The position numbers and the translations under genes are program-made. From Emticicia sp. 21SJ11W-3 (GTDB lineage Bacteria; Bacteroidota; Bacteroidia; Cytophagales; Spirosomataceae), in NCBI RefSeq assembly GCF_024138715.1, contig NZ_CP092074.1, positions 4,402,001 to 4,466,000 on the forward strand: DNA of 64,000 nucleotides. Direction: 5' to 3'. The notes under the pieces were generated by a model. That model did not search any database and was not told the DNA's origin. It saw only the letters and a list, made by a program, of their open reading frames with translations. Positions 1 to 64,000 of the stretch are shown here, piece after piece; position 1 is the first letter of the stretch; each line of letters opens with the position of its first letter.

Positions 1-858
1 CATAAGCCCATCAATAACTGTAAGATAAAAAAAGATGGTTCTTCGCTGTTTGAGCGCATAAGCCACCAGAATCATAGCCAGAAACGGAATCAAATTAAAA
101 AGCAAACGGGTAACAGAAAACCCATTATAAATTGCAAAAGCAAGAAAACTGGCCATGCCAGCCAATGTAAGCGGCACAATGATACTGAAAATGGTAAACC
201 GCAGCCCTTTGGCTACTACAAAAGTTTTGATATTGTGATTGGCATCAGAAGCATAGTCTTTGATATCGAACATGATACAAAGCACTGAAACAAACATGAA
301 GTTTTTTAGGAAAAGCCACCACCCGGTGGGGCTCATGCTTTGGTTGGTCTGATGCGAAATATGGTAAAACACCACAGGGGTAAGGGTTATTAAACCCGCC
401 CAGGTAAAGCCTATGATAAATGGCTTCAGCCACCCTATTCTTCTAAGATTAAAACTGCCCAAAAAACTTAAACCATAATAAAGAAGCGCGGCCAGAGGCG
501 TAAGCAGCAATGGCCATAGTTGCCCTTTGCTGATGCCCGTTAGACCAATCCTGTATTTGTACAAAAAATACAAAAGTATGATACCACTGCTTATCAGACA
601 CAACCTCTGGCTATAAAGAACGTAAACTCTGTACTGAATAAACCAACGGGTTCTGGGGTTTCTGGACGTCTTAATTGAAGGGTCTTTTATGTACGCCAGC
701 GTATAAAACCAGACAGTAATCGTAAATACCAGAACATAAAACAAGGGTGGGTTTAAAGAATAATTTTGCTGCAAAGAAGCCTCAATAGCCAATGCCACTG
801 CACAAATGCCATAGAAATAGTTTCCGAAGAAAACTGCTTTGATAATAGACTGAAACAT
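1..858 (-). CDS. UbiA-like polytopic membrane protein (3' end outside window)
   Basis: An open frame runs from an ATG at 858 to the window edge without a stop, giving 286 codons of a protein continuing to the left. It starts MFQSIIKAVFFGNYF and is strongly hydrophobic, with about six or seven membrane segments visible. Near codons 190-210 it carries DIKDYASDANHNIKTF, which resembles the second aspartate motif of UbiA prenyltransferases, the part that binds the prenyl diphosphate through magnesium. The first motif (NxxxDxxxD) is not evident: the matching region reads YTLAYIKDPSIKTSRNPRTRW. UbiA fold is therefore likely, but the substrate and even catalytic activity are uncertain. It is transcribed away from the DUF4136 gene's terminator region. 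Confidence 0.7.
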   Translation of the reverse strand, partial: MFQSIIKAVFFGNYFYGICAVALAIEASLQQNYSLNPPLFYVLVFTITVWFYTLAYIKDPSIKTSRNPRTRWFIQYRVYVLYSQRLCLISSGIILLYFLYKYRIGLTGISKGQLWPLLLTPLAALLYYGLSFLGSFNLRRIGWLKPFIIGFTWAGLITLTPVVFYHISHQTNQSMSPTGWWLFLKNFMFVSVLCIMFDIKDYASDANHNIKTFVVAKGLRFTIFSIIVPLTLAGMASFLAFAIYNGFSVTRLLFNLIPFLAMILVAYALKQRRTIFFYLTVIDGLM

Positions 859-1074
859 TAGACCGGCTAAATAATAAAACAGATAACAAATGCCTGCGGT
901 GCAATTCCGTTTCTGACCCAAACAACTGGAATACCCAGGTAAAGATAGTTGCTTTTGTAAGAAAACAAATGTCATAAACTTATAAATTGCCCATACACAT
1001 AGTTTGCTGTTGAAGCAAAACCATAAACCTATAACCCTGCTGCAACGGGTATTGCTACCGGCTAACAATAAACT

Positions 1075-1101
1075 AAAAAGAGCGCACCCGAAAGCACGCT
1101 C
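1075..1101 (-). terminator. Intrinsic terminator of the DUF4136 gene
   Basis: Read on the minus strand, GAGCGTGC and GTGCGCTC pair (two G-T wobbles) around a TTTCGG loop and are followed by five T. It lies about 40 bases past the stop of the gene ending at 1140. Confidence 0.7.
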
Positions 1102-1139
1102 CTTAAAACCAACTAAACCCCATTGAATGCCGATACCAC

Positions 1140-1706
1140 CTAAGATACCGGATACTTCTTCATTATTTTGGCTACTCCTTTTTCAATCTGTCTGTCAAGT
1201 TTTTGGTTATTGATAGCAGACGAAATACTACCCTGCCATACCAGCTTATTGGTTTTGGCATCAATGGCATCAATTACCAGTGTACCCTCAGTGTAGGTGT
1301 ATGGCGATGAATACCCTCCACCCCAGTATCCCATGTTATAAGGTACAATGAAACGGCCAATACGGGTGTATCCTATCATTGGGAAGGCTCCGCCATAACT
1401 AAACCCACGGGTGGTTTCTTTCTCGGCATTCGTATGAAACCTCAACAACAAATCCGGTTGGCTGGTATCAATACTCAAGCCTTTGCTTAGCAAAGCCTGG
1501 TCAACATCCGTCTGAATTTTCTTGCTTACCAGTTCATTATTATATAATGGATTATTCGTCCGTATATCCGGCTCAACCCAGGCAAAAGTTCTGAACTTAC
1601 TAAAATCGGCCGAAGGGTCTTTATGTGTAATAACCTGTGCGTCGGCACCTGAGATGCCCAGCCCAATCATCCCGATCAGCAGGGCTATGTTCAATAGGCT
1701 TTTCAT
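1140..1706 (-). CDS. DUF4136 domain-containing exported protein
   Basis: 188 residues with a signal peptide (MKSLLNIALLIGMIGLGISGADA). There is no cysteine at the cleavage site, so it is probably periplasmic rather than a lipoprotein. The mature part fits DUF4136: an early DFSKFRTFAWVEP segment, then a DLLLRFHTN strand, a Gly/Tyr-rich stretch (YWGGGYSSPYTYTEGTL) and a final VIDAIDAKTNKLVWQGS block that is the most conserved part of the family. The C-terminus ends with a helix containing KGVAKIMKKYP, as usual. The biochemical function of the family is unknown. It is a single gene with its own terminator; the next gene upstream is more than 500 bases away. Confidence 0.85.
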   Translation of the reverse strand: MKSLLNIALLIGMIGLGISGADAQVITHKDPSADFSKFRTFAWVEPDIRTNNPLYNNELVSKKIQTDVDQALLSKGLSIDTSQPDLLLRFHTNAEKETTRGFSYGGAFPMIGYTRIGRFIVPYNMGYWGGGYSSPYTYTEGTLVIDAIDAKTNKLVWQGSISSAINNQKLDRQIEKGVAKIMKKYPVS

Positions 1707-2218
1707 CTTTTAAAAATTGTTTGTTCTGAATGATTGAAAACAACTTTTAGACAGCCCACAGTAAAAAAAGTAAATTACTACCTGCATTAAAATTTGTTAA
1801 AAAAATAAGCAGACTCAAACATAAAAAAGCAACAGATTAAACCAGTAAAATTGTTTTTACAGATACCATTTAATCAAAAATTCAGGGTGAAAGATATGAA
1901 CTCTAAGAATTTTTATTATTTTTGATTACAATTGCCAAACCAGAACTTATATGATTTTTAAAATTCAAATTAGCACTGATTTTGATAATCATCTTGAAAA
2001 GAGCTTTACCTATAGCCGTGAGCTTTTAACTTTCGACCTCCACACTGTGCCGATTGTAAAATCCACACTAGATTCAGACACCACATTGAGTAATTACCCC
2101 GAATACGTTTCGTATAACCACACCCTTGAGGGCCAAAGGCCTTACCAGTATTCTTAAGTGATATTCCATACAACCAAAGTTAAAAATTTAAATCAGGTTT
2201 ATTTTTAATTCAATTACT
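1707..2218. other. 512-base AT-rich intergenic region
   Basis: It separates two divergent genes. A TATTTTTG box at 1917-1924 matches the -7 element TAnnTTTG, but no -33 TTTG lies at the right distance. A doubtful 68-codon frame is listed separately. No RNA gene or strong hairpin was seen. Confidence 0.5.
1951..2157 (+). CDS. Possible small protein, unrecognised
   Basis: An ATG-started frame of 68 codons in the large intergenic region, 27 bases past a -7-like box at 1917-1924. The product is acidic and Tyr/Ser/Thr-rich, without signal peptide, membrane segment or any motif I know. Chance is a real alternative in 512 bases of AT-rich DNA; it is kept because of the promoter-like box and the absence of any overlapping gene. 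Conservation in relatives would decide. Confidence 0.25.
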   Translation: MIFKIQISTDFDNHLEKSFTYSRELLTFDLHTVPIVKSTLDSDTTLSNYPEYVSYNHTLEGQRPYQYS

Positions 2219-2629
2219 ATGGAAAACATCTACCTTAATCACTGGGCAGTGCTGGCTTGTGCTGTCTTAAGCCTTGCCTTGGGCGCCTTATGGTATTCAC
2301 CGCTTATGTTTCTAAACGGCTGGAAAACAGCCAATAATCTGACAGAAGAGCAACTGAGAGCTAACAATCCGGCAAAAACTTTCGGCATTACTTTTGTGCT
2401 GGCGCTGATAACGAGCTATAATCTGGCGTTTTTTCTGGGAGACGACAAAACCGATATGGCTTGGGGCGCTACGGCAGGCTTTTTAACCGGTTTTGGTTTC
2501 TGTAGTGCCATTTTTACAATTGTTGCTTTGTTCGAACTACGCTCGCTTAAATACATCCTCATTAATGGTGGATACATAACTGTTTACTATACCCTGGCCG
2601 GCCTTATTCTGGGTGCCTGGAGGGGCTAA
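2219..2629 (+). CDS. DUF1761 family membrane protein
   Basis: 136 residues with four predicted membrane helices, roughly at 8-30, 53-72, 80-105 and 113-132. The start (NHWAVLACAVLSLALGALWYSPLMF) carries the small-residue/WYSPxxFG-like signature of DUF1761, in which a Trp-Tyr-Ser-Pro turn follows the first helix. Length is normal for the family. The function of DUF1761 is not known. It is a single gene with no operon partner; the closest neighbour downstream is convergent. Confidence 0.8.
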   Translation: MENIYLNHWAVLACAVLSLALGALWYSPLMFLNGWKTANNLTEEQLRANNPAKTFGITFVLALITSYNLAFFLGDDKTDMAWGATAGFLTGFGFCSAIFTIVALFELRSLKYILINGGYITVYYTLAGLILGAWRG

Positions 2630-2782
2630 GTATCGTTTTACATAAGCATATTTAAAAAACACCATCGCACATTGCAAGGGGTAAACGTAATTCATTAATA
2701 ACTAAAACCTCTTGCTTTGCGCTAAAAAACAGTCACCCGGGTCTACCGGAAGCACCCTGCTGATTATTGTTAAAACCGATAC

Positions 2783-3208
2783 TCAGCAATACTCAAATAT
2801 TATATAGATTCCTTCCACCGATATCCCTTTCTTTTTTTGTACAAATCCACATTTTTTATAGAATGCTATAGCCGCCTGGTTGGCCTGCAGGCATTTCAGA
2901 GTAATTGGGGTCTTTAATTGCTGAATCATGGCATCAACCATCAATTTTCCAACTCCCATTTTCTGATATGACAAATGCACATAAATATGGTGTATAAAGC
3001 TATCAGGCTCATAGGCAGAAATAAACCCAACTATTACCTCATCAATAAACGCAACAAGGGTGTATTCACCCTGGGTATCGGTGTCGTAAGATTCTAATTG
3101 ATAATGGCTGGTATTTAACCAGGTAAAGGTAGCCTTTCTTACCTGCATGTATAATTCTCTTAAAGCAGGTAAATCTTTCAATTGAAACGCTTCTATTTTT
3201 ACTTTCAA
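2783..3208 (-). CDS. GNAT-family N-acetyltransferase
   Basis: 141 residues, a typical single GNAT domain. The acetyl-CoA pyrophosphate-binding loop is visible as YQKMGVGKLMVDAM (about residues 92-105, Q/RxxGxG/A), preceded by a beta strand IHHIYVHLSY and followed by the LKCLQANQAAIAFYKKCGF segment (motif B with N..A..FY..GF). This C-terminal pattern is typical of small-molecule or protein N-terminal acetyltransferases; the substrate cannot be told. It is divergent from the methyltransferase gene at 3366, sharing a 157-base intergenic region. Confidence 0.85.
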   Translation of the reverse strand: MKVKIEAFQLKDLPALRELYMQVRKATFTWLNTSHYQLESYDTDTQGEYTLVAFIDEVIVGFISAYEPDSFIHHIYVHLSYQKMGVGKLMVDAMIQQLKTPITLKCLQANQAAIAFYKKCGFVQKKKGISVEGIYIIFEYC

Positions 3209-3365
3209 AGTCTTTTAATTTTTTATTTCGGGATTGTCGCCAAAACTATTATGGTTTTTTGAATTTGCCAAACATCGCTTTCCAGTATTTTGAATATTTA
3301 ATACCTCTGCAATGGCGTAGGCATAATTTTTATTAATTTAGCTTTATAACAACAGCACAACAGAT

Positions 3366-4025
3366 ATGAACGAAGAACTATTGAAAGAAATAGCAGCCCA
3401 ACTGCGCCAGCCACATGGCGAAATGGGCAATGAAATGGGCGACAGAATGAACCAGAGTAATGCCCTGATGAACCGCTTTGTCATTAAAAACCTTAATGCG
3501 GCTCCCGGCGATGCCGTTCTTGAAATAGGCATGGGGAACGGCTTTTTTGTAAATGAAATACTCAAAAATAACCACACGATTGTCTACACCGGTTGCGACT
3601 TCTCTGAAGCCATGGTTACAAGGGCTATACAACTCAATGAAACTTTGATAAACCAAGGGCAGGCGACATTCAAATTAGCCAGCGCCAACGATTTACCTTT
3701 TGATGCTGAAAGCTTTGATAAGGTTTTTACCGTAAACACCATCTATTTCTGGGATAACCCAACAAGTGTATTGAATGAAGTAAAGCGTGTAATGAAACCA
3801 ACTGCGCAATTGCTGATAGCGCTGAGGCCAAGGTCTGTAATGGAACAATATCCGTTTACCAGATTCGGCTTTACTATGTATAGTGCTGATGAACTAACGG
3901 CTTTGCTACTGGCAAACGGTCTTTCGGTAATCTATATACTGGAAGAAAACGAACCAGATCAGGAAATGGCAGGAGAAGTGATTAAGTCTTCTTCAATGGT
4001 TGTCTGTGCACAAAAAAACAATTGA
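3366..4025 (+). CDS. Class I SAM-dependent methyltransferase
   Basis: 219 residues. SAM-binding motif I is VLEIGMGNGFF (about 56-66), motif II YTGCDFSEAMV (about 78-88), and the later FDKVFTVNTIYFW strand fits motif IV of Methyltransf_11 proteins. An N-terminal helix (LLKEIAAQLRQPHGEMGNEMGDRMN) resembles that of small arsenite- or UbiE-like methyltransferases of this phylum, but the cysteines of ArsM are absent, so the substrate is unknown. It is a single gene; an inverted repeat follows at 4033-4094. Confidence 0.8.
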   Translation: MNEELLKEIAAQLRQPHGEMGNEMGDRMNQSNALMNRFVIKNLNAAPGDAVLEIGMGNGFFVNEILKNNHTIVYTGCDFSEAMVTRAIQLNETLINQGQATFKLASANDLPFDAESFDKVFTVNTIYFWDNPTSVLNEVKRVMKPTAQLLIALRPRSVMEQYPFTRFGFTMYSADELTALLLANGLSVIYILEENEPDQEMAGEVIKSSSMVVCAQKNN

Positions 4026-4032
4026 TATACCT

Positions 4033-4094
4033 GTCAGATAACCATCCATACGATTTGCAACTTGGGATGGCTGAAAGCCGAAAAATTATCTGAC
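4033..4094. repeat. Nested inverted repeat downstream of the methyltransferase
   Basis: GTCAGATAA (4033-4041) pairs with TTATCTGAC (4086-4094), and CCATCC (4042-4047) with GGATGG (4065-4070), so a stacked stem is possible. No T-tract follows. It may be a 3'-end structure or a small repeat. Confidence 0.4.
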
Positions 4095-4157
4095 CGATAG
4101 CCTTCCAAAAACAATTATTTACCTTTGATGTAGATTTGAAGGTTTAAGCAAAAAAAT

Positions 4158-4601
4158 ATGATTCTTAACTTATTAATATCGTTGCTACTCATTCACGCCG
4201 GTGAGCATCCGTCTGTAAACAACTTAATAAATGTAAAGGCAAATGCAACCAGTGTGGCTACACTCCAACGGCATATACTTCAAGACACCACTTTTACCCT
4301 TAAAATTGAAAACGATAAGCGAGTAGTTGACAATGCCCTGAAGGCCAGACTAACAAAAGAAATAAAAGCAGCTATTGTGGCCAATAAGCTTAAAAAACCA
4401 TACAAACTGGCAATGGGCTTTACTCGTGGTGCCCGGGATGTGGAGACCTTTCTGTTTGGCGAGCAGCTATTCTACTCTCTGGCCGAGAGTGGCTTTACAA
4501 TTAATGGCAAACCCATTGAGTTACCAGATGCAAAACCAAACCCCATACCGCAGATAAAGGTCATAGACAATATAATATACGTGGTGCTGTCTAAAATGTA
4601 A
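4158..4601 (+). CDS. Exported protein of unknown function
   Basis: 147 residues starting with a hydrophobic leader (MILNLLISLLLIHAG) that looks like a signal peptide. The rest is a mixed alpha/beta sequence with repeated short hydrophobic strands (FTLKIEND, VETFLFGEQLFYSL, QIKVIDNIIYVVL) and no recognised motif. It lies 32 bases upstream of the preferred start of the esterase at 4634 on the same strand, so the two may be co-transcribed. I do not recognise a family. Confidence 0.6.
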   Translation: MILNLLISLLLIHAGEHPSVNNLINVKANATSVATLQRHILQDTTFTLKIENDKRVVDNALKARLTKEIKAAIVANKLKKPYKLAMGFTRGARDVETFLFGEQLFYSLAESGFTINGKPIELPDAKPNPIPQIKVIDNIIYVVLSKM

Positions 4602-4633
4602 CCTGTCTGATGCTTTACTATTTAATAACGTCT

Positions 4634-5491
4634 ATGAGAATTCTAAAAACCCTGCTTTTAATATGCCTGCCTGTTGGTTTGTTGGCTCAGTCAGAAACCA
4701 GCACGTTTAAACCTTTTGTATTAGGGTACATTGATGAAATCAACTCAGTACAACTGGGAGAGAAAAGGATTCTGAATATTTATCTGCCAGAAGGTTATTC
4801 AAAAACAGACACCACCCACTACCCTGTTGTTTATCTGCTTGATGGCTCTTATGATGAAGATTTTATTCATGTAACAGGCCTTTATCAGTTCAATAACTTT
4901 TCATGGATTAACCGCGTACCAAAATCAATTATAGTAGGTATAGCCAATGTAGACAGGAGAAGAGATTTTACATACCCAACTACGATTCAGAAAGAAAAAG
5001 ATAGTTTTAAAACCGCCGGGAAGTCAGCCCGGTTTATAGGTTTCATAGAAAAAGAACTGCAACCTTATATTACAAAAAAATATAATGCCGGTGGGTCAAA
5101 AACCATTATCGGGCAATCGCTGGGTGGTTTGCTGGCAACAGAAATTCTTCTTAAGAAACCTGCCCTGTTTAATCAGTATATCATTATCAGCCCAAGTATA
5201 TGGTGGGACAACGGCTCATTGCTTGAACTGGACTCAGACATTCTGAAACCTAACTTTAACCAGCCGCTAAAGGTATATATCGGCGTTGGTAAAGAGGGGC
5301 TGGCGCCGTCTGAAACCCCAAGGGTAATGGAAGTAGATGCCAACCTGCTGGTTGAAAAACTGAAAAAAGCGACAAACAAAAATCTGCAAGTATATTTTGA
5401 TTATCTGCCACAGGAAGACCACGCCACTATTACGCACCAGGCCGTTTTTAACGCTTTACGCTTGTTGAATCCGGTTACTGATAAAAACTGA
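4634..5491 (+). CDS. Alpha/beta hydrolase of the putative esterase family (PF00756)
   Basis: An ATG at 4610 is in frame, but MRILKTLLLICLPVGLLAQS from the ATG at 4634 is a clean signal peptide, so that start is preferred (285 residues). Features of the esterase D / enterobactin-esterase-like family are present: the early RILNIYLPEGY and YPVVYLLDGS blocks, the PKSIIVGIANVDRRRDFTYP segment, and the nucleophile elbow IGQSLGG (Ser in GQSLGG). A late acid and a histidine in QEDHATI complete the triad. The enzyme is expected in the periplasm; the substrate (siderophore ester, acylated sugar or other) is undetermined. Confidence 0.85.
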   Translation: MRILKTLLLICLPVGLLAQSETSTFKPFVLGYIDEINSVQLGEKRILNIYLPEGYSKTDTTHYPVVYLLDGSYDEDFIHVTGLYQFNNFSWINRVPKSIIVGIANVDRRRDFTYPTTIQKEKDSFKTAGKSARFIGFIEKELQPYITKKYNAGGSKTIIGQSLGGLLATEILLKKPALFNQYIIISPSIWWDNGSLLELDSDILKPNFNQPLKVYIGVGKEGLAPSETPRVMEVDANLLVEKLKKATNKNLQVYFDYLPQEDHATITHQAVFNALRLLNPVTDKN

Positions 5492-5524
5492 ATTTTAAAT
5501 CGTTGATTAACCTGTTAACTTATT

Positions 5525-6292
5525 CTAGTCGGCAAGGAAGGTCATTAAATAGCTTATGATTTCTTTGCTCTGTGGCTCGGTTGCATCCTCGTCCATATCA
5601 TTATGAATAGTAGCCGGCAGTTTAATAACCGTTATTTTGTATTTCTTTTGTTCTTCTGCTGTTGGCAAAACACCCTCATCTGCGGGTTGGTCGCTTGACC
5701 GTAATGAATAAACCCTGGGCTCTTTTGTACGGGGTAGTTCCATTCTGCGGTTATCCAGAGTAACAATCTTGCTAATTAAATGTGGGTACTTATGCGCAAA
5801 CAAAGCTGTCATGTCTCCACCGTTAGAATGCCCCACTAAAATCACGTGCTTAAAGTCAAGATGCGGACTCCTTTTTTTAAGTTCACTCAAAACAAAAAGT
5901 AGGTTAGCTGCACCCCTCCCCCAATTAGAACGCCTTACCACTTGTGGTTTACCGGTTAGTGGCAAAAGGCTGTCGGTAGGCAGTTCATGCTGTACACTAG
6001 CTACCAGGTAACCCTCTGATGCCAGATGATGAGTCAGGTAATTATACGCCAGATTAGCGCCTCCTTTGTTTTCGCCATAACCATGGCTGAAAATAACCAA
6101 TTTCTGATGTTTAACCTTAACAGCAGGTGTAAAAAATGCTATAGGAATTACCCTTTTACGGGCAGTATCAAACCATCTGACGGTGTCAAGCTTTACCTCA
6201 AAATTCTTTTGAGCCAGTAAAACAGAAGAAAATGCAGAAAAAAAGAAAGCCAGGATAAATGCCGCAAATCTTTTGTGATGGTTGTTTTTCAT
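5525..6292 (-). CDS. Secreted alpha/beta hydrolase
   Basis: The frame opens at 6313, but the ATG at 6292 gives MKNNHHKRFAAFILAFFFSAFSSVLLAQ, a standard signal peptide, and is preferred (255 residues). The core shows the oxyanion strand VIFSHGYGENKGG, the nucleophile elbow VGHSNGG (Ser in GHSNGG) and a late IHNDMDED segment with the catalytic histidine. The layout is that of dienelactone-hydrolase or PHB-depolymerase-like hydrolases. It is convergent with the esterase ending at 5491 and otherwise stands alone. Substrate unknown. Confidence 0.8.
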   Translation of the reverse strand: MKNNHHKRFAAFILAFFFSAFSSVLLAQKNFEVKLDTVRWFDTARKRVIPIAFFTPAVKVKHQKLVIFSHGYGENKGGANLAYNYLTHHLASEGYLVASVQHELPTDSLLPLTGKPQVVRRSNWGRGAANLLFVLSELKKRSPHLDFKHVILVGHSNGGDMTALFAHKYPHLISKIVTLDNRRMELPRTKEPRVYSLRSSDQPADEGVLPTAEEQKKYKITVIKLPATIHNDMDEDATEPQSKEIISYLMTFLAD

Positions 6293-6497
6293 TAAGCACG
6301 TTTTTTCGTGCAATTTACGAAGTATCCAAAGAGTCTTATAGAGTGCTTCAAAGAAAATTGCTAGGCAGAAACCTTGTCATTCTCCTTTCAATATTAAATG
6401 GGCTTCCATGACCGTTCAAATAATTTTACGGCACAAGAACTATTACATGATATAGTTTTGCCAGATATTTTAATCATAAAAGTTTCACCCTATTGTT

Positions 6498-7814
6498 ATG
6501 AAATTTCTTAGTTCGTCGTTAATGCTATGCCTATTTGTTTTGCAGGCCATTTGCCAGCCTTTAAATACCAATAAGCTGGATAGCCTCTTCAATACACTTG
6601 CCGAGAAGAAATTGGCAATGGGTAGCCTGGCTATCAGTATAAATGGCAAAGTACAATACAAAAAAGCAATTGGTTATGCTGATATTAACAACCATATTGC
6701 TGCAAATACGGGTACCAGATATAGAGTCGGTTCGGTATCAAAAATGTTTACTGCTGTAATGGTGTTCCAACTGATTGAAGAAAAAAAGCTCTCATTAACT
6801 GATAAACTAAGCCATTTTTATGGTGATATTCCTGATGCTGAGAATATTACGATAAGCCACTTGCTCAATCACAGAAGCGGATTGCACAGTTATACAGAAG
6901 ATACCGACTACTCTACATGGATGAGCAGCGCTCAATCGCACGCCCAGATGCTGGCAATCATCAGAAAACTAAAACCTGACTTTGCGCCCGGTACAAAAGC
7001 CTCTTATTCTAACACCAATTATTTATTGCTCAGCTATATAATTGAGCAAATAGACCAAAAGCCTTATTCAGAAGCTCTCAAGCAACGCATCACCTCAAAA
7101 ACAGGCTTGAATGACACATACTTCGGGGATTTAACTGATATCTCCAAAAATGAAAGCTATTCATATAAATATAATGAAGGAAACTGGCATCAAATAAAAG
7201 AAACAGATTTGAGTATACACAGCGGAGCAGGCTCAATCGTATCAACCCCAACAGACCTGGTCAAATTTATTGAAGCGCTTTACGAGGGCAAATTAATTGG
7301 CTGTGCAAGCCTTAATGAAATGCAAACCATGAAAGACGGCTATGGAATGGGGATGTTTCCTTTCAGTTTTGAAGACAAAACTGCCTTTGGACACAATGGG
7401 CGGATAGAAGAGTTTTACGCGGCAGTCAGGTATTTTCCTGAAGAAAAAATGGCATTGGCCTATTGCACCAATGGTATTCTTTATCCCAGAGCAGATATTC
7501 TTACGAGTATTCAGCAAATCTGCTTTAATAAGCCTTATGCTATTCCGTTTACTAATCCTACTCCGTTGGGTTCGCATGATTTAGACCAGTACACAGGTAT
7601 GTACACTTCAGACAACAGGGCAATAGTAGTGAATGTAGGCAAAAACCAATCAGAATTGCTTATAGAAACCAGAGGTAAAGCATTTGAGGTGCAACCCATT
7701 GGAAAACACTACTTCATGCAGCAAGGTTTGGGTTATTTCTTTGAATTTGAACCTAAAAAAAACACACTCCTGATTAAAGAAACAGATAATATTTACTACC
7801 TGAAACGTCAATAG
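6498..7814 (+). CDS. Serine hydrolase, class C beta-lactamase-like
   Basis: 438 residues with a signal peptide (to about residue 20). The penicillin-binding fold motifs are present: S79-V-S-K82 (SxxK), YSNTNY (YxN, about 172) and FGHNG (HxG, replacing KTG). A C-terminal domain of about 90 residues (from LDQYTGMYTSD) matches the extra beta-barrel found in many peptidase-like members. Such proteins are usually periplasmic D-amino-acid or ester hydrolases rather than resistance enzymes. A TAGTTTTG box at 6453-6460 could be its -7 element, though the -33 spacing is poor. Single gene. Confidence 0.85.
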   Translation: MKFLSSSLMLCLFVLQAICQPLNTNKLDSLFNTLAEKKLAMGSLAISINGKVQYKKAIGYADINNHIAANTGTRYRVGSVSKMFTAVMVFQLIEEKKLSLTDKLSHFYGDIPDAENITISHLLNHRSGLHSYTEDTDYSTWMSSAQSHAQMLAIIRKLKPDFAPGTKASYSNTNYLLLSYIIEQIDQKPYSEALKQRITSKTGLNDTYFGDLTDISKNESYSYKYNEGNWHQIKETDLSIHSGAGSIVSTPTDLVKFIEALYEGKLIGCASLNEMQTMKDGYGMGMFPFSFEDKTAFGHNGRIEEFYAAVRYFPEEKMALAYCTNGILYPRADILTSIQQICFNKPYAIPFTNPTPLGSHDLDQYTGMYTSDNRAIVVNVGKNQSELLIETRGKAFEVQPIGKHYFMQQGLGYFFEFEPKKNTLLIKETDNIYYLKRQ

Positions 7815-7850
7815 AAATTTAATGACAACAGGAACGCTTTCATTAGCAAT

Positions 7851-7887
7851 AACAGAATCCAGTGGCACAATACCACGGGATTCTGTT
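7851..7887. repeat. Strong inverted repeat between convergent genes
   Basis: AACAGAATCC (7851-7860) pairs with GGATTCTGTT (7878-7887), with an inner GTGG/CCAC stem. It lies between the convergent serine hydrolase and DUF2892 genes and probably serves as a 3' end for one or both, although no clear T-tract follows. Confidence 0.5.
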
Positions 7888-7901
7888 AGCGGACTTCAAA
7901 A

Positions 7902-8105
7902 TTATGCCTTTTTACGGCAGGTATTTATACCGAATATTGAATAAAGCGGACAATAGTTTATAAAAGCAGTAATCAGGAAAATACCTCCTGCTACTAATGC
8001 AACTATGCCCCAAACCCCCGTTAGTACTTTTGTAAAATAGAGTATCAGGGCCAGAAGTGCAACCAGGAATCTGACGATACGGTCGGTGCTGCCAATGTTC
8101 TTCAT
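7902..8105 (-). CDS. DUF2892 family membrane protein
   Basis: 67 residues forming two membrane helices (about 11-28 and 33-50), ending in the NYCPLYSIFGINTC signature of DUF2892, the domain found in YgaP-type membrane rhodaneses. Last gene of a four-gene minus-strand operon (8912 to 7902) headed by a soluble rhodanese. In YgaP the rhodanese and the two helices are one protein; here the parts are separate genes. Cys53 and Cys63 in the conserved tail may accept or carry sulfur, which is inference. Confidence 0.8.
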   Translation of the reverse strand: MKNIGSTDRIVRFLVALLALILYFTKVLTGVWGIVALVAGGIFLITAFINYCPLYSIFGINTCRKKA

Positions 8106-8133
8106 GGTAAAAGAGTTTAAAGATGATATTGTA

Positions 8134-8361
8134 CTACTGAAACTGATTATCGCCGCCGGGTTTTTGCGGTTGTTTATTCAAAAAGTCTTTCAGTAAATCG
8201 CCGAAAAAGAACCCGAAATAACCCCCGATTGGAATCATGGTCTGCCACTGCGATTTAAGCGGGCAGGTACCTGTCAGGCAGCCTATTTCTTTCCAGTACA
8301 AATAACCGCCCAGGGCACCGATGGCTGTAAATACCCAGACAATGAATCTTTTGTTTTTCAT
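8134..8361 (-). CDS. DUF6132-like small membrane protein
   Basis: 75 residues with two hydrophobic segments around a central GCLTGTCPLKS motif, which matches the small two-cysteine membrane proteins now called DUF6132. The cysteine pair sits between the helices. It is the third gene of the rhodanese operon, six bases after the preceding gene and 28 before the next, so it is almost certainly co-transcribed. Function unknown; its context suggests handling of sulfide or sulfane sulfur at the membrane. Confidence 0.7.
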   Translation of the reverse strand: MKNKRFIVWVFTAIGALGGYLYWKEIGCLTGTCPLKSQWQTMIPIGGYFGFFFGDLLKDFLNKQPQKPGGDNQFQ

Positions 8362-8367
8362 ACAATT

Positions 8368-8574
8368 TTATGTTCTGCGTCTATACCGGCGGTTATCAGG
8401 GATATTGCAGCCACCGGGGCCGCAACCAAAATTCATTACTGCCTGCACCACCAACAGCAGCCCGATAACACTGAGAAGCAACTGGTTTTCAATAAAGGCC
8501 ATGATAATAATACCCATACCAGCTACCAGCCTTATGACGCGAACGGCGTTCCAGTCTTTCAATAAAGTTTTCAT
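8368..8574 (-). CDS. Small two-helix membrane protein with GCGPGGC tail
   Basis: 68 residues. Two hydrophobic segments (about 13-28 and 32-48) resemble DUF2892, but the conserved tail is NFGCGPGGCNIP instead of CPLY...GINTC, followed by an Arg-rich end. The CGPGGC cluster is a plausible sulfur or metal ligand. It is second in the rhodanese operon, 11 bases from the rhodanese gene. I do not know a named family for it. Confidence 0.65.
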   Translation of the reverse strand: MKTLLKDWNAVRVIRLVAGMGIIIMAFIENQLLLSVIGLLLVVQAVMNFGCGPGGCNIPDNRRYRRRT

Positions 8575-8585
8575 ATTGCCTTTGT

Positions 8586-8912
8586 TTATCGCGGATAGCT
8601 TCCTATACCACCTGAAAGGTTGTAAACATTTTTAAAGCCCTTACCTGCCATTAATTGACAGGCCTGCGCACTTCTGGCGCCACTTCTGCAATAAAGCAGG
8701 TAAATTTTCTGAGGGTCCAGCCCATCCAGCCGCTTTTGAAAATCGCCGCTCATAATATCTGCATTAATGGCCCCTTTAATGGCCCCCTGTCTGTATTCCA
8801 TGGGTGTGCGCACATCCAGCAACACAGCCTCTTTATTTTCGTTCAGCAGTTGCTTGAAGGCTTGCCCTGACACATCCTGATACTGCTTTTTGGTTTTAAA
8901 GAAATCGAACAT
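8586..8912 (-). CDS. Rhodanese-like sulfurtransferase
   Basis: 108 residues, a single rhodanese domain: VLLDVRTPMEYRQGAIKGAIN is the CH2A region, and the active-site loop is CRSGARS with the sulfur-carrying Cys75. The loop has the six-residue form typical of thiosulfate or persulfide sulfurtransferases. There is no signal peptide, so it is cytoplasmic. First gene of the four-gene operon. Upstream lie a palindrome at 8973-8986 and a -7-like box at 8943-8950 with the same spacing as in the other two promoters of the module. Confidence 0.88.
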   Translation of the reverse strand: MFDFFKTKKQYQDVSGQAFKQLLNENKEAVLLDVRTPMEYRQGAIKGAINADIMSGDFQKRLDGLDPQKIYLLYCRSGARSAQACQLMAGKGFKNVYNLSGGIGSYPR

Positions 8913-8942
8913 TTTTTTGCCGTTTATAAATTAATTATAAAC

Positions 8943-8986
8943 CAAATGTCAGCAAAAAATGATACCCTTGCAGTGATTTTTATCAC
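8943..8986 (-). promoter_or_regulatory. Promoter with Crp/Fnr-like operator for the rhodanese operon
   Basis: Palindrome GTGATTTTTATCAC at 8973-8986 (GTGAT/ATCAC arms). On the minus strand it is followed by GACATTTG (complement of 8943-8950), one mismatch from TAnnTTTG. Centre to centre is 33 bp. No TTTG -33 box is present at the usual place. Confidence 0.65.
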
Positions 8987-9002
8987 ACAGAGATAATTTA
9001 TT

Positions 9003-10424
9003 TCAGAGCAGGGTTGTTGGACAAACATAGTCTGTTACAGCTACCCTGCCGGTTTGCTTAATTGCTGCAAAACCGCCGGCCACGTCAATCAGGTTATGAA
9101 ATCCACGTGCTTTAAGAATAGAAATGGCTATCATAGACCTGTATCCTCCGGCGCAATGTACATAATAAGTAGTGCCAGGATTTACCTGAGCCATGTAATC
9201 ATTCAGAAAATCAAGCGGCATATTTTCGGCACCCAAAATATGTTCTGAGTCATACTCACTTTTCTTTCTTACATCTATTACGGGCAAGGCTGTTGTTGTA
9301 TTCATTAAATCGGCAAACTTTTCAGCGTCTACCTGCTGTACACTATCGGTCTCATGGCCTGCATTTATCCATTCCTTAACACCGTCCTTTAGGTATCCAA
9401 TGCAATTATCATATCCTACACGAGCCAATCTGGTAATGGTTTCTTCTTCTTTGCCTTCTTCTGCAACCAGTAAAACCGGCTGTTTTAAATCTTTGATTAG
9501 CGTACCTACCCAGGATGCAAACTGCCCGTTAAGACCAATATTTACCGACCCCGGAATAAATGCCGCGGCAAATTCTGCCGCACCTCTTACATCCAGTATC
9601 AGGGCATCAGTTTCTTGTGCGGCGGCCTCAAACTCGCGCACATTTAATGCCCGCATGCCACGGCTCAACACATTGTCGAGGCTTTCGTAGCCTTTCAGGT
9701 TCATTAACACATTAAACGGAAAATAGGCCGGAGGCGGTACAAGGCCTGTCAATAAATCTTTAATAAACTGCTCTTCAGTAAGCGACGGGTTCAGCGCGTA
9801 GTTTACCTTTTTCTGATGCCCCAGTGTATCAAAAGTGTCTTTGCTCATGTTTTTACCGCAGGCACTACCCGCACCATGGTTTGGATAAACGATGAGGTCG
9901 TCGCTTAATGGCATTATTTTGTTTCGAAGCGAATGATACAGATGCGAGGCCAGTTTTTCCTGTGTCAGCTCTGCTATCACGTGCTGCGCAAGGTCTGGCC
10001 GGCCAACATCATTTATAAATAAGGTATCGCCTGAAAAAAGCGCCGTCTCTTTGCCACTTTCATCAATCAGCAAATAGCATGACGACTCCATTGTATGCCC
10101 TGGCGTGTGCAGCAGTTTTATCTTTACGTTACCTAATGTAAATACTTCGCCGTCGTGGGCTACATGTGCTTCATAGCCCGGCTTTGCCGTAGGCCCGAAT
10201 ACAATGGTGGCTCCGGTTTTATTGGCCAGTTCAAGATGTCCCGATACGAAATCGGCATGAAAGTGAGTTTCAAAAACATATTTTATCTGGGCATTGTCTT
10301 TCAAGGCTTTGTTCAGGTACGTATTACTGTCTCGAAGAGGGTCAATCACTGCGGCCTCACCCGCCGACTCTATGTAATAGGCTGCCTCTGCCAGGCAACC
10401 GGTGTACATCTGTTCTATTTTCAT
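9003..10424 (-). CDS. CstB-like persulfide dioxygenase-rhodanese fusion
   Basis: 473 residues in three parts. Residues 1-230 are a metallo-beta-lactamase fold of the ETHE1/persulfide dioxygenase type: H54-F-H56-A-D58 with H63, H110 and D133 as iron ligands, and Cys189 in the GSACGKN loop. Residues about 262-355 are a rhodanese fold whose active-site loop reads VAEEGKEEE without cysteine, hence inactive. Residues about 372-462 are a second rhodanese with Cys424 in HCAGGYRS. This order (PDO, pseudo-rhodanese, rhodanese) is that of CstB, which oxidises low-molecular-weight persulfides to thiosulfate or sulfite. No signal peptide; cytoplasmic. It is transcribed alone from a promoter carrying the module's operator. 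Confidence 0.88.
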   Translation of the reverse strand: MKIEQMYTGCLAEAAYYIESAGEAAVIDPLRDSNTYLNKALKDNAQIKYVFETHFHADFVSGHLELANKTGATIVFGPTAKPGYEAHVAHDGEVFTLGNVKIKLLHTPGHTMESSCYLLIDESGKETALFSGDTLFINDVGRPDLAQHVIAELTQEKLASHLYHSLRNKIMPLSDDLIVYPNHGAGSACGKNMSKDTFDTLGHQKKVNYALNPSLTEEQFIKDLLTGLVPPPAYFPFNVLMNLKGYESLDNVLSRGMRALNVREFEAAAQETDALILDVRGAAEFAAAFIPGSVNIGLNGQFASWVGTLIKDLKQPVLLVAEEGKEEETITRLARVGYDNCIGYLKDGVKEWINAGHETDSVQQVDAEKFADLMNTTTALPVIDVRKKSEYDSEHILGAENMPLDFLNDYMAQVNPGTTYYVHCAGGYRSMIAISILKARGFHNLIDVAGGFAAIKQTGRVAVTDYVCPTTLL

Positions 10425-10460
10425 TGTTATTGTGTTTAAGTTTAAAATTTTAAGCTGCTA

Positions 10461-10504
10461 CAAATGTATTTGCCTGCCAATTGCTTGTCAGTAACATTTC
10501 TCAC
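10461..10504 (-). promoter_or_regulatory. Promoter with Crp/Fnr-like operator for the CstB-like gene
   Basis: Operator GTAACATTTCTCAC at 10491-10504 (13 of 16 matches with the palindrome at 11339-11354 when one base is added on each side). The minus-strand -7 box TACATTTG is the complement of 10461-10468. The centres are 33 bp apart and no TTTG lies at -33. Confidence 0.75.
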
Positions 10505-10650
10505 ACTTGTTGTACCTTATCTTAAAGCACCTAAAATTATGAAGCTTAAACACTACAATTAATGACGGATATCATAACGGCACAAAACAAAAAGAACGGA
10601 AACCACCAGAGGCAATTTCCGTTCAGAAAACTTATTCTTTAAACGGTATG

Positions 10651-11286
10651 TCAGAGTAATTCAATCCTGTTTCTGGACAGCTTTACTTTTCCGAGTTTTT
10701 CTAATTGTTTCAGCAGTCTGGACACCACCTCTCTTGACGTGGCCAGTTCATTGGCCAGCTCTTCATGGGTTATCACAAAAACCTTACAATTACAGGCTTT
10801 GGCTTTCCGTTTCAGCAGCATCAGCAGGCGGTCGTCCAGCTTATGAAAAGCTATCTGGTCAATGGTGTTGAGCAAATCTTCAAAGCGTCGCTGATAAGTC
10901 ATAAAAACAAATTGCCTCCAGGAGTTATACCGGGTCATCCATTCTTCAACCTTCTCAACCGGAATGCTGATAAGGGTGGTTTCTTCATCAGTTACGGCAA
11001 GTATTTCGCTTTGCCGGTGCCCCAGACAACAGGTAAGAGACATGGCGCATGAGTCCATACCACCCAAGTAGTATAGCAAGGCCTCGCGCCCTTCTTTATC
11101 TGGCCTGAGTATTTTTACCGACCCCTTTAATATAATAGGTACAAACCTGATATAACCGCCGGGCTGCATCAGAACATGCCCTTCTTCCAGTACAACGTAA
11201 TTTCCAACCAGTGCTAATTCCTGCAACAATTCGTATTCAAATATGCCTGTAAAATTTTCCTGAAGCAATGAGATGCCGGGCTTCAT
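10651..11286 (-). CDS. Crp/Fnr-family transcriptional regulator, cysteine-rich
   Basis: 211 residues. Residues 15-115 form a cyclic-nucleotide-binding-like beta barrel and 150-211 a Crp-type winged helix with the recognition helix TSREVVSRLLKQLEKLG. The region that holds the phosphate-binding cassette in CRP reads GGMDSCAMSLTCCLGHRQ, so ligand residues for cAMP are missing and three cysteines (80, 86, 87) stand there instead; Cys165 and Cys167 (CNC) precede the helix-turn-helix. This suggests thiol, persulfide or metal/redox sensing rather than cAMP. Its own promoter carries the best copy of the palindrome, implying autoregulation, and the same palindrome precedes the two sulfur operons. Confidence 0.88.
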   Translation of the reverse strand: MKPGISLLQENFTGIFEYELLQELALVGNYVVLEEGHVLMQPGGYIRFVPIILKGSVKILRPDKEGREALLYYLGGMDSCAMSLTCCLGHRQSEILAVTDEETTLISIPVEKVEEWMTRYNSWRQFVFMTYQRRFEDLLNTIDQIAFHKLDDRLLMLLKRKAKACNCKVFVITHEELANELATSREVVSRLLKQLEKLGKVKLSRNRIELL

Positions 11287-11611
11287 AATAAAAGCTTTTG
11301 TTTAAACATCAAAAATAGGTATATGCCTTAAATGCTTATGTAACAAATGTTACATTGTTTTAGTGGCATGCTGAAAACGGAAATTTACTTTTTAAAAATG
11401 GATATATTCATGACACACACTTCAGGAGAGAAAAACGAACTAAATTTTACCTTGAAGGTATTGAGTAATCTGACGAAACAAGTGAGCCTGTGATAGATAT
11501 GGTAGCCATAAATTTATATTTTCAGACAACCATTGTAGGTGCCTCTGACAATTTCCATAAAAACGTTTAAGAAATAAATTTATTCAGGGCATATTATTTA
11601 AAAAAAGCACT
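11287..11611. other. 325-base intergenic region upstream of the regulator
   Basis: It holds the regulator's promoter/operator (11310-11354), described separately. The remaining 250 bases up to the amine oxidase stop are AT-rich and show no frame or hairpin that I can support. Confidence 0.6.
11310..11354 (-). promoter_or_regulatory. Autoregulatory promoter/operator of the Crp/Fnr-type gene
   Basis: TGTAACA-AA-TGTTACA at 11339-11354 is a seven-base-arm palindrome. The minus-strand -7 box TATTTTTG is the complement of 11310-11317. The centres are 33 bp apart, as in the two other promoters of the module. Confidence 0.8.
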
Positions 11612-12955
11612 TTAAAAAGCCAGAATTTCACGTGCAACCCGCTCGCCTGAACGGATGGCGCCGTCAATGTACCCATTCCAGACATCAGCCGTTTCAGTAC
11701 CAGCCCAATGAATATGGCCTACGGGTTCTCTTAAAGCTTTGCCGACGGAGGTCCAGGCACCGGTAGGCATTAATCCGGCATAACAGCCGCGGGTAAACTC
11801 TTCTTCTGCCCAGCTATGATCAAGGTACTGAACAGGTTGCCGGGCCTTCTGCCCGTAAAACCGGGCAAAGGTATTCAGCACAGATGCTTTTCTTTCTTCG
11901 GGTGTGAGCCTTGCAAAAGCTTTGGCCTGATTCCCCAGCACAAAACCCATCATAATTCCTTTACTGGCATCTTTGGGCGAGTTATCGAAAGTTACTGTCA
12001 CGTAACCATCATTAGTAGCCGCCAAACCGTTCAGTCCATCTTCGCGCCAGAAGGGTTTGTCATATATGGCATAGGTTTTCCAGACATTGCCCATTGGCAT
12101 ACGCTGGGTAAGCTGCTCTCTGTTAGCAGGCATAAGCGGGGCGTACTGTATCCTTCCCGCAAGCATGGGTGGCAATGCCACTATAACTTTTGAAGCCGTC
12201 AGCTCAAACCCGTCGCCTTTTACGGTTACCAGTGTGCCATCCTGGCTGATGCTTCTGACGATGCTGTTTAAACGGATGTGTTCCTTAAAAGTATCTGCAA
12301 GCCGTAATGCCGGTTGCGCGGCCCCTCCTACCAGTCGTTCTTCCTGCGCCCCGTTCTTTACATTCATCAGCATATCCAAGTCCCCACCTGACCTGGTATA
12401 AAACAGCGCGTGCAGCATTGATATTTCGTTGGGGTCTGCTGCCCAGATGGCCTCTGCCGCCAGCTTAAACATAACTTTTGCCGTTTTAAACGACATCTGT
12501 TTGTCCATCCAGGCAGCCAGAGTCAGCGAGTCATAATAGGCAGCATTGGGCGTATTCCAGGGGTTTTGCAGGTCTACTGTTTTAGACAGCTTATTCATAC
12601 GCTTAATGGCCATATCCAGACTTAGAAGCGCGCCTATGGGCAAGGGCGGAATTATCCCTTTATAATATTTCAGTTTATTGTTAAAGTAAAGGGTGCTTTT
12701 CCCTTCGTCAAAAGTCGGAAAAGTCTGCACGCCAAACTCCTTTGCCAGGGCATAGATTTTGTCTTGAGTGGGCCCTACCCATGCAGCGCCCAGGTCTACG
12801 TAGCTGCCGTCTTCAAAATATTGGGTATGCACCCTGCCGCCTACGCGGTCGCGGGCTTCCAGTAAAATTACTTTTTTTCCGGCTCTGAGCAGTTCGCGGG
12901 TAGCGGTTAGCCCGGCATATCCGGCACCGACAACAATGGCATCGTAGGTTTGCAT
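11612..12955 (-). CDS. Flavin monoamine oxidase family protein
   Basis: 447 residues. The N-terminal dinucleotide-binding motif is VVGAGYAGLTATRELLRAGKK, followed by LLEARDRVGGRVHT, which is diagnostic of the amine oxidase family. The C-terminal FAD segment is HWAGTETADVWNGYIDGAI. A cysteine in the TRGCYAG segment lies where monoamine oxidases A and B bind FAD covalently (their SGGCYT), so covalent flavin is possible. No signal peptide is visible, so it is probably cytoplasmic. Likely role: oxidative deamination of a primary amine with release of ammonia and hydrogen peroxide; the substrate is not deducible. Single gene, divergent from the gene at 13073. Confidence 0.88.
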   Translation of the reverse strand: MQTYDAIVVGAGYAGLTATRELLRAGKKVILLEARDRVGGRVHTQYFEDGSYVDLGAAWVGPTQDKIYALAKEFGVQTFPTFDEGKSTLYFNNKLKYYKGIIPPLPIGALLSLDMAIKRMNKLSKTVDLQNPWNTPNAAYYDSLTLAAWMDKQMSFKTAKVMFKLAAEAIWAADPNEISMLHALFYTRSGGDLDMLMNVKNGAQEERLVGGAAQPALRLADTFKEHIRLNSIVRSISQDGTLVTVKGDGFELTASKVIVALPPMLAGRIQYAPLMPANREQLTQRMPMGNVWKTYAIYDKPFWREDGLNGLAATNDGYVTVTFDNSPKDASKGIMMGFVLGNQAKAFARLTPEERKASVLNTFARFYGQKARQPVQYLDHSWAEEEFTRGCYAGLMPTGAWTSVGKALREPVGHIHWAGTETADVWNGYIDGAIRSGERVAREILAF

Positions 12956-13072
12956 AAGAAGGTTAAAGATTAGGGAATCCTAATTTGAATATTTTTTTGT
13001 AAAAAACCAACATCTTTTATGAAAAAACTACTTTGCCTGCATCTACACTACAAAACTTAAAAAACTGAAAGT

Positions 13073-14179
13073 ATGATGCCATCTTTCCAACTCAATGTAG
13101 ATAATCCATGCCACGAGCGATGGGAATCATTTTTGCCCACCTCCACAGGTGGTTTTTGTGCTTCATGCGCTAAAAATGTAATTGATTTCAGCCAGATGTC
13201 TGAAAGCCAGGTGGTGGCTTTTTTCAGAGACCGACAAGCATCAGCAGATAACGTCTGCGGGCGTTTTAGAGATGACCAGTTGAAAAAGAATTATAGAATT
13301 GAAGATTGGTTTCCTGAATGGAGCGAAGGAGGCAGGTACGATTCTATCGAAATTCCGCTTATGATATTAAGTAATCAGCAGAGTTCCGGTTTCATTAAGC
13401 TGCCACACATGAAGCATACCAAGCTTATCAGAAATGTAGCTGCGGCCATAATGACTTTCTTTTGCATTGAAGATGGCATTGCTCAAAACCGCTTGATATC
13501 CGGAAGAGTAGTAGATGCAGATACAGGTGATTCTTTGTCTCACGTTTCTATTACAGTAAAAGGAACTAAACGGGGTGTAATATCTGACCTTAATGGTAGA
13601 TACCAGATTTCAGCTAGTGAAAGCGATACACTCATTTTTAGCTTTATCGGTTATGCAAGTGAAAAAAGACCTGTAATTGAATCATCAGAAGTATTAATGT
13701 ACGCTACCATGACTGTGCTTTCAGGCGCGGTCTCTGTAAAAGGCATAGCGCCGGAACGACACAATATGAGTACCGGAGGCATTTCAATCAGCAAAAGTTA
13801 TTGCAGTTCTGAAAAAACACTGCCTCTCCCTAAGTTCGCCTCAAACGCAACCGTATGGGGCAACGCCGTTCAAAACGGAGAACTTACATTGGTACCGCAA
13901 CTGTCAGCATCGCCCGATTCTGCAGGTACATCTTATGAGAGGTCGGTACATGAACAATGGTTTCAGCAAAACGGCTTTCAGGAAGTACAGAGTGTTCAGA
14001 TATATGATAATTCGGGTCGGGTATTTACAGAGAGTTTCTCAAAAGTATCTGACGGCATGATTAGGGTTGATGTAAGACATGTTCCCCGAGGCTCCTATAT
14101 TGTCAGAATAGTTTACCGTAACGAAAGGAGTATTGCAGAACATGAGGTTTCGACAGTACGGATTATTATTGAGAGATAA
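13073..14179 (+). CDS. Membrane-associated protein with CxxC N-terminus and carboxypeptidase-regulatory-like domain
   Basis: 368 residues. The first 80 residues form a domain common in this phylum with PCHERW...GGFCASCAKNVIDFSQMSESQVVAFF, a CxxC motif that may bind metal. A hydrophobic stretch (about 121-138, RNVAAAIMTFFCIEDGIAQ) resembles an internal membrane anchor or signal. It is followed by a CarboxypepD_reg-like beta sandwich (ISGRVVDADTGDSLSHVSI...DTLIFSFIGYASE). The end (VQSVQIYDNSGRVF ... DVRHVPRGSYIVRI) resembles the Por secretion tail sandwich but runs 14 residues longer than a normal sorting tail. It may be an envelope protein; function unknown. Confidence 0.7.
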   Translation: MMPSFQLNVDNPCHERWESFLPTSTGGFCASCAKNVIDFSQMSESQVVAFFRDRQASADNVCGRFRDDQLKKNYRIEDWFPEWSEGGRYDSIEIPLMILSNQQSSGFIKLPHMKHTKLIRNVAAAIMTFFCIEDGIAQNRLISGRVVDADTGDSLSHVSITVKGTKRGVISDLNGRYQISASESDTLIFSFIGYASEKRPVIESSEVLMYATMTVLSGAVSVKGIAPERHNMSTGGISISKSYCSSEKTLPLPKFASNATVWGNAVQNGELTLVPQLSASPDSAGTSYERSVHEQWFQQNGFQEVQSVQIYDNSGRVFTESFSKVSDGMIRVDVRHVPRGSYIVRIVYRNERSIAEHEVSTVRIIIER

Positions 14180-14604
14180 GCCAGGGCCAAATTTATTTGG
14201 CACGCCCTAAGATGCAGGCAGGCTTATGGTAGCAAATGACACGGTTAACATGGTAGTATCTTTAACCCCCAGTATGCAAACCGGAACAACCGATTGCTCT
14301 TCAGTTGAAGTTGGCAAGGGTTAACTTTATAAGATTTACTGTCAGGTATCAGAAACTATTTGCCTTTCTTCCCATGAACCTGAGATTTCAGAATTTGAGT
14401 ACGCATTTCCTGGCCTAATGTTGTAACCTACTGCCTACAAGCAAGAAATATTCATAAAAAACAAAACCTTTTTGATTTTCTCAAAAAGTATTCATAATTT
14501 TGCACCCCGAAATACAATTCTAATATTAGCTTGGAATAAAAGTTTCTCAACAATATTGTCTGATAACCAGACTCTTAAAAACATTTTTTCAAAAATCTAA
14601 AAAA
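14180..14604. other. 425-base intergenic region upstream of fusA
   Basis: A weak hairpin (GCCAAA/TTTGGC, 14186-14201) follows the preceding stop. The distal part carries the fusA promoter, listed separately, with a 5' UTR of about 95 bases. Nothing else is recognisable; no ribosomal-protein genes are present. Confidence 0.6.
14471..14502 (+). promoter_or_regulatory. fusA promoter (Bacteroidota sigma-A type)
   Basis: TTTG at 14471-14474 and TAATTTTG at 14495-14502, separated by 20 bases, fit the TTTG-N19-21-TAnnTTTG consensus exactly. Confidence 0.75.
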
Positions 14605-16695
14605 ATGGCACGCGATTTAAAATTTACAAGAAACATCGGTATTGCTGCCCACATTGACGCAGGTAAAACAACTACCACTGAGCGTATCCTTTATTATGCC
14701 GGCGTGAGCCACAAAATCGGTGAGGTACACGATGGAGCTGCTACGATGGACTGGATGGAGCAAGAGCAGGAAAGAGGTATTACCATCACATCAGCTGCAA
14801 CCACCGTTGGTTGGAATTACAGAGACCAAAAATATCATATCAATATAATTGATACTCCAGGTCACGTTGACTTTACTGTAGAAGTAAACCGTTCACTACG
14901 TGTATTAGACGGCTTGGTGTTCTTATTTAGTGCGGTTGACGGTGTTGAGCCTCAATCTGAAACTAACTGGCGCTTGGCCAACAACTATAACGTAGCTCGT
15001 TTGGGTTTCGTTAACAAAATGGACCGCTCAGGTGCCGACTTCCTTAACGTGTGTAAGCAAGTAAAAGAGATGTTGGGCAGCAACGCAGTGCCACTTCAAT
15101 TGCCAATCGGCGCTGAAGATAACTTTAAAGGTGTGGTTGACCTTGTGAACTTCCGCGGTATCGTTTGGAACGAGCATGACAAAGGGATGACTTTCACTGA
15201 AGTACCGATTCCTGACGACATGATGGAAGAGGCTACTGAATACCGTGAGAAATTGTTGGAAGCTGTAGCTGAATTTGATGATACTTTGATGGAGAAATAC
15301 TTCGAAGACCCGAATTCAATTACAGAAGACGAAATTCTTGCAGCGCTTCGCCAGGCAGTTATTGCCATGAAGATTGTTCCGATGCTTTGTGGTTCTTCAT
15401 TCAAAAACAAGGGTGTACAAACCATGCTTGACTACGTGATGGCCCTGTTGCCTTCACCATTGGATAAAGAAGCCATTAAAGGAACTAACCCTGATACTGG
15501 TGCAGAGATTTTCCGTAAACCAACTGAAAGCGATCCTTTCGCGGCTCTTGCCTTTAAAATCGCTACTGACCCTTACGTTGGCCGTCTTTGTTTCATCCGC
15601 GCTTATTCGGGTGGTTTAGATGCCGGTTCTTATGTATTGAACAACCGTTCGGGCAACAAAGAGCGTATCTCTCGTATCTTCCAGATGCACGCCAACAAAC
15701 AAAACTCAATTGAGCGTTTGGGTGCCGGTGACATCGGTGCGGTAGTAGGTTTCAAAGATATTAAAACCGGTGATACACTTTCTGATGAGAAAAACCCAAT
15801 CGTTCTTGAATCAATGGTATTCCCTGATCCGGTTATCGGGTATGCTATCGAGCCTAAGAAAACAGCCGATCAGGATAACTTCTCTAAAGCAATCACTAAA
15901 CTGATTGAAGAAGACCCAACTCTACAGGTTGAATCAAACGAAGAAACAGGCCAGACCATCATCCGTGGTATGGGTGAGCTTCACCTTGAAATCATCATCG
16001 ACCGTATGCGTCGTGAGTTTAAAGTAGAAGTAAACCAGGGTGCACCACAGGTGGCGTACAAAGAAACCATCACCAAGTCTATCGAACACCGTGAGGTTTA
16101 CAAGAAACAATCGGGTGGTCGTGGTAAATTTGCCGATATCGTATTCGAAATCGGACCACGTACAGACGAGAAAACAGGTCTTGAGTTCGTAAACAACATT
16201 GTGGGTGGTATCATTCCAAAAGAGTTTATCCCTGCTATCCAGAAAGGTTTCGAATCAGCTATGTCAAATGGTCCGTTAGCAGGTTTCCCTGTTGACTCAA
16301 TGAAAGTGCGTTTGTTCCACGGTTCATTCCACGACGTTGACTCTGACTCATTGTCTTTCGAACTAGCTGCTCGTATGGGCTTCAAAGAAGCTGCCCGTCA
16401 GGCTGGCCCTAAATTGCTTGAACCAATCATGGCAGTAGAGGTAGTAACTCCTGACGAATACACAGGTCCTATCACAGGTGACTTGAACCGTCGTCGTGGT
16501 GTGATGAGAGGTATGGATACTAAAGCTGGTTCGCAAGTAATCAAAGCTGATGTACCTCTTTCAGAATTGTTCGGTTACGTAACAGACCTTCGTACGATGT
16601 CGTCTGGTCGTGCTACAGCTAACTTGACGTTCTCACATTACGAAATCGTTCCGCAAAACATTGCTGATGGCGTAATTGCAAAATCAAAAGCTTAA
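14605..16695 (+). CDS. fusA: Translation elongation factor G
   Basis: 696 residues, full length. The GTPase motifs are intact: [15 protein letters not shown] (P-loop, 15-29), [10 protein letters not shown] (switch I), DTPGHVDF (G3, about 87-94) and NKMDRSGAD (G4, about 141-149). Domains II to V follow, including the GRGKFADI segment of domain IV and [14 protein letters not shown] in domain V. It moves tRNA and mRNA through the ribosome after peptide transfer. In most bacteria fusA lies between rpsG and tuf or rpsJ; here it stands alone with its own promoter and terminator. Codon use looks optimised for high expression (many CGT, GGT and AAC codons), which supports it being the main EF-G rather than a minor paralogue. 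Confidence 0.97.
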
Positions 16696-16715
16696 TAATA
16701 GCTTTAAGTATATTA

Positions 16716-16749
16716 AAAACACCTGCTTCGGTTTCGAGGCAGGTGTTTT
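16716..16749 (+). terminator. Terminator of fusA
   Basis: AAAACACCTGC (16716-16726) and GCAGGTGTTTT (16739-16749) form an 11-bp stem with a 12-base loop; the T-run continues to 16750. Confidence 0.9.
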
Positions 16750-16834
16750 TGTTTGGTACTCACGGTCATAATCTTTTCAACATCACTCGCCTGTATTTTT
16801 ACAATTATTTGTTGCGCCTTCTCTTAATTACTCC

Positions 16835-17140
16835 TTACCCCATTTTAGCCCCCTTAATCATCAGAATGGTTTTAACCGACTCTTCCTTTAAGGGCAAAAA
16901 TTTCATACGGCCGTCGTCTTTCATAAAGCCCAGCAAGTCGCTTTCATGCTCAAAAGAAACAATATGAATTTCGTAGGGTTTCTCTTCTTCACCAGCTATA
17001 TAGGCGGCTGCATCAGGCCGTATCCGGTACAATAACTTGCCGTTATATTTCTCCATCAAGGGTATGGCAAAATTCTCAAACTCATGAAAAACTTCTTCTT
17101 TGCCCTCTTTAATAAAAATAAGCTGAGTAATGTAAATCAT
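16835..17140 (-). CDS. DUF1330-like protein
   Basis: 101 residues, a small alpha/beta-barrel-like protein. It starts MIYITQLIFIKEGKEEVFHEFE and contains AIPLMEKYNGKLLYRIRP and YEIHIVSFEHESDLLGFM, which follow the ferredoxin-like pattern of DUF1330 and related antibiotic-biosynthesis-monooxygenase folds (beta-alpha-beta, with the strand IHIVSF and a helix entering the active cleft). No catalytic residues can be assigned. The gene is convergent with fusA, whose terminator ends 85 bases away, and has no operon partner. Confidence 0.7.
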   Translation of the reverse strand: MIYITQLIFIKEGKEEVFHEFENFAIPLMEKYNGKLLYRIRPDAAAYIAGEEEKPYEIHIVSFEHESDLLGFMKDDGRMKFLPLKEESVKTILMIKGAKMG

Positions 17141-17349
17141 AGTAAATATTGATTCAGGTTCTATTATCTGATTTTGTTTTGCCGCAATAGGTAGTCTTGC
17201 CGGAAGTAATTTTAATGATGCCCCAGACTTGAACCAGATTTGGTATCGGTTTGAACAGGTAACAACTTTTCTTTTCTACAAATTTGCCAAAAAACAATCA
17301 TGCCATTGGCAAAACTCCAAATTTTATTATTAATAAAACCAGCCTATTT

Positions 17350-17991
17350 ATGAAAAAGCTACTGACTGTCTTCTTCTTCCTTATGTCTCAAATTGCGTAC
17401 CCGCAAGGCAATCCACCGAGAGCAGACTTTAAAAATCCATCTCTCTGGCTTATTTACAGCAAGCCCACACCGATATGGAAAGATACTATACAGCTAGACA
17501 AAACAGATAACGACGGCATGATGGTGCTTAAAGATTTTGAAATGACCAACGGCACGATTGAATTTGACGTAAAAGGGGCAAACCTCTTACAACAAAGCTT
17601 TGTAGGTGTAGCCTTTAATGTGCAGGATAGCCAGACCTATGAACACGTTTATTTCAGACCATTTAATTTCATGAACGCCGACACGGCCCGCCGGAGCAGA
17701 GCCGTGCAATATGCCTCACTGCCTGATGCCCCCTGGTTTAAACTGCGAGATGATTTCCCCGGGAAATACGAAAACAAAGTAAAGCCTGTACCAGACCCGG
17801 ACGACTGGTTTCATGCCAGAGTAGTTGTAGACCGACCGTTTATCAGGGTGTATGTCAATAATCATCCTGTTCCCTGCCTTGAAGTGAAGAGTCTGGCCCC
17901 TGCAAGGCCGGGCAAAATTGCTATCTGGGCCGGGCCGGCAACACGCGTTAAATTTACAAATCTGGTGGTAACACCAACCGTTAATCATTAA
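17350..17991 (+). CDS. Secreted concanavalin-like (DUF1080-type) protein
   Basis: A longer frame opens at a TTG (17284), but the ATG at 17350 gives a signal peptide (MKKLLTVFFFLMSQIAYPQG) and is preferred (213 residues). The rest is one jelly-roll: FEMTNGTIEFDVKG, FVGVAFNVQDSQTYEHVYFRPFN, WFHARVVVDRPFIRVYVNN and GKIAIWAGPATRVKFTNL, as in DUF1080/laminin-G-like lectin or hydrolase domains. The YEHVYFRPF block recurs as YQFLYFRPG in the protein encoded at 22447-23511, so the two are distant paralogues. Ligand unknown; glycan binding or cleavage is a guess from the fold. Confidence 0.75.
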   Translation: MKKLLTVFFFLMSQIAYPQGNPPRADFKNPSLWLIYSKPTPIWKDTIQLDKTDNDGMMVLKDFEMTNGTIEFDVKGANLLQQSFVGVAFNVQDSQTYEHVYFRPFNFMNADTARRSRAVQYASLPDAPWFKLRDDFPGKYENKVKPVPDPDDWFHARVVVDRPFIRVYVNNHPVPCLEVKSLAPARPGKIAIWAGPATRVKFTNLVVTPTVNH

Positions 17992-18362
17992 TACTAATTC
18001 CTATTGGCAAGGATACCAATCAGGGCTGGTTGTCTATACTACTGCCGGGGTTTGTATCCTCAAAAAACGCCTCAGGCTTATAAATACTAACCATACCCGG
18101 GGCAATCTTCTACTGCTGCACAAATTCTTACTAGCCCCGGGTATTACTATTTTTAGATATTTTATTACTAATCCGGCATACGTTTTTATACCATTCAGCA
18201 GCCTGGCCAACCGCTTGTAAACCTCACAGCAACCACCTGTAATTCAATTAAGACACTCATCGGTTAATATCAAGTATTCATCATCCTAAATGATACACTT
18301 ATCCATTTTTGGTTTCAGTATTAGCTTTTCTGAACCAACTTTGTAACGTTAAAAACTAAATC
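17992..18362. other. 371-base intergenic region before the receptor gene
   Basis: ATACCCGGGGC (18093-18103) has its exact complement GCCCCGGGTAT at 18134-18144, with a 30-base loop and T-rich DNA after it; this may terminate the upstream gene. A CAACTTTG box near 18340 could be a -7 element but its -33 spacing is too long. Confidence 0.5.
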
Positions 18363-20936
18363 ATGAAAAAAAGTAATTTACTAATCATTCTAATCGCATC
18401 TGTTTTCACCTCATTTACGGCAGCTCAGGCTCAGTTCCCGATGGGCGGGGCACCAGCCACTAAAGCATTGCCGGGTACAGCAGGAGACCAGACACCCAAA
18501 GGTAATAGCAAAATTTCGGGTATTGTTGTAGACTCAACTACCAATAAAACTGTTGAATTTGCCAGTGTTGCCCTTCTTGATAAAACCACCGGCAAGCCTG
18601 TAGATGGCACGATGGCCGACGAAAAAGGGAAATTTACCCTCAACAAAGTGGCTGCCGGTTCGTTTAAATTACAAATTACATTTATTGGTTATACTACCAA
18701 AGATATCAATGTAACCCTAAGCAAAGGACAAGAACTTGACCTGGGGAACATACTGATAGCCAGCAGTGCCAAATTGCTGAATGAAGTTACCGTAACCGGC
18801 CAGTCTGCCCTTATTGAAGAAAAAGTTGACCGCCTGGTTTATAATGCAGAAAAAGACATTGCAGCCAAAGGCGGCGATGCCTCAGACGTATTGCGTAAAG
18901 TACCTTTATTGACAGTAGACCTTGACGGCAACGTTTCGTTGAGAGGTAGCCAGAACATCAGGGTTTTAATTAACAATAAACCCAGCACCATAGTTGCCAG
19001 CAGCGTAGCCGATGCCTTGAAGCAAATACCGGCCGACCAGATTAAAACCGTTGAGGTTATCACCAGTCCATCTGCTAAATATGATGCTGAAGGTTCTGGT
19101 GGTATTATTAACATTATTACTAAAAAGAACAGCCTGCAAGGTTTAAGCCTGAATGTAGATGGCGGCGTTGGTAACAGAGGCTCATTACTTAGCCTGAACG
19201 GCAACTACAGAAAAGGTAAAGGCGGCGTAACGCTAGGTGGTTTTGGCCGTGGGATGTATAACACCATTACCAAAACTTCTCTCGACCAGACAAGTATCGT
19301 AAACGGAGTTTCTACGCTTACCAAACAAACGGGTGATGGTTCAAGTCACGGGTTGTTTGGCCAGTATAACCTGGGATTCGATTACGACCTGGCCAAAAAC
19401 CAAAGCCTGACAGCTGGTGTACGTTATGGCGTTCGTAACTTCAGCACGCAACAAGACCTTGTAACCAGGTTATTCCGTAATGGCAGCCTTGACGCCGACG
19501 CCAGCTCACGAAGAGACGTTGACGCAGACAACCTGTCAGGAACAGTTGACATGAACATTGATTACCTGCACACTTATAAAAAACCTCAACAGGAATGGAG
19601 TATTTCTACACTTTATAGCCGTAATGACCTTAAAAATAACTTTGACGCCAACCTGATGACCCAAGGCGGAGAGTTATTGAACCGTCAGCGTAATATTAAC
19701 TCAAATCTGAATCAGGAATTTACCCTGCAAAGTGATTACCAGACCCCAATCAGAAAAAACCAGATGCTTGAATTTGGCGGAAAGGGTATCTTCCGTGAAG
19801 TAACCAGCGATTACAAGTTTCTGATTGCAGGGCCAACCGGCAATTTCTCAACTGAAATCAATCAGCCTCAGGGCGCGCTTACCTACCATCAGAATATAGC
19901 AGCAGCTTATAGCTCATATACTTATACTACCAAAAAACGTTATACCTTTAAAGGTGGTTTGCGCTACGAGCATACATTTATAGATGCCAGCACAAAAGAA
20001 GGCGGGCAGATTGGTGTAGCAGATTACGGAGTATTGGTGCCAAGTGTAAATGCCTCAAAAACCATTAAAGGTACTACCTTTAAGCTGGCTTACAATAAGC
20101 GTATTCAACGCCCGGGTTTGCAACAGTTAAACCCGAACTTTAACTCGGCTAACCCTCAGAATATCACTGTGGGTGACCCTACTCTGAAACCAGAGATAAC
20201 CGACAACTTTGAATTAACATTGAGCAAAAACATTAAGAAAACCTTTGTGAATGCTTCGTTTTTTGGTAGAGTAACCAATAATGCCATATCGCAGGTTCGT
20301 ATTCCGTCAGATACCCTGCCCGGTGCAATTGTTACTACTTACAAAAATATCGGGCGCCAACATGCGTATGGTTCCAACATTTTTGCTAACGTTGCAGCAA
20401 CATCGAAAATTAACGTCGGTTTGTTTGCCAATATCATCTATAATACGCTTGAAGGACAAGTATTGGGTATGAACAATGTATCAGAAACCATAACTAACTC
20501 AGGCTGGAATATCAGTGGTGGTGTGTTCTCGCAGGCTACCTTTAAAAACGGATGGGGTGCGCAGGCCTTCGGGTTTCTACAAGGAAACCAGGTTCAATTA
20601 CAGGGTAACCAGGGTGGATTCGGCTTCTATACCATTGGTATCAAAAAAGACTTTAAAAACAAAAAAGGAAGCCTTGGCCTTGCCGGCGAAAACTTCCTGA
20701 ACAAAAGTTTCAATATCCGTAGTGAGTTGAAATCGGCGCAGTTCAATCAGGTAAACAATATTTATATGTATAACAGAGGTGTGCGCCTTACATTCAGCTA
20801 CAAAATTGGTAAAATGACAGTAGATGCACCTAAGAAAAAAGCCCGCTCAGTAAACAACGACGACGTAAAAAGCGATGGCCAAAGCGGCGGACAAACCACA
20901 GGTGGCACTACAGGCGGTGGGCAACCAAGACAATAA
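18363..20936 (+). CDS. TonB-dependent-receptor-like outer membrane protein (OMP_b-brl_3 type)
   Basis: 857 residues: signal peptide (MKKSNLLIILIASVFTSFTAAQA), a CarboxypepD_reg-like domain (about 50-130, ISGIVVDSTTNKTVEFASVALLDK), a TonB plug (about 140-235, including DVLRKVPLLTVDLDGNVSLRGSQNIRVLINNKP) and a C-terminal barrel of the outer-membrane beta-barrel family 3. The end is Gly/Gln/Thr-rich and basic, without a terminal aromatic residue. No SusD partner follows, so a SusCD glycan importer is not supported. The next gene encodes a LolA-like exported protein and may be co-transcribed. Confidence 0.9.
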   Translation: MKKSNLLIILIASVFTSFTAAQAQFPMGGAPATKALPGTAGDQTPKGNSKISGIVVDSTTNKTVEFASVALLDKTTGKPVDGTMADEKGKFTLNKVAAGSFKLQITFIGYTTKDINVTLSKGQELDLGNILIASSAKLLNEVTVTGQSALIEEKVDRLVYNAEKDIAAKGGDASDVLRKVPLLTVDLDGNVSLRGSQNIRVLINNKPSTIVASSVADALKQIPADQIKTVEVITSPSAKYDAEGSGGIINIITKKNSLQGLSLNVDGGVGNRGSLLSLNGNYRKGKGGVTLGGFGRGMYNTITKTSLDQTSIVNGVSTLTKQTGDGSSHGLFGQYNLGFDYDLAKNQSLTAGVRYGVRNFSTQQDLVTRLFRNGSLDADASSRRDVDADNLSGTVDMNIDYLHTYKKPQQEWSISTLYSRNDLKNNFDANLMTQGGELLNRQRNINSNLNQEFTLQSDYQTPIRKNQMLEFGGKGIFREVTSDYKFLIAGPTGNFSTEINQPQGALTYHQNIAAAYSSYTYTTKKRYTFKGGLRYEHTFIDASTKEGGQIGVADYGVLVPSVNASKTIKGTTFKLAYNKRIQRPGLQQLNPNFNSANPQNITVGDPTLKPEITDNFELTLSKNIKKTFVNASFFGRVTNNAISQVRIPSDTLPGAIVTTYKNIGRQHAYGSNIFANVAATSKINVGLFANIIYNTLEGQVLGMNNVSETITNSGWNISGGVFSQATFKNGWGAQAFGFLQGNQVQLQGNQGGFGFYTIGIKKDFKNKKGSLGLAGENFLNKSFNIRSELKSAQFNQVNNIYMYNRGVRLTFSYKIGKMTVDAPKKKARSVNNDDVKSDGQSGGQTTGGTTGGGQPRQ

Positions 20937-20941
20937 CCAGC

Positions 20942-20965
20942 CCCTCCGGCTTTAAAACCGGAGGG
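20942..20965 (+). terminator. GC-rich hairpin after the receptor gene
   Basis: CCCTCCGG (20942-20949) pairs with CCGGAGGG (20958-20965). Only a weak T-tract follows, so it may be an incomplete terminator or a processing hairpin that sets the ratio of the two genes. Confidence 0.6.
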
Positions 20966-21020
20966 ATTTACAGATAAGCCCCTTAATAAACTAACGAATA
21001 AACTTAATTCAAATCGAACA

Positions 21021-21731
21021 ATGAAAATGAACAAACTTTTTGCAACAGCATTTGCAGCTTTGGTTTCAATAAGCAGCTTTGCCCAGACTGTCGATGAAAT
21101 AGTAGACAAGCACATTGCGGCCCTTGGCGGAGCAGATAAATTGAAATCGGTAAATACCCTTTACATTGAGCGCTCGTTGTCTGTACAAGGCATGGAAATA
21201 CCAAGCACCAGCACAATGGTGGTAAACAAAGCGGTACGCTCTGAGTCAACCGTGATGGGTAACTCAATGGTTCAGGCTTATGATGGTACTTCAGCCTGGA
21301 TGGTTCGCCCGACAATGATGGGTGGCACAGGCGAGCCGGAAGATATGCCAGCTGAACAGGCAAAACAATTAAAAGGCCAGCTAGACCCTTTCGGTCCGCT
21401 TTTCAATTATAAAGAAAAAGGCAATAAAGTTGAGCTGGTGGGCAAAGAAAAAGTAGACAAAAAAGACAGCTACCATCTGAAAGTAACTTCGGCAACAGGT
21501 GATGTGATTGATCAGTATATAGACGCCACCACCTACTTGTTGACCAAAACAAAGGCTTCAGCCAATGGTGTGGAAGTGGAAATCAGTTTCTCTGATTACA
21601 AAGATGTAGACGGCATTAAGTTTGCCTATTCTATGGACATGGTAAATCAGATGGGTAATCTGGCATTTATAACCAATAAAATCAAGATTAACCCTCCGGT
21701 TGATGCAGCGGTTTTCAAAAAACCTAAATGA
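21021..21731 (+). CDS. LolA-like exported protein
   Basis: 236 residues with a signal peptide (MKMNKLFATAFAALVSISSFAQ). Residues 22-60 (VDEIVDKHIAALGGADKLKSVNTL) are the characteristic start of a family of periplasmic proteins annotated as outer membrane lipoprotein-sorting proteins. The rest alternates strands such as VRSESTVMGNSMVQAYDGTSAWM and DQYIDATTYLLTKTKA, as in the open LolA/LolB barrel. True LolA function is not implied; members often sit beside outer membrane receptors, as here. The gene lies 84 bases after the receptor gene, across a hairpin. Confidence 0.8.
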   Translation: MKMNKLFATAFAALVSISSFAQTVDEIVDKHIAALGGADKLKSVNTLYIERSLSVQGMEIPSTSTMVVNKAVRSESTVMGNSMVQAYDGTSAWMVRPTMMGGTGEPEDMPAEQAKQLKGQLDPFGPLFNYKEKGNKVELVGKEKVDKKDSYHLKVTSATGDVIDQYIDATTYLLTKTKASANGVEVEISFSDYKDVDGIKFAYSMDMVNQMGNLAFITNKIKINPPVDAAVFKKPK

Positions 21732-21755
21732 TAGTCATTAGCATTTAATTGAACA

Positions 21756-21783
21756 AAGAGGCGCGCCTGCAGGCGCGCCTCTT
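21756..21783 (+). terminator. 28-base perfect palindrome, terminator-like hairpin
   Basis: AAGAGGCGCGCCTG followed directly by its reverse complement. It lies 25 bases after a stop codon. The T-content after it is modest (CTGTTTTAC). Confidence 0.7.
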
Positions 21784-21898
21784 CTGTTTTACAGGTACCG
21801 GTAAATAATTTTTTTTTGCTACATCAAAAAAAAAAATAAAATTGCAGCACGACTGCTACTATGTATTCAATAAACTAAAACAAGCTGTGACTCACCGA

Positions 21899-22414
21899 AT
21901 GAAAAAGACAATCGCTTTTGCCTTATCTGCTATATGCCTGGGCCTGGTTGTTGCTTACTTTATCGGGCTATATCCATTTTTTATTTTCGATAAAAACACC
22001 ACCTCTCAAGCCTCTATTGTAGCAATCAAAGACGAAAACAAGCCTTTTCAGCAATTTAATTTTCAGGAGGGCAATTACACCGCCTACGTAATTATAAGTG
22101 TTAACGACCTCATGAACTCCTGGGCCGGTATACCACGCAACAGGGTATTAAAATCATCTGACAAACAAATACTAAGCCAGCTGAAAAACTGCGAGTTTAT
22201 CAGCAATGGCAGCGACTCACTTAAAATTGAAAGCCGTATATATCTGCTAAAAAACGACTCGCTTATTTATCAGAGTGGGCTGGTGCTTGACCAGGACTTT
22301 GAGGGAATCCATAATAATGATTCTGGCTGGGCCGAAAGCAAACAAAAAGGGCAGTTACTGCGTATTTTGCGGCAGTTTGAAGCCGAAACAAAGCCGGTAG
22401 TATTTTTACAATAA
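21899..22414 (+). CDS. Membrane-anchored protein of unknown function
   Basis: A TTG at 21842 would extend the frame, but the ATG at 21899 gives MKKTIAFALSAICLGLVVAYFIGLYPFF, a membrane anchor or uncleaved signal, and is preferred (171 residues). The outer part has no known motif; it contains FNFQEGNYTAYVIISVNDLMNSW and a late acidic helix. It is a single gene convergent with the lectin-like gene ending at 22447. I do not recognise a family. Confidence 0.6.
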   Translation: MKKTIAFALSAICLGLVVAYFIGLYPFFIFDKNTTSQASIVAIKDENKPFQQFNFQEGNYTAYVIISVNDLMNSWAGIPRNRVLKSSDKQILSQLKNCEFISNGSDSLKIESRIYLLKNDSLIYQSGLVLDQDFEGIHNNDSGWAESKQKGQLLRILRQFEAETKPVVFLQ

Positions 22415-22446
22415 AAGACCGGGCATGCCAGCCATGCCTTAAACCA

Positions 22447-23511
22447 TTATCTGGCCATATCTGCCAAGCCAGCTACAAAGCCCCAATTCTGATGCTGTTT
22501 TCTTCCCATTGCATTAAAACCTTCACCAAAAAAAGAGGCGTCACCCTCAATAATAAATACCAGCTCATTATCACCTTTTTTCAGTTCCAGGGCTGTGCAG
22601 TTCTGATAAAGTTCCAACCTTTCCAACTTAAATCTGGCGTAATTATAAACCTCTTTTCCGTTCAGAAAAACTTTTAGCTTACCGGTAAAATCAAAGTACA
22701 TCAACTTGGGCTTATCAGCTTCAGAAACTACGTTACATCTGGTAAAAACCGTTCCGTTAGGGTATTCATAATATCTTTTCAGATTCACCATTTCGTCTCT
22801 TCTATCGTTAATTTTAGTCCAGTTCTTAATTTTCTTTATATCTGTATATTCGTAAGTTTTGTCTCTTACCAGCTGCTCTGATACAGACCATTCGTAAAGT
22901 ATTTTTGGTAACTCCTGAATATACACATTGGCAAAGTAGGATTCTCCGAACATACTTCTCAATAAAATACTTCCATTGTCAGTATCAGTATCTAGCAGGC
23001 TCACAATCAAATCTGGTTCTTTTTTATAGTTCACAAACACTTTCATAATTCTGCCGCGCACCTCTATAGTGGCATGAAACCACTCCAGCTGAGCAATGGC
23101 TGCTTTGGCCTCATAAATCGGATAATGGTACATTACCCAACTTAAGCCACCATTATAAATGGGCACATACTGAATTGCCTCCTGCGTGCCACCGTAGCCG
23201 GGCCTGAAATACAGAAACTGGTAGTTCTGTTCGTTCTTTACATGGAAGCCGATTCCGCCCATTACACGGCTGGCGATATCGAGGTCTATTCTGAAATTTT
23301 CATATTTTTTATCCTTTCTAATAATGATAGCCTCATTTTTACCATCTAATTTTATGCAGCTTTTATCTTTATAGGTTTGCTCGGTTAAAATGGCTGGCGT
23401 GTTGTTTTCAGAGAACCCCTGCCAGTCTTTAAAAGCGTTCTGTGCCGAAAGACTAAAAGAAAGGCCAACAAAAAAAGCAACAATTAATGATTTGATTCTG
23501 AGCATTTTCAT
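22447..23511 (-). CDS. Secreted concanavalin-like protein with C-terminal extension
   Basis: The frame opens at a TTG (23586); the ATG at 23511 begins MKMLRIKSLIVAFFVGLSFSLSAQ, a signal peptide, and is preferred (354 residues). Residues about 25-210 form a DUF1080/laminin-G-like jelly-roll (FRIDLDIASRVMGGIGFHVKNEQNYQFLYFRPG). The remaining 150 residues hold a separate sandwich with YFDFTGKLKVFLNGKEVYNY. The gene is divergent, 126 bases away, from a membrane protein (23638) whose outer domain is also jelly-roll-like and whose cytoplasmic part resembles a DNA-binding domain, suggesting a regulator-target pair. Catalytic residues are not identified. Confidence 0.75.
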   Translation of the reverse strand: MKMLRIKSLIVAFFVGLSFSLSAQNAFKDWQGFSENNTPAILTEQTYKDKSCIKLDGKNEAIIIRKDKKYENFRIDLDIASRVMGGIGFHVKNEQNYQFLYFRPGYGGTQEAIQYVPIYNGGLSWVMYHYPIYEAKAAIAQLEWFHATIEVRGRIMKVFVNYKKEPDLIVSLLDTDTDNGSILLRSMFGESYFANVYIQELPKILYEWSVSEQLVRDKTYEYTDIKKIKNWTKINDRRDEMVNLKRYYEYPNGTVFTRCNVVSEADKPKLMYFDFTGKLKVFLNGKEVYNYARFKLERLELYQNCTALELKKGDNELVFIIEGDASFFGEGFNAMGRKQHQNWGFVAGLADMAR

Positions 23512-23637
23512 AATAATTTGTTTTAAATTTTGAGTAATGATTTGAGGCTGCAATATGCCAGACACCCGGATAATTATCGTGTGCAAGATTGAACTGTTTT
23601 ACAACTGTTTTGCGATTGTTTTTTAACCCATCTGATT

Positions 23638-24906
23638 ATGAACGACATCAACCCTATCGATAAAGAACTTCTGGATAGGCTAAAGCAACAAATTGAGGAA
23701 ATGGCAGGGCTCAGCCTGCACGAAAGCCGGGGGCAGAAAGATTATGAGTTTCTTGAATTTTTTATTGAAGAGAAATCGGGTGTAAAAATCAGCCTTACCA
23801 CAATTAAAAGAATCTGGCGCAATGAGTTCAACCGTTTACCGCATTTGTCAACACTTGATGCCCTCAGCAAAATTGCTTACCATAAAGACTGGCTCACACT
23901 CAAACTTGACCTGGCCCAAATACTTACAGGCAAAACCGTACCGCCAACTGAAACTTTTATACCCCACCCCGATAAGCCCTTTGAAAAAATCAGACCTCGG
24001 TCTACACATACAAGACTGTTCGCCATTACCGGCATTATTCTGGTTCTGGCCTTACTGGTGTTTAAAAACAAACTTTTCAAAAATGGTATTCGTGCAGGAG
24101 ACGTTCAGTTTTCTGCCAAAACCTCTGTTTCTAATACCGTACCTAACACAGTTGTTTTTACTTACAATATCGATTCTGTTAATGCCAGGAAGTTTTATAT
24201 TCAGCAATCGTGGGATAAAAAACGAAGAGTAGAAATTACCAAAGGCAATTACCAGCAAACGGATATTTATTACCTACCCGGCTACTACATGGCCAAAATC
24301 ATTGCAGACGACTCTATCATCAGAGAGATTCCGGTACATATCAGGACCGACAACTGGGTAATAGCGGCACACCAGCCACCAATAGAGAATAAAATACTGC
24401 CGGAGGCCGATTGGGTATCAAAAGACATCATCGGCGTAAAGCCCGATGTTTTGGTCAGTAACAAACTAGATACCAAAGAACCCTTTATGCTCACTTTTCA
24501 TAATAGCCGCGATTTTAATATTGATGGAAACAGATTTGTTTTCAGAACTGATTTCAGAATGGATTCAACAGGCGTAGTTTGCCCTGCAGTAGCCGTGCTG
24601 ATTAAAGGAGAATATGAATATATGTATGTTAACCTGGCCCATAAAGGCTGTGAAAGTAACATAAACCTAAGTATCAGTAACCGGAGGTTTGACGGCAAAA
24701 AAACAGATTTAACCGCTTTTGGTACTCAAATGTACGGGTGGCAGCATGTGAGCATAATCAACAGAAACAAATTTGTGAGTATTGCATTAAACAATCAAAC
24801 GATTTTTGAAACACCCTATAAAAAGCATCTGGGTAAACTCAAAGAAATTGGCTTTATTTTCAGGGGGAATGGCATCATAAAAAATACACAGATTACCAGA
24901 CTTTAA
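23638..24906 (+). CDS. Membrane-spanning protein with putative DNA-binding N-terminus and lectin-like outer domain
   Basis: 422 residues. Residues 1-85 match a domain common in this phylum (FFIEEKSGVKISLTTIKRIW...LPHLSTLDALSKIAYHKDWLTLK), whose helix pattern resembles a helix-turn-helix and which often precedes a membrane segment. One transmembrane helix follows at about 127-143 (FAITGIILVLALLVFK). The outer part (about 150-422) has an Ig-like stretch and then a jelly-roll with FRTDFRMDSTGVVCPAVAVLIK and MYGWQHVSIINRNKFVSIALNNQ. This is the plan of a one-component membrane regulator; the divergent gene 22447-23511 is the natural target. The regulatory role is inference. Confidence 0.7.
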   Translation: MNDINPIDKELLDRLKQQIEEMAGLSLHESRGQKDYEFLEFFIEEKSGVKISLTTIKRIWRNEFNRLPHLSTLDALSKIAYHKDWLTLKLDLAQILTGKTVPPTETFIPHPDKPFEKIRPRSTHTRLFAITGIILVLALLVFKNKLFKNGIRAGDVQFSAKTSVSNTVPNTVVFTYNIDSVNARKFYIQQSWDKKRRVEITKGNYQQTDIYYLPGYYMAKIIADDSIIREIPVHIRTDNWVIAAHQPPIENKILPEADWVSKDIIGVKPDVLVSNKLDTKEPFMLTFHNSRDFNIDGNRFVFRTDFRMDSTGVVCPAVAVLIKGEYEYMYVNLAHKGCESNINLSISNRRFDGKKTDLTAFGTQMYGWQHVSIINRNKFVSIALNNQTIFETPYKKHLGKLKEIGFIFRGNGIIKNTQITRL

Positions 24907-24945
24907 GCTCGGTCGCTATTTTTAACATTTTCGACAACCTAAATA

Positions 24946-25824
24946 ATGATACATATTACCACGCCCGAAGCATTTAGTTATCAGGAGTTGCTGAGGTTTT
25001 TATCGCGTAATGAAAAAGAGTGCCTGCATACCATAAAGGGAGATAATATCTACAAGGTTTTAGACATGGGCAATGAGCTGGTGCTGTTTTCTATTGCATA
25101 TCACAACGGCCTTGCCGTTCATATCCATACCGGAAAAGCCACGCCAGAAGTGCAGCAGCGCATAAAAAACTATATTGAAAACTGGTTTGACCTGACCGCC
25201 GACCTGAACGTTTTTTATAATGCCGTACAGGCCGACCCTATAATGCAGCAGCTTTGCCAGAAATACTATGGCCTGCGCATGGTAGGTATGCCCGATTTAT
25301 TCGAGTCGCTGGTTTGGTCGGTTATCGGCCAACAGATCAATCTTAATTTTGCTTACGCGCTTAAACAAAGGCTGGTACACAACTTTGGTAAAAGTGTAAC
25401 TTTTGATGGTGACACATTTTATACACTACCCACACCACAAACACTGGCGGCACTTAAGGTGGAAGACTTCCAGCCATTTCAGTTCAGCAGAAGTAAGGCA
25501 CAATATATAATAAATATTTCGCAGGCATTTGCAGAGGGTATTCTGGCGCAGGAGAAACTATCCCGGTTAGGGTATGAAGAAATCAAGCAGCAATTAACTG
25601 CCATTAAAGGAGTAGGAAACTGGACAGCCAACTACTCAATGATGAAAAGCCTCAAAAGCTACGATGCGTTTCCGGTTGAAGATGTAGGCCTTCATCATGC
25701 GGTAAAAAATCAATATAAATTACCGGCCAAACCCACCATTGCCGAATTGCACCAGATGGCTTCCCTGTGGCCGGGCTGGCGTGGTTATGCTACATTTTAT
25801 TTCTGGCACTCCTTGCTGGAATAA
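24946..25824 (+). CDS. alkA: DNA-3-methyladenine glycosylase II (AlkA type)
   Basis: 292 residues. An AlkA N-terminal domain is followed by the HhH-GPD fold: LVWSVIGQQINLNFAYALKQRL, the hairpin LTAIKGVGNWTANY (about 220-233) and the catalytic aspartate D246 in AFPVEDVGLHHAV. No iron-sulfur cysteine cluster is present, which fits the AlkA branch rather than Nth or MutY. It removes alkylated purines such as 3-methyladenine from DNA. No ada gene is adjacent. It is convergent with lon, with a shared bidirectional terminator. Confidence 0.92.
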   Translation: MIHITTPEAFSYQELLRFLSRNEKECLHTIKGDNIYKVLDMGNELVLFSIAYHNGLAVHIHTGKATPEVQQRIKNYIENWFDLTADLNVFYNAVQADPIMQQLCQKYYGLRMVGMPDLFESLVWSVIGQQINLNFAYALKQRLVHNFGKSVTFDGDTFYTLPTPQTLAALKVEDFQPFQFSRSKAQYIINISQAFAEGILAQEKLSRLGYEEIKQQLTAIKGVGNWTANYSMMKSLKSYDAFPVEDVGLHHAVKNQYKLPAKPTIAELHQMASLWPGWRGYATFYFWHSLLE

Positions 25825-25860
25825 AAAAATAGCAGCTGCTTCAGGCAACTGCTATTTTTT
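25824..25860. terminator. Bidirectional terminator between alkA and lon
   Basis: AAAAAATAGCAG (25824-25835) and CTGCTATTTTTT (25849-25860) form a 12-bp stem with A/T-runs on both sides, serving both convergent genes. Confidence 0.9.
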
Positions 25861-25877
25861 GTAGTCAATAGTTAGCA

Positions 25878-28364
25878 CTATAAAAGTTCTACCGGCTCAA
25901 CCTCTTTTTTTTCTTCCGGCAGAATAAACTTCATGGCATTGGCAACTTTGCCGGGCAATAATGCTATTTCCAGCACTTCCTGCACGTAGTCTACGTAATG
26001 GAAAGTGAGGCCTTCAGTATATGCGGCACCTACTTCCTCTACATCCTTGCGGTTTTTGTAGCACATTACAATCTCTTTTATACCCGCACGCTTGGCAGCC
26101 AGAATTTTCTCTTTAATACCGCCCACAGGCAGTACTTTTCCGCGCAGGGTAATCTCGCCTGTCATGGCCAGATTCGGCTTCAGTTGTCTTTGGGTATAGA
26201 TAGAGGCCATTGATGTAACCATCGTAATACCTGCAGACGGACCATCTTTTGGCACAGCCCCCTGTGGCACGTGTACGTGCAAATCGTAATTCTGAAAAAT
26301 GCGGTAATCAATACCTATTTCATCGGCATGCGATTTAAGGTAAGAAAGCGCCGTAACGGCCGACTCTTTCATCACGTCTCCCAATTGGCCAGACAACGTC
26401 AGCTGGCCTTTACCCCTGCTCAGGCTAGACTCTATGAAAAGTATATCTCCACCTACCGATGTCCAGGCCAATCCGGTTACCACACCTGGCAACTCATTGC
26501 CTTCATATAAATCCTGGTCAAAAACTGCACCACCCAGTAATTTCTCAACGTGTTCAACTTTTATCAGTTTCGGATACTCCTCCTGCATGGCAATAGATTT
26601 GGCAACTTTTCTTATCAAAGTTCCAATCTGCTGTTCAAGACGACGAACCCCCGATTCTCTGGTGTAGCCTTCAATTACCCGTTGAATAGCCTTGTCTTCT
26701 ATTTTCAGATCTTTTACCTTTATACCGTGTTGCTCTAACTGCTTAGGCACCAGGTGTTTTTTAGCGATTTCTATTTTCTCCTCAACCGTATAGCCTGAAA
26801 TCTCAATTATCTCCATGCGGTCTCTTAATGGCGCCTGAATAGTATCTAAAGAATTGGCAGTGGCAATGAAAAGCACCTTAGATAAATCATAGTCAACCTC
26901 CAGATAATTGTCTTTGAAGGACGAGTTTTGTTCGGGGTCCAGAACTTCCAGCAGTGCCGATGAAGGGTCACCTCTGAAATCGCGGGATACCTTATCTATT
27001 TCGTCTAAAACAAATACCGGGTTTGACGACCTGGCTTTTTGCAGATTCTGAATCACCTTGCCCGGCATGGCGCCGATATACGTTTTTCTGTGGCCGCGTA
27101 TTTCTGCCTCATCATGCAATCCACCCAGCGCCATCCGTATGTAATTACGGCCCAGCGACTTGGCAATTGAGCGCCCCAATGATGTTTTACCAACACCCGG
27201 AGGCCCATAAAGGCACAGAATAGGCGCTTTCATATCGCTCCGTAATTTTAATACGGCCAGATACTCAATGATACGCTCTTTTACTTTCTCAAGACCCGAG
27301 TGGTCGGCATCCAGTATTTTTTTAGCCCTTTTCAGGTCAAAATTATCTTTTGTGTATTCTGCCCAGGGCAGCTCAATCATGGTTTCGGCATAGGTTAATG
27401 AAACCCCGTATTCTGGCGCCATTGAGTTCATGCGCAGAATTTTGTTCAGTTCTTTATGAAAATGCTCGTTGGCCTCTTTAGACCATTTCTTTTTGGCGCC
27501 TTTGGCACGCAGTTTTTCTACTTCCTGATCAGGCGTTTCCATGCCCAGTTCTTCCTGCAATACCTTTATCTGCTGGCGCAGGTAATATTCCCTTTGTTGC
27601 TGGTCAATATCAAGGCTGGCTTTGCTTTGTATATCTCTTTTGATTTCAAGCACCTGAATCTCCTTCATCATGTGTTCCAGCAGTTTGTGCGCTTGTTCGC
27701 TACCGTCGTAAGTCTCCAGTAGCAATTGTTTCTCGCTAATCTCTATATTCAGGTTAGAAGACAAAAAGTGCGTCAGGAAACTAGGGCTGTCAATATTACT
27801 GATAGCCATCTGCGCATCTTTCGGTATTTCCGGATTCAGGCTCAGAATTTTATAAGCCGCCTCTTTCAGGCTCTGTATCAGGGCTTTTACCTCTTTTTTG
27901 CGTACACTCGGAAAATTATCAGCTATATACTTAACCGTAGCGCTTAGGTGTGGTTCGGTCTGGATATAGTTAATAACCTCAAAACGGCGTCGCCCCTGAA
28001 TAATAACCGTCACATTTCCATCAGGCAGCACAATCATTTTAAGAATGGTTGCAATCGTACCTATTTTATATAAATCTTCAGGTGTAGGTTCGTTGGGCGT
28101 ATGGCGTATTTGTGCAACCACACCAATGGTTTTATCGGTGCGATAAGCCTTTTTTACCATTTTAATAAATTTGGCCCTTGTAACAGTAACAGGTATAACA
28201 ATACCCGGAAACAGAACGGTATTTCGAAGCGGAAGAAGCGCTAGTTCGGTTGGAAGATTATTTTCATTCTCCATCACTTCATCCGGTGAAGCGATTTCAA
28301 TCATTTCCACATTTTCTACGTCTTGGCGTCCCATCATAAGGCTGGAGATTAGTTCACGATTCAT
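25878..28364 (-). CDS. lon: ATP-dependent protease Lon
   Basis: The frame opens at a TTG (28373), but the ATG at 28364 (MNRELISS) is preferred, giving 828 residues. An N-terminal LON substrate-binding domain ([21 protein letters not shown]) is followed by a coiled region, the AAA+ module with Walker [10 protein letters not shown] (about 390) and Walker [10 protein letters not shown], and the C-terminal Ser/Lys protease: catalytic Ser in [10 protein letters not shown] and Lys 43 residues later in GGIKEKIL. It is the cytosolic housekeeping Lon that degrades damaged and regulatory proteins. No HAIR-like heat-shock repeat is obvious upstream. The C-terminal tail is acidic. Confidence 0.96.
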
Positions 28365-28697
28365 GTACCACAAATTTAGGTTCTTCTATAAGGCTTTTTC
28401 TTAAAAAAACCCGTTTTATTTAACAGCAAACATTAGTTAATTATCTGGTAAAAACCTGCTGAACACCCTTCTAAAAAACCATTAATGACTCGTATTTATC
28501 TGCCAGAATGTCAGAGTGAATGTACAAAACGTTTTATATAATTAAAATATTTCTGTGCTTTTTTTATTGTTCAAACCAAGTGCCAATTCTATATACATGG
28601 CATAGTGGCAGTAAAATCATTAAATATGCTCAGGTTTTTGAAACCATACAGATTTATTGTCTATTTTTGATTTCTGTTCCGACAAAATCTTAAACTC
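28365..28697. other. 333-base region between divergent lon and the GH3 gene
   Basis: It holds the promoter of the GH3 gene at its right end. On the lon side no convincing -33/-7 pair was found. No RNA gene is visible. Confidence 0.5.
28637..28669 (+). promoter_or_regulatory. Promoter of the GH3/beta-lactamase gene
   Basis: TTTG (28637-28640) and TATTTTTG (28662-28669) with a 21-base spacer fit the Bacteroidota consensus, 28 bases before the start codon. Confidence 0.7.
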
Positions 28698-31600
28698 ATG
28701 AAAAAAGTATTCCTGCTCTGTTTTCTGTTTTTCAGTCTGCTATCTTCCTTTGCTCAAAAAAGCCCCGATTTCCTCAATAACTATAACCAACGCTGGGTAG
28801 ATTCTGTTTTCGCGACCCTGTCGTTAGACGAAAAAATCGGTCAGTTATTGATGCCGCGGGGAAATACTTCAGGCCAGGGATATAACGTTGAAAAGCTCAG
28901 AAAATGGGTACAGGATTACAAAGTGGGCGGTCTGGTTTTCTTTGCTGGCCAGCCAACCACACAGGCTCGCATTGTAAATGAGCTGCAGGGGATGTCTAAA
29001 GTACCCATGCTGATAGGAATGGATTTAGAATGGGGACTGGCCATGAGGCTGGATAGTACCGTTCGGTTCCCTTATCAGATGACGCTAGGCGCCATCAGAG
29101 GTAAAGAAGCAGATATACGCGAAATGGGTGCAGAAATAGCCCGTCAATGCCGCAGAATGGGCGTGCACATCAATTATGCCCCTGTAGTAGATGTCAATAA
29201 TAACCCCAACAACCCGGTTATCAATTTCCGCTCGTTCGGTGAAAACAAATATGACGTGGCCTCTAAGGCCATTGCCTATATGCAGGGCATGAACAGCGAG
29301 CGTATTCTGACGTCGGCCAAGCACTTTCCGGGGCATGGTGATACAGGCGTAGACTCTCACTATGATTTACCCCTGATAAGCCACGACAAAAAACGGCTGG
29401 ATAATATTGAGCTTTACCCTTACCGTATGCTCATGAACAGCGGCCTCAGCGGTGTCATGACAGCCCACCTGAGTATTCCGGCTTTAGACAGCGCCAAAAA
29501 TCTGGCGTCTACGCTCTCAAAAAATATTGTTACTGATTTGCTCCGTAATGATTTAAAATTTAAAGGTCTTGTATTTACTGATGCCATGGATATGCAGGGA
29601 GCGGTAAAATACTTCCCTAACGGGCAAGCCAATGTAAAAGCCATTCTGGCAGGTAATGATATCCTTGAAACCTTCGAAGATGTGCCGGCAGCCATAGCAG
29701 CCATTAAAGCAGCCGTTGCCAATAAGGAAATAACCCAGGAAGAAATTGATTTCAGGGTTAAGAAAATCCTGATGGCTAAATCATGGGTAGGTTTAGATAA
29801 ATATAAACCAATAGAAATTAATAATCTGATACAAGATCTGAACACCACGAAGTCAGACGTGCTGAACCGTCAGTTTGCCGAAGCAGCCCTTACGCTCATA
29901 AAAAATGAAGAAAGTGTTTTGCCCGTTAAAGACCTGACAGCCAAAATTGCAGTGGTTTCTGTTGATGCTGTTCAGCCAACGGCTTTTCAGAAAATGGCGG
30001 CTAACTATACTACGGTTGATAATTTCAATTTACCGGCCAATGCCACCGATGCCGACATCAGCAAAATGCTGGAGCAAGTCTCAGGATATGACCTCATACT
30101 GGTGGGTGTACACCTGAATAATATTCGTCCGGCTGCTAAATATGGTGTTACTGATGCCAATAAAAAGGCTGTAAAAGCCCTGGTAAATACCGGCAAAGCC
30201 GTAGTAACGCTCTTTGGCAACCCTTATTCGTTGGATAAATTTGAAGACCTTGACAAAGCTAAAGCCGTTGTAATGGCGTATCAGCTAACCCCCTACATGG
30301 AAGAGGCCTCGGCACAAGCCATTTTCGGGGCTATTCCGTTTATTGGCAAGCTACCTGTTACAGTTAATGAAAATTATCGCCTGGAATCTGGCAAACAAAC
30401 CCAGTCAATCGGTCGGTTAGCTTATGGTGTACCCGAAATGGTTGGGCTTGACAGTAAGGTTTTCAATGCCCGGATGGACTCGGTAGTAAATCTGGGTCTG
30501 AAAGAAAAAGCATACCCCGGTGCGGTACTTGAGGTAGCCAAAGACGGAAGGGTTATTTACCACAAAGCATTTGGATACCATACTTACGAAGCCGCCAAAG
30601 CAGGCCTGAATACAGCTAATGAAATGGTTTTAAGCGCCGGTAATAAAAATGATGTGATGGACGAAAAAGTAAAAAGCGCTGCTTCTATACAGGCAGGGGC
30701 GGCACAAACCAATGCGGTATCAAACGGCAAGGTAAAATTAACCGACCTGTATGACCTGGCCTCGGTTACCAAAGTAAGTACATCATTGCTGGCTGTAATG
30801 CAGTTAATGAGCGAAAACAAGTTTGACCTCGACAAAACCTTTAAGGACTACTACACAGAATTTGACAACTCAAATAAGGCAAATTTGCGGTTCAGAGATA
30901 TGCTTACCCATAAATCAGGCCTGAAAGCCTGGATTCCGTTCTGGATGGACTGCATAGACTCGGTAAAGACCGTAATGAACAGCCCCATATTTAAAGCTAA
31001 GTATGCACAGAAATACAAAAGGAAATTTTTAATGAGCAAAAAGAAATACTATGCCATGCTCATGAAAGCCATTAAAGAAGATAAAAATCTGTGGAAAGAA
31101 ACGCTGTCGCCTGTTACATTGGTTTGGAAAAAGAATACGATTGCTAACGAGCCGTCGGATGATTACACGGTTCAACTGACAGACAGCCTGTGGCTGCACA
31201 AAGATTACAGAGAGAAAATTTTCAATGCCATTAAAGATTCGCCTGTTAAACCCGAGCAGGGCTACGTGTATAGCGATTTACATTACTACGCCTACCCGAC
31301 TTTTATGCCGCGCATAACAGGCATGCCCTGGGAAGACTACCTGAAAAAAACTTACAAACAACTAGGGGCAAACAGCCTTACCTATAATCCGCTGCGCTTT
31401 TATCCTAAATCTCAGATTGTACCCAGTGAGCGCGATACTTTATTCAGGCATACACTCATACACGGGCGTGTGCATGATGAAGGCGCCGGTATGCTCAATG
31501 GTGTTTCGGGGCACGCAGGTTTGTTTGGCAATGCCAACGACTTAATGAAACTGATGCAGCTTTATCTGCAAAAAGGAACTTACGGCGGCAAGCAGTTTAT

Positions 31601-31901
31601 TAAGCCCGAGGTGGTTGATGAGTGCACCCGTTACCAGTTTCCTGAACTAAAAAACAGAAGAGCCATTGCATTTGACAAAATAGACTTTAACCCTAAGGTG
31701 GCCAACGGGCCAACACTGGCAACACCTGAAAGCTATGGTCATTCAGGCTTTACAGGTACTTTCGTTTGGGTAGACCCTAAATATAATTTTGCCTACGTTT
31801 TCTTATCAAACCGTGTTTACCCAACCCGTGATAACACGAAGATAAGTACGCTGAACATCAGAACAGCTATTGGCGATGAGATTTACAAAACCGTAAAATA
31901 A
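28698..31901 (+). CDS. GH3 beta-N-acetylglucosaminidase (NagZ-like) fused to a beta-lactamase-like domain
   Basis: 1067 residues. After a signal peptide (to about residue 20) comes a GH3 barrel of NagZ type with the diagnostic KHFPGHGDTGVDSH loop (about 205-218) and the nucleophile region VFTDAMDM. A second alpha/beta domain follows (about 395-570). From about 585 it is a class C beta-lactamase/DD-peptidase-like domain with SVTK (SxxK, about 692), YSDLHYY (YxN-like) and GHSGFTGT (HxG). The pairing suggests concerted trimming of periplasmic muropeptides: removal of GlcNAc plus hydrolysis of a peptide or ester. In Bacillus the two activities are adjacent genes. Single gene with its own promoter. 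Confidence 0.9.
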   Translation: MKKVFLLCFLFFSLLSSFAQKSPDFLNNYNQRWVDSVFATLSLDEKIGQLLMPRGNTSGQGYNVEKLRKWVQDYKVGGLVFFAGQPTTQARIVNELQGMSKVPMLIGMDLEWGLAMRLDSTVRFPYQMTLGAIRGKEADIREMGAEIARQCRRMGVHINYAPVVDVNNNPNNPVINFRSFGENKYDVASKAIAYMQGMNSERILTSAKHFPGHGDTGVDSHYDLPLISHDKKRLDNIELYPYRMLMNSGLSGVMTAHLSIPALDSAKNLASTLSKNIVTDLLRNDLKFKGLVFTDAMDMQGAVKYFPNGQANVKAILAGNDILETFEDVPAAIAAIKAAVANKEITQEEIDFRVKKILMAKSWVGLDKYKPIEINNLIQDLNTTKSDVLNRQFAEAALTLIKNEESVLPVKDLTAKIAVVSVDAVQPTAFQKMAANYTTVDNFNLPANATDADISKMLEQVSGYDLILVGVHLNNIRPAAKYGVTDANKKAVKALVNTGKAVVTLFGNPYSLDKFEDLDKAKAVVMAYQLTPYMEEASAQAIFGAIPFIGKLPVTVNENYRLESGKQTQSIGRLAYGVPEMVGLDSKVFNARMDSVVNLGLKEKAYPGAVLEVAKDGRVIYHKAFGYHTYEAAKAGLNTANEMVLSAGNKNDVMDEKVKSAASIQAGAAQTNAVSNGKVKLTDLYDLASVTKVSTSLLAVMQLMSENKFDLDKTFKDYYTEFDNSNKANLRFRDMLTHKSGLKAWIPFWMDCIDSVKTVMNSPIFKAKYAQKYKRKFLMSKKKYYAMLMKAIKEDKNLWKETLSPVTLVWKKNTIANEPSDDYTVQLTDSLWLHKDYREKIFNAIKDSPVKPEQGYVYSDLHYYAYPTFMPRITGMPWEDYLKKTYKQLGANSLTYNPLRFYPKSQIVPSERDTLFRHTLIHGRVHDEGAGMLNGVSGHAGLFGNANDLMKLMQLYLQKGTYGGKQFIKPEVVDECTRYQFPELKNRRAIAFDKIDFNPKVANGPTLATPESYGHSGFTGTFVWVDPKYNFAYVFLSNRVYPTRDNTKISTLNIRTAIGDEIYKTVK

Positions 31902-31939
31902 TACAGGTGGAGTAAATTAATGTTTTACTTCTTAGAAAA

Positions 31940-32752
31940 ATGCAATATCTGAAACATAGAAAGTTTGCCGATGTTGAGCTTTTCCGTTTTGGTTATGCTC
32001 CTATCGGCAAACCCTGGTTTAATGTGTACTGTTTTGTTTTTGACCACGTATTAATTGATACCGCCCAGGCGCACTGCCGAGAAAAAGTAAAAGCCACATT
32101 TAAGGACAAAAGAATTGAAAAAATTCTGCTGACGCATTTTCATGAAGACCACTCAGGTAATGTAGCTGCTTTGGCGATTGAGCATAAGGCTGAGGTATTT
32201 GCCCACGCAGCAACCCAAGAAAAAATAAAAAAAGGCTTCGGTCTGCATCCTTATGAGAAAGTACTTTTCGGGCATATTACACCTTATGAAAGCCATATAC
32301 ACCACTTCCCGGCCATTATTGAAACGCCAAACCACCAATTAGTTCCTATTTATACACCGGGGCATTCAGACGACCACACGGTTTTTCTCGAGCCCAACAA
32401 AGGCTGGCTGTTTTCAGGCGACTTGTTTGTGGGTATCCGGATCAGGGTTTTCAGAAAAGGCGAGAAATTCTGGCAGCAGGTAGCGTCTATGAAAAATATA
32501 CTTCAATACAATTTTGATGTACTTTTTTGTGGGCACCACCCCCGGTTAAAAGATGGTAAACAGCAATTACAGGCCAAATTACAGTATTTTGAAGACTTTG
32601 GCGGGCATGCACGCGGCCTGCACCAAAAGGGTTTGCCGGTTAAAGACATCATGCGAACCATGAAACTGCGTGAAAATCATCTGATGCGGCTTTTGCTATC
32701 CAACGACGTATCCGTCAGATACATGGTAGAAGCTGCTTTGGAAGACGAATAA
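31940..32752 (+). CDS. Metallo-beta-lactamase-fold hydrolase, cytoplasmic
   Basis: 270 residues. The metal motif is LTHFHEDHSGN (HxHxDH, about 61-71), followed by YTPGHSDDHTVF (third ligand, about 139) and FSGDLFVG (bridging Asp). The C-terminal third (LRENHLMRLLLSND) is helical and may act as a small lid or DNA-binding-like region, as in LACTB2-type enzymes. No signal peptide. The reaction could be thioester, lactone or RNA hydrolysis; the sequence does not decide. A second member of the same superfamily follows 65 bases downstream, so they may be co-transcribed. Confidence 0.82.
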   Translation: MQYLKHRKFADVELFRFGYAPIGKPWFNVYCFVFDHVLIDTAQAHCREKVKATFKDKRIEKILLTHFHEDHSGNVAALAIEHKAEVFAHAATQEKIKKGFGLHPYEKVLFGHITPYESHIHHFPAIIETPNHQLVPIYTPGHSDDHTVFLEPNKGWLFSGDLFVGIRIRVFRKGEKFWQQVASMKNILQYNFDVLFCGHHPRLKDGKQQLQAKLQYFEDFGGHARGLHQKGLPVKDIMRTMKLRENHLMRLLLSNDVSVRYMVEAALEDE

Positions 32753-32817
32753 GCAGATCAAGCATAACAACCTGTTTAGTAACACATTAACATACAGAAA
32801 CTTTAATCTTTAGACCC

Positions 32818-33717
32818 ATGAACCGCAGAAATTTTGTACAAACCACAGGCCTTACTCTTGGGGCATTTGCTCTTTCTGGCAAAGAATTACTGGCCAATAT
32901 TCTGGCGCAGAATCCGTATAAACTGAAAGATTTACGCGGTGGCGTAGGTGTTTTTACTGAACGCGGTGGCACCATAGCTTATCTGGTTACACCTAAAGGC
33001 CTGGCCGTGGTAGACTCTCAATTCCCTGAGCAGTCGAATCACCTGATTGGTGAACTAAAAAAAATATCAGAGAAACCAATACAACTGCTTATCAATACCC
33101 ATCATCATGGCGACCATTCGGGTGGCAACATTGCTTTCAAAGGCATTGCTGAACATGTAGTTGCCCATAGTAATTCACTGAAAAACCAGAAAGTAGCCGC
33201 AGAAAAGGCCAAAACTGAAGACAAACAGTTATATCCTGACATAACCTTTACCGACACCTGGAAACAAAAAGTTGGTAAAGAGACCATTAAAGCCCATTAT
33301 TTTGGACCCGGACATACCAATGGCGACAGCATTATACATTTTGAGCAAGCCAATGTGGCTCACATGGGCGATTTGCTGTTTAACCGCCGATACCCTTTTG
33401 TAGACCGTGCTGCCGGGGCATCAGTCAAAAACTGGCTTAACGTGCTTGACAAAACGCTGTCAACTTTTGATAACCAAACACTTTTTGTTTTCGGCCATGC
33501 CTTCGACCCTGAAAAAATAACCGGTAATAAAGAAGACATCATGGTGTTTCAGGACTACCTGGCAAAGCTATGGAGTTTTGTAGAAGGCGAAGTAAAAGCC
33601 GGTAAAACGAAAGAAGAAGTTTTAAAGACCACGGCTATTCCGGGCGTAACCCAAATGCAGGGCGATGGCATCCAGAGAAGCATTCAGGCCACCTACGAAG
33701 AGATTGCTGGGGTATAA
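32818..33717 (+). CDS. Exported metallo-beta-lactamase-fold hydrolase (Tat-type leader)
   Basis: 299 residues. The N-terminus MNRRNFVQTTGLTLGAFALSG has the twin-arginine motif (NRRNFV) and a weakly hydrophobic core, so Tat export of a folded, metal-loaded enzyme is likely. Motifs: INTHHHGDHSGGN (HxHxDH), YFGPGHTNGDS and MGDLLFN. The family includes subclass B-like lactamases and related quinoprotein or cyclase-like hydrolases of unknown substrate; typical antibiotic resistance is not implied. It lies 65 bases after the previous metallo-hydrolase gene and just before the ilv leader region. Confidence 0.83.
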   Translation: MNRRNFVQTTGLTLGAFALSGKELLANILAQNPYKLKDLRGGVGVFTERGGTIAYLVTPKGLAVVDSQFPEQSNHLIGELKKISEKPIQLLINTHHHGDHSGGNIAFKGIAEHVVAHSNSLKNQKVAAEKAKTEDKQLYPDITFTDTWKQKVGKETIKAHYFGPGHTNGDSIIHFEQANVAHMGDLLFNRRYPFVDRAAGASVKNWLNVLDKTLSTFDNQTLFVFGHAFDPEKITGNKEDIMVFQDYLAKLWSFVEGEVKAGKTKEEVLKTTAIPGVTQMQGDGIQRSIQATYEEIAGV

Positions 33718-33793
33718 AAAATCTTTGAATTAGCCTAAAGCTAACTTAGAAAAGTGCAAAAAAATGGAAATTCTGAAATTTTATTTTAAAAAA

Positions 33794-33826
33794 TTTGGAA
33801 TTAAAAAATCCTTTCGCCTACATTTG
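33794..33826 (+). promoter_or_regulatory. Promoter of the ilv operon
   Basis: TTTG (33794-33797) and TACATTTG (33819-33826), 21 bases apart. The transcript would start near 33832, about 47 bases before the leader peptide. Confidence 0.75.
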
Positions 33827-33878
33827 TATAGAATATGATTCGCACTTAGCGAATTTTCGCAAATAGAGAAGTTTATTC

Positions 33879-33929
33879 ATGAGCCAACATAGAGTCATTA
33901 TCGTTCTAATTATTCACCTGCTCGCCTAG
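33879..33929 (+). CDS. ilv leader peptide
   Basis: 16 codons, MSQHRVIIVLIIHLLA, of which nine are Val, Ile or Leu (VIIVLII and LL blocks). It is too short for standard gene finders. It ends with TAG immediately before the antiterminator arm, so a ribosome that finishes translation covers that arm and lets the terminator form. No Shine-Dalgarno sequence precedes it, as usual in this phylum. Confidence 0.8.
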   Translation: MSQHRVIIVLIIHLLA

Positions 33930-33965
33930 CGAGTGTGAAGGAGGACGCATGACCATAGCCTGACG

Positions 33966-33996
33966 ACCTTCTTCACACAGTGAAGAAGGTTTTTTT
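33966..33996 (+). terminator. Attenuator terminator of the ilv operon
   Basis: ACCTTCTTCAC (33966-33976) pairs with GTGAAGAAGGT (33980-33990) around a three-base loop, followed by six more T. It lies 46 bases before the ilvD start codon, so it can only be a regulatory terminator. Confidence 0.9.
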
Positions 33997-34042
33997 ATGA
34001 ACAAAATATTATTTAAGACTTAAATCACCCCATTCAATTTCA

Positions 34043-35722
34043 ATGACCACTCTCAATAAATACAGTCGAACGCTTACACAGGAAGTAACAAACCCTGCCG
34101 CACAAGCCATGCTATATGCCATTGGCCTTACAGAAGAAGACATGGAAAAACCCCAGATTGGTATAGCCAGTACCGGTTATGAGGGCAACCCCTGTAACAT
34201 TCACCTGAACGGGCTTTCGGTGCATGTAAAAAAAGGCGTGCAGGAAAACGGAATGGTTGGACTGATTTTTAATACGATTGGTGTTTCAGACGGAATGACC
34301 AACGGAAACGACGGCATGAGTTACTCATTACCAAGCCGCGATATCATTGCCGATTCAATTGAAGACGTGGTGTCGGCTCAATGGTATGATGGTGTAATTG
34401 CCGTTGTAGGTTGCGATAAAAACATGCCGGGCGCCATGATGGCCATGGCACGCCTAAACCGCCCTGCCATATTGGTTTATGGCGGCACCGTGAAGTCAGG
34501 TTATTACCACGGACAGAAGCTGGACATCGTTTCGGCTTTTGAGGCATTAGGTAAAAAGTTTGCCAATAATATATCTGACGAAGATTATAAAGGCGTTATC
34601 CAGAACTCAATTCCGGGCCAGGGTGCCTGTGGTGGTATGTACACAGCCAACACGATGGCGTCATCTATTGAGGCAATGGGCATGAGCTTACCAAACAGCT
34701 CTTCATACCCGGCCACACACGAAGGCAAAAAGGCAGAATGCCTTGCCATTGGTGCCGCCATGAAAGTGCTTCTTGAAAAACAGATACTACCGCGTGACAT
34801 CATGACACGCAAGGCATTTGAAAATGCACTTACAGTAGTAATGGCATTAGGTGGTTCTACCAACGCGGTGTTACACTACCTGGCCATTGCCTCTTCGGCA
34901 GGTGTAGAATTTACATTAGATGACATTCAGGCCATTTCAGACCGCACACCTTTATTGGGCGACCTGAAACCTTCAGGTAAATATTATATGGAAGACATGC
35001 ACCCCATTGGTGGTGTGCCGGCAGTAATGAAGTATCTTTTACAAAACGGTTTGTTGCACGGCGACTGCATCACCATAACGGGTAAAACCGTTGCCGAAAA
35101 CCTGCAGGATGTACCAGACCTTGATTTCAGCACACAAAGTATAATTCGCCCGGTTACCAGTCCGCTTAAAGCAACTGGCCACTTACAGATTTTATACGGA
35201 AACCTGGCCGAAAAAGGTGCGGTAGCAAAAATAACCGGAAAAGAAGGCGAAAAATTTGAAGGTATCGCCAAAGTATGTGAGCGTGAAGAAGAAGTAATTG
35301 AGTTTTTGAGCAAAGGCGAAATAAAAGCAGGGCATGTAGTGGTAATCCGCAATGAAGGCCCGAAAGGCGGGCCGGGTATGCCAGAAATGCTTAAGCCAAC
35401 CTCAGCAGTAATGGGTGCCGGACTCGGCGATTCAGTAGCCATGATTACCGATGGCCGTTTCTCGGGTGGTACACACGGTTTTGTAGTAGGCCACGTAACA
35501 CCGGAGGCATTTGATGGCGGCACAATTGCCTTGGTAAAAGATGGCGACAAAATTACTATTGATGCCATTGACAACAAGCTGATTCTGCACGTGTCAGACG
35601 ATGAACTGGCCGAACGCAGGGCAGCCTGGCAACCGAAAGAATCAACATTTAAAAGAGGAGTACTTAGAAAATACATCAAAAATGTAAGTTCGGCTAGTGA
35701 AGGTTGCGTAACTGACCTGTAA
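34043..35722 (+). CDS. ilvD: Dihydroxy-acid dehydratase
   Basis: 559 residues, normal for IlvD. The iron-sulfur cluster cysteines are seen in GCDKNMPG (about 128) and [11 protein letters not shown] (about 196-206), and the family signature [20 protein letters not shown] is present near 470. It dehydrates dihydroxyisovalerate and dihydroxymethylvalerate to the keto acids that give Val and Ile. First structural gene of the operon, placed under the leader-peptide attenuator. A long antisense frame opposite its end and the start of ilvB is a coding shadow. Confidence 0.97.
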
Positions 35723-35827
35723 CTGACAAAGCCGGTAAACCGGAACAGCGGCTTCAGCAATATTTGCAAAAGATAACCGGCGAAAAGACTTACAACAATA
35801 TAAGGATACATTAAAAACCACTCTGAC

Positions 35828-37588
35828 ATGGGAAATTTATTAGAAGTAGAAGCCAAGCAGGAGGTATTAACTTTACCCCTTGAAGAGCCCCAAAAGAGAG
35901 AATATCTTACAGGTGCACAAGCCATGATGGAGTGCCTGCTGGCCGAAGGCGTAGAAACCATTTTCGGATACCCCGGTGGCGCTATTATGCCTACTTATGA
36001 TGCCCTCTATGACTATATAGACCGTCTTAACCATATACTTGTCCGTCATGAGCAGGGTGCCGGCCATGCCGCGCAGGGTTATGCGCGTGTCAGTGGTCGC
36101 CCCGGTATTTGCCTGGTAACATCTGGCCCGGGTGGCACAAACCTGATAACACCCATAGCAGACGCGATTATTGACTGCACCCCATTGGTTTGTATTGTAG
36201 GCCAGGTTAAATCTACTTTATTGGGTACAGATGCATTTCAGGAAACTGACATGATTGGCGTAACCACGCCAGTTTGCAAGTGGAATTACCAGATCACCAG
36301 CCCCGATGAAGTACCAGAGGTAATGGCCAAAGCATTTTACATTGCCCAGGCTGGCAAGCCCGGCCCGGTTGTGATAGATTTCACCCGCGACGCACAGGCA
36401 GGTAAAATGACAGACAAGTTCAGTTACCAAAAGGTAAATAAACTGGTAACGTATCGCCCTCGCATTGTGCCTAAGCAAGAGCAGATTGAAAAAGCCGCCG
36501 AGCTGATTAACAAGGCTAAACGCCCCTATATATTGTTTGGCCACGGCGTATTAATTGCTGATGCCGTACAAGAGCTGCTTGAGTTTATTGAAAAAACAGA
36601 TATGCCTTGCGCCAGCACCTTATTAGGTTTGTCTGCCGTACCGATTGACCACCCCAATTATATGGGCTGGCTGGGTATGCATGGCATGTATGCACCTAAT
36701 GTAATGACAGACCAGTGCGATGTGTTGATTGCCATTGGGATGCGCTTTGATGACCGCGTAACGGGCGATGCAACAAGGTTTGCCAAACAGGCGCGAATCA
36801 TTCATATAGAAATAGACCCTTCTGAAATAGAGAAAATAAAGAAAACCGAGGCGCCTGTAGTTGGTGATGCCAAAGAAGCATTGAAAATGCTGATGCCGCT
36901 GGTTAAGAGAGGAGAATTTACTGCCTGGAAAAACGAATTCAGGAAACTGGATGCCAGAGAACACCAGAAAGTAACGCTTCGCGATTTGAAAGGTGAAGGT
37001 AAGATAAAAATGGCAGAAGTGGTTGCCATGTTGTCTGACAAAACCAAAGGTGAAGCCTGTATTGTGGTAGACGTTGGCCAGCACCAGATGGTAACGGCAC
37101 GGTATTACCAGTTCCGGAAGCCTAATTCTTATATTGCATCCGGCGGATTAGGTACTATGGGATTTGCTATTCCGGCTTCATTCGGCGCCAAAATGGGAGC
37201 GCCTGAACGCGAAGTGGTAGGCATTATTGGCGATGGTTGTTTTCAGATGACCATCCAGGAGCTAGGAACCATTGCGCAAAGCGGGCTGGCAGTTAAAATG
37301 ATTATCCTGAACAACAATTATCTGGGCATGGTACGCCAATGGCAGCAATTGTTCTTCGATAACCGTTACTCATTCGTTGAATTAAAGAATCCTGATTTCA
37401 TTACCATAGCCAAAGGATTTGGCATTGAAGGCCATACCTGTGCTGAAAGAGAAAACCTCAGCGAGTCGCTTGACAGGCTACTGCAGTCAGACAAAGCCTA
37501 TCTGCTGGAGGTATTGGTAGAAAAAGAGGAAAACGTATTCCCGATGGTTCCGGCAGGCACAAGCGTGTCTGAAATACGACTGGAGTAA
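35828..37588 (+). CDS. ilvB: Acetolactate synthase, large (catalytic) subunit
   Basis: 586 residues with the three thiamine-diphosphate enzyme domains. The catalytic glutamate is in VRHEQGAGHAAQGYAR (about 73), FAD and central domain motifs are normal, and the thiamine-diphosphate site is GDGCFQMTIQELGTIAQ...NNNYLG. It joins pyruvate with pyruvate or 2-ketobutyrate in the cytoplasm, the first common step of Val/Leu/Ile synthesis. The N-terminus has an extra 30 residues before LTGAQAMMECLLAEG, as in many relatives. It lies 105 bases after ilvD; 90 bases containing an unusual repeat separate it from ilvN. Confidence 0.97.
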   Translation: MGNLLEVEAKQEVLTLPLEEPQKREYLTGAQAMMECLLAEGVETIFGYPGGAIMPTYDALYDYIDRLNHILVRHEQGAGHAAQGYARVSGRPGICLVTSGPGGTNLITPIADAIIDCTPLVCIVGQVKSTLLGTDAFQETDMIGVTTPVCKWNYQITSPDEVPEVMAKAFYIAQAGKPGPVVIDFTRDAQAGKMTDKFSYQKVNKLVTYRPRIVPKQEQIEKAAELINKAKRPYILFGHGVLIADAVQELLEFIEKTDMPCASTLLGLSAVPIDHPNYMGWLGMHGMYAPNVMTDQCDVLIAIGMRFDDRVTGDATRFAKQARIIHIEIDPSEIEKIKKTEAPVVGDAKEALKMLMPLVKRGEFTAWKNEFRKLDAREHQKVTLRDLKGEGKIKMAEVVAMLSDKTKGEACIVVDVGQHQMVTARYYQFRKPNSYIASGGLGTMGFAIPASFGAKMGAPEREVVGIIGDGCFQMTIQELGTIAQSGLAVKMIILNNNYLGMVRQWQQLFFDNRYSFVELKNPDFITIAKGFGIEGHTCAERENLSESLDRLLQSDKAYLLEVLVEKEENVFPMVPAGTSVSEIRLE

Positions 37589-37664
37589 TAGTGAATGGCT
37601 AATGACGAATGAGCGAATCAAGCAGTTTGTCATTCAAATTATTCGCTAATCCGCTAATTCACTA
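37589..37664. repeat. Imperfect inverted repeat built of TTAGYGRAT-like units between ilvB and ilvN
   Basis: Arms TAGTGAAT (37589-37596)/ATTCACTA (37657-37664), AATGAC (37601-37606)/GTCATT (37629-37634) and GCGAAT (37613-37618)/ATTCGC (37641-37646) nest around a short loop. The right arm is a tandem of near-identical 8-9-base units. It starts directly after the ilvB stop and leaves 14 bases before the ilvN start. Confidence 0.6.
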
Positions 37665-37678
37665 ATTCCTGATTATTA

Positions 37679-38218
37679 ATGACAACATACACTATTTGCG
37701 TATTTACCGAAAATAGCATCGGATTACTCAACAAAATCACAATAATTTTTACCAGAAGAAGAATCAACATTGAATCTTTGACTGTTTCTGAAACCGAACG
37801 AAAGGGTATCTCACGCTTTACGATTGTCATCAAACATGACAAACGTGAAGAGGTAGAAAAGCTGGTACGCCAGATTCGTAAGGTTGTAGAAGTTTTAGCT
37901 GTTTTCGGTTATCTGAATGAAGATATCGTTTACAATGAAATCGCCCTCTTTAAGATTTCAACCCCTATTGATGGCAAGGTAATAGATGTTGAAAACATCA
38001 ATAAGGTTTATAAGGCCTGGGTAGTTTACTGGGGGCTTGATTACGTTGTGATTGAAAAAACCGGTACAGAAAGAGAAATATTTGATTTCTTCCGGTATAT
38101 CAAACCACATGGTATTATAGAGTTCGTTCGTTCAGGAAGAGTAGCCGTAGGCAAAACCCCGCAGGGGCTGATTGAATACCTGCCCGAAGAAATTACAGAA
38201 TGGGAGTATTATTTATAG
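37679..38218 (+). CDS. ilvN: Acetolactate synthase, small (regulatory) subunit
   Basis: 179 residues. The N-terminal ACT domain is clear (YTICVFTENSIGLLNKITIIFTRRRINIESLTVSETE, about 4-40), including the GLLNKIT turn and Asn that bind feedback valine. The C-terminal half fits ALS_ss_C. It activates IlvB and confers end-product inhibition. The gene lies 14 bases after the repeat-bearing spacer following ilvB and 45 bases before ilvC. Confidence 0.94.
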   Translation: MTTYTICVFTENSIGLLNKITIIFTRRRINIESLTVSETERKGISRFTIVIKHDKREEVEKLVRQIRKVVEVLAVFGYLNEDIVYNEIALFKISTPIDGKVIDVENINKVYKAWVVYWGLDYVVIEKTGTEREIFDFFRYIKPHGIIEFVRSGRVAVGKTPQGLIEYLPEEITEWEYYL

Positions 38219-38263
38219 TAGTATCATATTTTTATCGCATAAACACAAAACAAAAACAATAAA

Positions 38264-39307
38264 ATGGCAAAGTTAAATTTTGGCGGTGTTGAAGAAGAAG
38301 TAGTAACCCGCGAAGAGTACCCTCTTGAAAAAGCAAGAGAGTTTTTAAAAAACCAAACCATCGCAGTAATTGGCTACGGAGTGCAGGGGCCTGGTCAGGC
38401 AATGAATATGCGTGACAATGGCTTCAACGTAATTGTTGGACAACGCCCCGGCAAAACATACGACAAAGCAGTTGCAGATGGTTGGGTACCGGGCAAAACA
38501 CTTTTCAACATTGAAGATGCATTGAAAAAAGGTACTGTTATCTGTTTCCTTTTGTCTGATGCAGCTCAAATTCAATTATGGCCAACCGTTAAACAACACC
38601 TTAAAAAAGGTAAAACTTTGTACTTCTCTCACGGTTTCGGCATCACTTACAGCAAAAAAACGGGCATCAAACCTCCGAAGAGTGTTGACGTCGTATTGGT
38701 TGCCCCTAAAGGCTCTGGTACTTCGCTTCGTCGCCTATTTGTAGAAGGTAAAGGTTTGAACTCAAGCTTTGCCGTGTATCAGGATGCCTCAGGCCATGCC
38801 CGTGAAACAGCCATTGCCATGGGTATCGGTGTAGGTTCAGGATACCTGTTTGAAACTGACTTCTACCGCGAAGTAACTTCTGACCTTACAGGTGAAAGAG
38901 GTACTTTGATGGGCGCTATTCAGGGTATCTTTGCGGCTCAGTACGAAGTACTACGTGAAAACGGCCACTCGCCTTCTGAAGCTTTCAACGAAACTGTAGA
39001 AGAGTTAACACAATCATTGATGCCATTGGTAGCAGAAAACGGTATGGACTGGATGTACGCCAACTGTTCAACAACTGCTCAACGCGGTGCGCTTGACTGG
39101 TGGAAGCCTTTCCGCGATGCCAGCAAACCGGTGTTCAAAAAACTATATAACAGTGTAAAAACACAAAAAGAAGCCGCTCAGTCTATTGAACGTAACTCTC
39201 AGCCAGACTACCGTGAAAAACTGGAAGTTGAATTGGCCGAACTACGTGATTCAGAAATGTGGCAGGCAGGCGCTACTGTACGTAGCCTGAGACCTGAAAG
39301 AAACTAA
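38264..39307 (+). CDS. ilvC: Ketol-acid reductoisomerase
   Basis: 347 residues, close to class I length with a small C-terminal extension. The Rossmann motif is VIGYGVQGPGQAMNMRDNG (about 33-51), with NADPH-specifying VGQRPGKTYDKA after it. The catalytic domain has the magnesium ligands in TSDLTGERGTLMGAIQG and the conserved EVLRENGHSPSEAFNETVEEL. It isomerises and reduces acetolactate or acetohydroxybutyrate. Codon use is biased toward highly expressed codons more than in its neighbours. Last gene before a strong terminator. Confidence 0.96.
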   Translation: MAKLNFGGVEEEVVTREEYPLEKAREFLKNQTIAVIGYGVQGPGQAMNMRDNGFNVIVGQRPGKTYDKAVADGWVPGKTLFNIEDALKKGTVICFLLSDAAQIQLWPTVKQHLKKGKTLYFSHGFGITYSKKTGIKPPKSVDVVLVAPKGSGTSLRRLFVEGKGLNSSFAVYQDASGHARETAIAMGIGVGSGYLFETDFYREVTSDLTGERGTLMGAIQGIFAAQYEVLRENGHSPSEAFNETVEELTQSLMPLVAENGMDWMYANCSTTAQRGALDWWKPFRDASKPVFKKLYNSVKTQKEAAQSIERNSQPDYREKLEVELAELRDSEMWQAGATVRSLRPERN

Positions 39308-39336
39308 TTCTTGCATTAAATAGAATTAAATCATTC

Positions 39337-39363
39337 AATGAGTAGGTATTTTGCCTACTCATT
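39337..39363 (+). terminator. Terminator after ilvC
   Basis: AATGAGTAGG (39337-39346) pairs with CCTACTCATT (39354-39363), seven-base loop, then a T-rich run (TTATTTTTTATT). Confidence 0.88.
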
Positions 39364-39382
39364 TTATTTTTTATTACATTTG
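39350..39382 (+). promoter_or_regulatory. Promoter of ilvA, nested in the ilvC terminator
   Basis: TTTG (39350-39353) is in the loop of the ilvC terminator and TACATTTG (39375-39382) follows after 21 bases. It would give ilvA its own transcript with a leader of about 75 bases. Confidence 0.6.
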
Positions 39383-39461
39383 GCAAAAAATTCTTTCGGG
39401 TATTTATCTACCGCCCGAATGGGTTCTTATAATTATTTCAGGTTAAAAACAGATTTAACCA

Positions 39462-40748
39462 ATGACCAGCATCAACAAAACAGTGCCAGAAAAACAACTG
39501 ACTCTTCCGGATATTGACAATATGTATGTAGCAGCCGAAAGGCTGGAAGACGTAGCTACGCACACACCTTTAATGCATAATCTGAATCTGTCTGAACGTT
39601 ACGGAGCCAATGTGTATCTGAAACGTGAAGATTTACAGGTAGTGCGTTCTTATAAAATCAGGGGCGCTTACAACAAAATGGCCAGCCTGCCAAAAGAGCA
39701 ACTAGATAAGGGGGTGGTATGCGCCAGCGCGGGTAATCATGCCCAGGGCCTGGCATACGCCTGCCGTAAACTGGGTGTAAAAGGCACCATTTTTATGCCT
39801 ACCACTACCCCTGCTCAGAAAATAAAGCAGGTAGGTATGTTTGGCAAAGAGTTTGTAAAAATAGAGTTGGTGGGTGATACCTACGACGACGCCTACTTTG
39901 CTGCCAAAAACTTTTGTGAAGAGCAGAAAGCCACGTTCATCCATCCGTTTGATGACCTGCAGGTAATTGAAGGACAGGGAACCGTAGGCCTTGAAATATT
40001 TAAAGATGCCAATTTCAAGATAGACTACCTCATTTTTGCCATTGGTGGTGGCGGACTGGCCTCAGGGGTTTCTACGGTTTTTAAACAACTATCGCCACGA
40101 ACCAAGCTGATTGCGGTTGAACCGGAGGGCTCTCCTACCATGAAAAAATCGTTGGAAGCAGGCCATGTTGTAACACTGGAAGAAATCAATAAATTTGTTG
40201 ACGGCGCCGCCGTAAAAAGAGCAGGAGACCTGACCTTTGAGGTGTGCAAACAAAACCTTAATCATGAAATTATCCTGATTCCGGAAGGGAAAGTGTGTTC
40301 AACCATTCTGGAACTGTATAATGAAGAAGCCATAGTTGCCGAACCCGCAGGTGCTTTGTCGGTTTCAGCCCTTGATTTTCTGAAAGATGAAATCAAAGGC
40401 AAAAACGTCGTGTGCATTATAGGCGGTGGTAATAATGATATTACCCGTACTGAAGAAATCAAAGAACGATCGCTGCTATATGAAGGGCTTAAACATTATT
40501 TCATTATCCGTTTTCCTCAGCGCGCCGGTGCGTTTAAAGAATTTCTGAACGATGTACTGGGCCCTACAGACGACATCGTATATTTTGAATACTCAAAGAA
40601 AACTTCTCGCGAGCGCGGCCCAGCACTGGTGGGTATAGAGTTGAAACAGAAATCAGACTACCAGCCTTTGATTCAGCGTTTGGAAGAACATAATATACCA
40701 TTTGAATACATCAATAAAAAGCCTGATTTGTTTGAGTTTTTGATATGA
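39462..40748 (+). CDS. ilvA: Threonine ammonia-lyase (threonine deaminase)
   Basis: 428 residues. The pyridoxal-phosphate lysine is in VVRSYKIRGAYNKM (about 66); the phosphate loop is GGGGLASG (about 195). The last 90 residues (from HYFIIRFPQRAGAFKEFLNDVLGP) form one ACT-like regulatory domain, as in the shorter Bacillus-type enzymes rather than the two-domain E. coli IlvA. It makes 2-ketobutyrate from threonine, committing carbon to isoleucine. It is separated from ilvC by a terminator with a probable promoter inside, so it may escape the attenuator. Confidence 0.95.
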   Translation: MTSINKTVPEKQLTLPDIDNMYVAAERLEDVATHTPLMHNLNLSERYGANVYLKREDLQVVRSYKIRGAYNKMASLPKEQLDKGVVCASAGNHAQGLAYACRKLGVKGTIFMPTTTPAQKIKQVGMFGKEFVKIELVGDTYDDAYFAAKNFCEEQKATFIHPFDDLQVIEGQGTVGLEIFKDANFKIDYLIFAIGGGGLASGVSTVFKQLSPRTKLIAVEPEGSPTMKKSLEAGHVVTLEEINKFVDGAAVKRAGDLTFEVCKQNLNHEIILIPEGKVCSTILELYNEEAIVAEPAGALSVSALDFLKDEIKGKNVVCIIGGGNNDITRTEEIKERSLLYEGLKHYFIIRFPQRAGAFKEFLNDVLGPTDDIVYFEYSKKTSRERGPALVGIELKQKSDYQPLIQRLEEHNIPFEYINKKPDLFEFLI

Positions 40749-40807
40749 CCGTAGGACAAACTGACATAACGTCTTACCTTTGCACCCAACGAAACCACCA
40801 TTTTTGA

Positions 40808-42847
40808 ATGTATTGGATATTTCTGTTCCTCTTTTTGGGTTTTATATGGCAAATCCATCGAAATTCAGTTTATATCTCTGAAAGCCTGAGTGATTACTCC
40901 CTGAAACTGTTTCTTGGGCTGGTTTCCTGCATTATTCCCACTGGTTTTATCTTATCTGAGTTCAATCTTATTAACCAGCCCTGGGCCTGGGGGGTGTCGG
41001 TCAATTTGATTGCCCTGTTGTTTTATGCTGTTTTCAGGCAGGTTAGTAATCCGCAGAACTTTACTCTGGCTAAAGGATTCAGCCACTTAAACAACAAAGC
41101 AAAAACTGCGTGGGCAGGTCTTTCGTTTGCAAATAAGATTTCATTTGGCGTACTTTCATTTGCAGCGGTGGCTACGGCAGTTCTTAATCTTGTTATTTTC
41201 TTTTTTACCTACCCCAATGAATGGGATAGCATGACAGGCCATCTGGTAAAATGCGCACTTTACCTGCAAAACGGCAACATGAACAGGTTGCAAGGCACCA
41301 CCTGGACCATCGATTTTTATCCTAATTCTCTGCCAACTTTGCAGATGTTTTTCTTCCATTTGCTAGGCGAAAAAGGATTTAAAGTAATACACTATCTGTC
41401 ATACTGGATATTTGCCTTGTCTGCTTATGCACTGGCGTTTAAAATCTCTAAAAACTTTGTTGCTTCTGTTTTTACTGGGTTGGTAACACTTTTATTACCA
41501 ACGGCATTGATACAGGCCACCACTACCGAATCGGACATCGTACTTACAGCTTATCTGGGTATTCTGGCTTATTGCTTATTTGCATTCAGGCAAAAACCAA
41601 CACCGCTTAACATACTATTGATCAGCCTGATAGCCGGTGTCTGGATAGGCCATAAAGTTACCTTTCTTTTAATAGCACCTGCTGCCTTTGCAGTAGCAGT
41701 TTACACGGTATTAATCAAAAAAGAATTCTATAAGAATATCAATCTGTTTCTGATTAGCTTTATGCTTAGTGTAGGTATATATGCGCTCCCAACAGGATAC
41801 ATCGGCAACATAAAAGAAGTTGGCCGGTTTAGCCTGGGCAGCCTCTCTGCCCCGCCGATAGTAATGAAATGGCATGGGATAGAAGATTACAGCACAAAAG
41901 ATAAAGTAAAAAACATGGCTCTGAATGCCGGGCGTTACTCTTCTGATTTCCTGAATTTAGATGGCTTGCGCAGCACCCTTGCAGGCAAACGGGTCAATGA
42001 TGTATTCAGAGTAATACCAGACAAAATGCTTGGCCGGCTGCATCTTGAAGGAGAAAGATTTACTGTAGTATCTTATTTTTCTTTCGACCACCCCATCCGA
42101 TTCTATATCGAACGCCCTTACTGGGGAATCATCAGTTTTGGTATGGTGCTTCCCGCATTGGTTATTTTACTGTTTAGATTTATAGGCCGTTACCGCGCCA
42201 TCACCCCGCTTGAGAAAGGCTTAGGAATTTTAGCAATTGCTACCCTGTTGCATTTTTTATCATTATGTTACTCAGCACCCTACGACCCCATCAAGGCGCG
42301 TTATTTTCTAAACATGGCTGTGTGGTGTATGCCCTTACTTGTTGTGTTCTATTTATTTAGCATAAAACGCAAGCTATGGCAGTACTGGCAAGTGGTATGT
42401 TGTATTTTAATAGCGGTTTCGGCCATTTGCACCATATTGTATACAAGGATTCATCCGGTATTCGGAGAGAAAAACATCTTCAATATGAGTAGGATGGAAC
42501 AGCTGACGGTTGCCCGACCAGACATTTATGAAGCCTACCAGAAGTTTGATGAAATAGTACCCAAAGATGCCGTGGTTGCCTTAGGTACGCAGCAGGAACA
42601 TGAAGATTTTGAGTATCCGCTATGGGGAAAAGACTTTAAACGCAGGTTAATACCTATACACCCTTTCCGTAGCAGACTGAAACCGATTCCAGCTGAGGCT
42701 GAATATCTGTTCTACTCGGAAGGAGTATTGCCATTTGAGGAAGGAGACATTGAATTGAGTAAAAAAGATGAGCACAATGATACACCTGTTAAAGAAAGTT
42801 CGTTTTTTCTTAGAAAATTAAAAACTAAAGCCACTGACAAGCCATGA
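40808..42847 (+). CDS. Polytopic membrane glycosyltransferase-like protein (GT39/ArnT-like)
   Basis: 679 residues with about a dozen membrane helices over the first 530, then a 150-residue hydrophilic end. The first extracytoplasmic loop has NEWDSMTGHLVKCALYLQNG, in which the acidic residue after a short helix recalls the catalytic Asp/Glu of PMT/ArnT-type (GT-C) enzymes, and a TTESDIVLTAYLGILAYC helix follows. It likely transfers a sugar from a lipid carrier. The stop codon overlaps the next start by four bases (ATGA), so the WbqC-like gene is translationally coupled. Substrate unknown. Confidence 0.75.
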   Translation: MYWIFLFLFLGFIWQIHRNSVYISESLSDYSLKLFLGLVSCIIPTGFILSEFNLINQPWAWGVSVNLIALLFYAVFRQVSNPQNFTLAKGFSHLNNKAKTAWAGLSFANKISFGVLSFAAVATAVLNLVIFFFTYPNEWDSMTGHLVKCALYLQNGNMNRLQGTTWTIDFYPNSLPTLQMFFFHLLGEKGFKVIHYLSYWIFALSAYALAFKISKNFVASVFTGLVTLLLPTALIQATTTESDIVLTAYLGILAYCLFAFRQKPTPLNILLISLIAGVWIGHKVTFLLIAPAAFAVAVYTVLIKKEFYKNINLFLISFMLSVGIYALPTGYIGNIKEVGRFSLGSLSAPPIVMKWHGIEDYSTKDKVKNMALNAGRYSSDFLNLDGLRSTLAGKRVNDVFRVIPDKMLGRLHLEGERFTVVSYFSFDHPIRFYIERPYWGIISFGMVLPALVILLFRFIGRYRAITPLEKGLGILAIATLLHFLSLCYSAPYDPIKARYFLNMAVWCMPLLVVFYLFSIKRKLWQYWQVVCCILIAVSAICTILYTRIHPVFGEKNIFNMSRMEQLTVARPDIYEAYQKFDEIVPKDAVVALGTQQEHEDFEYPLWGKDFKRRLIPIHPFRSRLKPIPAEAEYLFYSEGVLPFEEGDIELSKKDEHNDTPVKESSFFLRKLKTKATDKP

Positions 42848-43542
42848 CAATCGGAATCATGCAACCTTATATTTTTCCATACATTGGTTATTTTCAGTTA
42901 ATCAATGCGGTTGATAAATTTATTGTGTATGACGACGTGGCCTATATCAATAAGGGTTGGATTAACCGCAACAATATATTAGTGGCGGGCAAGGCATCGC
43001 TCTTTACACTGCCCTTGGTTAATGCCAGCCAGAATCGACTCATCAGAGATATAGCAGTTGATAACCTGCCGGTATGGTCAAAGAAATTTCTAAGAACCAT
43101 CGAGCAATCATACAAAAAAGCGCCTTTTTATAACGAAACAATTGCGATTCTGGCAGAAGTTTTTCAGTCAGAACCGGCAAATATTGCCGAGTTATGCACC
43201 AAAAGTCTGAAAACAACCAGCAGTTATTTAGGCATTAAAACCGAATTTGTAGAAAGTTCGGTTGTTTATAACAATCAGCATCTGAAAGCACAGGATCGGA
43301 TTCTTGATATCTGCAAGCAGGAAAACGCCAGCCATTACATTAACCCGATTGGAGGAATGGCCATCTACGACAAGCAATTATTTGCTGATAATAAAATCTT
43401 ACTTAATTTTATCAAGGCAAAGCCGATTCAGTACAATCAGTTTAAAAATGAATTTGTGCCCTGGCTTTCTATGATTGATATCCTGATGTTTTGCCCTGCA
43501 GATGCAATTCAGCAATATTTAAAAGAATTTGAGTTGGTTTAA
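42844..43542 (+). CDS. WbqC family protein
   Basis: 232 residues. The start MTIGIMQPYIFPYIGYFQLINAVDKFIVYDDVAYINKGWINRNNI is the defining signature of the WbqC-like family, and YINPIGGMAIYD and FLPWLSMIDILM-like segments match its second half. The family occurs in O-antigen and other surface-polysaccharide loci; some members are thought to act in amino-sugar or amino-acid transfer, but the reaction is not established to my knowledge. It overlaps the glycosyltransferase gene by four bases and lies 15 bases before the acyltransferase gene. Confidence 0.88.
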   Translation: MTIGIMQPYIFPYIGYFQLINAVDKFIVYDDVAYINKGWINRNNILVAGKASLFTLPLVNASQNRLIRDIAVDNLPVWSKKFLRTIEQSYKKAPFYNETIAILAEVFQSEPANIAELCTKSLKTTSSYLGIKTEFVESSVVYNNQHLKAQDRILDICKQENASHYINPIGGMAIYDKQLFADNKILLNFIKAKPIQYNQFKNEFVPWLSMIDILMFCPADAIQQYLKEFELV

Positions 43543-43557
43543 AATAAAAACACCAAA

Positions 43558-44223
43558 ATGGCAAAAGTAGTAGTTTTCGGTACAGAATTAGTGGCAGAAC
43601 TGGCCCATTATTATCTCACGCATGACTCAGAACATGAGATAGTAGCCTTCACAAAAAACAGAGATTACATAAAAGAAGGTGAAACTACTTTCTGTGGTAT
43701 TCAGCTGGTAGCATTTGAAGATGTGCCTGCTTTGTTCCCGCCCGCAGATTATAAGTTCTTTGCCCCCTTGAGCGAACGTAAAATGAATCAGATTCGGGCT
43801 AAAATCTACGGAGAAATAAAAGCACTGGGCTATGAGTGTATCTCTTACATCAGCTCTAAAGCCACAGTTCTAACCGACCAGATTGGAGAAAACTGCTTTA
43901 TACTGGAAGATAACACCATTCAGCCTTTTGTAAAAATAGGCAATAATGTAGTGCTTTGGAGCGGTAACCACATCGGTCATCATGGCGAAATCAGAGACCA
44001 CGTCTATTTCACTTCCCACGTGGTGTTATCGGGTAGATGTCTGGTCGGAGAATACTCATTCTTTGGTGTCAACGCTACCATCCGCGACGGCTGCACCATT
44101 GGCGAAGGTACACTGATAGCCATGGGTGCCAACCTAACCAAAACCAAAACTGAGCCTTGGAGTATCTGGAAAGGGAATCCGGCCGTAAAAGCTGAGGTTT
44201 CCAGTAAGGATATTAATTTGTAA
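43558..44223 (+). CDS. NeuD/PglD-like sugar O/N-acyltransferase
   Basis: 221 residues. The N-terminal PglD_N-like Rossmann part (MAKVVVFGTELVAELAHYYL) is followed by a left-handed beta-helix of hexapeptide repeats (about 110-205: IGENCFILEDNTIQPFVKIGNNVVLWSGNHIGHHGEIRDHVYF). The catalytic His is in the NHIGHH segment. Such enzymes acetylate or otherwise acylate nucleotide-linked amino sugars. Cytoplasmic. It is third in the cluster, in the same transcription unit as the WbqC gene. Confidence 0.85.
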   Translation: MAKVVVFGTELVAELAHYYLTHDSEHEIVAFTKNRDYIKEGETTFCGIQLVAFEDVPALFPPADYKFFAPLSERKMNQIRAKIYGEIKALGYECISYISSKATVLTDQIGENCFILEDNTIQPFVKIGNNVVLWSGNHIGHHGEIRDHVYFTSHVVLSGRCLVGEYSFFGVNATIRDGCTIGEGTLIAMGANLTKTKTEPWSIWKGNPAVKAEVSSKDINL

Positions 44224-44364
44224 ATACTATTTAGTGCCATTTACTTGTTGGCCTAACTAACAGGTTTTTACAGATAAACCGCCCAATAGAATAAACCGGA
44301 TAAACATGGTTTTTTCATTAAAAATCTTGAACTTTGACGCTTTAAATCAGAATATACATCGATA

Positions 44365-45258
44365 ATGACTCAATTTTTTGACCAGCTTATTTGCCCGAAA
44401 ACCAGAACCAGACTTGTTGTGTCGGCCGACGGCAAAACCCTTCATAATACCTCTCAGGAAGAACCTATCTCTTATGATATAAACAACATTGTTGATCTGG
44501 TTTATCCGAAAGAACTCTTCGAACAAGACCGCAAAGAACAGGTAGCCTATAACGATGCCCATTTGCGTTACGACCGTGGGGTTTCCTGGGTTTTTCAATC
44601 TTTACATGCCAATGAAGCCGCAACTCGAAAACTGATGATTGGCTTGTTGAAATTAAAACCCGGCATGAAAGTTCTGGAAGTAGGCGCTGGTACAGGAAAA
44701 GATTCAGCCTTTATTATTGATAAAATCACTCCGGGTGGTCATGCCGTTTTATCTGACCTTTCTCCTGCCATGCTTGGTCATGCCAAAGAAAAGTTTGCTG
44801 ATAAAAAAGATGTTAAAATTGACTATTTCATCGTTAACGGTTCTTATCTGCCGTTTGAAGACAATTTCTTTGATGCCGTTTTTCATTTTGGTGGCATCAA
44901 TACCTTTGCCGAAAGAGCCAAGGCATTTGAAGAGTTTAACCGTGTAGTTAAAATTGGTGGCAGAGTAGTTGTAGGTGACGAAAGCGTAGGTGCCTGGCTG
45001 AGAGACCAGAAAACCTATCAGATTCTGATGGATGCTAACCCCATGTTTGCCGACCAGGTGCCATTGCAGGACTTGCCTAAAAATGTAAAAGATGTAAAAC
45101 TGCAATGGATTTTTGGTAATGGGTATTACGTTTTGGAGTTCAAAAAAACCAAAAAAGCCCCAACCGTAAACGTAAACCTACAGATACCGGGTAAAGATAT
45201 TAAAGATAACTGGAGAATAAGGGCTGAGAGGAATAGGAAGAACACCCCCCGCCCCTAA
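44365..45258 (+). CDS. SAM methyltransferase with Trm112-like N-terminus
   Basis: 297 residues. Residues 6-50 (LICPKTRTRLVVSADGKTL) match the Trm112p-like zinc-type domain, though only one of the usual cysteines is present. SAM motif I is VLEVGAGTGKDSAFI (about 104-118) and DAVFHFGGINTFAERAKAFEEFNRVVKIGGRV completes a Methyltransf_11 fold. Its last eight or so residues (RKNTPRP) are encoded by the left inverted repeat of the DUF559 element that begins at 45245, so the native C-terminus has been replaced. It probably modifies a sugar or lipid in the glycan cluster. Confidence 0.82.
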   Translation: MTQFFDQLICPKTRTRLVVSADGKTLHNTSQEEPISYDINNIVDLVYPKELFEQDRKEQVAYNDAHLRYDRGVSWVFQSLHANEAATRKLMIGLLKLKPGMKVLEVGAGTGKDSAFIIDKITPGGHAVLSDLSPAMLGHAKEKFADKKDVKIDYFIVNGSYLPFEDNFFDAVFHFGGINTFAERAKAFEEFNRVVKIGGRVVVGDESVGAWLRDQKTYQILMDANPMFADQVPLQDLPKNVKDVKLQWIFGNGYYVLEFKKTKKAPTVNVNLQIPGKDIKDNWRIRAERNRKNTPRP

Positions 45259-45691
45259 AGGGGAGTTAAAACAAAAAGCCATCGATATCATTGCACATGA
45301 AAGAGAATATGTTTTATGGGGCAAGCAGCATTAGCTTTGAAAGGGCAGCAAAGTTAAGAGCGAATTCCACACCAATGGAGGAGCATCTGTGGCATTATCT
45401 GTCAAAAAGCCAATTAGGTTTGCGTTTCAAAAGACAGCACCCAATTGGCAATTACATAGCCGATTTTTATTGCCATTCTGTCAAGTTGGTTACTGAAATT
45501 GATGGTAGTATTCATAAAACTACTGAACAGAAGTTAATAGATAAAGAAAAGGACGAATTCTATCAATCGGTTGGGATTACCGTGCTAAGAGTTACCAATA
45601 AAGTTTTAAGTAATTCCACCGAAGAAATATTAAATAAAATCAAAGGAATGCTAAATACTAAAGATTCGAACACCCCTTTAGGGGCGGGGGG
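45245..45691 (+). mobile_element. 447-bp DUF559 element with 19-bp perfect terminal inverted repeats
   Basis: CCCCCCGCCCCTAAAGGGG (45245-45263) and its exact reverse complement CCCCTTTAGGGGCGGGGGG (45673-45691) bound a single DUF559-domain reading frame that starts at 45297. Each repeat holds an inner 12-base near-palindrome (CCCCTAAAGGGG). No target-site duplication is evident. The element lies between the methyltransferase and propeller genes of a cluster otherwise free of nucleases. Its G-run repeats are unlike the composition of the neighbouring DNA. Confidence 0.75.
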
Positions 45692-46628
45692 GCATATCTG
45701 GCAAAAAAAAGGAGTAATATACAAACCTGACGGAACATTGGCTCATAGCCGTTCGCATGCGCAGGTGCCGTATGCTTATAAACATAATGACTTTTTAAGA
45801 GTTTACTTTTCATCAAGAGATGATCACGGCCAATCACGCCCGACATTTATTGATGTGGATTATGATGACCCTACAAAGATTCTCTATGTGCACGACACTT
45901 TCGTTCTTGATTTAGGCGGGCCGGGCGAATATGACGAAACCGGAGCCATGCCTTCATGGTTTGTGCCGCAATCCAATGGTGATATCTGGTTATATTATAC
46001 CGGCTGGAACCGTACCCATAATTCATACCGGCTGTCAATGGGTTTGTCGGTTAGTACTGATGGTGGCATAACGTTCAAGAAAATGTTCCGCGGGCCTATT
46101 ATGGACCGCTCTATTCATAACCCTATCTGGGCAGCGCAGCCATCGGTAATGTATGTAAATGGCCGCTGGATGATGTGGTACATTTCTGGTCAGAAGTGCG
46201 AGTATATTCACGGGTATCCCGAACCCTATTACGACTGCCGCGTGGCGGTTTCAGATGATGGCATTAAATGGGAACCAACCGGCGATGTGGCCTTGCCTTT
46301 TGATGATTTTCTGCATGCCGTTGGCCGCCCGAGTGTATTTTTTGAAGATGGTATTTTTAAAATGTACTACTCTTATCGCCACACCCGCGATTATCGCACA
46401 GACCGTAACCAAGGCTATCGCTTAGGCTATGCTGAGTCAAAAGACGGCTTTCAATGGGACCGCAAAGATAATCTGGTAGGTATTCATAAATCTGAAAACC
46501 CTGCTGATTTTGACTACCAGATGATAGATTACGCATATTGCTACGAACACAATAACAAAAAATATCTGTTATATAACGGCAACGGTTTCGGAGCCGCAGG
46601 TTTTGGCTATGCTGTTCGGGAAAAATAA
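45297..46628 (+). CDS. DUF559 nuclease-like domain fused in frame to a glycoside-hydrolase-like propeller protein
   Basis: 443 residues from the ATG at 45297 (a TTG six bases earlier is less likely). Residues 1-120 are DUF559, a Vsr-like PD-(D/E)xK fold: FKRQHPIGNYIADFYCHSVK with D56, E67-x-D69 in VTEIDGSIH, and VLRVTN. Residues 124-132 (SNTPLGAGG) are the translated right inverted repeat. From residue 134 (IWQKKGVIYKPDG) the sequence is a GH43/GH32-like five-bladed propeller protein (RVYFSSRDDHGQSRPTFIDV, WMMWYISGQ, MYYSYRHTRDYRTDRNQGYRLGYAESKDG), of the kind found in glycan loci. I infer that the propeller gene lost its own start and now reads as a fusion. Whether the fused product functions is unknown. 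Confidence 0.8.
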   Translation: MKENMFYGASSISFERAAKLRANSTPMEEHLWHYLSKSQLGLRFKRQHPIGNYIADFYCHSVKLVTEIDGSIHKTTEQKLIDKEKDEFYQSVGITVLRVTNKVLSNSTEEILNKIKGMLNTKDSNTPLGAGGHIWQKKGVIYKPDGTLAHSRSHAQVPYAYKHNDFLRVYFSSRDDHGQSRPTFIDVDYDDPTKILYVHDTFVLDLGGPGEYDETGAMPSWFVPQSNGDIWLYYTGWNRTHNSYRLSMGLSVSTDGGITFKKMFRGPIMDRSIHNPIWAAQPSVMYVNGRWMMWYISGQKCEYIHGYPEPYYDCRVAVSDDGIKWEPTGDVALPFDDFLHAVGRPSVFFEDGIFKMYYSYRHTRDYRTDRNQGYRLGYAESKDGFQWDRKDNLVGIHKSENPADFDYQMIDYAYCYEHNNKKYLLYNGNGFGAAGFGYAVREK

Positions 46629-46719
46629 TGATTTTCTGATGAGCATCATTTTTGGAGCTTACCCCAGCATCTAATTTTGCCCTGTTGTTTTATTTTTGAT
46701 GTTTAAAGCGAAGGTTACC

Positions 46720-47526
46720 ATGAAAGAACAATTCAATAAAGAAGGTTATGTAATAATCAAGAATTTCTTTAATAAAGAAGAAATAGCACTTATATATACC
46801 GAAGCCCGTAAACTCTTTGCCATACAAATAGAAAGAGTATTGGGTAAAAAAGTAGATATCAATAACAAAGATGAGTTTGAGAAGGCCATGTTTGATTTTT
46901 TTGAGGCCGATTTCACCACTTTTGTTAATACGGGTAAGCAGGTGCAACATCTGATTTCTCTTCACCGGCTGGGTACTGACCCCAAAATTGTTGATTTGTT
47001 AAAGTCAATCGGTTACGACTTCCCCATTATCGGTGTCCGCCCGGCCATGCAGTTCAACAGCCGTTATTTGTCAAAAGGTGGCAGCCACTGGAAACTGGGT
47101 GCGCATCAGGACTGGCGCACAGGCCAGGGTTCTCTTGACAGCATAGTGATGTGGTTCCCTTTGGTAGACTGTGGAGAAGCCCTTGGTTCATTGCAGATTC
47201 TGCCTGCCAGCCATAAAGATGGTTTGCTGAAAGCAGATACCTCCGGCTATCTGGGTAGTATACAGGAAGACCTGCCCGAAGAACAATATGTACAAACTGA
47301 ATTTGAAGTAGGCGACCTGCTGGTTTTTTCTGCTTTTCTGGTTCACCGCTCGGGCGAAAACGTTACTAAAAACATCCGCTGGTCGGTTCAGTTGCGTTAT
47401 AATAACATTGCAGAGGGTACATTCCAGGAGAGAGGCTTCCCGATGCCGTATATCTATAAGCCGGAAGCTGATTTGGTTACACCAAATTTTCCGGAAAAGC
47501 AACACCTGGAAACAGTTTTCGCTTAA
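46720..47526 (+). CDS. Phytanoyl-CoA dioxygenase (PhyH) family oxygenase
   Basis: The frame opens at a TTG (46696) and has an ATG at 46699; the ATG at 46720 (MKEQFNKEGYVIIKNFF) fits the family start best and is preferred (268 residues). The iron ligands of the 2-oxoglutarate oxygenase fold are visible: H-x-D in GAHQDWRTGQGSLDS (about 136-138) and the distal His in LVHRSGENVTKNIRWSVQLRY, with the Arg that binds 2-oxoglutarate. It probably hydroxylates a small molecule or a glycan-linked group. Last gene of the glycan cluster; a terminator follows. Confidence 0.83.
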   Translation: MKEQFNKEGYVIIKNFFNKEEIALIYTEARKLFAIQIERVLGKKVDINNKDEFEKAMFDFFEADFTTFVNTGKQVQHLISLHRLGTDPKIVDLLKSIGYDFPIIGVRPAMQFNSRYLSKGGSHWKLGAHQDWRTGQGSLDSIVMWFPLVDCGEALGSLQILPASHKDGLLKADTSGYLGSIQEDLPEEQYVQTEFEVGDLLVFSAFLVHRSGENVTKNIRWSVQLRYNNIAEGTFQERGFPMPYIYKPEADLVTPNFPEKQHLETVFA

Positions 47527-47596
47527 AGGCATACAACCGGCGGTAAGATTAATACCGTTTAATCATATTCAGTGTTATTTTTGAAGAATAACCGCT

Positions 47597-47626
47597 AAAA
47601 ATCGTTCTTGAAAAGGAGCGATTTTT
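47597..47626 (+). terminator. Terminator after the PhyH gene
   Basis: A 13-bp stem (47597-47609 with 47614-47626, three G-T pairs) with a GAAA loop, then T-rich sequence. It separates the glycan cluster from the ftsL-like gene. Confidence 0.85.
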
Positions 47627-47757
47627 TTTATTAATGTCTCCTTTATTCTGATATTAAATTTCATAAAAACCGTTTGCCTATTTCTGAAAATTATCAGATA
47701 TTTCATACATTTGTTTTACAATCGTGCTTTTATAATAAAACCATAAATTCTACCGGA

Positions 47758-48138
47758 ATGGCAACTAATACTTTTCGCCACCGTCCTGCTCCGTCTGTGC
47801 CCAAGGCTGCGCCTAAGGCCGGGCTGTTCGATAATATCAATTCATGGCTTAAAAATCGGCTGCATTTAGGAGACGCGCTTCCTACCGAAACGCTCAAACG
47901 TATTGTATGGCTGGGTGCATTGGGTATTTTTTATATCTATATTCAGCATAGCTATGAAGGTTTTATAAAAAAAATTGAGAAGACCCGCCTGGATATGGAA
48001 GAAAGACGCGCCGAGTATATATCGCAGAAATCGCGTTACATGTATGCCAGCAAGCAGTCAGAAATTGCCAGGAAACTATCAGACAAAGGTTTGGAAGACA
48101 ACATAACGCCGCCAAACAAAATAGTAGTAAAAGAATAA
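47758..48138 (+). CDS. ftsL: FtsL-like cell division protein
   Basis: An upstream TTG (47674) exists, but the ATG at 47758 (MATNTFRHRP) is preferred, giving 126 residues. A basic cytoplasmic tail is followed by one membrane helix (about 52-70, IVWLGALGIFYIYIQHSY) and a periplasmic coiled-coil-like helix (IEKTRLDMEERRAEYISQKSRYMYASKQSEIARKL), the plan of FtsL. The call rests on topology and on position directly before ftsI (28 bases), since FtsL proteins share little sequence. It would link FtsB/FtsQ to the FtsWI peptidoglycan synthase at the septum. Confidence 0.8.
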   Translation: MATNTFRHRPAPSVPKAAPKAGLFDNINSWLKNRLHLGDALPTETLKRIVWLGALGIFYIYIQHSYEGFIKKIEKTRLDMEERRAEYISQKSRYMYASKQSEIARKLSDKGLEDNITPPNKIVVKE

Positions 48139-48166
48139 CAGGCCGATTACAACCATCAATAAAGTC

Positions 48167-50260
48167 ATGTCAGCTAAGCCCTCTATCCGTGAAGAAATTC
48201 AATGGCGAGCCAAACTTACGTTTGGTTTGGTATTTGTAATTGGTACATTGATAGCCGCTCAGATATTTGTGGTACAGAATTTCCAGAAAAAAAAATGGAT
48301 GGATAAAGTTGCCAAAGTGCAACGCAAACCCATGAAAATAAAAGCTACCCGCGGCAATATTTATGCTGCAGATGGCAGTAGTCTTCTGGCCACCTCTGTT
48401 CCCCGATACAGAGTAGGTATTGATGTAACCCGTGCCAAGCCCAAATACCTGAACGCCCAGCTTGATTCTCTTACCCATTTAATGGCCGGTTTTTTTCAGG
48501 ACCGCACCGCAAGGCAGTATCGTGAACTAATAATGAATGCACGCAAAGGGGGCAAAGTACACTTTGTTGTTTTGGGTGACCGACTGGTAGATTTTACGGA
48601 AATGGAAAAAATAAAAAAATTTCCGTTTTTTCGTGAAGGGCCTATGAAAGGCGGTGGCAAGTTTGAGCAACTCAACCGGCGGGTAATGCCTTTTGATGAC
48701 ATGGCCCTGAGGTCTATTGGTAAACTAGACCGCGATACCCAAACCAAAGGAGATTTCGGTATTGAGTTCAGCTTTAATAATTATCTGGCCGGACGAGACG
48801 GCGTAGGCCTTTTTCAGCGTTTGGCAGGGGGTGTATGGAAACCGGTTGAAGACTCTCCGGATGTACGTCCGGAATCAGGCCAGGACGTAGTAACTACCAT
48901 AGACATTAATTTTCAGGACATTGTAGAGAGTTCATTACGCAATCAGGTGATGAGTACCAATGCCAAGTATGGTTCAGCCATTGTAATGGAAGTAGCCACA
49001 GGGCAAATCAAGGCCATTACCAACCTATCGCGCAGAAATAAAAACGACCAGACCTTTTACACAGAAGACTTTAATTATGCCGTAAAAGGAGGTACCGACC
49101 CGGGTTCTACATTTAAACTGGCAACTATGGTGGCCATTCTTGAAAAAAGTCATTTAAACCCTAATGATTTTGGTGCAACCTGCGATGGGTCTGTCAGACA
49201 TAACAATATTGAACTAACCTGCGACGCCAAACACGGCAGCCAGACGGTGCAACAGATTTTTGAAAATTCTTGTAATGTAGGCATTTATAATCTTGTAAAG
49301 CAGCATTTTGGGTTTTCAAGAGCTAATAATTTTGTTGCCTACCTGAGCAGGCTGAAGCTGGATAAACCGGTAGGGTTTCAGTTAAGAGGCGAAACCGACC
49401 CGATTATTAAAGACAGTAAAAGCTCTACTTTCAGCTCTACAACAATACCCTGGATGGCCATAGGCTATGAAAGCCGCCTTACCCCCTTGCAAATGCTTAC
49501 ATTTTATAATGCCATTGCTAACGGAGGCAAATGGGTACAACCCTATATTGTAAAAGAAATAAGAGAAGCAGACAGAGTTCTTGAACGGTTTGAGGGAAAA
49601 AAAGACGGACAGATTTGCTCTGACCGCACGATTAAAATAGTGCATCAGATGATGAAAGGCGTGGTTGAAAACGGAACAGCCCAAAACATTAACACGGGTT
49701 TTTGTAAAGTGGCAGGTAAAACCGGCACTTCGCAAAAAAGAGAAAACGGATACGTTAAAGGGCAGTATTATACCGCTTTCATAGGCTTTTTTCCGGCAGA
49801 CAACCCCAGATACAGCTGTGCCGTAATTATTGACGAGCCACAGGGTATTAACGTTCATGCCCGGGATGTGGCCGCTCCGGTGTTCCGTACTATTGCCGAC
49901 AAAATTTTTGCCTATGACGTGGCTATGCACCCTCCTAAAAACAAAAATGCGAACGTACAGAACATAACATCGCACGAGCAAAGTGGATATGCGGAGGATT
50001 TCAGAGCAGTAAGCGAGACCCTTGGGCTTGAAAATGTGCCTGCCAGCGCCGGATGGACAAAGGCCGTAAAAAATGGCAGCAATATAACCTGGCGCAAAAT
50101 CAACGAAAATGAGGACATCCCCAATGTATCGGGCATGACCCTGCGAGACGCCATTTATCTTTTAGAAAACAAAGGCTTTAAAGTACAATATACTGGGTTG
50201 GGCAAAGTAGCCGACTATGCCATTATCCAACCAAAGGTGGTGTCATTAATACTTCAGTAA
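48167..50260 (+). CDS. ftsI: Septal peptidoglycan transpeptidase (class B PBP, FtsI) with PASTA domain
   Basis: 697 residues. A membrane anchor at about 18-36 is followed by the dimerisation domain and the transpeptidase domain with S314-T-F-K317 (SxxK), S368-C-N370 (SxN) and KTGTSQKR (about 520). Residues about 640-697 (NEDIPNVSGMTLRDAIYLLENKGFKV) are one PASTA domain. It cross-links septal peptidoglycan. In most bacteria ftsL-ftsI sit between rsmH and murE in the dcw cluster; none of rsmH, mraZ, murE, mraY or murD is near, so the pair has been separated. The pair is transcribed as a two-gene unit ending in a convergent terminator. Confidence 0.94.
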   Translation: MSAKPSIREEIQWRAKLTFGLVFVIGTLIAAQIFVVQNFQKKKWMDKVAKVQRKPMKIKATRGNIYAADGSSLLATSVPRYRVGIDVTRAKPKYLNAQLDSLTHLMAGFFQDRTARQYRELIMNARKGGKVHFVVLGDRLVDFTEMEKIKKFPFFREGPMKGGGKFEQLNRRVMPFDDMALRSIGKLDRDTQTKGDFGIEFSFNNYLAGRDGVGLFQRLAGGVWKPVEDSPDVRPESGQDVVTTIDINFQDIVESSLRNQVMSTNAKYGSAIVMEVATGQIKAITNLSRRNKNDQTFYTEDFNYAVKGGTDPGSTFKLATMVAILEKSHLNPNDFGATCDGSVRHNNIELTCDAKHGSQTVQQIFENSCNVGIYNLVKQHFGFSRANNFVAYLSRLKLDKPVGFQLRGETDPIIKDSKSSTFSSTTIPWMAIGYESRLTPLQMLTFYNAIANGGKWVQPYIVKEIREADRVLERFEGKKDGQICSDRTIKIVHQMMKGVVENGTAQNINTGFCKVAGKTGTSQKRENGYVKGQYYTAFIGFFPADNPRYSCAVIIDEPQGINVHARDVAAPVFRTIADKIFAYDVAMHPPKNKNANVQNITSHEQSGYAEDFRAVSETLGLENVPASAGWTKAVKNGSNITWRKINENEDIPNVSGMTLRDAIYLLENKGFKVQYTGLGKVADYAIIQPKVVSLILQ

Positions 50261-50266
50261 TCTACA

Positions 50267-50301
50267 TTAAAAACCCCGGCTTACAAGGCAGGGGTTTTTA
50301 A
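50267..50301. terminator. Shared terminator of ftsI and ypdA
   Basis: TTAAAAACCCC (50267-50277) pairs with GGGGTTTTTAA (50291-50301). The right arm lies inside the last codons of ypdA, whose stop is at 50281-50283, and the hairpin has A/T-runs on both sides. Confidence 0.8.
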
Positions 50302-51264
50302 TATCTTCTGAACAATTTTCTCCGCATGTATTCTTGAGTTTTCAATGAAAAGGCTGTGGGTGTCCATCCCTCCGCATATTACCCCGGCCAGATACACATT
50401 TTTCATATTGGTTTCCATTGTGTCATCATTATACTCAGGTTTCATAATTTCATCTGCCGAAAGGTTAATACCTATTTTTTTCAGAAACGGCAGGTTAGGC
50501 TGGTAACCAGTCATAGAAATCACCCAGTCGTTTTCAATGGTTACAATTCCCTCAGGAGTTCTGATATCTACCTCATAATCACGTATTTCTTCTACCTCAG
50601 CATTAAAAAACGCTTTTACTGACCCCTCCTTAATTCTGTTTTCAATATCCGGCTTTGCCCAATACTTTACTCTTTTACCTATCTCATCCTTCCTGATAAC
50701 CATTGTTACCTCCGCTCCCTTCCTCCAGGTTTCCAAAGCGGCATCAACGGCCGAATTATTAGCACCAATCACCAGTACTTTCTGAAATGCATAAAAATGC
50801 GGGTCTTTATAATAATGCGTTACCTTTGGTAGCTCTTCGCCTTTTACCCCCAGCTTCTGCGGAATATCATAAAACCCGGACGCAATAATAATATGCTCGG
50901 TTTCATAAGTATTCTTTTTACTGATTACCATGTAAGTACTTCTGCCTGCACCGGGTACCACCTCCTGCACCTCTTCAAAAAGTTTTATATTCAGCTTTTT
51001 ATGCGCAGCCACCCGTCTGTAATATTCCAGCGCTTCGCTACGGGTAGGTTTGGCATTGTTTGATACAAATGGCACCTCTCCTATCTCAAGCCGCTCAGAG
51101 GTGCTGAAAAAAGTCATGTTTGCCGGATAATTATATAAAGAATTAACCAGACAGCCTTTTTCGAGAATCAGGTACTTCAAACCTGCCTTTTGCGCCTCTA
51201 ATCCGCAAGCCAGCCCAATAGGGCCACCACCAATAATTATTAAATCGTACTGTAAAGGGTTCAT
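50281..51264 (-). CDS. ypdA: YpdA-type bacillithiol disulfide reductase
   Basis: The frame opens at 51306, but the ATG at 51264 (MNPLQYDLIIIGGGPIGLACGLEAQKAGL) is preferred, giving 327 residues. FAD motif GGGPIGLACG (about 10-19) and NADPH motif IGANNSAVDAALE (about 155-167) are both present, and there is no CxxC active site, which separates it from thioredoxin reductase. KRVKYWAKPDIENRI and the C-terminal VYLAGVICGGMDTHSLFIENSR match YpdA/Bdr proteins, which reduce oxidised bacillithiol. Its presence supports bacillithiol as the cell's low-molecular-weight thiol, relevant to the persulfide module at 8-11 kb. Confidence 0.9.
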   Translation of the reverse strand: MNPLQYDLIIIGGGPIGLACGLEAQKAGLKYLILEKGCLVNSLYNYPANMTFFSTSERLEIGEVPFVSNNAKPTRSEALEYYRRVAAHKKLNIKLFEEVQEVVPGAGRSTYMVISKKNTYETEHIIIASGFYDIPQKLGVKGEELPKVTHYYKDPHFYAFQKVLVIGANNSAVDAALETWRKGAEVTMVIRKDEIGKRVKYWAKPDIENRIKEGSVKAFFNAEVEEIRDYEVDIRTPEGIVTIENDWVISMTGYQPNLPFLKKIGINLSADEIMKPEYNDDTMETNMKNVYLAGVICGGMDTHSLFIENSRIHAEKIVQKILKTPAL

Positions 51265-51505
51265 GTATGGTAAGCTAAATTTGTATGTACTGTGTATTCT
51301 TAACAAAGTTTTAATTAAAAAACGTTCTTTTCAATAATAAGTATGCTATTTTTGAACTTACTTTCGTTAGTACAGGCGGAGCTAATCTGGTCTTTTGATC
51401 TAGCTGGCGATTATGGAACCTATCAACCCGAAATTTACGTTTGCAAAAAAGGATATTTTAAGACCGAATAACCTATATTATCTATAAAAATTATTAAATT
51501 TTCTA

Positions 51506-52840
51506 ATGGCAGTTTTAACAATGATCGGGCAACTTTTGCTTGCCTTAACTATTCTGGTCGGATTACATGAATTTGGACACTTCATCTTCGCTCGTATTTT
51601 TGGTATTAGAGTAAATAAGTTCTATATATTTTTCGACTTCCTTTTCCCGCTTCCGAATGTGCTCAATTTTGCTTTATGGAAAAAGAAAAAAGGTGACACC
51701 GAATATGGGCTGGGCTGGTTTCCGCTGGGAGGCTACGTAGATATAGCAGGTATGATTGACGAAACCAAAGATGCATCGCAGCTATCGGCTGTACCAGAGC
51801 CTTATGAGTTTCGTTCAAAACCGGCATGGCAACGTTTATTTGTTATGTTGGGTGGTATTATTGTTAATATTATTCTGGGTATTCTTATTTTCTGGGGGGT
51901 AAAATACGTTTGGGGAGATGAATACTATTCAAAAGCTGAAGTTAACAAACTGGGTATTTATGCCCACCCGCTTGCACAGGAGATAGGCCTTAAAACCGGC
52001 GACAGAATTATTAAAATAAACAATCAGGACTTTACCGATTTCAGCGAGGCACGTGCCGCTTTAATGCAGGAGAACACCTACTTTACAGTTGACAGAGGCG
52101 GGGTAATTAAAGAAATTCCGGTTCCGAATGAGCTGATAGATAAAGTTGCCAGTAAGGTGCCTTTTATTGAACCTATTATGCCGTTTACGGTTGGGCAAAT
52201 TATGAAAGACTCGCCCGCTGAAAAAGCAGGATTGAAAGAAGGAGACAGAATTGTAAAGCTGGACAGCACCCCTATTACTTTCTTTCAGCAGCTACAGAAC
52301 GAACTGAAAAAAGTACCCGGCAAAAAAGTGGAGCTAACAGTTGAAAGAAACAAACAACTGGTTAAACTGACCCCAACGGTTTCTAAAGAATCTACGCTTG
52401 GGTTCGGAGCCATTTCAGACCTTACAGCCAGCACCCAGAAATATAATTTCGGAGAGGCGTTTGGCGAAGGAGCCAGAGAAGCGTTATCGGTTATACCTAA
52501 TCAGGTAAAAGGCTTCGGCCGTATATTTAAAGGGCATATTTCTGCCGGCAATGCGGTAAGCGGCCCGGTTGGTCTTGCACGTTACTTTGGTGGCTATTGG
52601 GACTGGCAGAGATTCTGGGGCCTAACAGGCTTGCTTTCTATGGGGCTGGCATTTATGAACGCCCTACCCATACCTGCTCTTGACGGTGGGCATGTAATTG
52701 TATTGTTATACGAAATGATTACCCGCCGTAAGCCGTCTGAAAAGTTTATGGAACGCACGCAACAGGTTGGTACATTCATTCTGCTAACCCTGATGGTGCT
52801 TGTACTCTTCAACGATACTTTCAAGGCATTGTTTAAATAA
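51506..52840 (+). CDS. rseP: Site-2 protease RseP (intramembrane zinc metalloprotease)
   Basis: 444 residues. The zinc motif HEFGH is in the first membrane helix (about 20-24) and the third ligand in NALPIPALDGGHV (about 388-400). Two PDZ-like segments lie between them: GLKTGDRIIKINNQDFTDFSEARAAL and MKDSPAEKAGLKEGDRIVKLDSTPITFFQQL. A cytoplasmic loop WKKKKGDTEYGLGWFPLGGYV follows the first helix, as in RseP. It cleaves anti-sigma factors and leftover signal peptides in the inner membrane and could act on the anti-sigma factor encoded at 62193-62996, which is inference. It is preceded by 200 bases without a convincing gene. Confidence 0.93.
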   Translation: MAVLTMIGQLLLALTILVGLHEFGHFIFARIFGIRVNKFYIFFDFLFPLPNVLNFALWKKKKGDTEYGLGWFPLGGYVDIAGMIDETKDASQLSAVPEPYEFRSKPAWQRLFVMLGGIIVNIILGILIFWGVKYVWGDEYYSKAEVNKLGIYAHPLAQEIGLKTGDRIIKINNQDFTDFSEARAALMQENTYFTVDRGGVIKEIPVPNELIDKVASKVPFIEPIMPFTVGQIMKDSPAEKAGLKEGDRIVKLDSTPITFFQQLQNELKKVPGKKVELTVERNKQLVKLTPTVSKESTLGFGAISDLTASTQKYNFGEAFGEGAREALSVIPNQVKGFGRIFKGHISAGNAVSGPVGLARYFGGYWDWQRFWGLTGLLSMGLAFMNALPIPALDGGHVIVLLYEMITRRKPSEKFMERTQQVGTFILLTLMVLVLFNDTFKALFK

Positions 52841-52893
52841 AATCATTCAGCCCGGGCAGGTAAAACTATCCGGGTTTTCTTTCATTTATTCAC

Positions 52894-53418
52894 ATGCAGT
52901 TTTTAATACACTTCATACTTACACTATCTGTACTGCTGGTTCCTTCAGAACTTCAAAAAAACCGGAAGGCTACTACCCTGCATGCTTTTCATACCTCATT
53001 AACCGAAATACAGTACAATGCCAGAGAGAAATCGCTTGAGGTAACTATCCGTATGTTTACCGACGACCTCGAAAGCGCGCTAACCAAACTTAACAATGGC
53101 CAAAAAGTTATGATTGGGGGTAAAAACGACAATAGCGATGCCCTGCTGAGCAAATATGTGCAACAACATTTTGCCATTATTAGCCCACAGAAACAGAAAA
53201 AAGCCATGCAGTATCTGGGCAAAGAACCCGAAGGCGATGCCACCTGGGTGTATATTGAAATACCCGAAGGGCAAACGCTAAAAGACCACACCATTTATAA
53301 TGACCTGATGCAGGAGTTATTTGACGACCAAACCAACCTGATTAACTTATTCTACGGCAGCAATAAAAAAACCTTTCTCTTCAACTCAAAAATCAAGAGT
53401 GCGGCCATTGAGTTTTGA
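52894..53418 (+). CDS. DUF6702 family exported protein
   Basis: 174 residues. Signal peptide (MQFLIHFILTLSVLLVPSE), then HAFHTSLTEIQYNAREKSLEVTIRMFTDDLESAL, the conserved opening of DUF6702 proteins, which form a small jelly-roll-like domain. The second half (GDATWVYIEIPEGQTLKDHTIYNDLMQELFDDQTNLINLFY) also fits. Function unknown. The gene lies 53 bases after rseP and ends 56 bases before the preferred start of the DUF1080 gene, so a three-gene transcript is plausible. Confidence 0.85.
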   Translation: MQFLIHFILTLSVLLVPSELQKNRKATTLHAFHTSLTEIQYNAREKSLEVTIRMFTDDLESALTKLNNGQKVMIGGKNDNSDALLSKYVQQHFAIISPQKQKKAMQYLGKEPEGDATWVYIEIPEGQTLKDHTIYNDLMQELFDDQTNLINLFYGSNKKTFLFNSKIKSAAIEF

Positions 53419-53474
53419 TTTTTAGCATAGACTTTAATACCTTTAAGGAATCAACCTTATCTGTAATAATATCT

Positions 53475-54374
53475 ATGAAAAATCCACTACTACTATTGGT
53501 TTTTGCCACCATTTGTCTGGCTGCTACCGCGCAAAAAAATAACCCCAAAAAAGAAGAATGGGAGCAAATGTTTAATGGCAAAGACCTGAACGGTTGGGAC
53601 ATTAAAATTGCAGGCCAACCACTAAACGATAATTACAAGAATACTTTTAGAGTAAAAGAGGGAATTCTTCAGATAGCGTATGACGAATACGAAGCGTTTA
53701 ACGGAAAATACGGCCATCTATACTACAATAAGCCCTATTCTTATTACAAACTTCGTTTTCAGTACCGTTTTGTAGGTAACCAGACCAAAGGCGGTGCCTC
53801 ATGGAATGTCCGTAACAGCGGTGTAATGTTGCACTCGCAATCAGCAGCCAGTTTGTCTTTCGGACAAGACTTCCCCGTTTCTCTTGAACTACAAATGCTG
53901 GGAGGCTTAGGCAAAGGCGTGCGTCATACGGCCAATCTTTGTACGCCAGGCACGCAGGTTTATATAAAAGGCAAACTGAATACCCAACATTGCATTGACT
54001 CGTGGTCTAAAACTTATGACGGCGACCAATGGGTTACCATAGAAGCGCTGGTGCTGGGTGACTCGCTGATACAACACCTGATTGATAATAAAGTTGTTTT
54101 TGAATATGAAAGGCCCCAGATTGGTGGGGGCTTTGTAAGCAACGATTATAGCTGGAAAGACGCCCACGTTGATGAGGCCGCGGCTCAGGAATGGATTAAG
54201 AAAGATGGAACACCTTTAACCGAAGGGTATATAGCCTTGCAGGCAGAAAGCCACCCAATTGAGTTTAAAAAAGTTGAAATACTAAACCTGAAAGGCTGCA
54301 TGGACCCAAAGGCGGTCAATTTCAAATCATATTATATCAAAGCTGATAACACTTTGTGTGAGTATAAGAGATAA
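53475..54374 (+). CDS. DUF1080 (3-keto-disaccharide hydrolase-like) secreted protein
   Basis: A TTG upstream (53415) overlaps the preceding gene; the ATG at 53475 gives a signal peptide (MKNPLLLLVFATICLAATAQ) and is preferred (299 residues). The domain is full DUF1080: EEWEQMFNGKDLNGWDIKI, FRVKEGILQIAYDEY, the YYKLRFQYRFVGNQTKGGASWNVRNSGVMLHSQ block with its conserved N-x-G, and YIALQAESHPIEFKKVEI. A C-terminal GCMDPKAVNFKSYYIKADNTLCEY tail resembles the Cys-containing GCxDPxAxNY element. The family acts on 3-keto-glycosides in some Bacteroidota; this is not shown for this protein. Confidence 0.88.
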   Translation: MKNPLLLLVFATICLAATAQKNNPKKEEWEQMFNGKDLNGWDIKIAGQPLNDNYKNTFRVKEGILQIAYDEYEAFNGKYGHLYYNKPYSYYKLRFQYRFVGNQTKGGASWNVRNSGVMLHSQSAASLSFGQDFPVSLELQMLGGLGKGVRHTANLCTPGTQVYIKGKLNTQHCIDSWSKTYDGDQWVTIEALVLGDSLIQHLIDNKVVFEYERPQIGGGFVSNDYSWKDAHVDEAAAQEWIKKDGTPLTEGYIALQAESHPIEFKKVEILNLKGCMDPKAVNFKSYYIKADNTLCEYKR

Positions 54375-54741
54375 GTACTTAGCACATAATTTTTATAGTT
54401 TTCAATTTCCGGATAGTTATTCAAAGACAAACCACTAAGGCTTAAACATACCCTGGCGGATTATATTTATAGCCGATTTTTTACCTTACAGGTGTTTTGC
54501 TTAAGAGGTACAAAATAACAATCTGTTCTGAATAGCGGTATTTGCCATTATACCAAGCCTATTCTAATGCCACTTACGGCGGGTTTATTACGTATAATCA
54601 AAAATACCTAAGTATATAATAATCAGGTGTTTAGTTGTTGAAATGTAAAATTTTACGTTTATTCGCTCTATAATATTTCAAGTTATATACTGAAATATTT
54701 AAAAATTGCTCAATATCATTGAATACTGGGACGCCAGGGTT
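54375..54741. other. 367-base intergenic region
   Basis: AT-rich. It contains a 12-base perfect palindrome GTAAAATTTTAC (54645-54656) about 90 bases before the next start codon, which could be an operator. No TTTG/TAnnTTTG pair or RNA gene was seen. Confidence 0.5.
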
Positions 54742-55986
54742 ATGAAAACTAAACTATTACTAACACTTCAGTTTGTTATTATTGCCGGGATTAGCCTTGC
54801 CCAGAGGAATTTTGTTAAGGGTAGGCTGATAACCGCCAAGAATGATACCCTGAGCGGATATATTGATTATAAAGAATGGATTAAGAGCCCCCTTGAGATA
54901 TTTTTCAAGCGAGAACTGAACCAACCCAGTTTTGTTTACGGCAGCGCAGAACTGAACGGATTTATCATAGATTTTAATCAGGAAACTTACGCTTCATTAA
55001 GTTTTTCTATCGAAAAATTCCCCCGTAACGGTAGCAAAGAGGTGTTTCCAAGCCTGGCAGCCTACGCCAACCGCAATAAAAAACTAACGCAAAGAAGTGC
55101 TTTTGTAAGAGTGCTGGCTTCTGGGAGGGCTACGCTTTATTACTTTGTAGATAAAGACTCTGAAGAACATTTTCTGGTAAAAGTTCATAACAGACTTGAG
55201 CCTTTGGTGTACCACATCATAGAAACCGGAAACCAGACAGCCAAATTAAAACAGTATCAGATTCAGATAGAAGAAATGCTGGCAGACGCCTGCAAAAAGT
55301 TGCCCATTATGAATACTGATTACTATGCAAAAGACCTCAAGAATCTGATAGATAGTTATAATGATTGCTTCAGGATTGTTACACTGCCAGAAATGGGTCT
55401 CAACAACCATGGAAAATGGGAATATGGCCCAGTAGTGGGTGCCGGATATTCGCAGATTATGCATATTGTTTCAACCTCTGTGCCGCCTAATTATGTTTAC
55501 GTAAAGGGTAATGGCAATTTAACGCCAGCCGGAGGAGTTTTTCTAAACTACGTATTCGGGCGTGGCCGTGGCAAATTTGCAATTGTTAATGAGTTACATA
55601 CATACGCCCTCAAAAGCACAGCTTCCGATGCCGAAAGTCGGTTCCACTATGATATCCGGTATCTGGGGCTTCAGAATCTGTTCAGATATACATTTTATAT
55701 CGGCAAACCTTCGGTTTATGCACTGGCGGGAATCTCGAATGCAATGATTATTGCCGACAGAAGTGTGATTGAAGATAAAGACAGAGGTCGTACAGACCTC
55801 AACAACGCCTTTGACCGCAAAACCGAACAGGGCATAATTGCCGGTATAGGTGTAAGCAATAAGAGGTTGATACTTGAAGGACGTGGCTGCTGGGGTAACG
55901 GCTTCTCTGCGCAGGTGCTTAGTTCGGCGCCAACCAATAGATATGAGTTACTGGCCAAATGGAATTTTGGTCATGTACGCCGCTAA
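54742..55986 (+). CDS. Outer-membrane beta-barrel (PorT-like) protein with N-terminal domain
   Basis: A TTG at 54706 extends the frame; the ATG at 54742 gives MKTKLLLTLQFVIIAGISLAQ, a signal peptide, and is preferred (414 residues). Residues 20-160 (NFVKGRLITAKNDTLSGYIDYKEW...FFKRELNQPSFVYGSAELNGF) are an all-beta domain common in this phylum. The second half has amphipathic strands (YGPVVGAGYSQIM, YVYVKGNGNLTPAGGVFLNYVF, RFHYDIRYLGLQNLFRYTF) and ends RYELLAKWNFGHVRR, as in outer-membrane beta-barrel proteins. Function unknown; single gene with a long upstream region. Confidence 0.72.
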   Translation: MKTKLLLTLQFVIIAGISLAQRNFVKGRLITAKNDTLSGYIDYKEWIKSPLEIFFKRELNQPSFVYGSAELNGFIIDFNQETYASLSFSIEKFPRNGSKEVFPSLAAYANRNKKLTQRSAFVRVLASGRATLYYFVDKDSEEHFLVKVHNRLEPLVYHIIETGNQTAKLKQYQIQIEEMLADACKKLPIMNTDYYAKDLKNLIDSYNDCFRIVTLPEMGLNNHGKWEYGPVVGAGYSQIMHIVSTSVPPNYVYVKGNGNLTPAGGVFLNYVFGRGRGKFAIVNELHTYALKSTASDAESRFHYDIRYLGLQNLFRYTFYIGKPSVYALAGISNAMIIADRSVIEDKDRGRTDLNNAFDRKTEQGIIAGIGVSNKRLILEGRGCWGNGFSAQVLSSAPTNRYELLAKWNFGHVRR

Positions 55987-55997
55987 CTGTCCATTTG

Positions 55998-56597
55998 TTA
56001 TACCAGCAAACCGTCGGTCAGGCTCTTCCATTGTAATTTACTGGCGCCTAAAATGCCACCAAAAGCAACAAAGGTATTTCTGATTTTATCTATTAGCCCC
56101 ACACCTTCAATATTGGGTTTCTCGTTACGGCCATGCACTTCTGCTTTTAGCTTCATTTCTTTACGTTTCACAATAAAAGTATTGGTGGCGGCGTCATCAA
56201 AAAAATGGGCGGTTTCTTCTTTCCCGGCTTTTTTCTGCGGATTAGCCGAAGGCCTTATGGTTATGGAAATAAATTCCTCATGCACACGCTCATCTTCCAC
56301 GATATTTTCAATTATTACCCAATCGTACCCCTCGCCAGAAGTGTTCGTAGGGCCGGGTATTTCTATTTTTATATAATCACCAACCATAGGTAAACGGTCT
56401 ACCGGTTCAGCGCGGGCGTCAATGAGTTTAAACTGCAGATTATCGCTTCCTATCACTTCATGCCAATGGTTCACAGCCAATAGTCTTTGTTTTGAAATCT
56501 GAAATTGTGCCTTTGCCTGCTTTTCAGTTGAAAAACTCTCTTCTGATACGGTATCGTAAGATGTTCCTTCTCTTTGTGTAGGAATGGTGGGTTTCAT
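55998..56597 (-). CDS. Conserved hypothetical protein
   Basis: 199 residues, no signal peptide. Repeated beta-rich blocks: GDYIKIEIPGPTNTSGEGYDWVIIENI, EEFISITIRPSANPQ and NTFIVKRKEMKLKAEVHGRNEKPN. The C-terminal IRNTFVAFGGILGASKLQWKSLTDGLL is a helix near the end that may associate with a membrane. An N-terminal segment rich in Ser/Thr/Glu precedes the core. I recognise the type only as an uncharacterised protein of this phylum that handles an internal multi-strand domain. It is convergent with the beta-barrel gene, 11 bases away. Confidence 0.7.
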   Translation of the reverse strand: MKPTIPTQREGTSYDTVSEESFSTEKQAKAQFQISKQRLLAVNHWHEVIGSDNLQFKLIDARAEPVDRLPMVGDYIKIEIPGPTNTSGEGYDWVIIENIVEDERVHEEFISITIRPSANPQKKAGKEETAHFFDDAATNTFIVKRKEMKLKAEVHGRNEKPNIEGVGLIDKIRNTFVAFGGILGASKLQWKSLTDGLLV

Positions 56598-56806
56598 AAG
56601 ATGTCTATTTTATGTCTCTGTTTCAGGGTTTGATATAACTTACCATAGTTACGATAAAAACCTGTGCCAGTGCAGCCTGCGCATTGTTCAGTATCTCCAT
56701 TTCACTTAAATAATGTTAAATAGTTGCTGATGCCACTGTGTTGACTTTGAGATGGAACCAATATATCCGACTTTAGCAAATGAAACCTAATTTATAAACC
56801 AACGCC

Positions 56807-57109
56807 ATGCGCAAAGCACAATTACATGCCATCTGGATTTACTATAAGGGTACAAGCCCCTTTACTTTAATGGTTAGCCTGGGGCTTTTATACACCTATT
56901 ATCAGTTTAAGGATGGCGCTTCACTGTTTGTCTTTTCAAAAATCATTACGCTTGTTTTAACGGCAATTCTATTGAAATTTTATTATAAAACTGATGCGTT
57001 TCTGTTTTATGAGAACCTGGGTATCACACAGAACCAACTTATACTTTTTACCTTGATTTTGGATTTGCTTTTATTTTTGACCGGCCTGTATTTAACTGCA
57101 TTGATATGA
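56807..57109 (+). CDS. Small membrane protein coupled to an ABC ATPase
   Basis: 100 residues with three membrane segments (about 21-31, 40-57 and 78-97) and a short basic N-terminus. Its last codon overlaps the ABC ATPase start by four bases (ATGA), so the two are translationally coupled. It is far smaller than any standard ABC permease. It may be the membrane part of a minimal transporter or exporter, or recruit the ATPase to a separate permease. No family recognised. Confidence 0.7.
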   Translation: MRKAQLHAIWIYYKGTSPFTLMVSLGLLYTYYQFKDGASLFVFSKIITLVLTAILLKFYYKTDAFLFYENLGITQNQLILFTLILDLLLFLTGLYLTALI

Positions 57110-57774
57110 CAAAAAATTTACTTGAAGCTGACAGTATTTATCTTGAATTTGGGGCACGCAGCATTCTCTCAGATGTATATGTAAGAGCCGAAACCGGCAA
57201 GGTGACGGGTTTCCTGGGCCGTAACGGATGCGGCAAAAGCAGCCTGATGAGAATTATATTCGGCTCGCTTCGGGGCAATTTTCAATCGGTTCGTATAAAC
57301 GGCCAGTATAAACGCACGCTGTTAACTTCGCCGGGGGCTATCCGATATCTGCCGCAGAAAGCATTTATACCCAAACATTTAAAAATTGAGCAGGTATGTA
57401 ATTTGTATGAGGTGAATCTGAAAGATGTTATAGAAGACTTTCCAATATTTGATAAATATAGTAAGCAGAAACTGGGGGCTCTTTCCGGTGGAGAAATAAG
57501 GCTCTTTGAGACTATGGTTATTCTGAAGTCAGCAGTAGCATTTGTTATGCTTGATGAACCCTTCTCTCATCTAATGCCTCTTCATGTTGAAAAACTGAAA
57601 GAAATAATAGCAAAAGAAAAACTTAAAAAAGGGATTATCATTACTGACCATCTATACAGGCATATTATGGATATGAGCGATGATTTGTATTTAATAAGAG
57701 AAGGAAAAACCTTTCAAATAAATTCACAAGATGACCTGATTCGCCACGGGTATATGTTGGAAAAGGATAGCTAA
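57106..57774 (+). CDS. ABC transporter ATP-binding protein
   Basis: 222 residues, a complete nucleotide-binding domain: Walker A GRNGCGKSS (about 37-45), Q-loop YLPQKAF, signature LSGGE (about 127-131), Walker B FVMLDEPFS and H-loop IITDHLY. The overall pattern is closest to LptB/Urt-type ATPases, with a divergent C-terminus (LYLIREGKTFQINSQDDLIRHGYM). It is coupled to a 100-residue three-helix membrane protein and no permease gene is near, so its partner is unclear. Its stop codon shares four bases (CTAA) with that of the convergent methylase gene. Confidence 0.88.
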   Translation: MTKNLLEADSIYLEFGARSILSDVYVRAETGKVTGFLGRNGCGKSSLMRIIFGSLRGNFQSVRINGQYKRTLLTSPGAIRYLPQKAFIPKHLKIEQVCNLYEVNLKDVIEDFPIFDKYSKQKLGALSGGEIRLFETMVILKSAVAFVMLDEPFSHLMPLHVEKLKEIIAKEKLKKGIIITDHLYRHIMDMSDDLYLIREGKTFQINSQDDLIRHGYMLEKDS

Positions 57775-58460
57775 AGTATCAGAAATATCGTAGGTTTTTT
57801 ATGCAAATCAGGCTTTTGCTTTTTCCATTCTTTTACCGGCAAAGTTCTAATCAGTTCGTCTTCAGCTGTAATGTTGGCAGCAATGCACAGCAATGTTTCA
57901 GCGCCCATATTTTGCAGCACGTCATCCAGCATCTGGTTGTTACGGTATGGGGTCTCCATAAATATCTGTGTCTGGCTCTTATTCTTTGCTGTTTGTTCCA
58001 GACTTTTAAGGGCTTTCACTTTGGCAGCTTTTTCAATAGGCAGGTATCCATGAAAAGTAAAGCTTTGCCCGTTAAAGCCGGAAGCCATCAACGCCAGTAA
58101 AATGGAGCTGGGCCCCACCAAAGGCCTGACTTTATAACCCAGCTGATGGGCAAAGCCAACAGCAACAGCACCGGGGTCGGCAATACCGGGGCAACCGGCC
58201 TCGCTTATAATGCCTGCATCAGCTTTTAGTTTTTTCAGTTGAGCCAATGTCTGGTCTTGTGGTGTGTCTTTGTTTAGCTCATGAAACGTAAGCTCGTCTA
58301 TCACCTTCCCAACCTTCAGGCTACTGATAAACCGCCTGGCAGTACGTATATCCTCGGCAAAGAAAATATCAACCTTTGTAATTACCTCAACTATCTGGGG
58401 TGCCAACACACTGGTCTGTGTGTCGGGGGCCAATATGGTCGGAATCAGAAAAATATTCAT
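57771..58460 (-). CDS. Tetrapyrrole-methylase-fold protein (RsmI-like)
   Basis: 229 residues of the tetrapyrrole methylase superfamily: FFAEDIRTARRFISSL, ISEAGCPGIADPGA (the conserved GxPxxxDPG loop) and RPLVGPSSILLALMASG are close to RsmI, the 16S rRNA 2'-O-methyltransferase acting at C1402. It is shorter than E. coli RsmI (about 286) because the C-terminal part is missing, as in several relatives called RsmI-like, so a different target is possible. It overlaps the ABC ATPase gene tail to tail by four bases and lacks a neighbour in the same direction. Confidence 0.82.
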   Translation of the reverse strand: MNIFLIPTILAPDTQTSVLAPQIVEVITKVDIFFAEDIRTARRFISSLKVGKVIDELTFHELNKDTPQDQTLAQLKKLKADAGIISEAGCPGIADPGAVAVGFAHQLGYKVRPLVGPSSILLALMASGFNGQSFTFHGYLPIEKAAKVKALKSLEQTAKNKSQTQIFMETPYRNNQMLDDVLQNMGAETLLCIAANITAEDELIRTLPVKEWKKQKPDLHKKPTIFLIL

Positions 58461-58522
58461 CTTATATAACAGGTAATAAAAACTAAAGGCATATCATATA
58501 TGTATAGACAGGGCAGGCATCA

Positions 58523-59824
58523 TTACTTAATTATTTCAGTTTCATCCGGTTTATCAAGAGTCAGAGCCTGATGATATTGATTGAGCCTCCACATAGATAA
58601 ACCTATTAAAACCACATAAATAACCGAAACGGCATAAGCCAAATAAATAAAGAACTCGTGATAATTGATACTTTTCTGAAAGAAGTTCTTGTAAAACAGT
58701 ACCAGAATGCTGCCCAGATATGCGTAATAATCGGCAAAGGTAATCATAAAACCCACAGTACCCGAACGTTTGAAGGCCGCAATCATCCGCTCAAAATAAA
58801 GACTATTACACATGGCATAGGCCATATACAAGCCAAGCCCTAACAAGGTGAGCCAGACAACTGGCGATATTACCCCTTGCTGATAAAGCAAGGTACTTAG
58901 CCCGATCAGCGCTCCACCCACAAGCATGAGGCATTGAATAATAACAAAAGCCCTGTAGTTGTTCTGCACCCAGCGCATGGCGGCCATCATCAATAACACA
59001 GCAATAGCAATGGGTATTTCTGTCTGGGTAAAAATGGCTGAGTTATTTCCATAGCCCAAGGTTTTCCATATTTCGGGGGCAAAGTTATCACGAAACTCTC
59101 GGAAGGTTGTAAGCAAAATATAAGAAACCACAAAAATGGTAAGGGTCAGTGTAAACTCATTAATAAATGCTTGCCTGTCTGACCTCTGCATGGGCTTTCG
59201 TTCCGACCTACTGGCCTTATCTTTCTCACTGGGCGGTGGTATCTGTCCCATTAGCCATACGCAACAACCAAAGGGTAGTATCATAATGGCGCAAGCCACA
59301 AATGGCATCCAGAACTCGCTTACTTCCAGCGTGGCCATAACCCATTTACCAATGCTTTTGGCAAAGCCGGAACCCATAATAAAAGACGCCGTTAGCACGG
59401 CCACAAGCAGGTCGGTTACACGCCTGCCTTCCAGAAAACCAAGCATAATACCATACACCATACCTAAAGGCAGACTGGCCAGAAAAATAAAAAACAGATT
59501 GTAAGGCGCCGGAACCCAGGCAAAAAACAGATAACAAACCCACGACAGCAAAATAATGAACATCAGATTACGGGCTCTGCTGGCAGGCGCCATTTCAGAC
59601 ACATATTTGATACCCAAACCTTTAGATACTGCAAAGCCCAAGACCTGAGCCGTAATGATTAGTATTTTATAATGAATGCCAAAGAAATAAAGGTCATCAT
59701 AAGTAGCGGCAGTGTAGGCGCGCCTGAACGGATAAAAGCACAGATAGGTAAAAAAGGCAGCTATGGAGGTAAATACAGCAAATGCTGTTGAATTAACTGC
59801 CAAATATGCTTTAAGTTTGTTCAT
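58523..59824 (-). CDS. DUF5690 family transporter-like membrane protein
   Basis: 433 residues with 12 predicted membrane helices, in the fold of the major facilitator superfamily. The N-terminus FFTYLCFYPFRRAYTAATYD and FGIHYKILIITAQVLGFAVSKGLGIKYVSEM match the DUF5690 group of this phylum. A central hydrophilic loop (QIPPPSEKDKASRSERKPMQRSDRQ) joins two six-helix halves, as in MFS proteins. Substrate unknown. A weak GMVYGIMLGFLEGRR motif between helices 4 and 5 resembles the MFS loop signature. Single gene. Confidence 0.8.
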   Translation of the reverse strand: MNKLKAYLAVNSTAFAVFTSIAAFFTYLCFYPFRRAYTAATYDDLYFFGIHYKILIITAQVLGFAVSKGLGIKYVSEMAPASRARNLMFIILLSWVCYLFFAWVPAPYNLFFIFLASLPLGMVYGIMLGFLEGRRVTDLLVAVLTASFIMGSGFAKSIGKWVMATLEVSEFWMPFVACAIMILPFGCCVWLMGQIPPPSEKDKASRSERKPMQRSDRQAFINEFTLTLTIFVVSYILLTTFREFRDNFAPEIWKTLGYGNNSAIFTQTEIPIAIAVLLMMAAMRWVQNNYRAFVIIQCLMLVGGALIGLSTLLYQQGVISPVVWLTLLGLGLYMAYAMCNSLYFERMIAAFKRSGTVGFMITFADYYAYLGSILVLFYKNFFQKSINYHEFFIYLAYAVSVIYVVLIGLSMWRLNQYHQALTLDKPDETEIIK

Positions 59825-59913
59825 TTGGTATGAAGTGTAGGGTAAATAAGGAAGCCTTGCTGCCGGTGGCAGAAAAGATTAATTAAATTTTCATAGATGT
59901 ATGTTCATGCAAA

Positions 59914-59945
59914 TTTGAGAATTCCGAATGAATTACCTAATTTTA
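59914..59945 (+). promoter_or_regulatory. Probable promoter of the PDH E1 beta gene
   Basis: TTTG (59914-59917), 20-base spacer, TAATTTTA (59938-59945), one mismatch from TAnnTTTG. It ends 33 bases before the start codon. Confidence 0.5.
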
Positions 59946-59978
59946 CATCAAAAAAATAAGCTTTTATTCTAAGCCACA

Positions 59979-60962
59979 ATGAGAGAGATACAATTTAGAG
60001 AAGCCCTGCGCGAAGCCCTTTCAGAAGAAATGAGACGTGACGAGAACGTTTTTCTGATGGGTGAAGAAGTAGCCGAATACAACGGTGCATATAAAGTAAG
60101 CCAAGGAATGCTGGACGAATTTGGCCCTAAACGTGTGATTGACACTCCTATTGCCGAGCTTGGTTTCGCCGGTATTGGTGTAGGAGCAGCAGCCAACGGT
60201 TTACGCCCGGTTATTGAGTTCATGACGTTTAACTTTTCTTTGGTAGCTATTGACCAGATTATTAACTCAGCAGCTAAAATAATGGCCATGTCAGCCGGGC
60301 AATATACCTGTCCGATTGTATTTCGTGGGCCAACCGGTAATGCCGGGCAGCTGGGTGCGCAACACTCACAAAACTTTGAAAACTGGTTTGCCAATACGCC
60401 CGGTTTAAAAGTGGTTGTACCGCATAGCCCTTATGATGCCAAAGGTTTGTTGAAATCATCTATCAGAGACAACGACCCGGTTATTTTCATGGAGTCGGAG
60501 GTGATGTACGGTGATAAAGGTGAAGTACCACAGGAAGAATACCTGATTCCGCTTGGCAAAGCTAATGTGATTCGCGAAGGTTCTGATGTTACCATCGTTT
60601 CTTTCGGAAAAATGATTCCGCGTGTGGTTTTACCTGCCATTGCTGAATTGGATAAAGAAGGTATTAAGGCTGAATTGATTGACCTGCGTACAGTAAGACC
60701 TATCGATTACGCTACTGTAATTAACTCTGTGAAGAAAACCAACCGTTGCGTGGTAGTAGAAGAAGCATGGCCATTGGCGGCTATTTCATCAGAAATCACT
60801 TATCACTTACAACGTTACGCTTTCGATTACCTGGATGCGCCCGTTATTCGTGTTAATAACATGGATATTCCTTTGCACTATGCACCAACTTTAATTGAAG
60901 CTACATTGCCAAACGTAAAACGTACAATTGATGCTGTGAAAAGCGTATTGTACAAAAAATAA
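59979..60962 (+). CDS. pdhB: Pyruvate dehydrogenase E1 component, beta subunit
   Basis: 327 residues, full length. Transketolase pyrimidine-binding domain (MREIQFREALREALSEEMRRDENVFLMGEEVAEYNGAYKVSQGM) and the C-terminal half (SFGKMIPRVVLPAIAELDKEGIKAELIDLRTVRPIDYATVINSVKKTNR) match the E1 beta subunit; the catalytic Glu is in LMGEEVAEY. With E1 alpha it binds thiamine diphosphate and decarboxylates pyruvate for the E2 lipoyl arm. Neither the alpha subunit nor E2/E3 is adjacent, so the complex is encoded at several loci. Codon use is strongly biased to preferred codons. Confidence 0.92.
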   Translation: MREIQFREALREALSEEMRRDENVFLMGEEVAEYNGAYKVSQGMLDEFGPKRVIDTPIAELGFAGIGVGAAANGLRPVIEFMTFNFSLVAIDQIINSAAKIMAMSAGQYTCPIVFRGPTGNAGQLGAQHSQNFENWFANTPGLKVVVPHSPYDAKGLLKSSIRDNDPVIFMESEVMYGDKGEVPQEEYLIPLGKANVIREGSDVTIVSFGKMIPRVVLPAIAELDKEGIKAELIDLRTVRPIDYATVINSVKKTNRCVVVEEAWPLAAISSEITYHLQRYAFDYLDAPVIRVNNMDIPLHYAPTLIEATLPNVKRTIDAVKSVLYKK

Positions 60963-60987
60963 GCGTTTGTAAAATATATGATAAAGC

Positions 60988-61019
60988 AAAAATCTCCGGA
61001 GGGGTCTCCGGAGATTTTT
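60988..61019. terminator. Strong bidirectional terminator
   Basis: AAAAATCTCCGGA (60988-61000) pairs with TCCGGAGATTTTT (61007-61019) around GGGGTC. It lies between the convergent pdhB and the outer-membrane gene ending at 61022. Confidence 0.92.
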
Positions 61020-61021
61020 CA

Positions 61022-62107
61022 TTACCGGCCTATTCTGATGCCGAAGGTTGTCAGATTCTGAGACCAGTTCATATCAACAGTTTCATAAGGCGGAAACTTA
61101 CTCCGCGTATTGCGGCTCTGGAAGAAATTATTGACATCTCCCTCCAGAAAAAAAGTAAACGCCTTGTAGCCCAGGTTCAGAATTAAGCCGTAACGATAAG
61201 GGTTATCCTTGCTTTTTATAGGGATTTTTACATCCTGCTGGTTAATTGATTTTATCTCAGGGTAAATCTGGCTACCGCCTATTAATCTTCCTATATAAGC
61301 TCCGAAACCGAAATGAAAGGTTTTCTGGTTTGAATTACCATAGAAATTAACAGTGGGTATTATCTTGAAATTGATATAGAACAAAGATTGATTGTAAGCC
61401 GATTCGGCTTTTGGGCCAGCAGTACCCACCAGGTTATCTATGGTATAATAGTTACCAGCAGGCGACGGCCTGTAAACAGCCACTGTATCAAACCCGGCAA
61501 CATTGGTATTGCTGGCCCGCAGCAGGTATGAAACCCTGTTATTGATGTCGCGGTTCAGGTAATACCAGCTGATATCAAATCCATAATGTAGTAATAGTTC
61601 TTTTCTGCCTGTTTGTATAAAACTCTCCTGGCGCATGAGCCCAATGCTGATATTTGGCGATGCGAACGTCTTTTGTCTGAATAAATCTGATGTGTTTTTG
61701 TAGGGATTATACACCGAATTACCTCTTTGCAGATACCTGGCCGAACTAAAACCAAATGACAGATTCAGATAGGTGTTTCTGGTAAGCCTTTGCCACGGAG
61801 TAAGCCCCTCTAACTCTTGCTGGCGGGTGGTTTCTTTGGTATAGGTATTGCCTTCGTAGTCTTGCCTGATACTGCGTCTGACATTAGAGGGCATCTCTTC
61901 CAGATCCTGATTCATTTGTCTTACAATGCGGTTCAGGTCATATTTTTCGAGCGCCTTCAGGTCTTCCTGTGTTGCGCCCCACAATACAATCTTTTTTCGC
62001 TTGCCTATATTTACCACTATTGAGTCTATAGCTGCACTTTTTATCATTGCAAAGCCATAGGTATCAGTACCTACAACCAACAACAGCAGCAAAAAGAACT
62101 TCTTCAT
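61022..62107 (-). CDS. Predicted outer-membrane beta-barrel protein of the ECF operon
   Basis: 361 residues with a signal peptide (MKKFFLLLLLVVGTDTYG). Residues 25-110 form a charged region (NRIVRQMNQDLEEMPSNVRRSIRQDYEGN); the rest consists of alternating amphipathic strands (YLNLSFGFSSARYL, LLHYGFDISWYYLNRD, SLFYINFKIIPTVNFYG, YRYGLILNLGYKAFTFFLEGD) ending in NLTTFGIRIGR, typical of a small outer-membrane barrel. It lies 85 bases after the anti-sigma gene on the same strand, as the third gene of the sigma/anti-sigma operon; such a barrel may be the output or the signal-input of the pair. Confidence 0.75.
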   Translation of the reverse strand: MKKFFLLLLLVVGTDTYGFAMIKSAAIDSIVVNIGKRKKIVLWGATQEDLKALEKYDLNRIVRQMNQDLEEMPSNVRRSIRQDYEGNTYTKETTRQQELEGLTPWQRLTRNTYLNLSFGFSSARYLQRGNSVYNPYKNTSDLFRQKTFASPNISIGLMRQESFIQTGRKELLLHYGFDISWYYLNRDINNRVSYLLRASNTNVAGFDTVAVYRPSPAGNYYTIDNLVGTAGPKAESAYNQSLFYINFKIIPTVNFYGNSNQKTFHFGFGAYIGRLIGGSQIYPEIKSINQQDVKIPIKSKDNPYRYGLILNLGYKAFTFFLEGDVNNFFQSRNTRSKFPPYETVDMNWSQNLTTFGIRIGR

Positions 62108-62192
62108 GGCAGGTAATACATTAAAGATAAGAAGTAACAGGTGTGTTTATGCAAACCAGATTCAAAACCCGGTTATTGTCAGAAACAGGCCA

Positions 62193-62996
62193 TTATTTAA
62201 CGGTAGAATCGGCAGGTATGGATTCATTTTTGAAACTCTGCTTCACAAATGCCCATATCTTGTTAGGCTTGCTAGGGTCTGCGGCCTCAGGGGTTTTATC
62301 AACCTGCCTGGCAAGGCGTGCCTGGCGGCTTTTTTTCTTCTCTTTTGGCGCAATTACATAATCGTCTTCATCTTCAGGAATCTCCAGTATAGCTACCCTT
62401 TCCCGCTTAGCAGGGGCAACTGCCGTAGCAACTTTATCAATAGGCTTACTGGGTCTGAAGATAATGGGGGCGTCAAAAATAACAGGGCGTACATAAGCCG
62501 GCTCGTTTCTTGATGTTACATTGTTGTAGCTAAACTCCTGCTCGCCGTCTTCAGTAGTTACCAGATTATCAAACGCTTCATTGGTGTTTTCGTTTGGCTC
62601 CTGCACAAATGGTTTCACTTCGTTTAAAGACCGGCCATTCTTTTTATGCGCTTTCCGGCCCGTATTCTGCTCTTGTGGCTTATCTTTCAGCGCTACCAAA
62701 GCAGATTCATTAAACCGGGCTTTTACTGAAGGCGGTTGTGAAGATTTAGCAGATGGTGTATGACGAGGCTCCATTTTATTGGCCATTATGCTACTTTTGT
62801 CTGCAAGCACCCCATAAACTCCGGCAAGGCCAAGCATCACCATTCCTGCTGCAACGGCTTTCCACCATCCGAAACGCTTCTTAACCTCTTGTTTTTGTTC
62901 AAGGTGCTGCCACACCCGGCTTTTATCCCAATCGGGGTTAAAGTCAGAATTCTCAAGATTTTCTCTGATTTTACTATAAAAGTTCTCTGTTTGCAT
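62193..62996 (-). CDS. Putative anti-sigma factor (single-pass membrane protein)
   Basis: A GTG (62999) opens the frame; the ATG at 62996 (MQTENFYSK) is preferred, giving 267 residues. The cytoplasmic N-terminus (NPDWDKSRVWQHLEQKQEVKKRF) has the Trp/Asp pattern seen in phylum-specific anti-sigma factors, and one membrane helix follows at about 45-62 (WWKAVAAGMVMLGLAGVYG). The periplasmic part is low-complexity, rich in Glu/Lys/Pro. The start overlaps the end of the ECF sigma gene by 23 bases, the classical coupling of this pair. There is no zinc-binding HxxxCxxC motif. Confidence 0.8.
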   Translation of the reverse strand: MQTENFYSKIRENLENSDFNPDWDKSRVWQHLEQKQEVKKRFGWWKAVAAGMVMLGLAGVYGVLADKSSIMANKMEPRHTPSAKSSQPPSVKARFNESALVALKDKPQEQNTGRKAHKKNGRSLNEVKPFVQEPNENTNEAFDNLVTTEDGEQEFSYNNVTSRNEPAYVRPVIFDAPIIFRPSKPIDKVATAVAPAKRERVAILEIPEDEDDYVIAPKEKKKSRQARLARQVDKTPEAADPSKPNKIWAFVKQSFKNESIPADSTVK

Positions 62997-63528
62997 CACT
63001 TTTATTAGCTATTTGTAATTTCTTTTGCAATAATTTGCGTGCATGGTTCAACTGCGACTTTGAGGTTCCCTCGCTTATCTGCAGTTGCTCTGCAATTTCT
63101 TTATGTGTGTAACCTTCAATGGCATACAGGTTAAAAACCGTACGGTACCCATCGGGTAATTCGGCAATCAGCCTGTAAATCTCCTCTGTCGAAATCCTGT
63201 CGAGTATATGATCATCAACTGGTACATCCACCGCTTCACTTTCAGGCATCAGATGAAAACTTGCCTGCCGGCGCAGTAGCATTAATGCCTCATTCACCAC
63301 AATTTTTTTCATCCAGGCCTCAAACGACCGCAGGTTATCGAATCTGAAATGGATAATGCCATCAAAAATCTTCAGAAACGAATCTACCATTAAATCTTCG
63401 GCCAGCATTCGCTCACGTACGTAACGGTACGCAATCCGATACAAAAAGCTGCCATAATGCTCAAAAATTTCTTTCTGGGCAGCAGCGTCTTTTTGTCGCA
63501 GACGTTCGATTGTAGAGGTTAGAATCAA
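62974..63528 (-). CDS. ECF-type RNA polymerase sigma factor
   Basis: 184 residues. Region 2 contains YRIAYRYVRERMLAEDLMVDSFLKIFDGI (with the D-x-x-Q/D-E/S-type core-binding stretch) and region 4 is the helix-turn-helix LPDGYRTVFNLYAIEGYTHKEIAEQLQISEGTSKSQLNHARKLLQKKL. It would direct RNA polymerase to the promoters of its own small regulon when released by the anti-sigma factor encoded next. The start is TTG at 63528: an in-frame stop lies just upstream and no ATG precedes region 2. It is the first gene of a three-gene minus-strand unit. Confidence 0.92.
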   Translation of the reverse strand: MILTSTIERLRQKDAAAQKEIFEHYGSFLYRIAYRYVRERMLAEDLMVDSFLKIFDGIIHFRFDNLRSFEAWMKKIVVNEALMLLRRQASFHLMPESEAVDVPVDDHILDRISTEEIYRLIAELPDGYRTVFNLYAIEGYTHKEIAEQLQISEGTSKSQLNHARKLLQKKLQIANKSDANRELL

Positions 63529-63720
63529 AGTTTAAACGTGGCTTTTAGTGTTAATGCGTAAAAGTGCCAAAAAGTTGTATCAGCCAATAAAAAAACCTGA
63601 AATTAAACAAAAAATAAACCAATTGCAGGAGTAAAGCCGGGTATAAACCCATCATTGAGTGATTCTGAAAAAAGCAGCAACGGCTTTCGCCGCCTAGAGG
63701 AAGAGAATGTAGAAGGTATT

Positions 63721-63762
63721 ACCCTTACCCCTCTCTGATACCGGAGAGAGGGGCATTAAGGG
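63721..63762. repeat. Long hairpin repeat between the sigma gene and the chitinase
   Basis: CCCCTCTCT (63728-63736) pairs with AGAGAGGGG (63745-63753), and ACCCTTA (63721-63727) with TAAGGGT (63757-63763), bulged by three bases. The T-run (TTATTTTTTATT) is on the plus-strand side only, so it is not a terminator for the minus-strand genes and no plus-strand gene ends here. Confidence 0.5.
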
Positions 63763-63769
63763 TTATTTT

Positions 63770-64000
63770 TTATTTACTACGTTGAATTGCTTTCAGCAAA
63801 GACGTGTCATCGGTAGTATCAAGTGCTATTTCCCATATCATTACACCTCCGCAGCCACGTTTTTTGGCCAGTCTGGTTTTGTTCTCAATGGTGATTGTTC
63901 CGTTGTAGAAGGCGCCTTTCCAGTAATCATCGTACGCGCTGGCGCCGTCTTTGATTAAATCGCTATAACCCGGACCATAGTTACCCATACCTTTTTTTGA
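63770..64000 (-). CDS. GH18 chitinase-like protein, C-terminal end (5' part outside window)
   Basis: An open frame of 76 codons plus stop, reading in frame to the window edge. It ends GGVMIWEIALDTTDDTSLLKAI, the final strand and helix of the GH18 barrel (the Trp in MIWE lines the sugar-binding groove in chitinases). The visible part also shows KKGMGNYGPGYSDLIKDGASAYDD and FYNGTITIENKTRLAKKRGCGG, the last loop and strands of the fold. The catalytic DxxDxDxE lies outside the window. It is presumably secreted and may degrade chitin or a related polymer. Confidence 0.8.
   Translation of the reverse strand, partial: SKKGMGNYGPGYSDLIKDGASAYDDYWKGAFYNGTITIENKTRLAKKRGCGGVMIWEIALDTTDDTSLLKAIQRSK

Follow-up and report, generated by a model that had tools for sequence, protein, structure and literature searches.

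A DUF559 nuclease gene between inverted palindromes in Emticicia: a candidate member of a widespread kind of element that would seed bacterial genomes with repeats

The window analysed here is a stretch of 64,000 nucleotides from the genome of Emticicia sp. 21SJ11W-3 (contig NZ_CP092074.1, positions 4,402,001 to 4,466,000; genome G000 below), in which a DUF559 nuclease gene and two inverted repeats lie between a methyltransferase gene and the gene of a propeller protein. The features of this locus, in window positions, are the following.

44365 to 45258, plus strand: upstream methyltransferase, C-terminus ...NRKNTPRP, with its final residues encoded by the left repeat
45245 to 45691: repeat-bounded unit of 447 bp
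45245 to 45267: left terminal inverted repeat, with its 19 exact bp at 45245-45263; contains CCCCTAAAGGGG and gives the upstream methyltransferase frame its TAA stop
45297 to 45653, plus strand: DUF559 nuclease, ATG at 45297, domain at 45339-45653; D, E, D and H columns invariant in aligned relatives
45297 to 46628, plus strand: continuous frame of DUF559, right repeat and propeller, a translational fusion also present in G094
45669 to 45691: right terminal inverted repeat, with its 19 exact bp at 45673-45691; read in frame as NTPLGAGG
45693 to 46628, plus strand: propeller protein with weak similarity to beta-1,2-mannobiose phosphorylase; in 9 of 11 genomes of the genus the orthologue is not fused to DUF559

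The first-pass annotation of this DNA had described a 447-bp DUF559 element with perfect 19-bp terminal inverted repeats, and this is confirmed by the exact copies of CCCCTTTAGGGGCGGGGGG at 45245-45263 (minus strand) and 45673-45691 (plus strand) as well as by a match to Pfam PF04480 (E 4.4e-27, 94.5 bits for a cut-off of 20.6) over residues 17-121 of the open reading frame 45291-46628. The inverted match of the ends extends to 23 nt at 96% (45245-45267 against 45669-45691), and both ends contain, as had been noticed, a near-palindrome, CCCCTTTAGGGG, with 5-bp arms. Beyond these two ends, no copy of CCCCTTTAGGGGCGGGGGG at up to 3 mismatches occurs in the 64-kb window, for which 100 dinucleotide shuffles give an expectation of 0.03 matches, none of them (0/100) having two. 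Since no other Pfam family is found in the DUF559 frame at E 0.001, the element has neither a transposase in general nor a Y1 transposase (PF01797) in particular, in agreement with the single nuclease-like frame first reported. By eye, the window shows no GTAG tag beside the two repeats, no direct repeat shared by the bases outside 45245 and 45691 that would represent a target-site duplication, and no target consensus. Regarding the neighbouring genes, the methyltransferases of the relatives read end with NRK followed by one to three residues, and the DUF559 frame, lacking a stop at its end, runs through the right repeat into the propeller. No ATG was seen between the right repeat and the conserved propeller start, and in the window the propeller seems to have been made dependent on the DUF559 start codon.

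The Vsr-like residues D56, E67 and D69, initially reported as retained, are correct when counted from the ATG at 45297 and correspond to D49, E60 and D62 of alignments A1 and A3, in which they are invariant in 28/28 and 39/39 rows, window included (A1 being without L104 and L105, which contain stop codons); a histidine column is also invariant in the aligned rows. The AlphaFold2 model of DUF559 (mean pLDDT 88) has as its nearest solved structure 3hrl, the Neisseria DUF559 protein NGO0050, whose own match to the DUF559 profile has E 5.4e-30. It is followed, mitochondrial ribosome chains of Toxoplasma aside, by the homing endonuclease I-Bth0305I (3r3p; profile E 1.1e-4, Foldseek TM 0.59-0.74 with E 1.3e-3 and 2.1e-3) and more weakly by the Vsr structures 1cw0 and 1vsr (Foldseek E 0.02-0.03), so that DUF559 is predicted to be similar to the Vsr/EDxHD fold. 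Judged by substitution rates, the domain is under purifying selection, with dS 1.21 and dN 0.089 between G000 and G094 and pN below pS in 8/8 DUF559 pairs. The same frame (45297-45653) also has a weak PADLOC profile match to the defence protein DpdF (E 9e-8).

It had been proposed to search the whole genome for the 19-bp repeat, alone and in inverted pairs, and the repeat proves to be dispersed: the 5.18-Mb single-contig genome contains it 22 times when up to 3 mismatches are allowed, the two ends of the element included, against 0 copies of the reversed 19-mer taken as control. Among neighbouring copies at most 150 bp apart, 5/7 are oriented like the element ends, the remaining 2 lying on the same strand, and this orientation recurs in 11/11 such neighbours of G027 and in 12/13 of the places listed for G091. 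These close inverted pairs appear REPIN-like, and the palindromes flanking the nuclease gene are part of a repeat family that is scattered over the genome in inverted doublets, a feature by which RAYT systems, or REPtrons, are recognised. Two of the repeat pairs fold as single-strand DNA beyond shuffles (z -4.1 and -5.3), and a single end forms no better fold than its shuffled versions (z about -0.5). Repeat pairs also recur beyond the window, at G000:C1:4163486-4186915 (L003, L007, L011-L016, L022-L024) between apparent tandem permease-type genes, and part of the copy number may hence reflect gene duplication rather than spread. The second PF04480 match of this genome (L002) covers profile positions 68-106 only and looks like a different Vsr-type gene.

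In the family of the window's organism, PF04480 was found in 69 of the 150 genomes drawn, and the domain could be located at 84 of 85 loci, window included, the exception (L108) having no profile match. Four of these 84 loci lack full flanks, leaving 80 for the search of an inverted repeat that spans the DUF559 domain within 350 bp with a score of at least 28, matches below about 38 bits having been left out. Such a repeat is present at 63/80 family loci (the window's included), compared with 1/158 control stretches of the same geometry and 0/73 shifted controls. A sample of several phyla, made of the best 80 of at least 580 matches in named genomes and consisting mostly of Bacteroidota, with Cyanobacteria, Chloroflexi, Patescibacteria, Planctomycetes and Proteobacteria, gives 54/80 loci against 6/299 controls, and 49 of the best-scoring matches in the class of Methylomonas (the class of G152) give 42/49 against 3/88. 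No inverted repeat at this score was found at 17/80, 26/80 and 7/49 loci of the three samples, respectively. As had been anticipated, DUF559 genes are therefore found between inverted pairs more often than expected, far above same-geometry stretches in all three samples, and the association of DUF559 with repeats, as sequence comparison presents it, is strong. The suggestion that DUF559 genes of Bacteroidota often carry similar flanks likewise holds, and it can be widened, such flanks being present in other phyla too. When left ends of family loci are matched with right ends of other loci, 235/2000 combinations reach the score threshold, which implies a partly shared consensus. At one family locus, L066 (G112:C3:135663-136643), a full DUF559 match precedes two tandem partial matches, each covering profile positions 38-106.

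The repeat at the flank of the nuclease can be compared with the repeats that abound in the same genome. Two types, CCTCTCC..GGAGAGG and CCCCTWWAGGGG, were counted in the 150 family genomes. The first has a median of 11 other copies in the 19 genomes where it flanks DUF559 (at least 5 in 18/19), 1 in the 44 DUF559 genomes with other flanks and 0 in the 87 genomes without located DUF559, of which 6 have a weak or unlocated match; for CCCCTWWAGGGG, the corresponding medians are 26 (n=7), 0 (n=56) and 0 (n=87). The P values of these comparisons (6.5e-8 and 1.3e-11), like that of 9.7e-18 below, overstate independence because the species are related. In the class of Methylomonas, at least 5 copies of the tested repeat type are present in 30/51 genomes with full-length DUF559, against 11/152 without and 3/26 with a weak match (P 9.7e-18). 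The repeats lying at the DUF559 loci are part of these counts (on average 1.2 and no more than 6 for each locus examined); deducting 4 copies per DUF559 match leaves 21/51 against 11/152 (p 1e-7). Nine of these 51 DUF559 genomes have zero copies of the tested type. Conversely, several genomes without located DUF559 are rich in repeats (G091 368, G100 181, G071 179, G055 70, G027 45 and G110 36 copies; further, G245 89, G199 60 and G197 41). Three of them belong to genus g17 (G091, G071 and G100; loci L231, L234 and L240 in G091), with 179-368 copies of CCCCTWWAGGGG and no DUF559 match. In G091, the copies among the places listed are mostly tight inverted pairs, and the likeness of its pairs (L231) to the ends of the Spirosoma terrae DUF559 unit (L134) suggests that G091 lost its nuclease; repeats may outlive the nuclease. 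As far as these counts go, the repeat type at the flank is, with exceptions, a predictor of the repeat abundant in that genome.

Regarding the methyltransferase-propeller junction, for which a comparison with relatives had been advised, the propeller gene is present in 11/11 genomes of the genus and the full element is missing in 9/11, being found in G000 and G094 only (2/11). The junction of G128 has the repeat pair without nuclease (1/11), that of G074 the right repeat only, in frame (1/11), and those of G085 and G110 a C-rich, remnant-like stretch; the junction repeat is absent in G049, G062, G102 and G123, and G027 has a different upstream sequence with no repeat there. Because dS between G000 and G094 is alike for DUF559 (1.21) and for the methyltransferase (1.36), and because G094 is nearer to G074 than to G000, the element at this junction seems to be old and vertically inherited since the split of G000 and G094, and G074 has probably lost it, leaving one repeat in frame. 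A recent insertion at the window's site is unsupported, the dS of the element and of the neighbouring gene being alike. What the junctions display is hence polymorphism, short of proof of recent movement.

The in-frame residence of the window's element is not an isolated case. An open frame reaches 300 nt or more both upstream and downstream of the domain at 28/84 family, 14/80 multi-phylum and 7/49 Methylomonas-class loci, and on the downstream side only, as in the N-terminal fusion of the window, at 3/84, 12/80 and 0/49 loci. Hosts identified by Pfam include IleRS-type tRNA synthetase, LeuRS, MetH, UvrA, MnmE, methylmalonyl-CoA mutase, CoA transferase, aminotransferase, HMGL-like protein, DXR and a HisF/HisA-type histidine-biosynthesis protein, together with HsdR, HsdM, HsdS, MmeI-type and Eco57I-type proteins and N4/N6 methylases; host names beyond the Pfam-scanned proteins are a reading of the sequence. 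Inside the family, in-frame hosts are mostly housekeeping genes. Outside it, 18/21 hosts open on both sides look, by Pfam or by reading of the sequence, like restriction-modification or DNA methylase genes (L131, L146, L152, L156, L159, L160, L162, L167, L176, L179, L186, L199, L287, L312, L315, L318, L319 and L320).

MnmE, where insertions occupy a loop that we place between what we take to be the NKxD and SAK motifs, was read in 30 of the 150 genomes. The loop contains, in frame, repeat-nuclease-repeat in 5/30, a repeat pair alone in 3/30 (one of them degenerate) and short scars in at least 2/30, the rest being without clear repeat; a sixth full copy, in MnmE of G094, comes from the DUF559 loci. 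The scars in L205 (G111) and L203 (G095) are short, in frame and like repeat pairs minus their interior. Introns and inteins were considered as an explanation for such insertions and rejected: no Hint domain is among the Pfam matches of 27 fusion proteins, no intron was found in 15 loci (14 of them gene fusions), and no Rfam match in window positions 44300-46700. A Flavo-1 RNA (Rfam RF01705) lies at L120:857-948, near a Pedobacter fusion of DUF559 to a HisF-type protein.

We consider it probable that the window holds a minimal repeat-plus-nuclease element, in which a single-domain, Vsr-like PD-(D/E)xK nuclease of the DUF559 family lies between inverted copies of the genome's own REP-type palindrome and would spread these repeats. 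What is given by comparing sequences is the flanks, the REPIN-like pairs, the match between flank and genome, the presence/absence polymorphism and the residence in frame. Regarding the mechanism, DUF559 would recognise its cognate repeat, probably as a hairpin or cruciform, and would nick or cut DNA at or near it; host repair could then copy the repeat pair into the break, with or without the nuclease gene. Such a spread would be functionally like RAYT/REPIN dissemination and like homing, and units that keep the frame would be tolerated inside proteins and at gene starts. The initial suggestion of a RAYT-like, repeat-propagating family with an unrelated PD-(D/E)xK enzyme is supported, at the level of candidate assignment, by the dispersal, the flanks and the junctions without the full element. 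In REPIN-RAYT systems, as outlined in the sources cited, short palindromes form dispersed inverted pairs beside a gene of matching repeat type (PMC3116915; PMC8266576). Similarly, dispersed inverted palindrome pairs adjoin the DUF559 gene, whose repeat type matches that of the genome. DUF559 is, however, a Vsr-like PD-(D/E)xK nuclease whereas RAYT is an HUH tyrosine transposase; in contrast to RAYT REPs, DUF559 repeats are CCCC-type and the window's ends have no GTAG tag; and unlike RAYT, the DUF559 units often lie, nuclease included, in frame inside conserved genes. Unlike an insertion sequence or a MITE, the window element has no transposase and, by eye, no direct repeat outside its ends.

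A strict homing endonuclease would cut a fixed target in each host gene and be copied by homologous repair, the repeats being secondary. Several observations speak for it, among them the grouping of DUF559 genes by host gene: on a tree of the domain (160/164 rows kept, 98 columns, bootstrap unsettled, host labels partly by eye), 14 host groups need 16 changes, for a possible minimum of 13 and a shuffled mean of 40.8, 0/200 shuffles being as low. IleRS, MnmE, CoA transferase, UvrA, AddB-like, mutase and propeller hosts with at least two members in the family form single groups, as does HisF, and in IleRS, MnmE and other hosts several genera have the insertion in the same region; MetH, HsdR, HsdM and other restriction-type hosts form no single group on the tree. 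Vertical descent with loss is, however, also expected to yield host-gene clades. The divergence of DUF559 conflicts with that of the host in 3/9 same-site pairs, the other 6/9 being similar or saturated. In UvrA (L029/L033), pS is 0.36 for the host and 0.11 for DUF559, some stretches of uvrA itself being no less similar than the nuclease; in CoA transferase (L028/L039, across genera), the values are 0.77 and 0.55, and in MetH (L027/L030), 0.48 and 0.80. Between the two MetH loci, identity drops from about 0.9 in the host gene to about 0.6 over the latter half of DUF559, which looks as though a portion of the MetH-borne nuclease had been replaced.

The structural relative I-Bth0305I is itself an EDxHD homing endonuclease, and DUF559 shares with it a related fold and profile as well as the residence inside conserved genes. 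According to the portion of the homing literature cited, association with self-splicing frees homing genes to enter conserved sequences (PMC3943268). Unlike I-Bth0305I, the DUF559 insert is translated and palindrome-bounded, with no intron or intein found, and the window's protein has no long DNA-binding arm. Moreover, most DUF559 loci lie outside long frames and yet have the same kind of repeats, nuclease-free repeat pairs occupy the same MnmE loop, and the repeat type follows the genome. Homing in this strict sense is, in our view, unlikely.

The repeats could also be spread by HUH (Y1) transposases of RAYT type, with the DUF559 genes as passengers. RAYT genes are, in the sources cited, the known partners of REPs (PMC3116915; PMC8266576), and Y1_Tnp is present in 130/150 family genomes, with 3 matches in G000. 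This presence is, however, too general to explain the match of the DUF559 flank type, and neither tested repeat type lies within 400 bp of any of 20 Y1_Tnp loci (0/20, sampled from many more matches), compared with 28/84 DUF559 loci. The three Y1_Tnp loci sampled in G091 are without CCCC-type repeat flanks, and several Y1_Tnp loci are flanked by other palindromes; those at L243, L246 and L250, for example GTCGCGTTAGCGAC, are apparently their own REPs. We therefore regard the passenger explanation as very unlikely.

A conventional role of the DUF559 nuclease in repair, restriction or defence, with the inverted repeats as terminators or regulatory hairpins, appears still more improbable. In its favour, the DUF559 protein VsrA of Caulobacter is proposed in Vsr-like repair in the part of the study cited (PMC12907096), the window nuclease has the weak PADLOC similarity to DpdF, and one terminator-like site lies in the left repeat on the minus strand. 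Terminators inside coding genes should be harmful, and the same units lie in frame inside such genes, which disfavours this explanation; nearby control stretches are mostly without inverted pairs, and the number of terminator-like sites at the element (1) is no higher than in shuffles (mean 1.5), on which ground terminators were rejected. In the sections of that study cited, VsrA contains DUF559 and underlies an SOS response in cells lacking a methyltransferase, so that at least one member of the DUF559 family probably acts on DNA in vivo; unlike the window element, VsrA is described there without palindromes or inverted repeats (PMC12907096). Finally, selection of the insertion as a domain fusion with a function in the host proteins, to which purifying selection on DUF559 and the recurrence of the same host gene in several genera could point, is scarcely credible, as the hosts are unrelated (tRNA synthetases, MetH, UvrA, MnmE, HisF-type protein, restriction subunits), presence is patchy and repeat-only versions of the same insertion exist.

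The stem of CGTC-type REPs is TTCCCGC..GCGGGAA. It was found near 0/49 Methylomonas-class DUF559 loci, and the shorter stem TTCCCG..CGGGAA at 0/10 DUF559 loci; DUF559 as the partner of CGTC REPs is thus rejected for these samples. CGTC and GTAG REPs, including the RPEs of Rickettsia, are nevertheless described, in the portion of the work cited, as in-frame palindromes in repair and tRNA-related genes (PMC3733652), where DUF559 palindromes also lie in frame. The Rickettsia-type intragenic inserts encode short peptides, with no enzyme mentioned in that portion (PMC3733652), whereas the DUF559 units carry a nuclease. Judged by titles and abstract openings within an open-access scope, repeats are the subject of none of the 14 papers that name DUF559 or the one that names PF04480, nor was there any open-access literature joining REP terms with Vsr or "endonuclease domain-containing protein".

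We place the element outside both the RAYT systems and the homing introns and inteins, with a working principle that resembles that of each. It seems to belong to a type of selfish element that is widespread, has apparently gone undescribed and would seed bacterial genomes with repeats. We lean, with confidence little better than even, toward the broader proposal that DUF559 represents a new class of mobile elements, namely REP-bounded, non-splicing homing units that insert in frame into conserved genes, are translated within the host protein and shed non-autonomous repeats in many phyla, which would make up a third superfamily of REPs after GTAG and CGTC. If the reading as a repeat-plus-nuclease element is true, two abundant palindrome types of the window's family, one of them also of the Methylomonas class, would gain a candidate enzyme, and a role would be assigned to DUF559, a large family of unknown function. 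It would also mean that the spread of REPs arose with an enzyme unrelated to RAYTs as well, and that nuclease domains under purifying selection ride inside conserved proteins with no sign of splicing. The dissemination of REPs would then be testable with an enzyme of 119 residues and a substrate of 19-23 nt.
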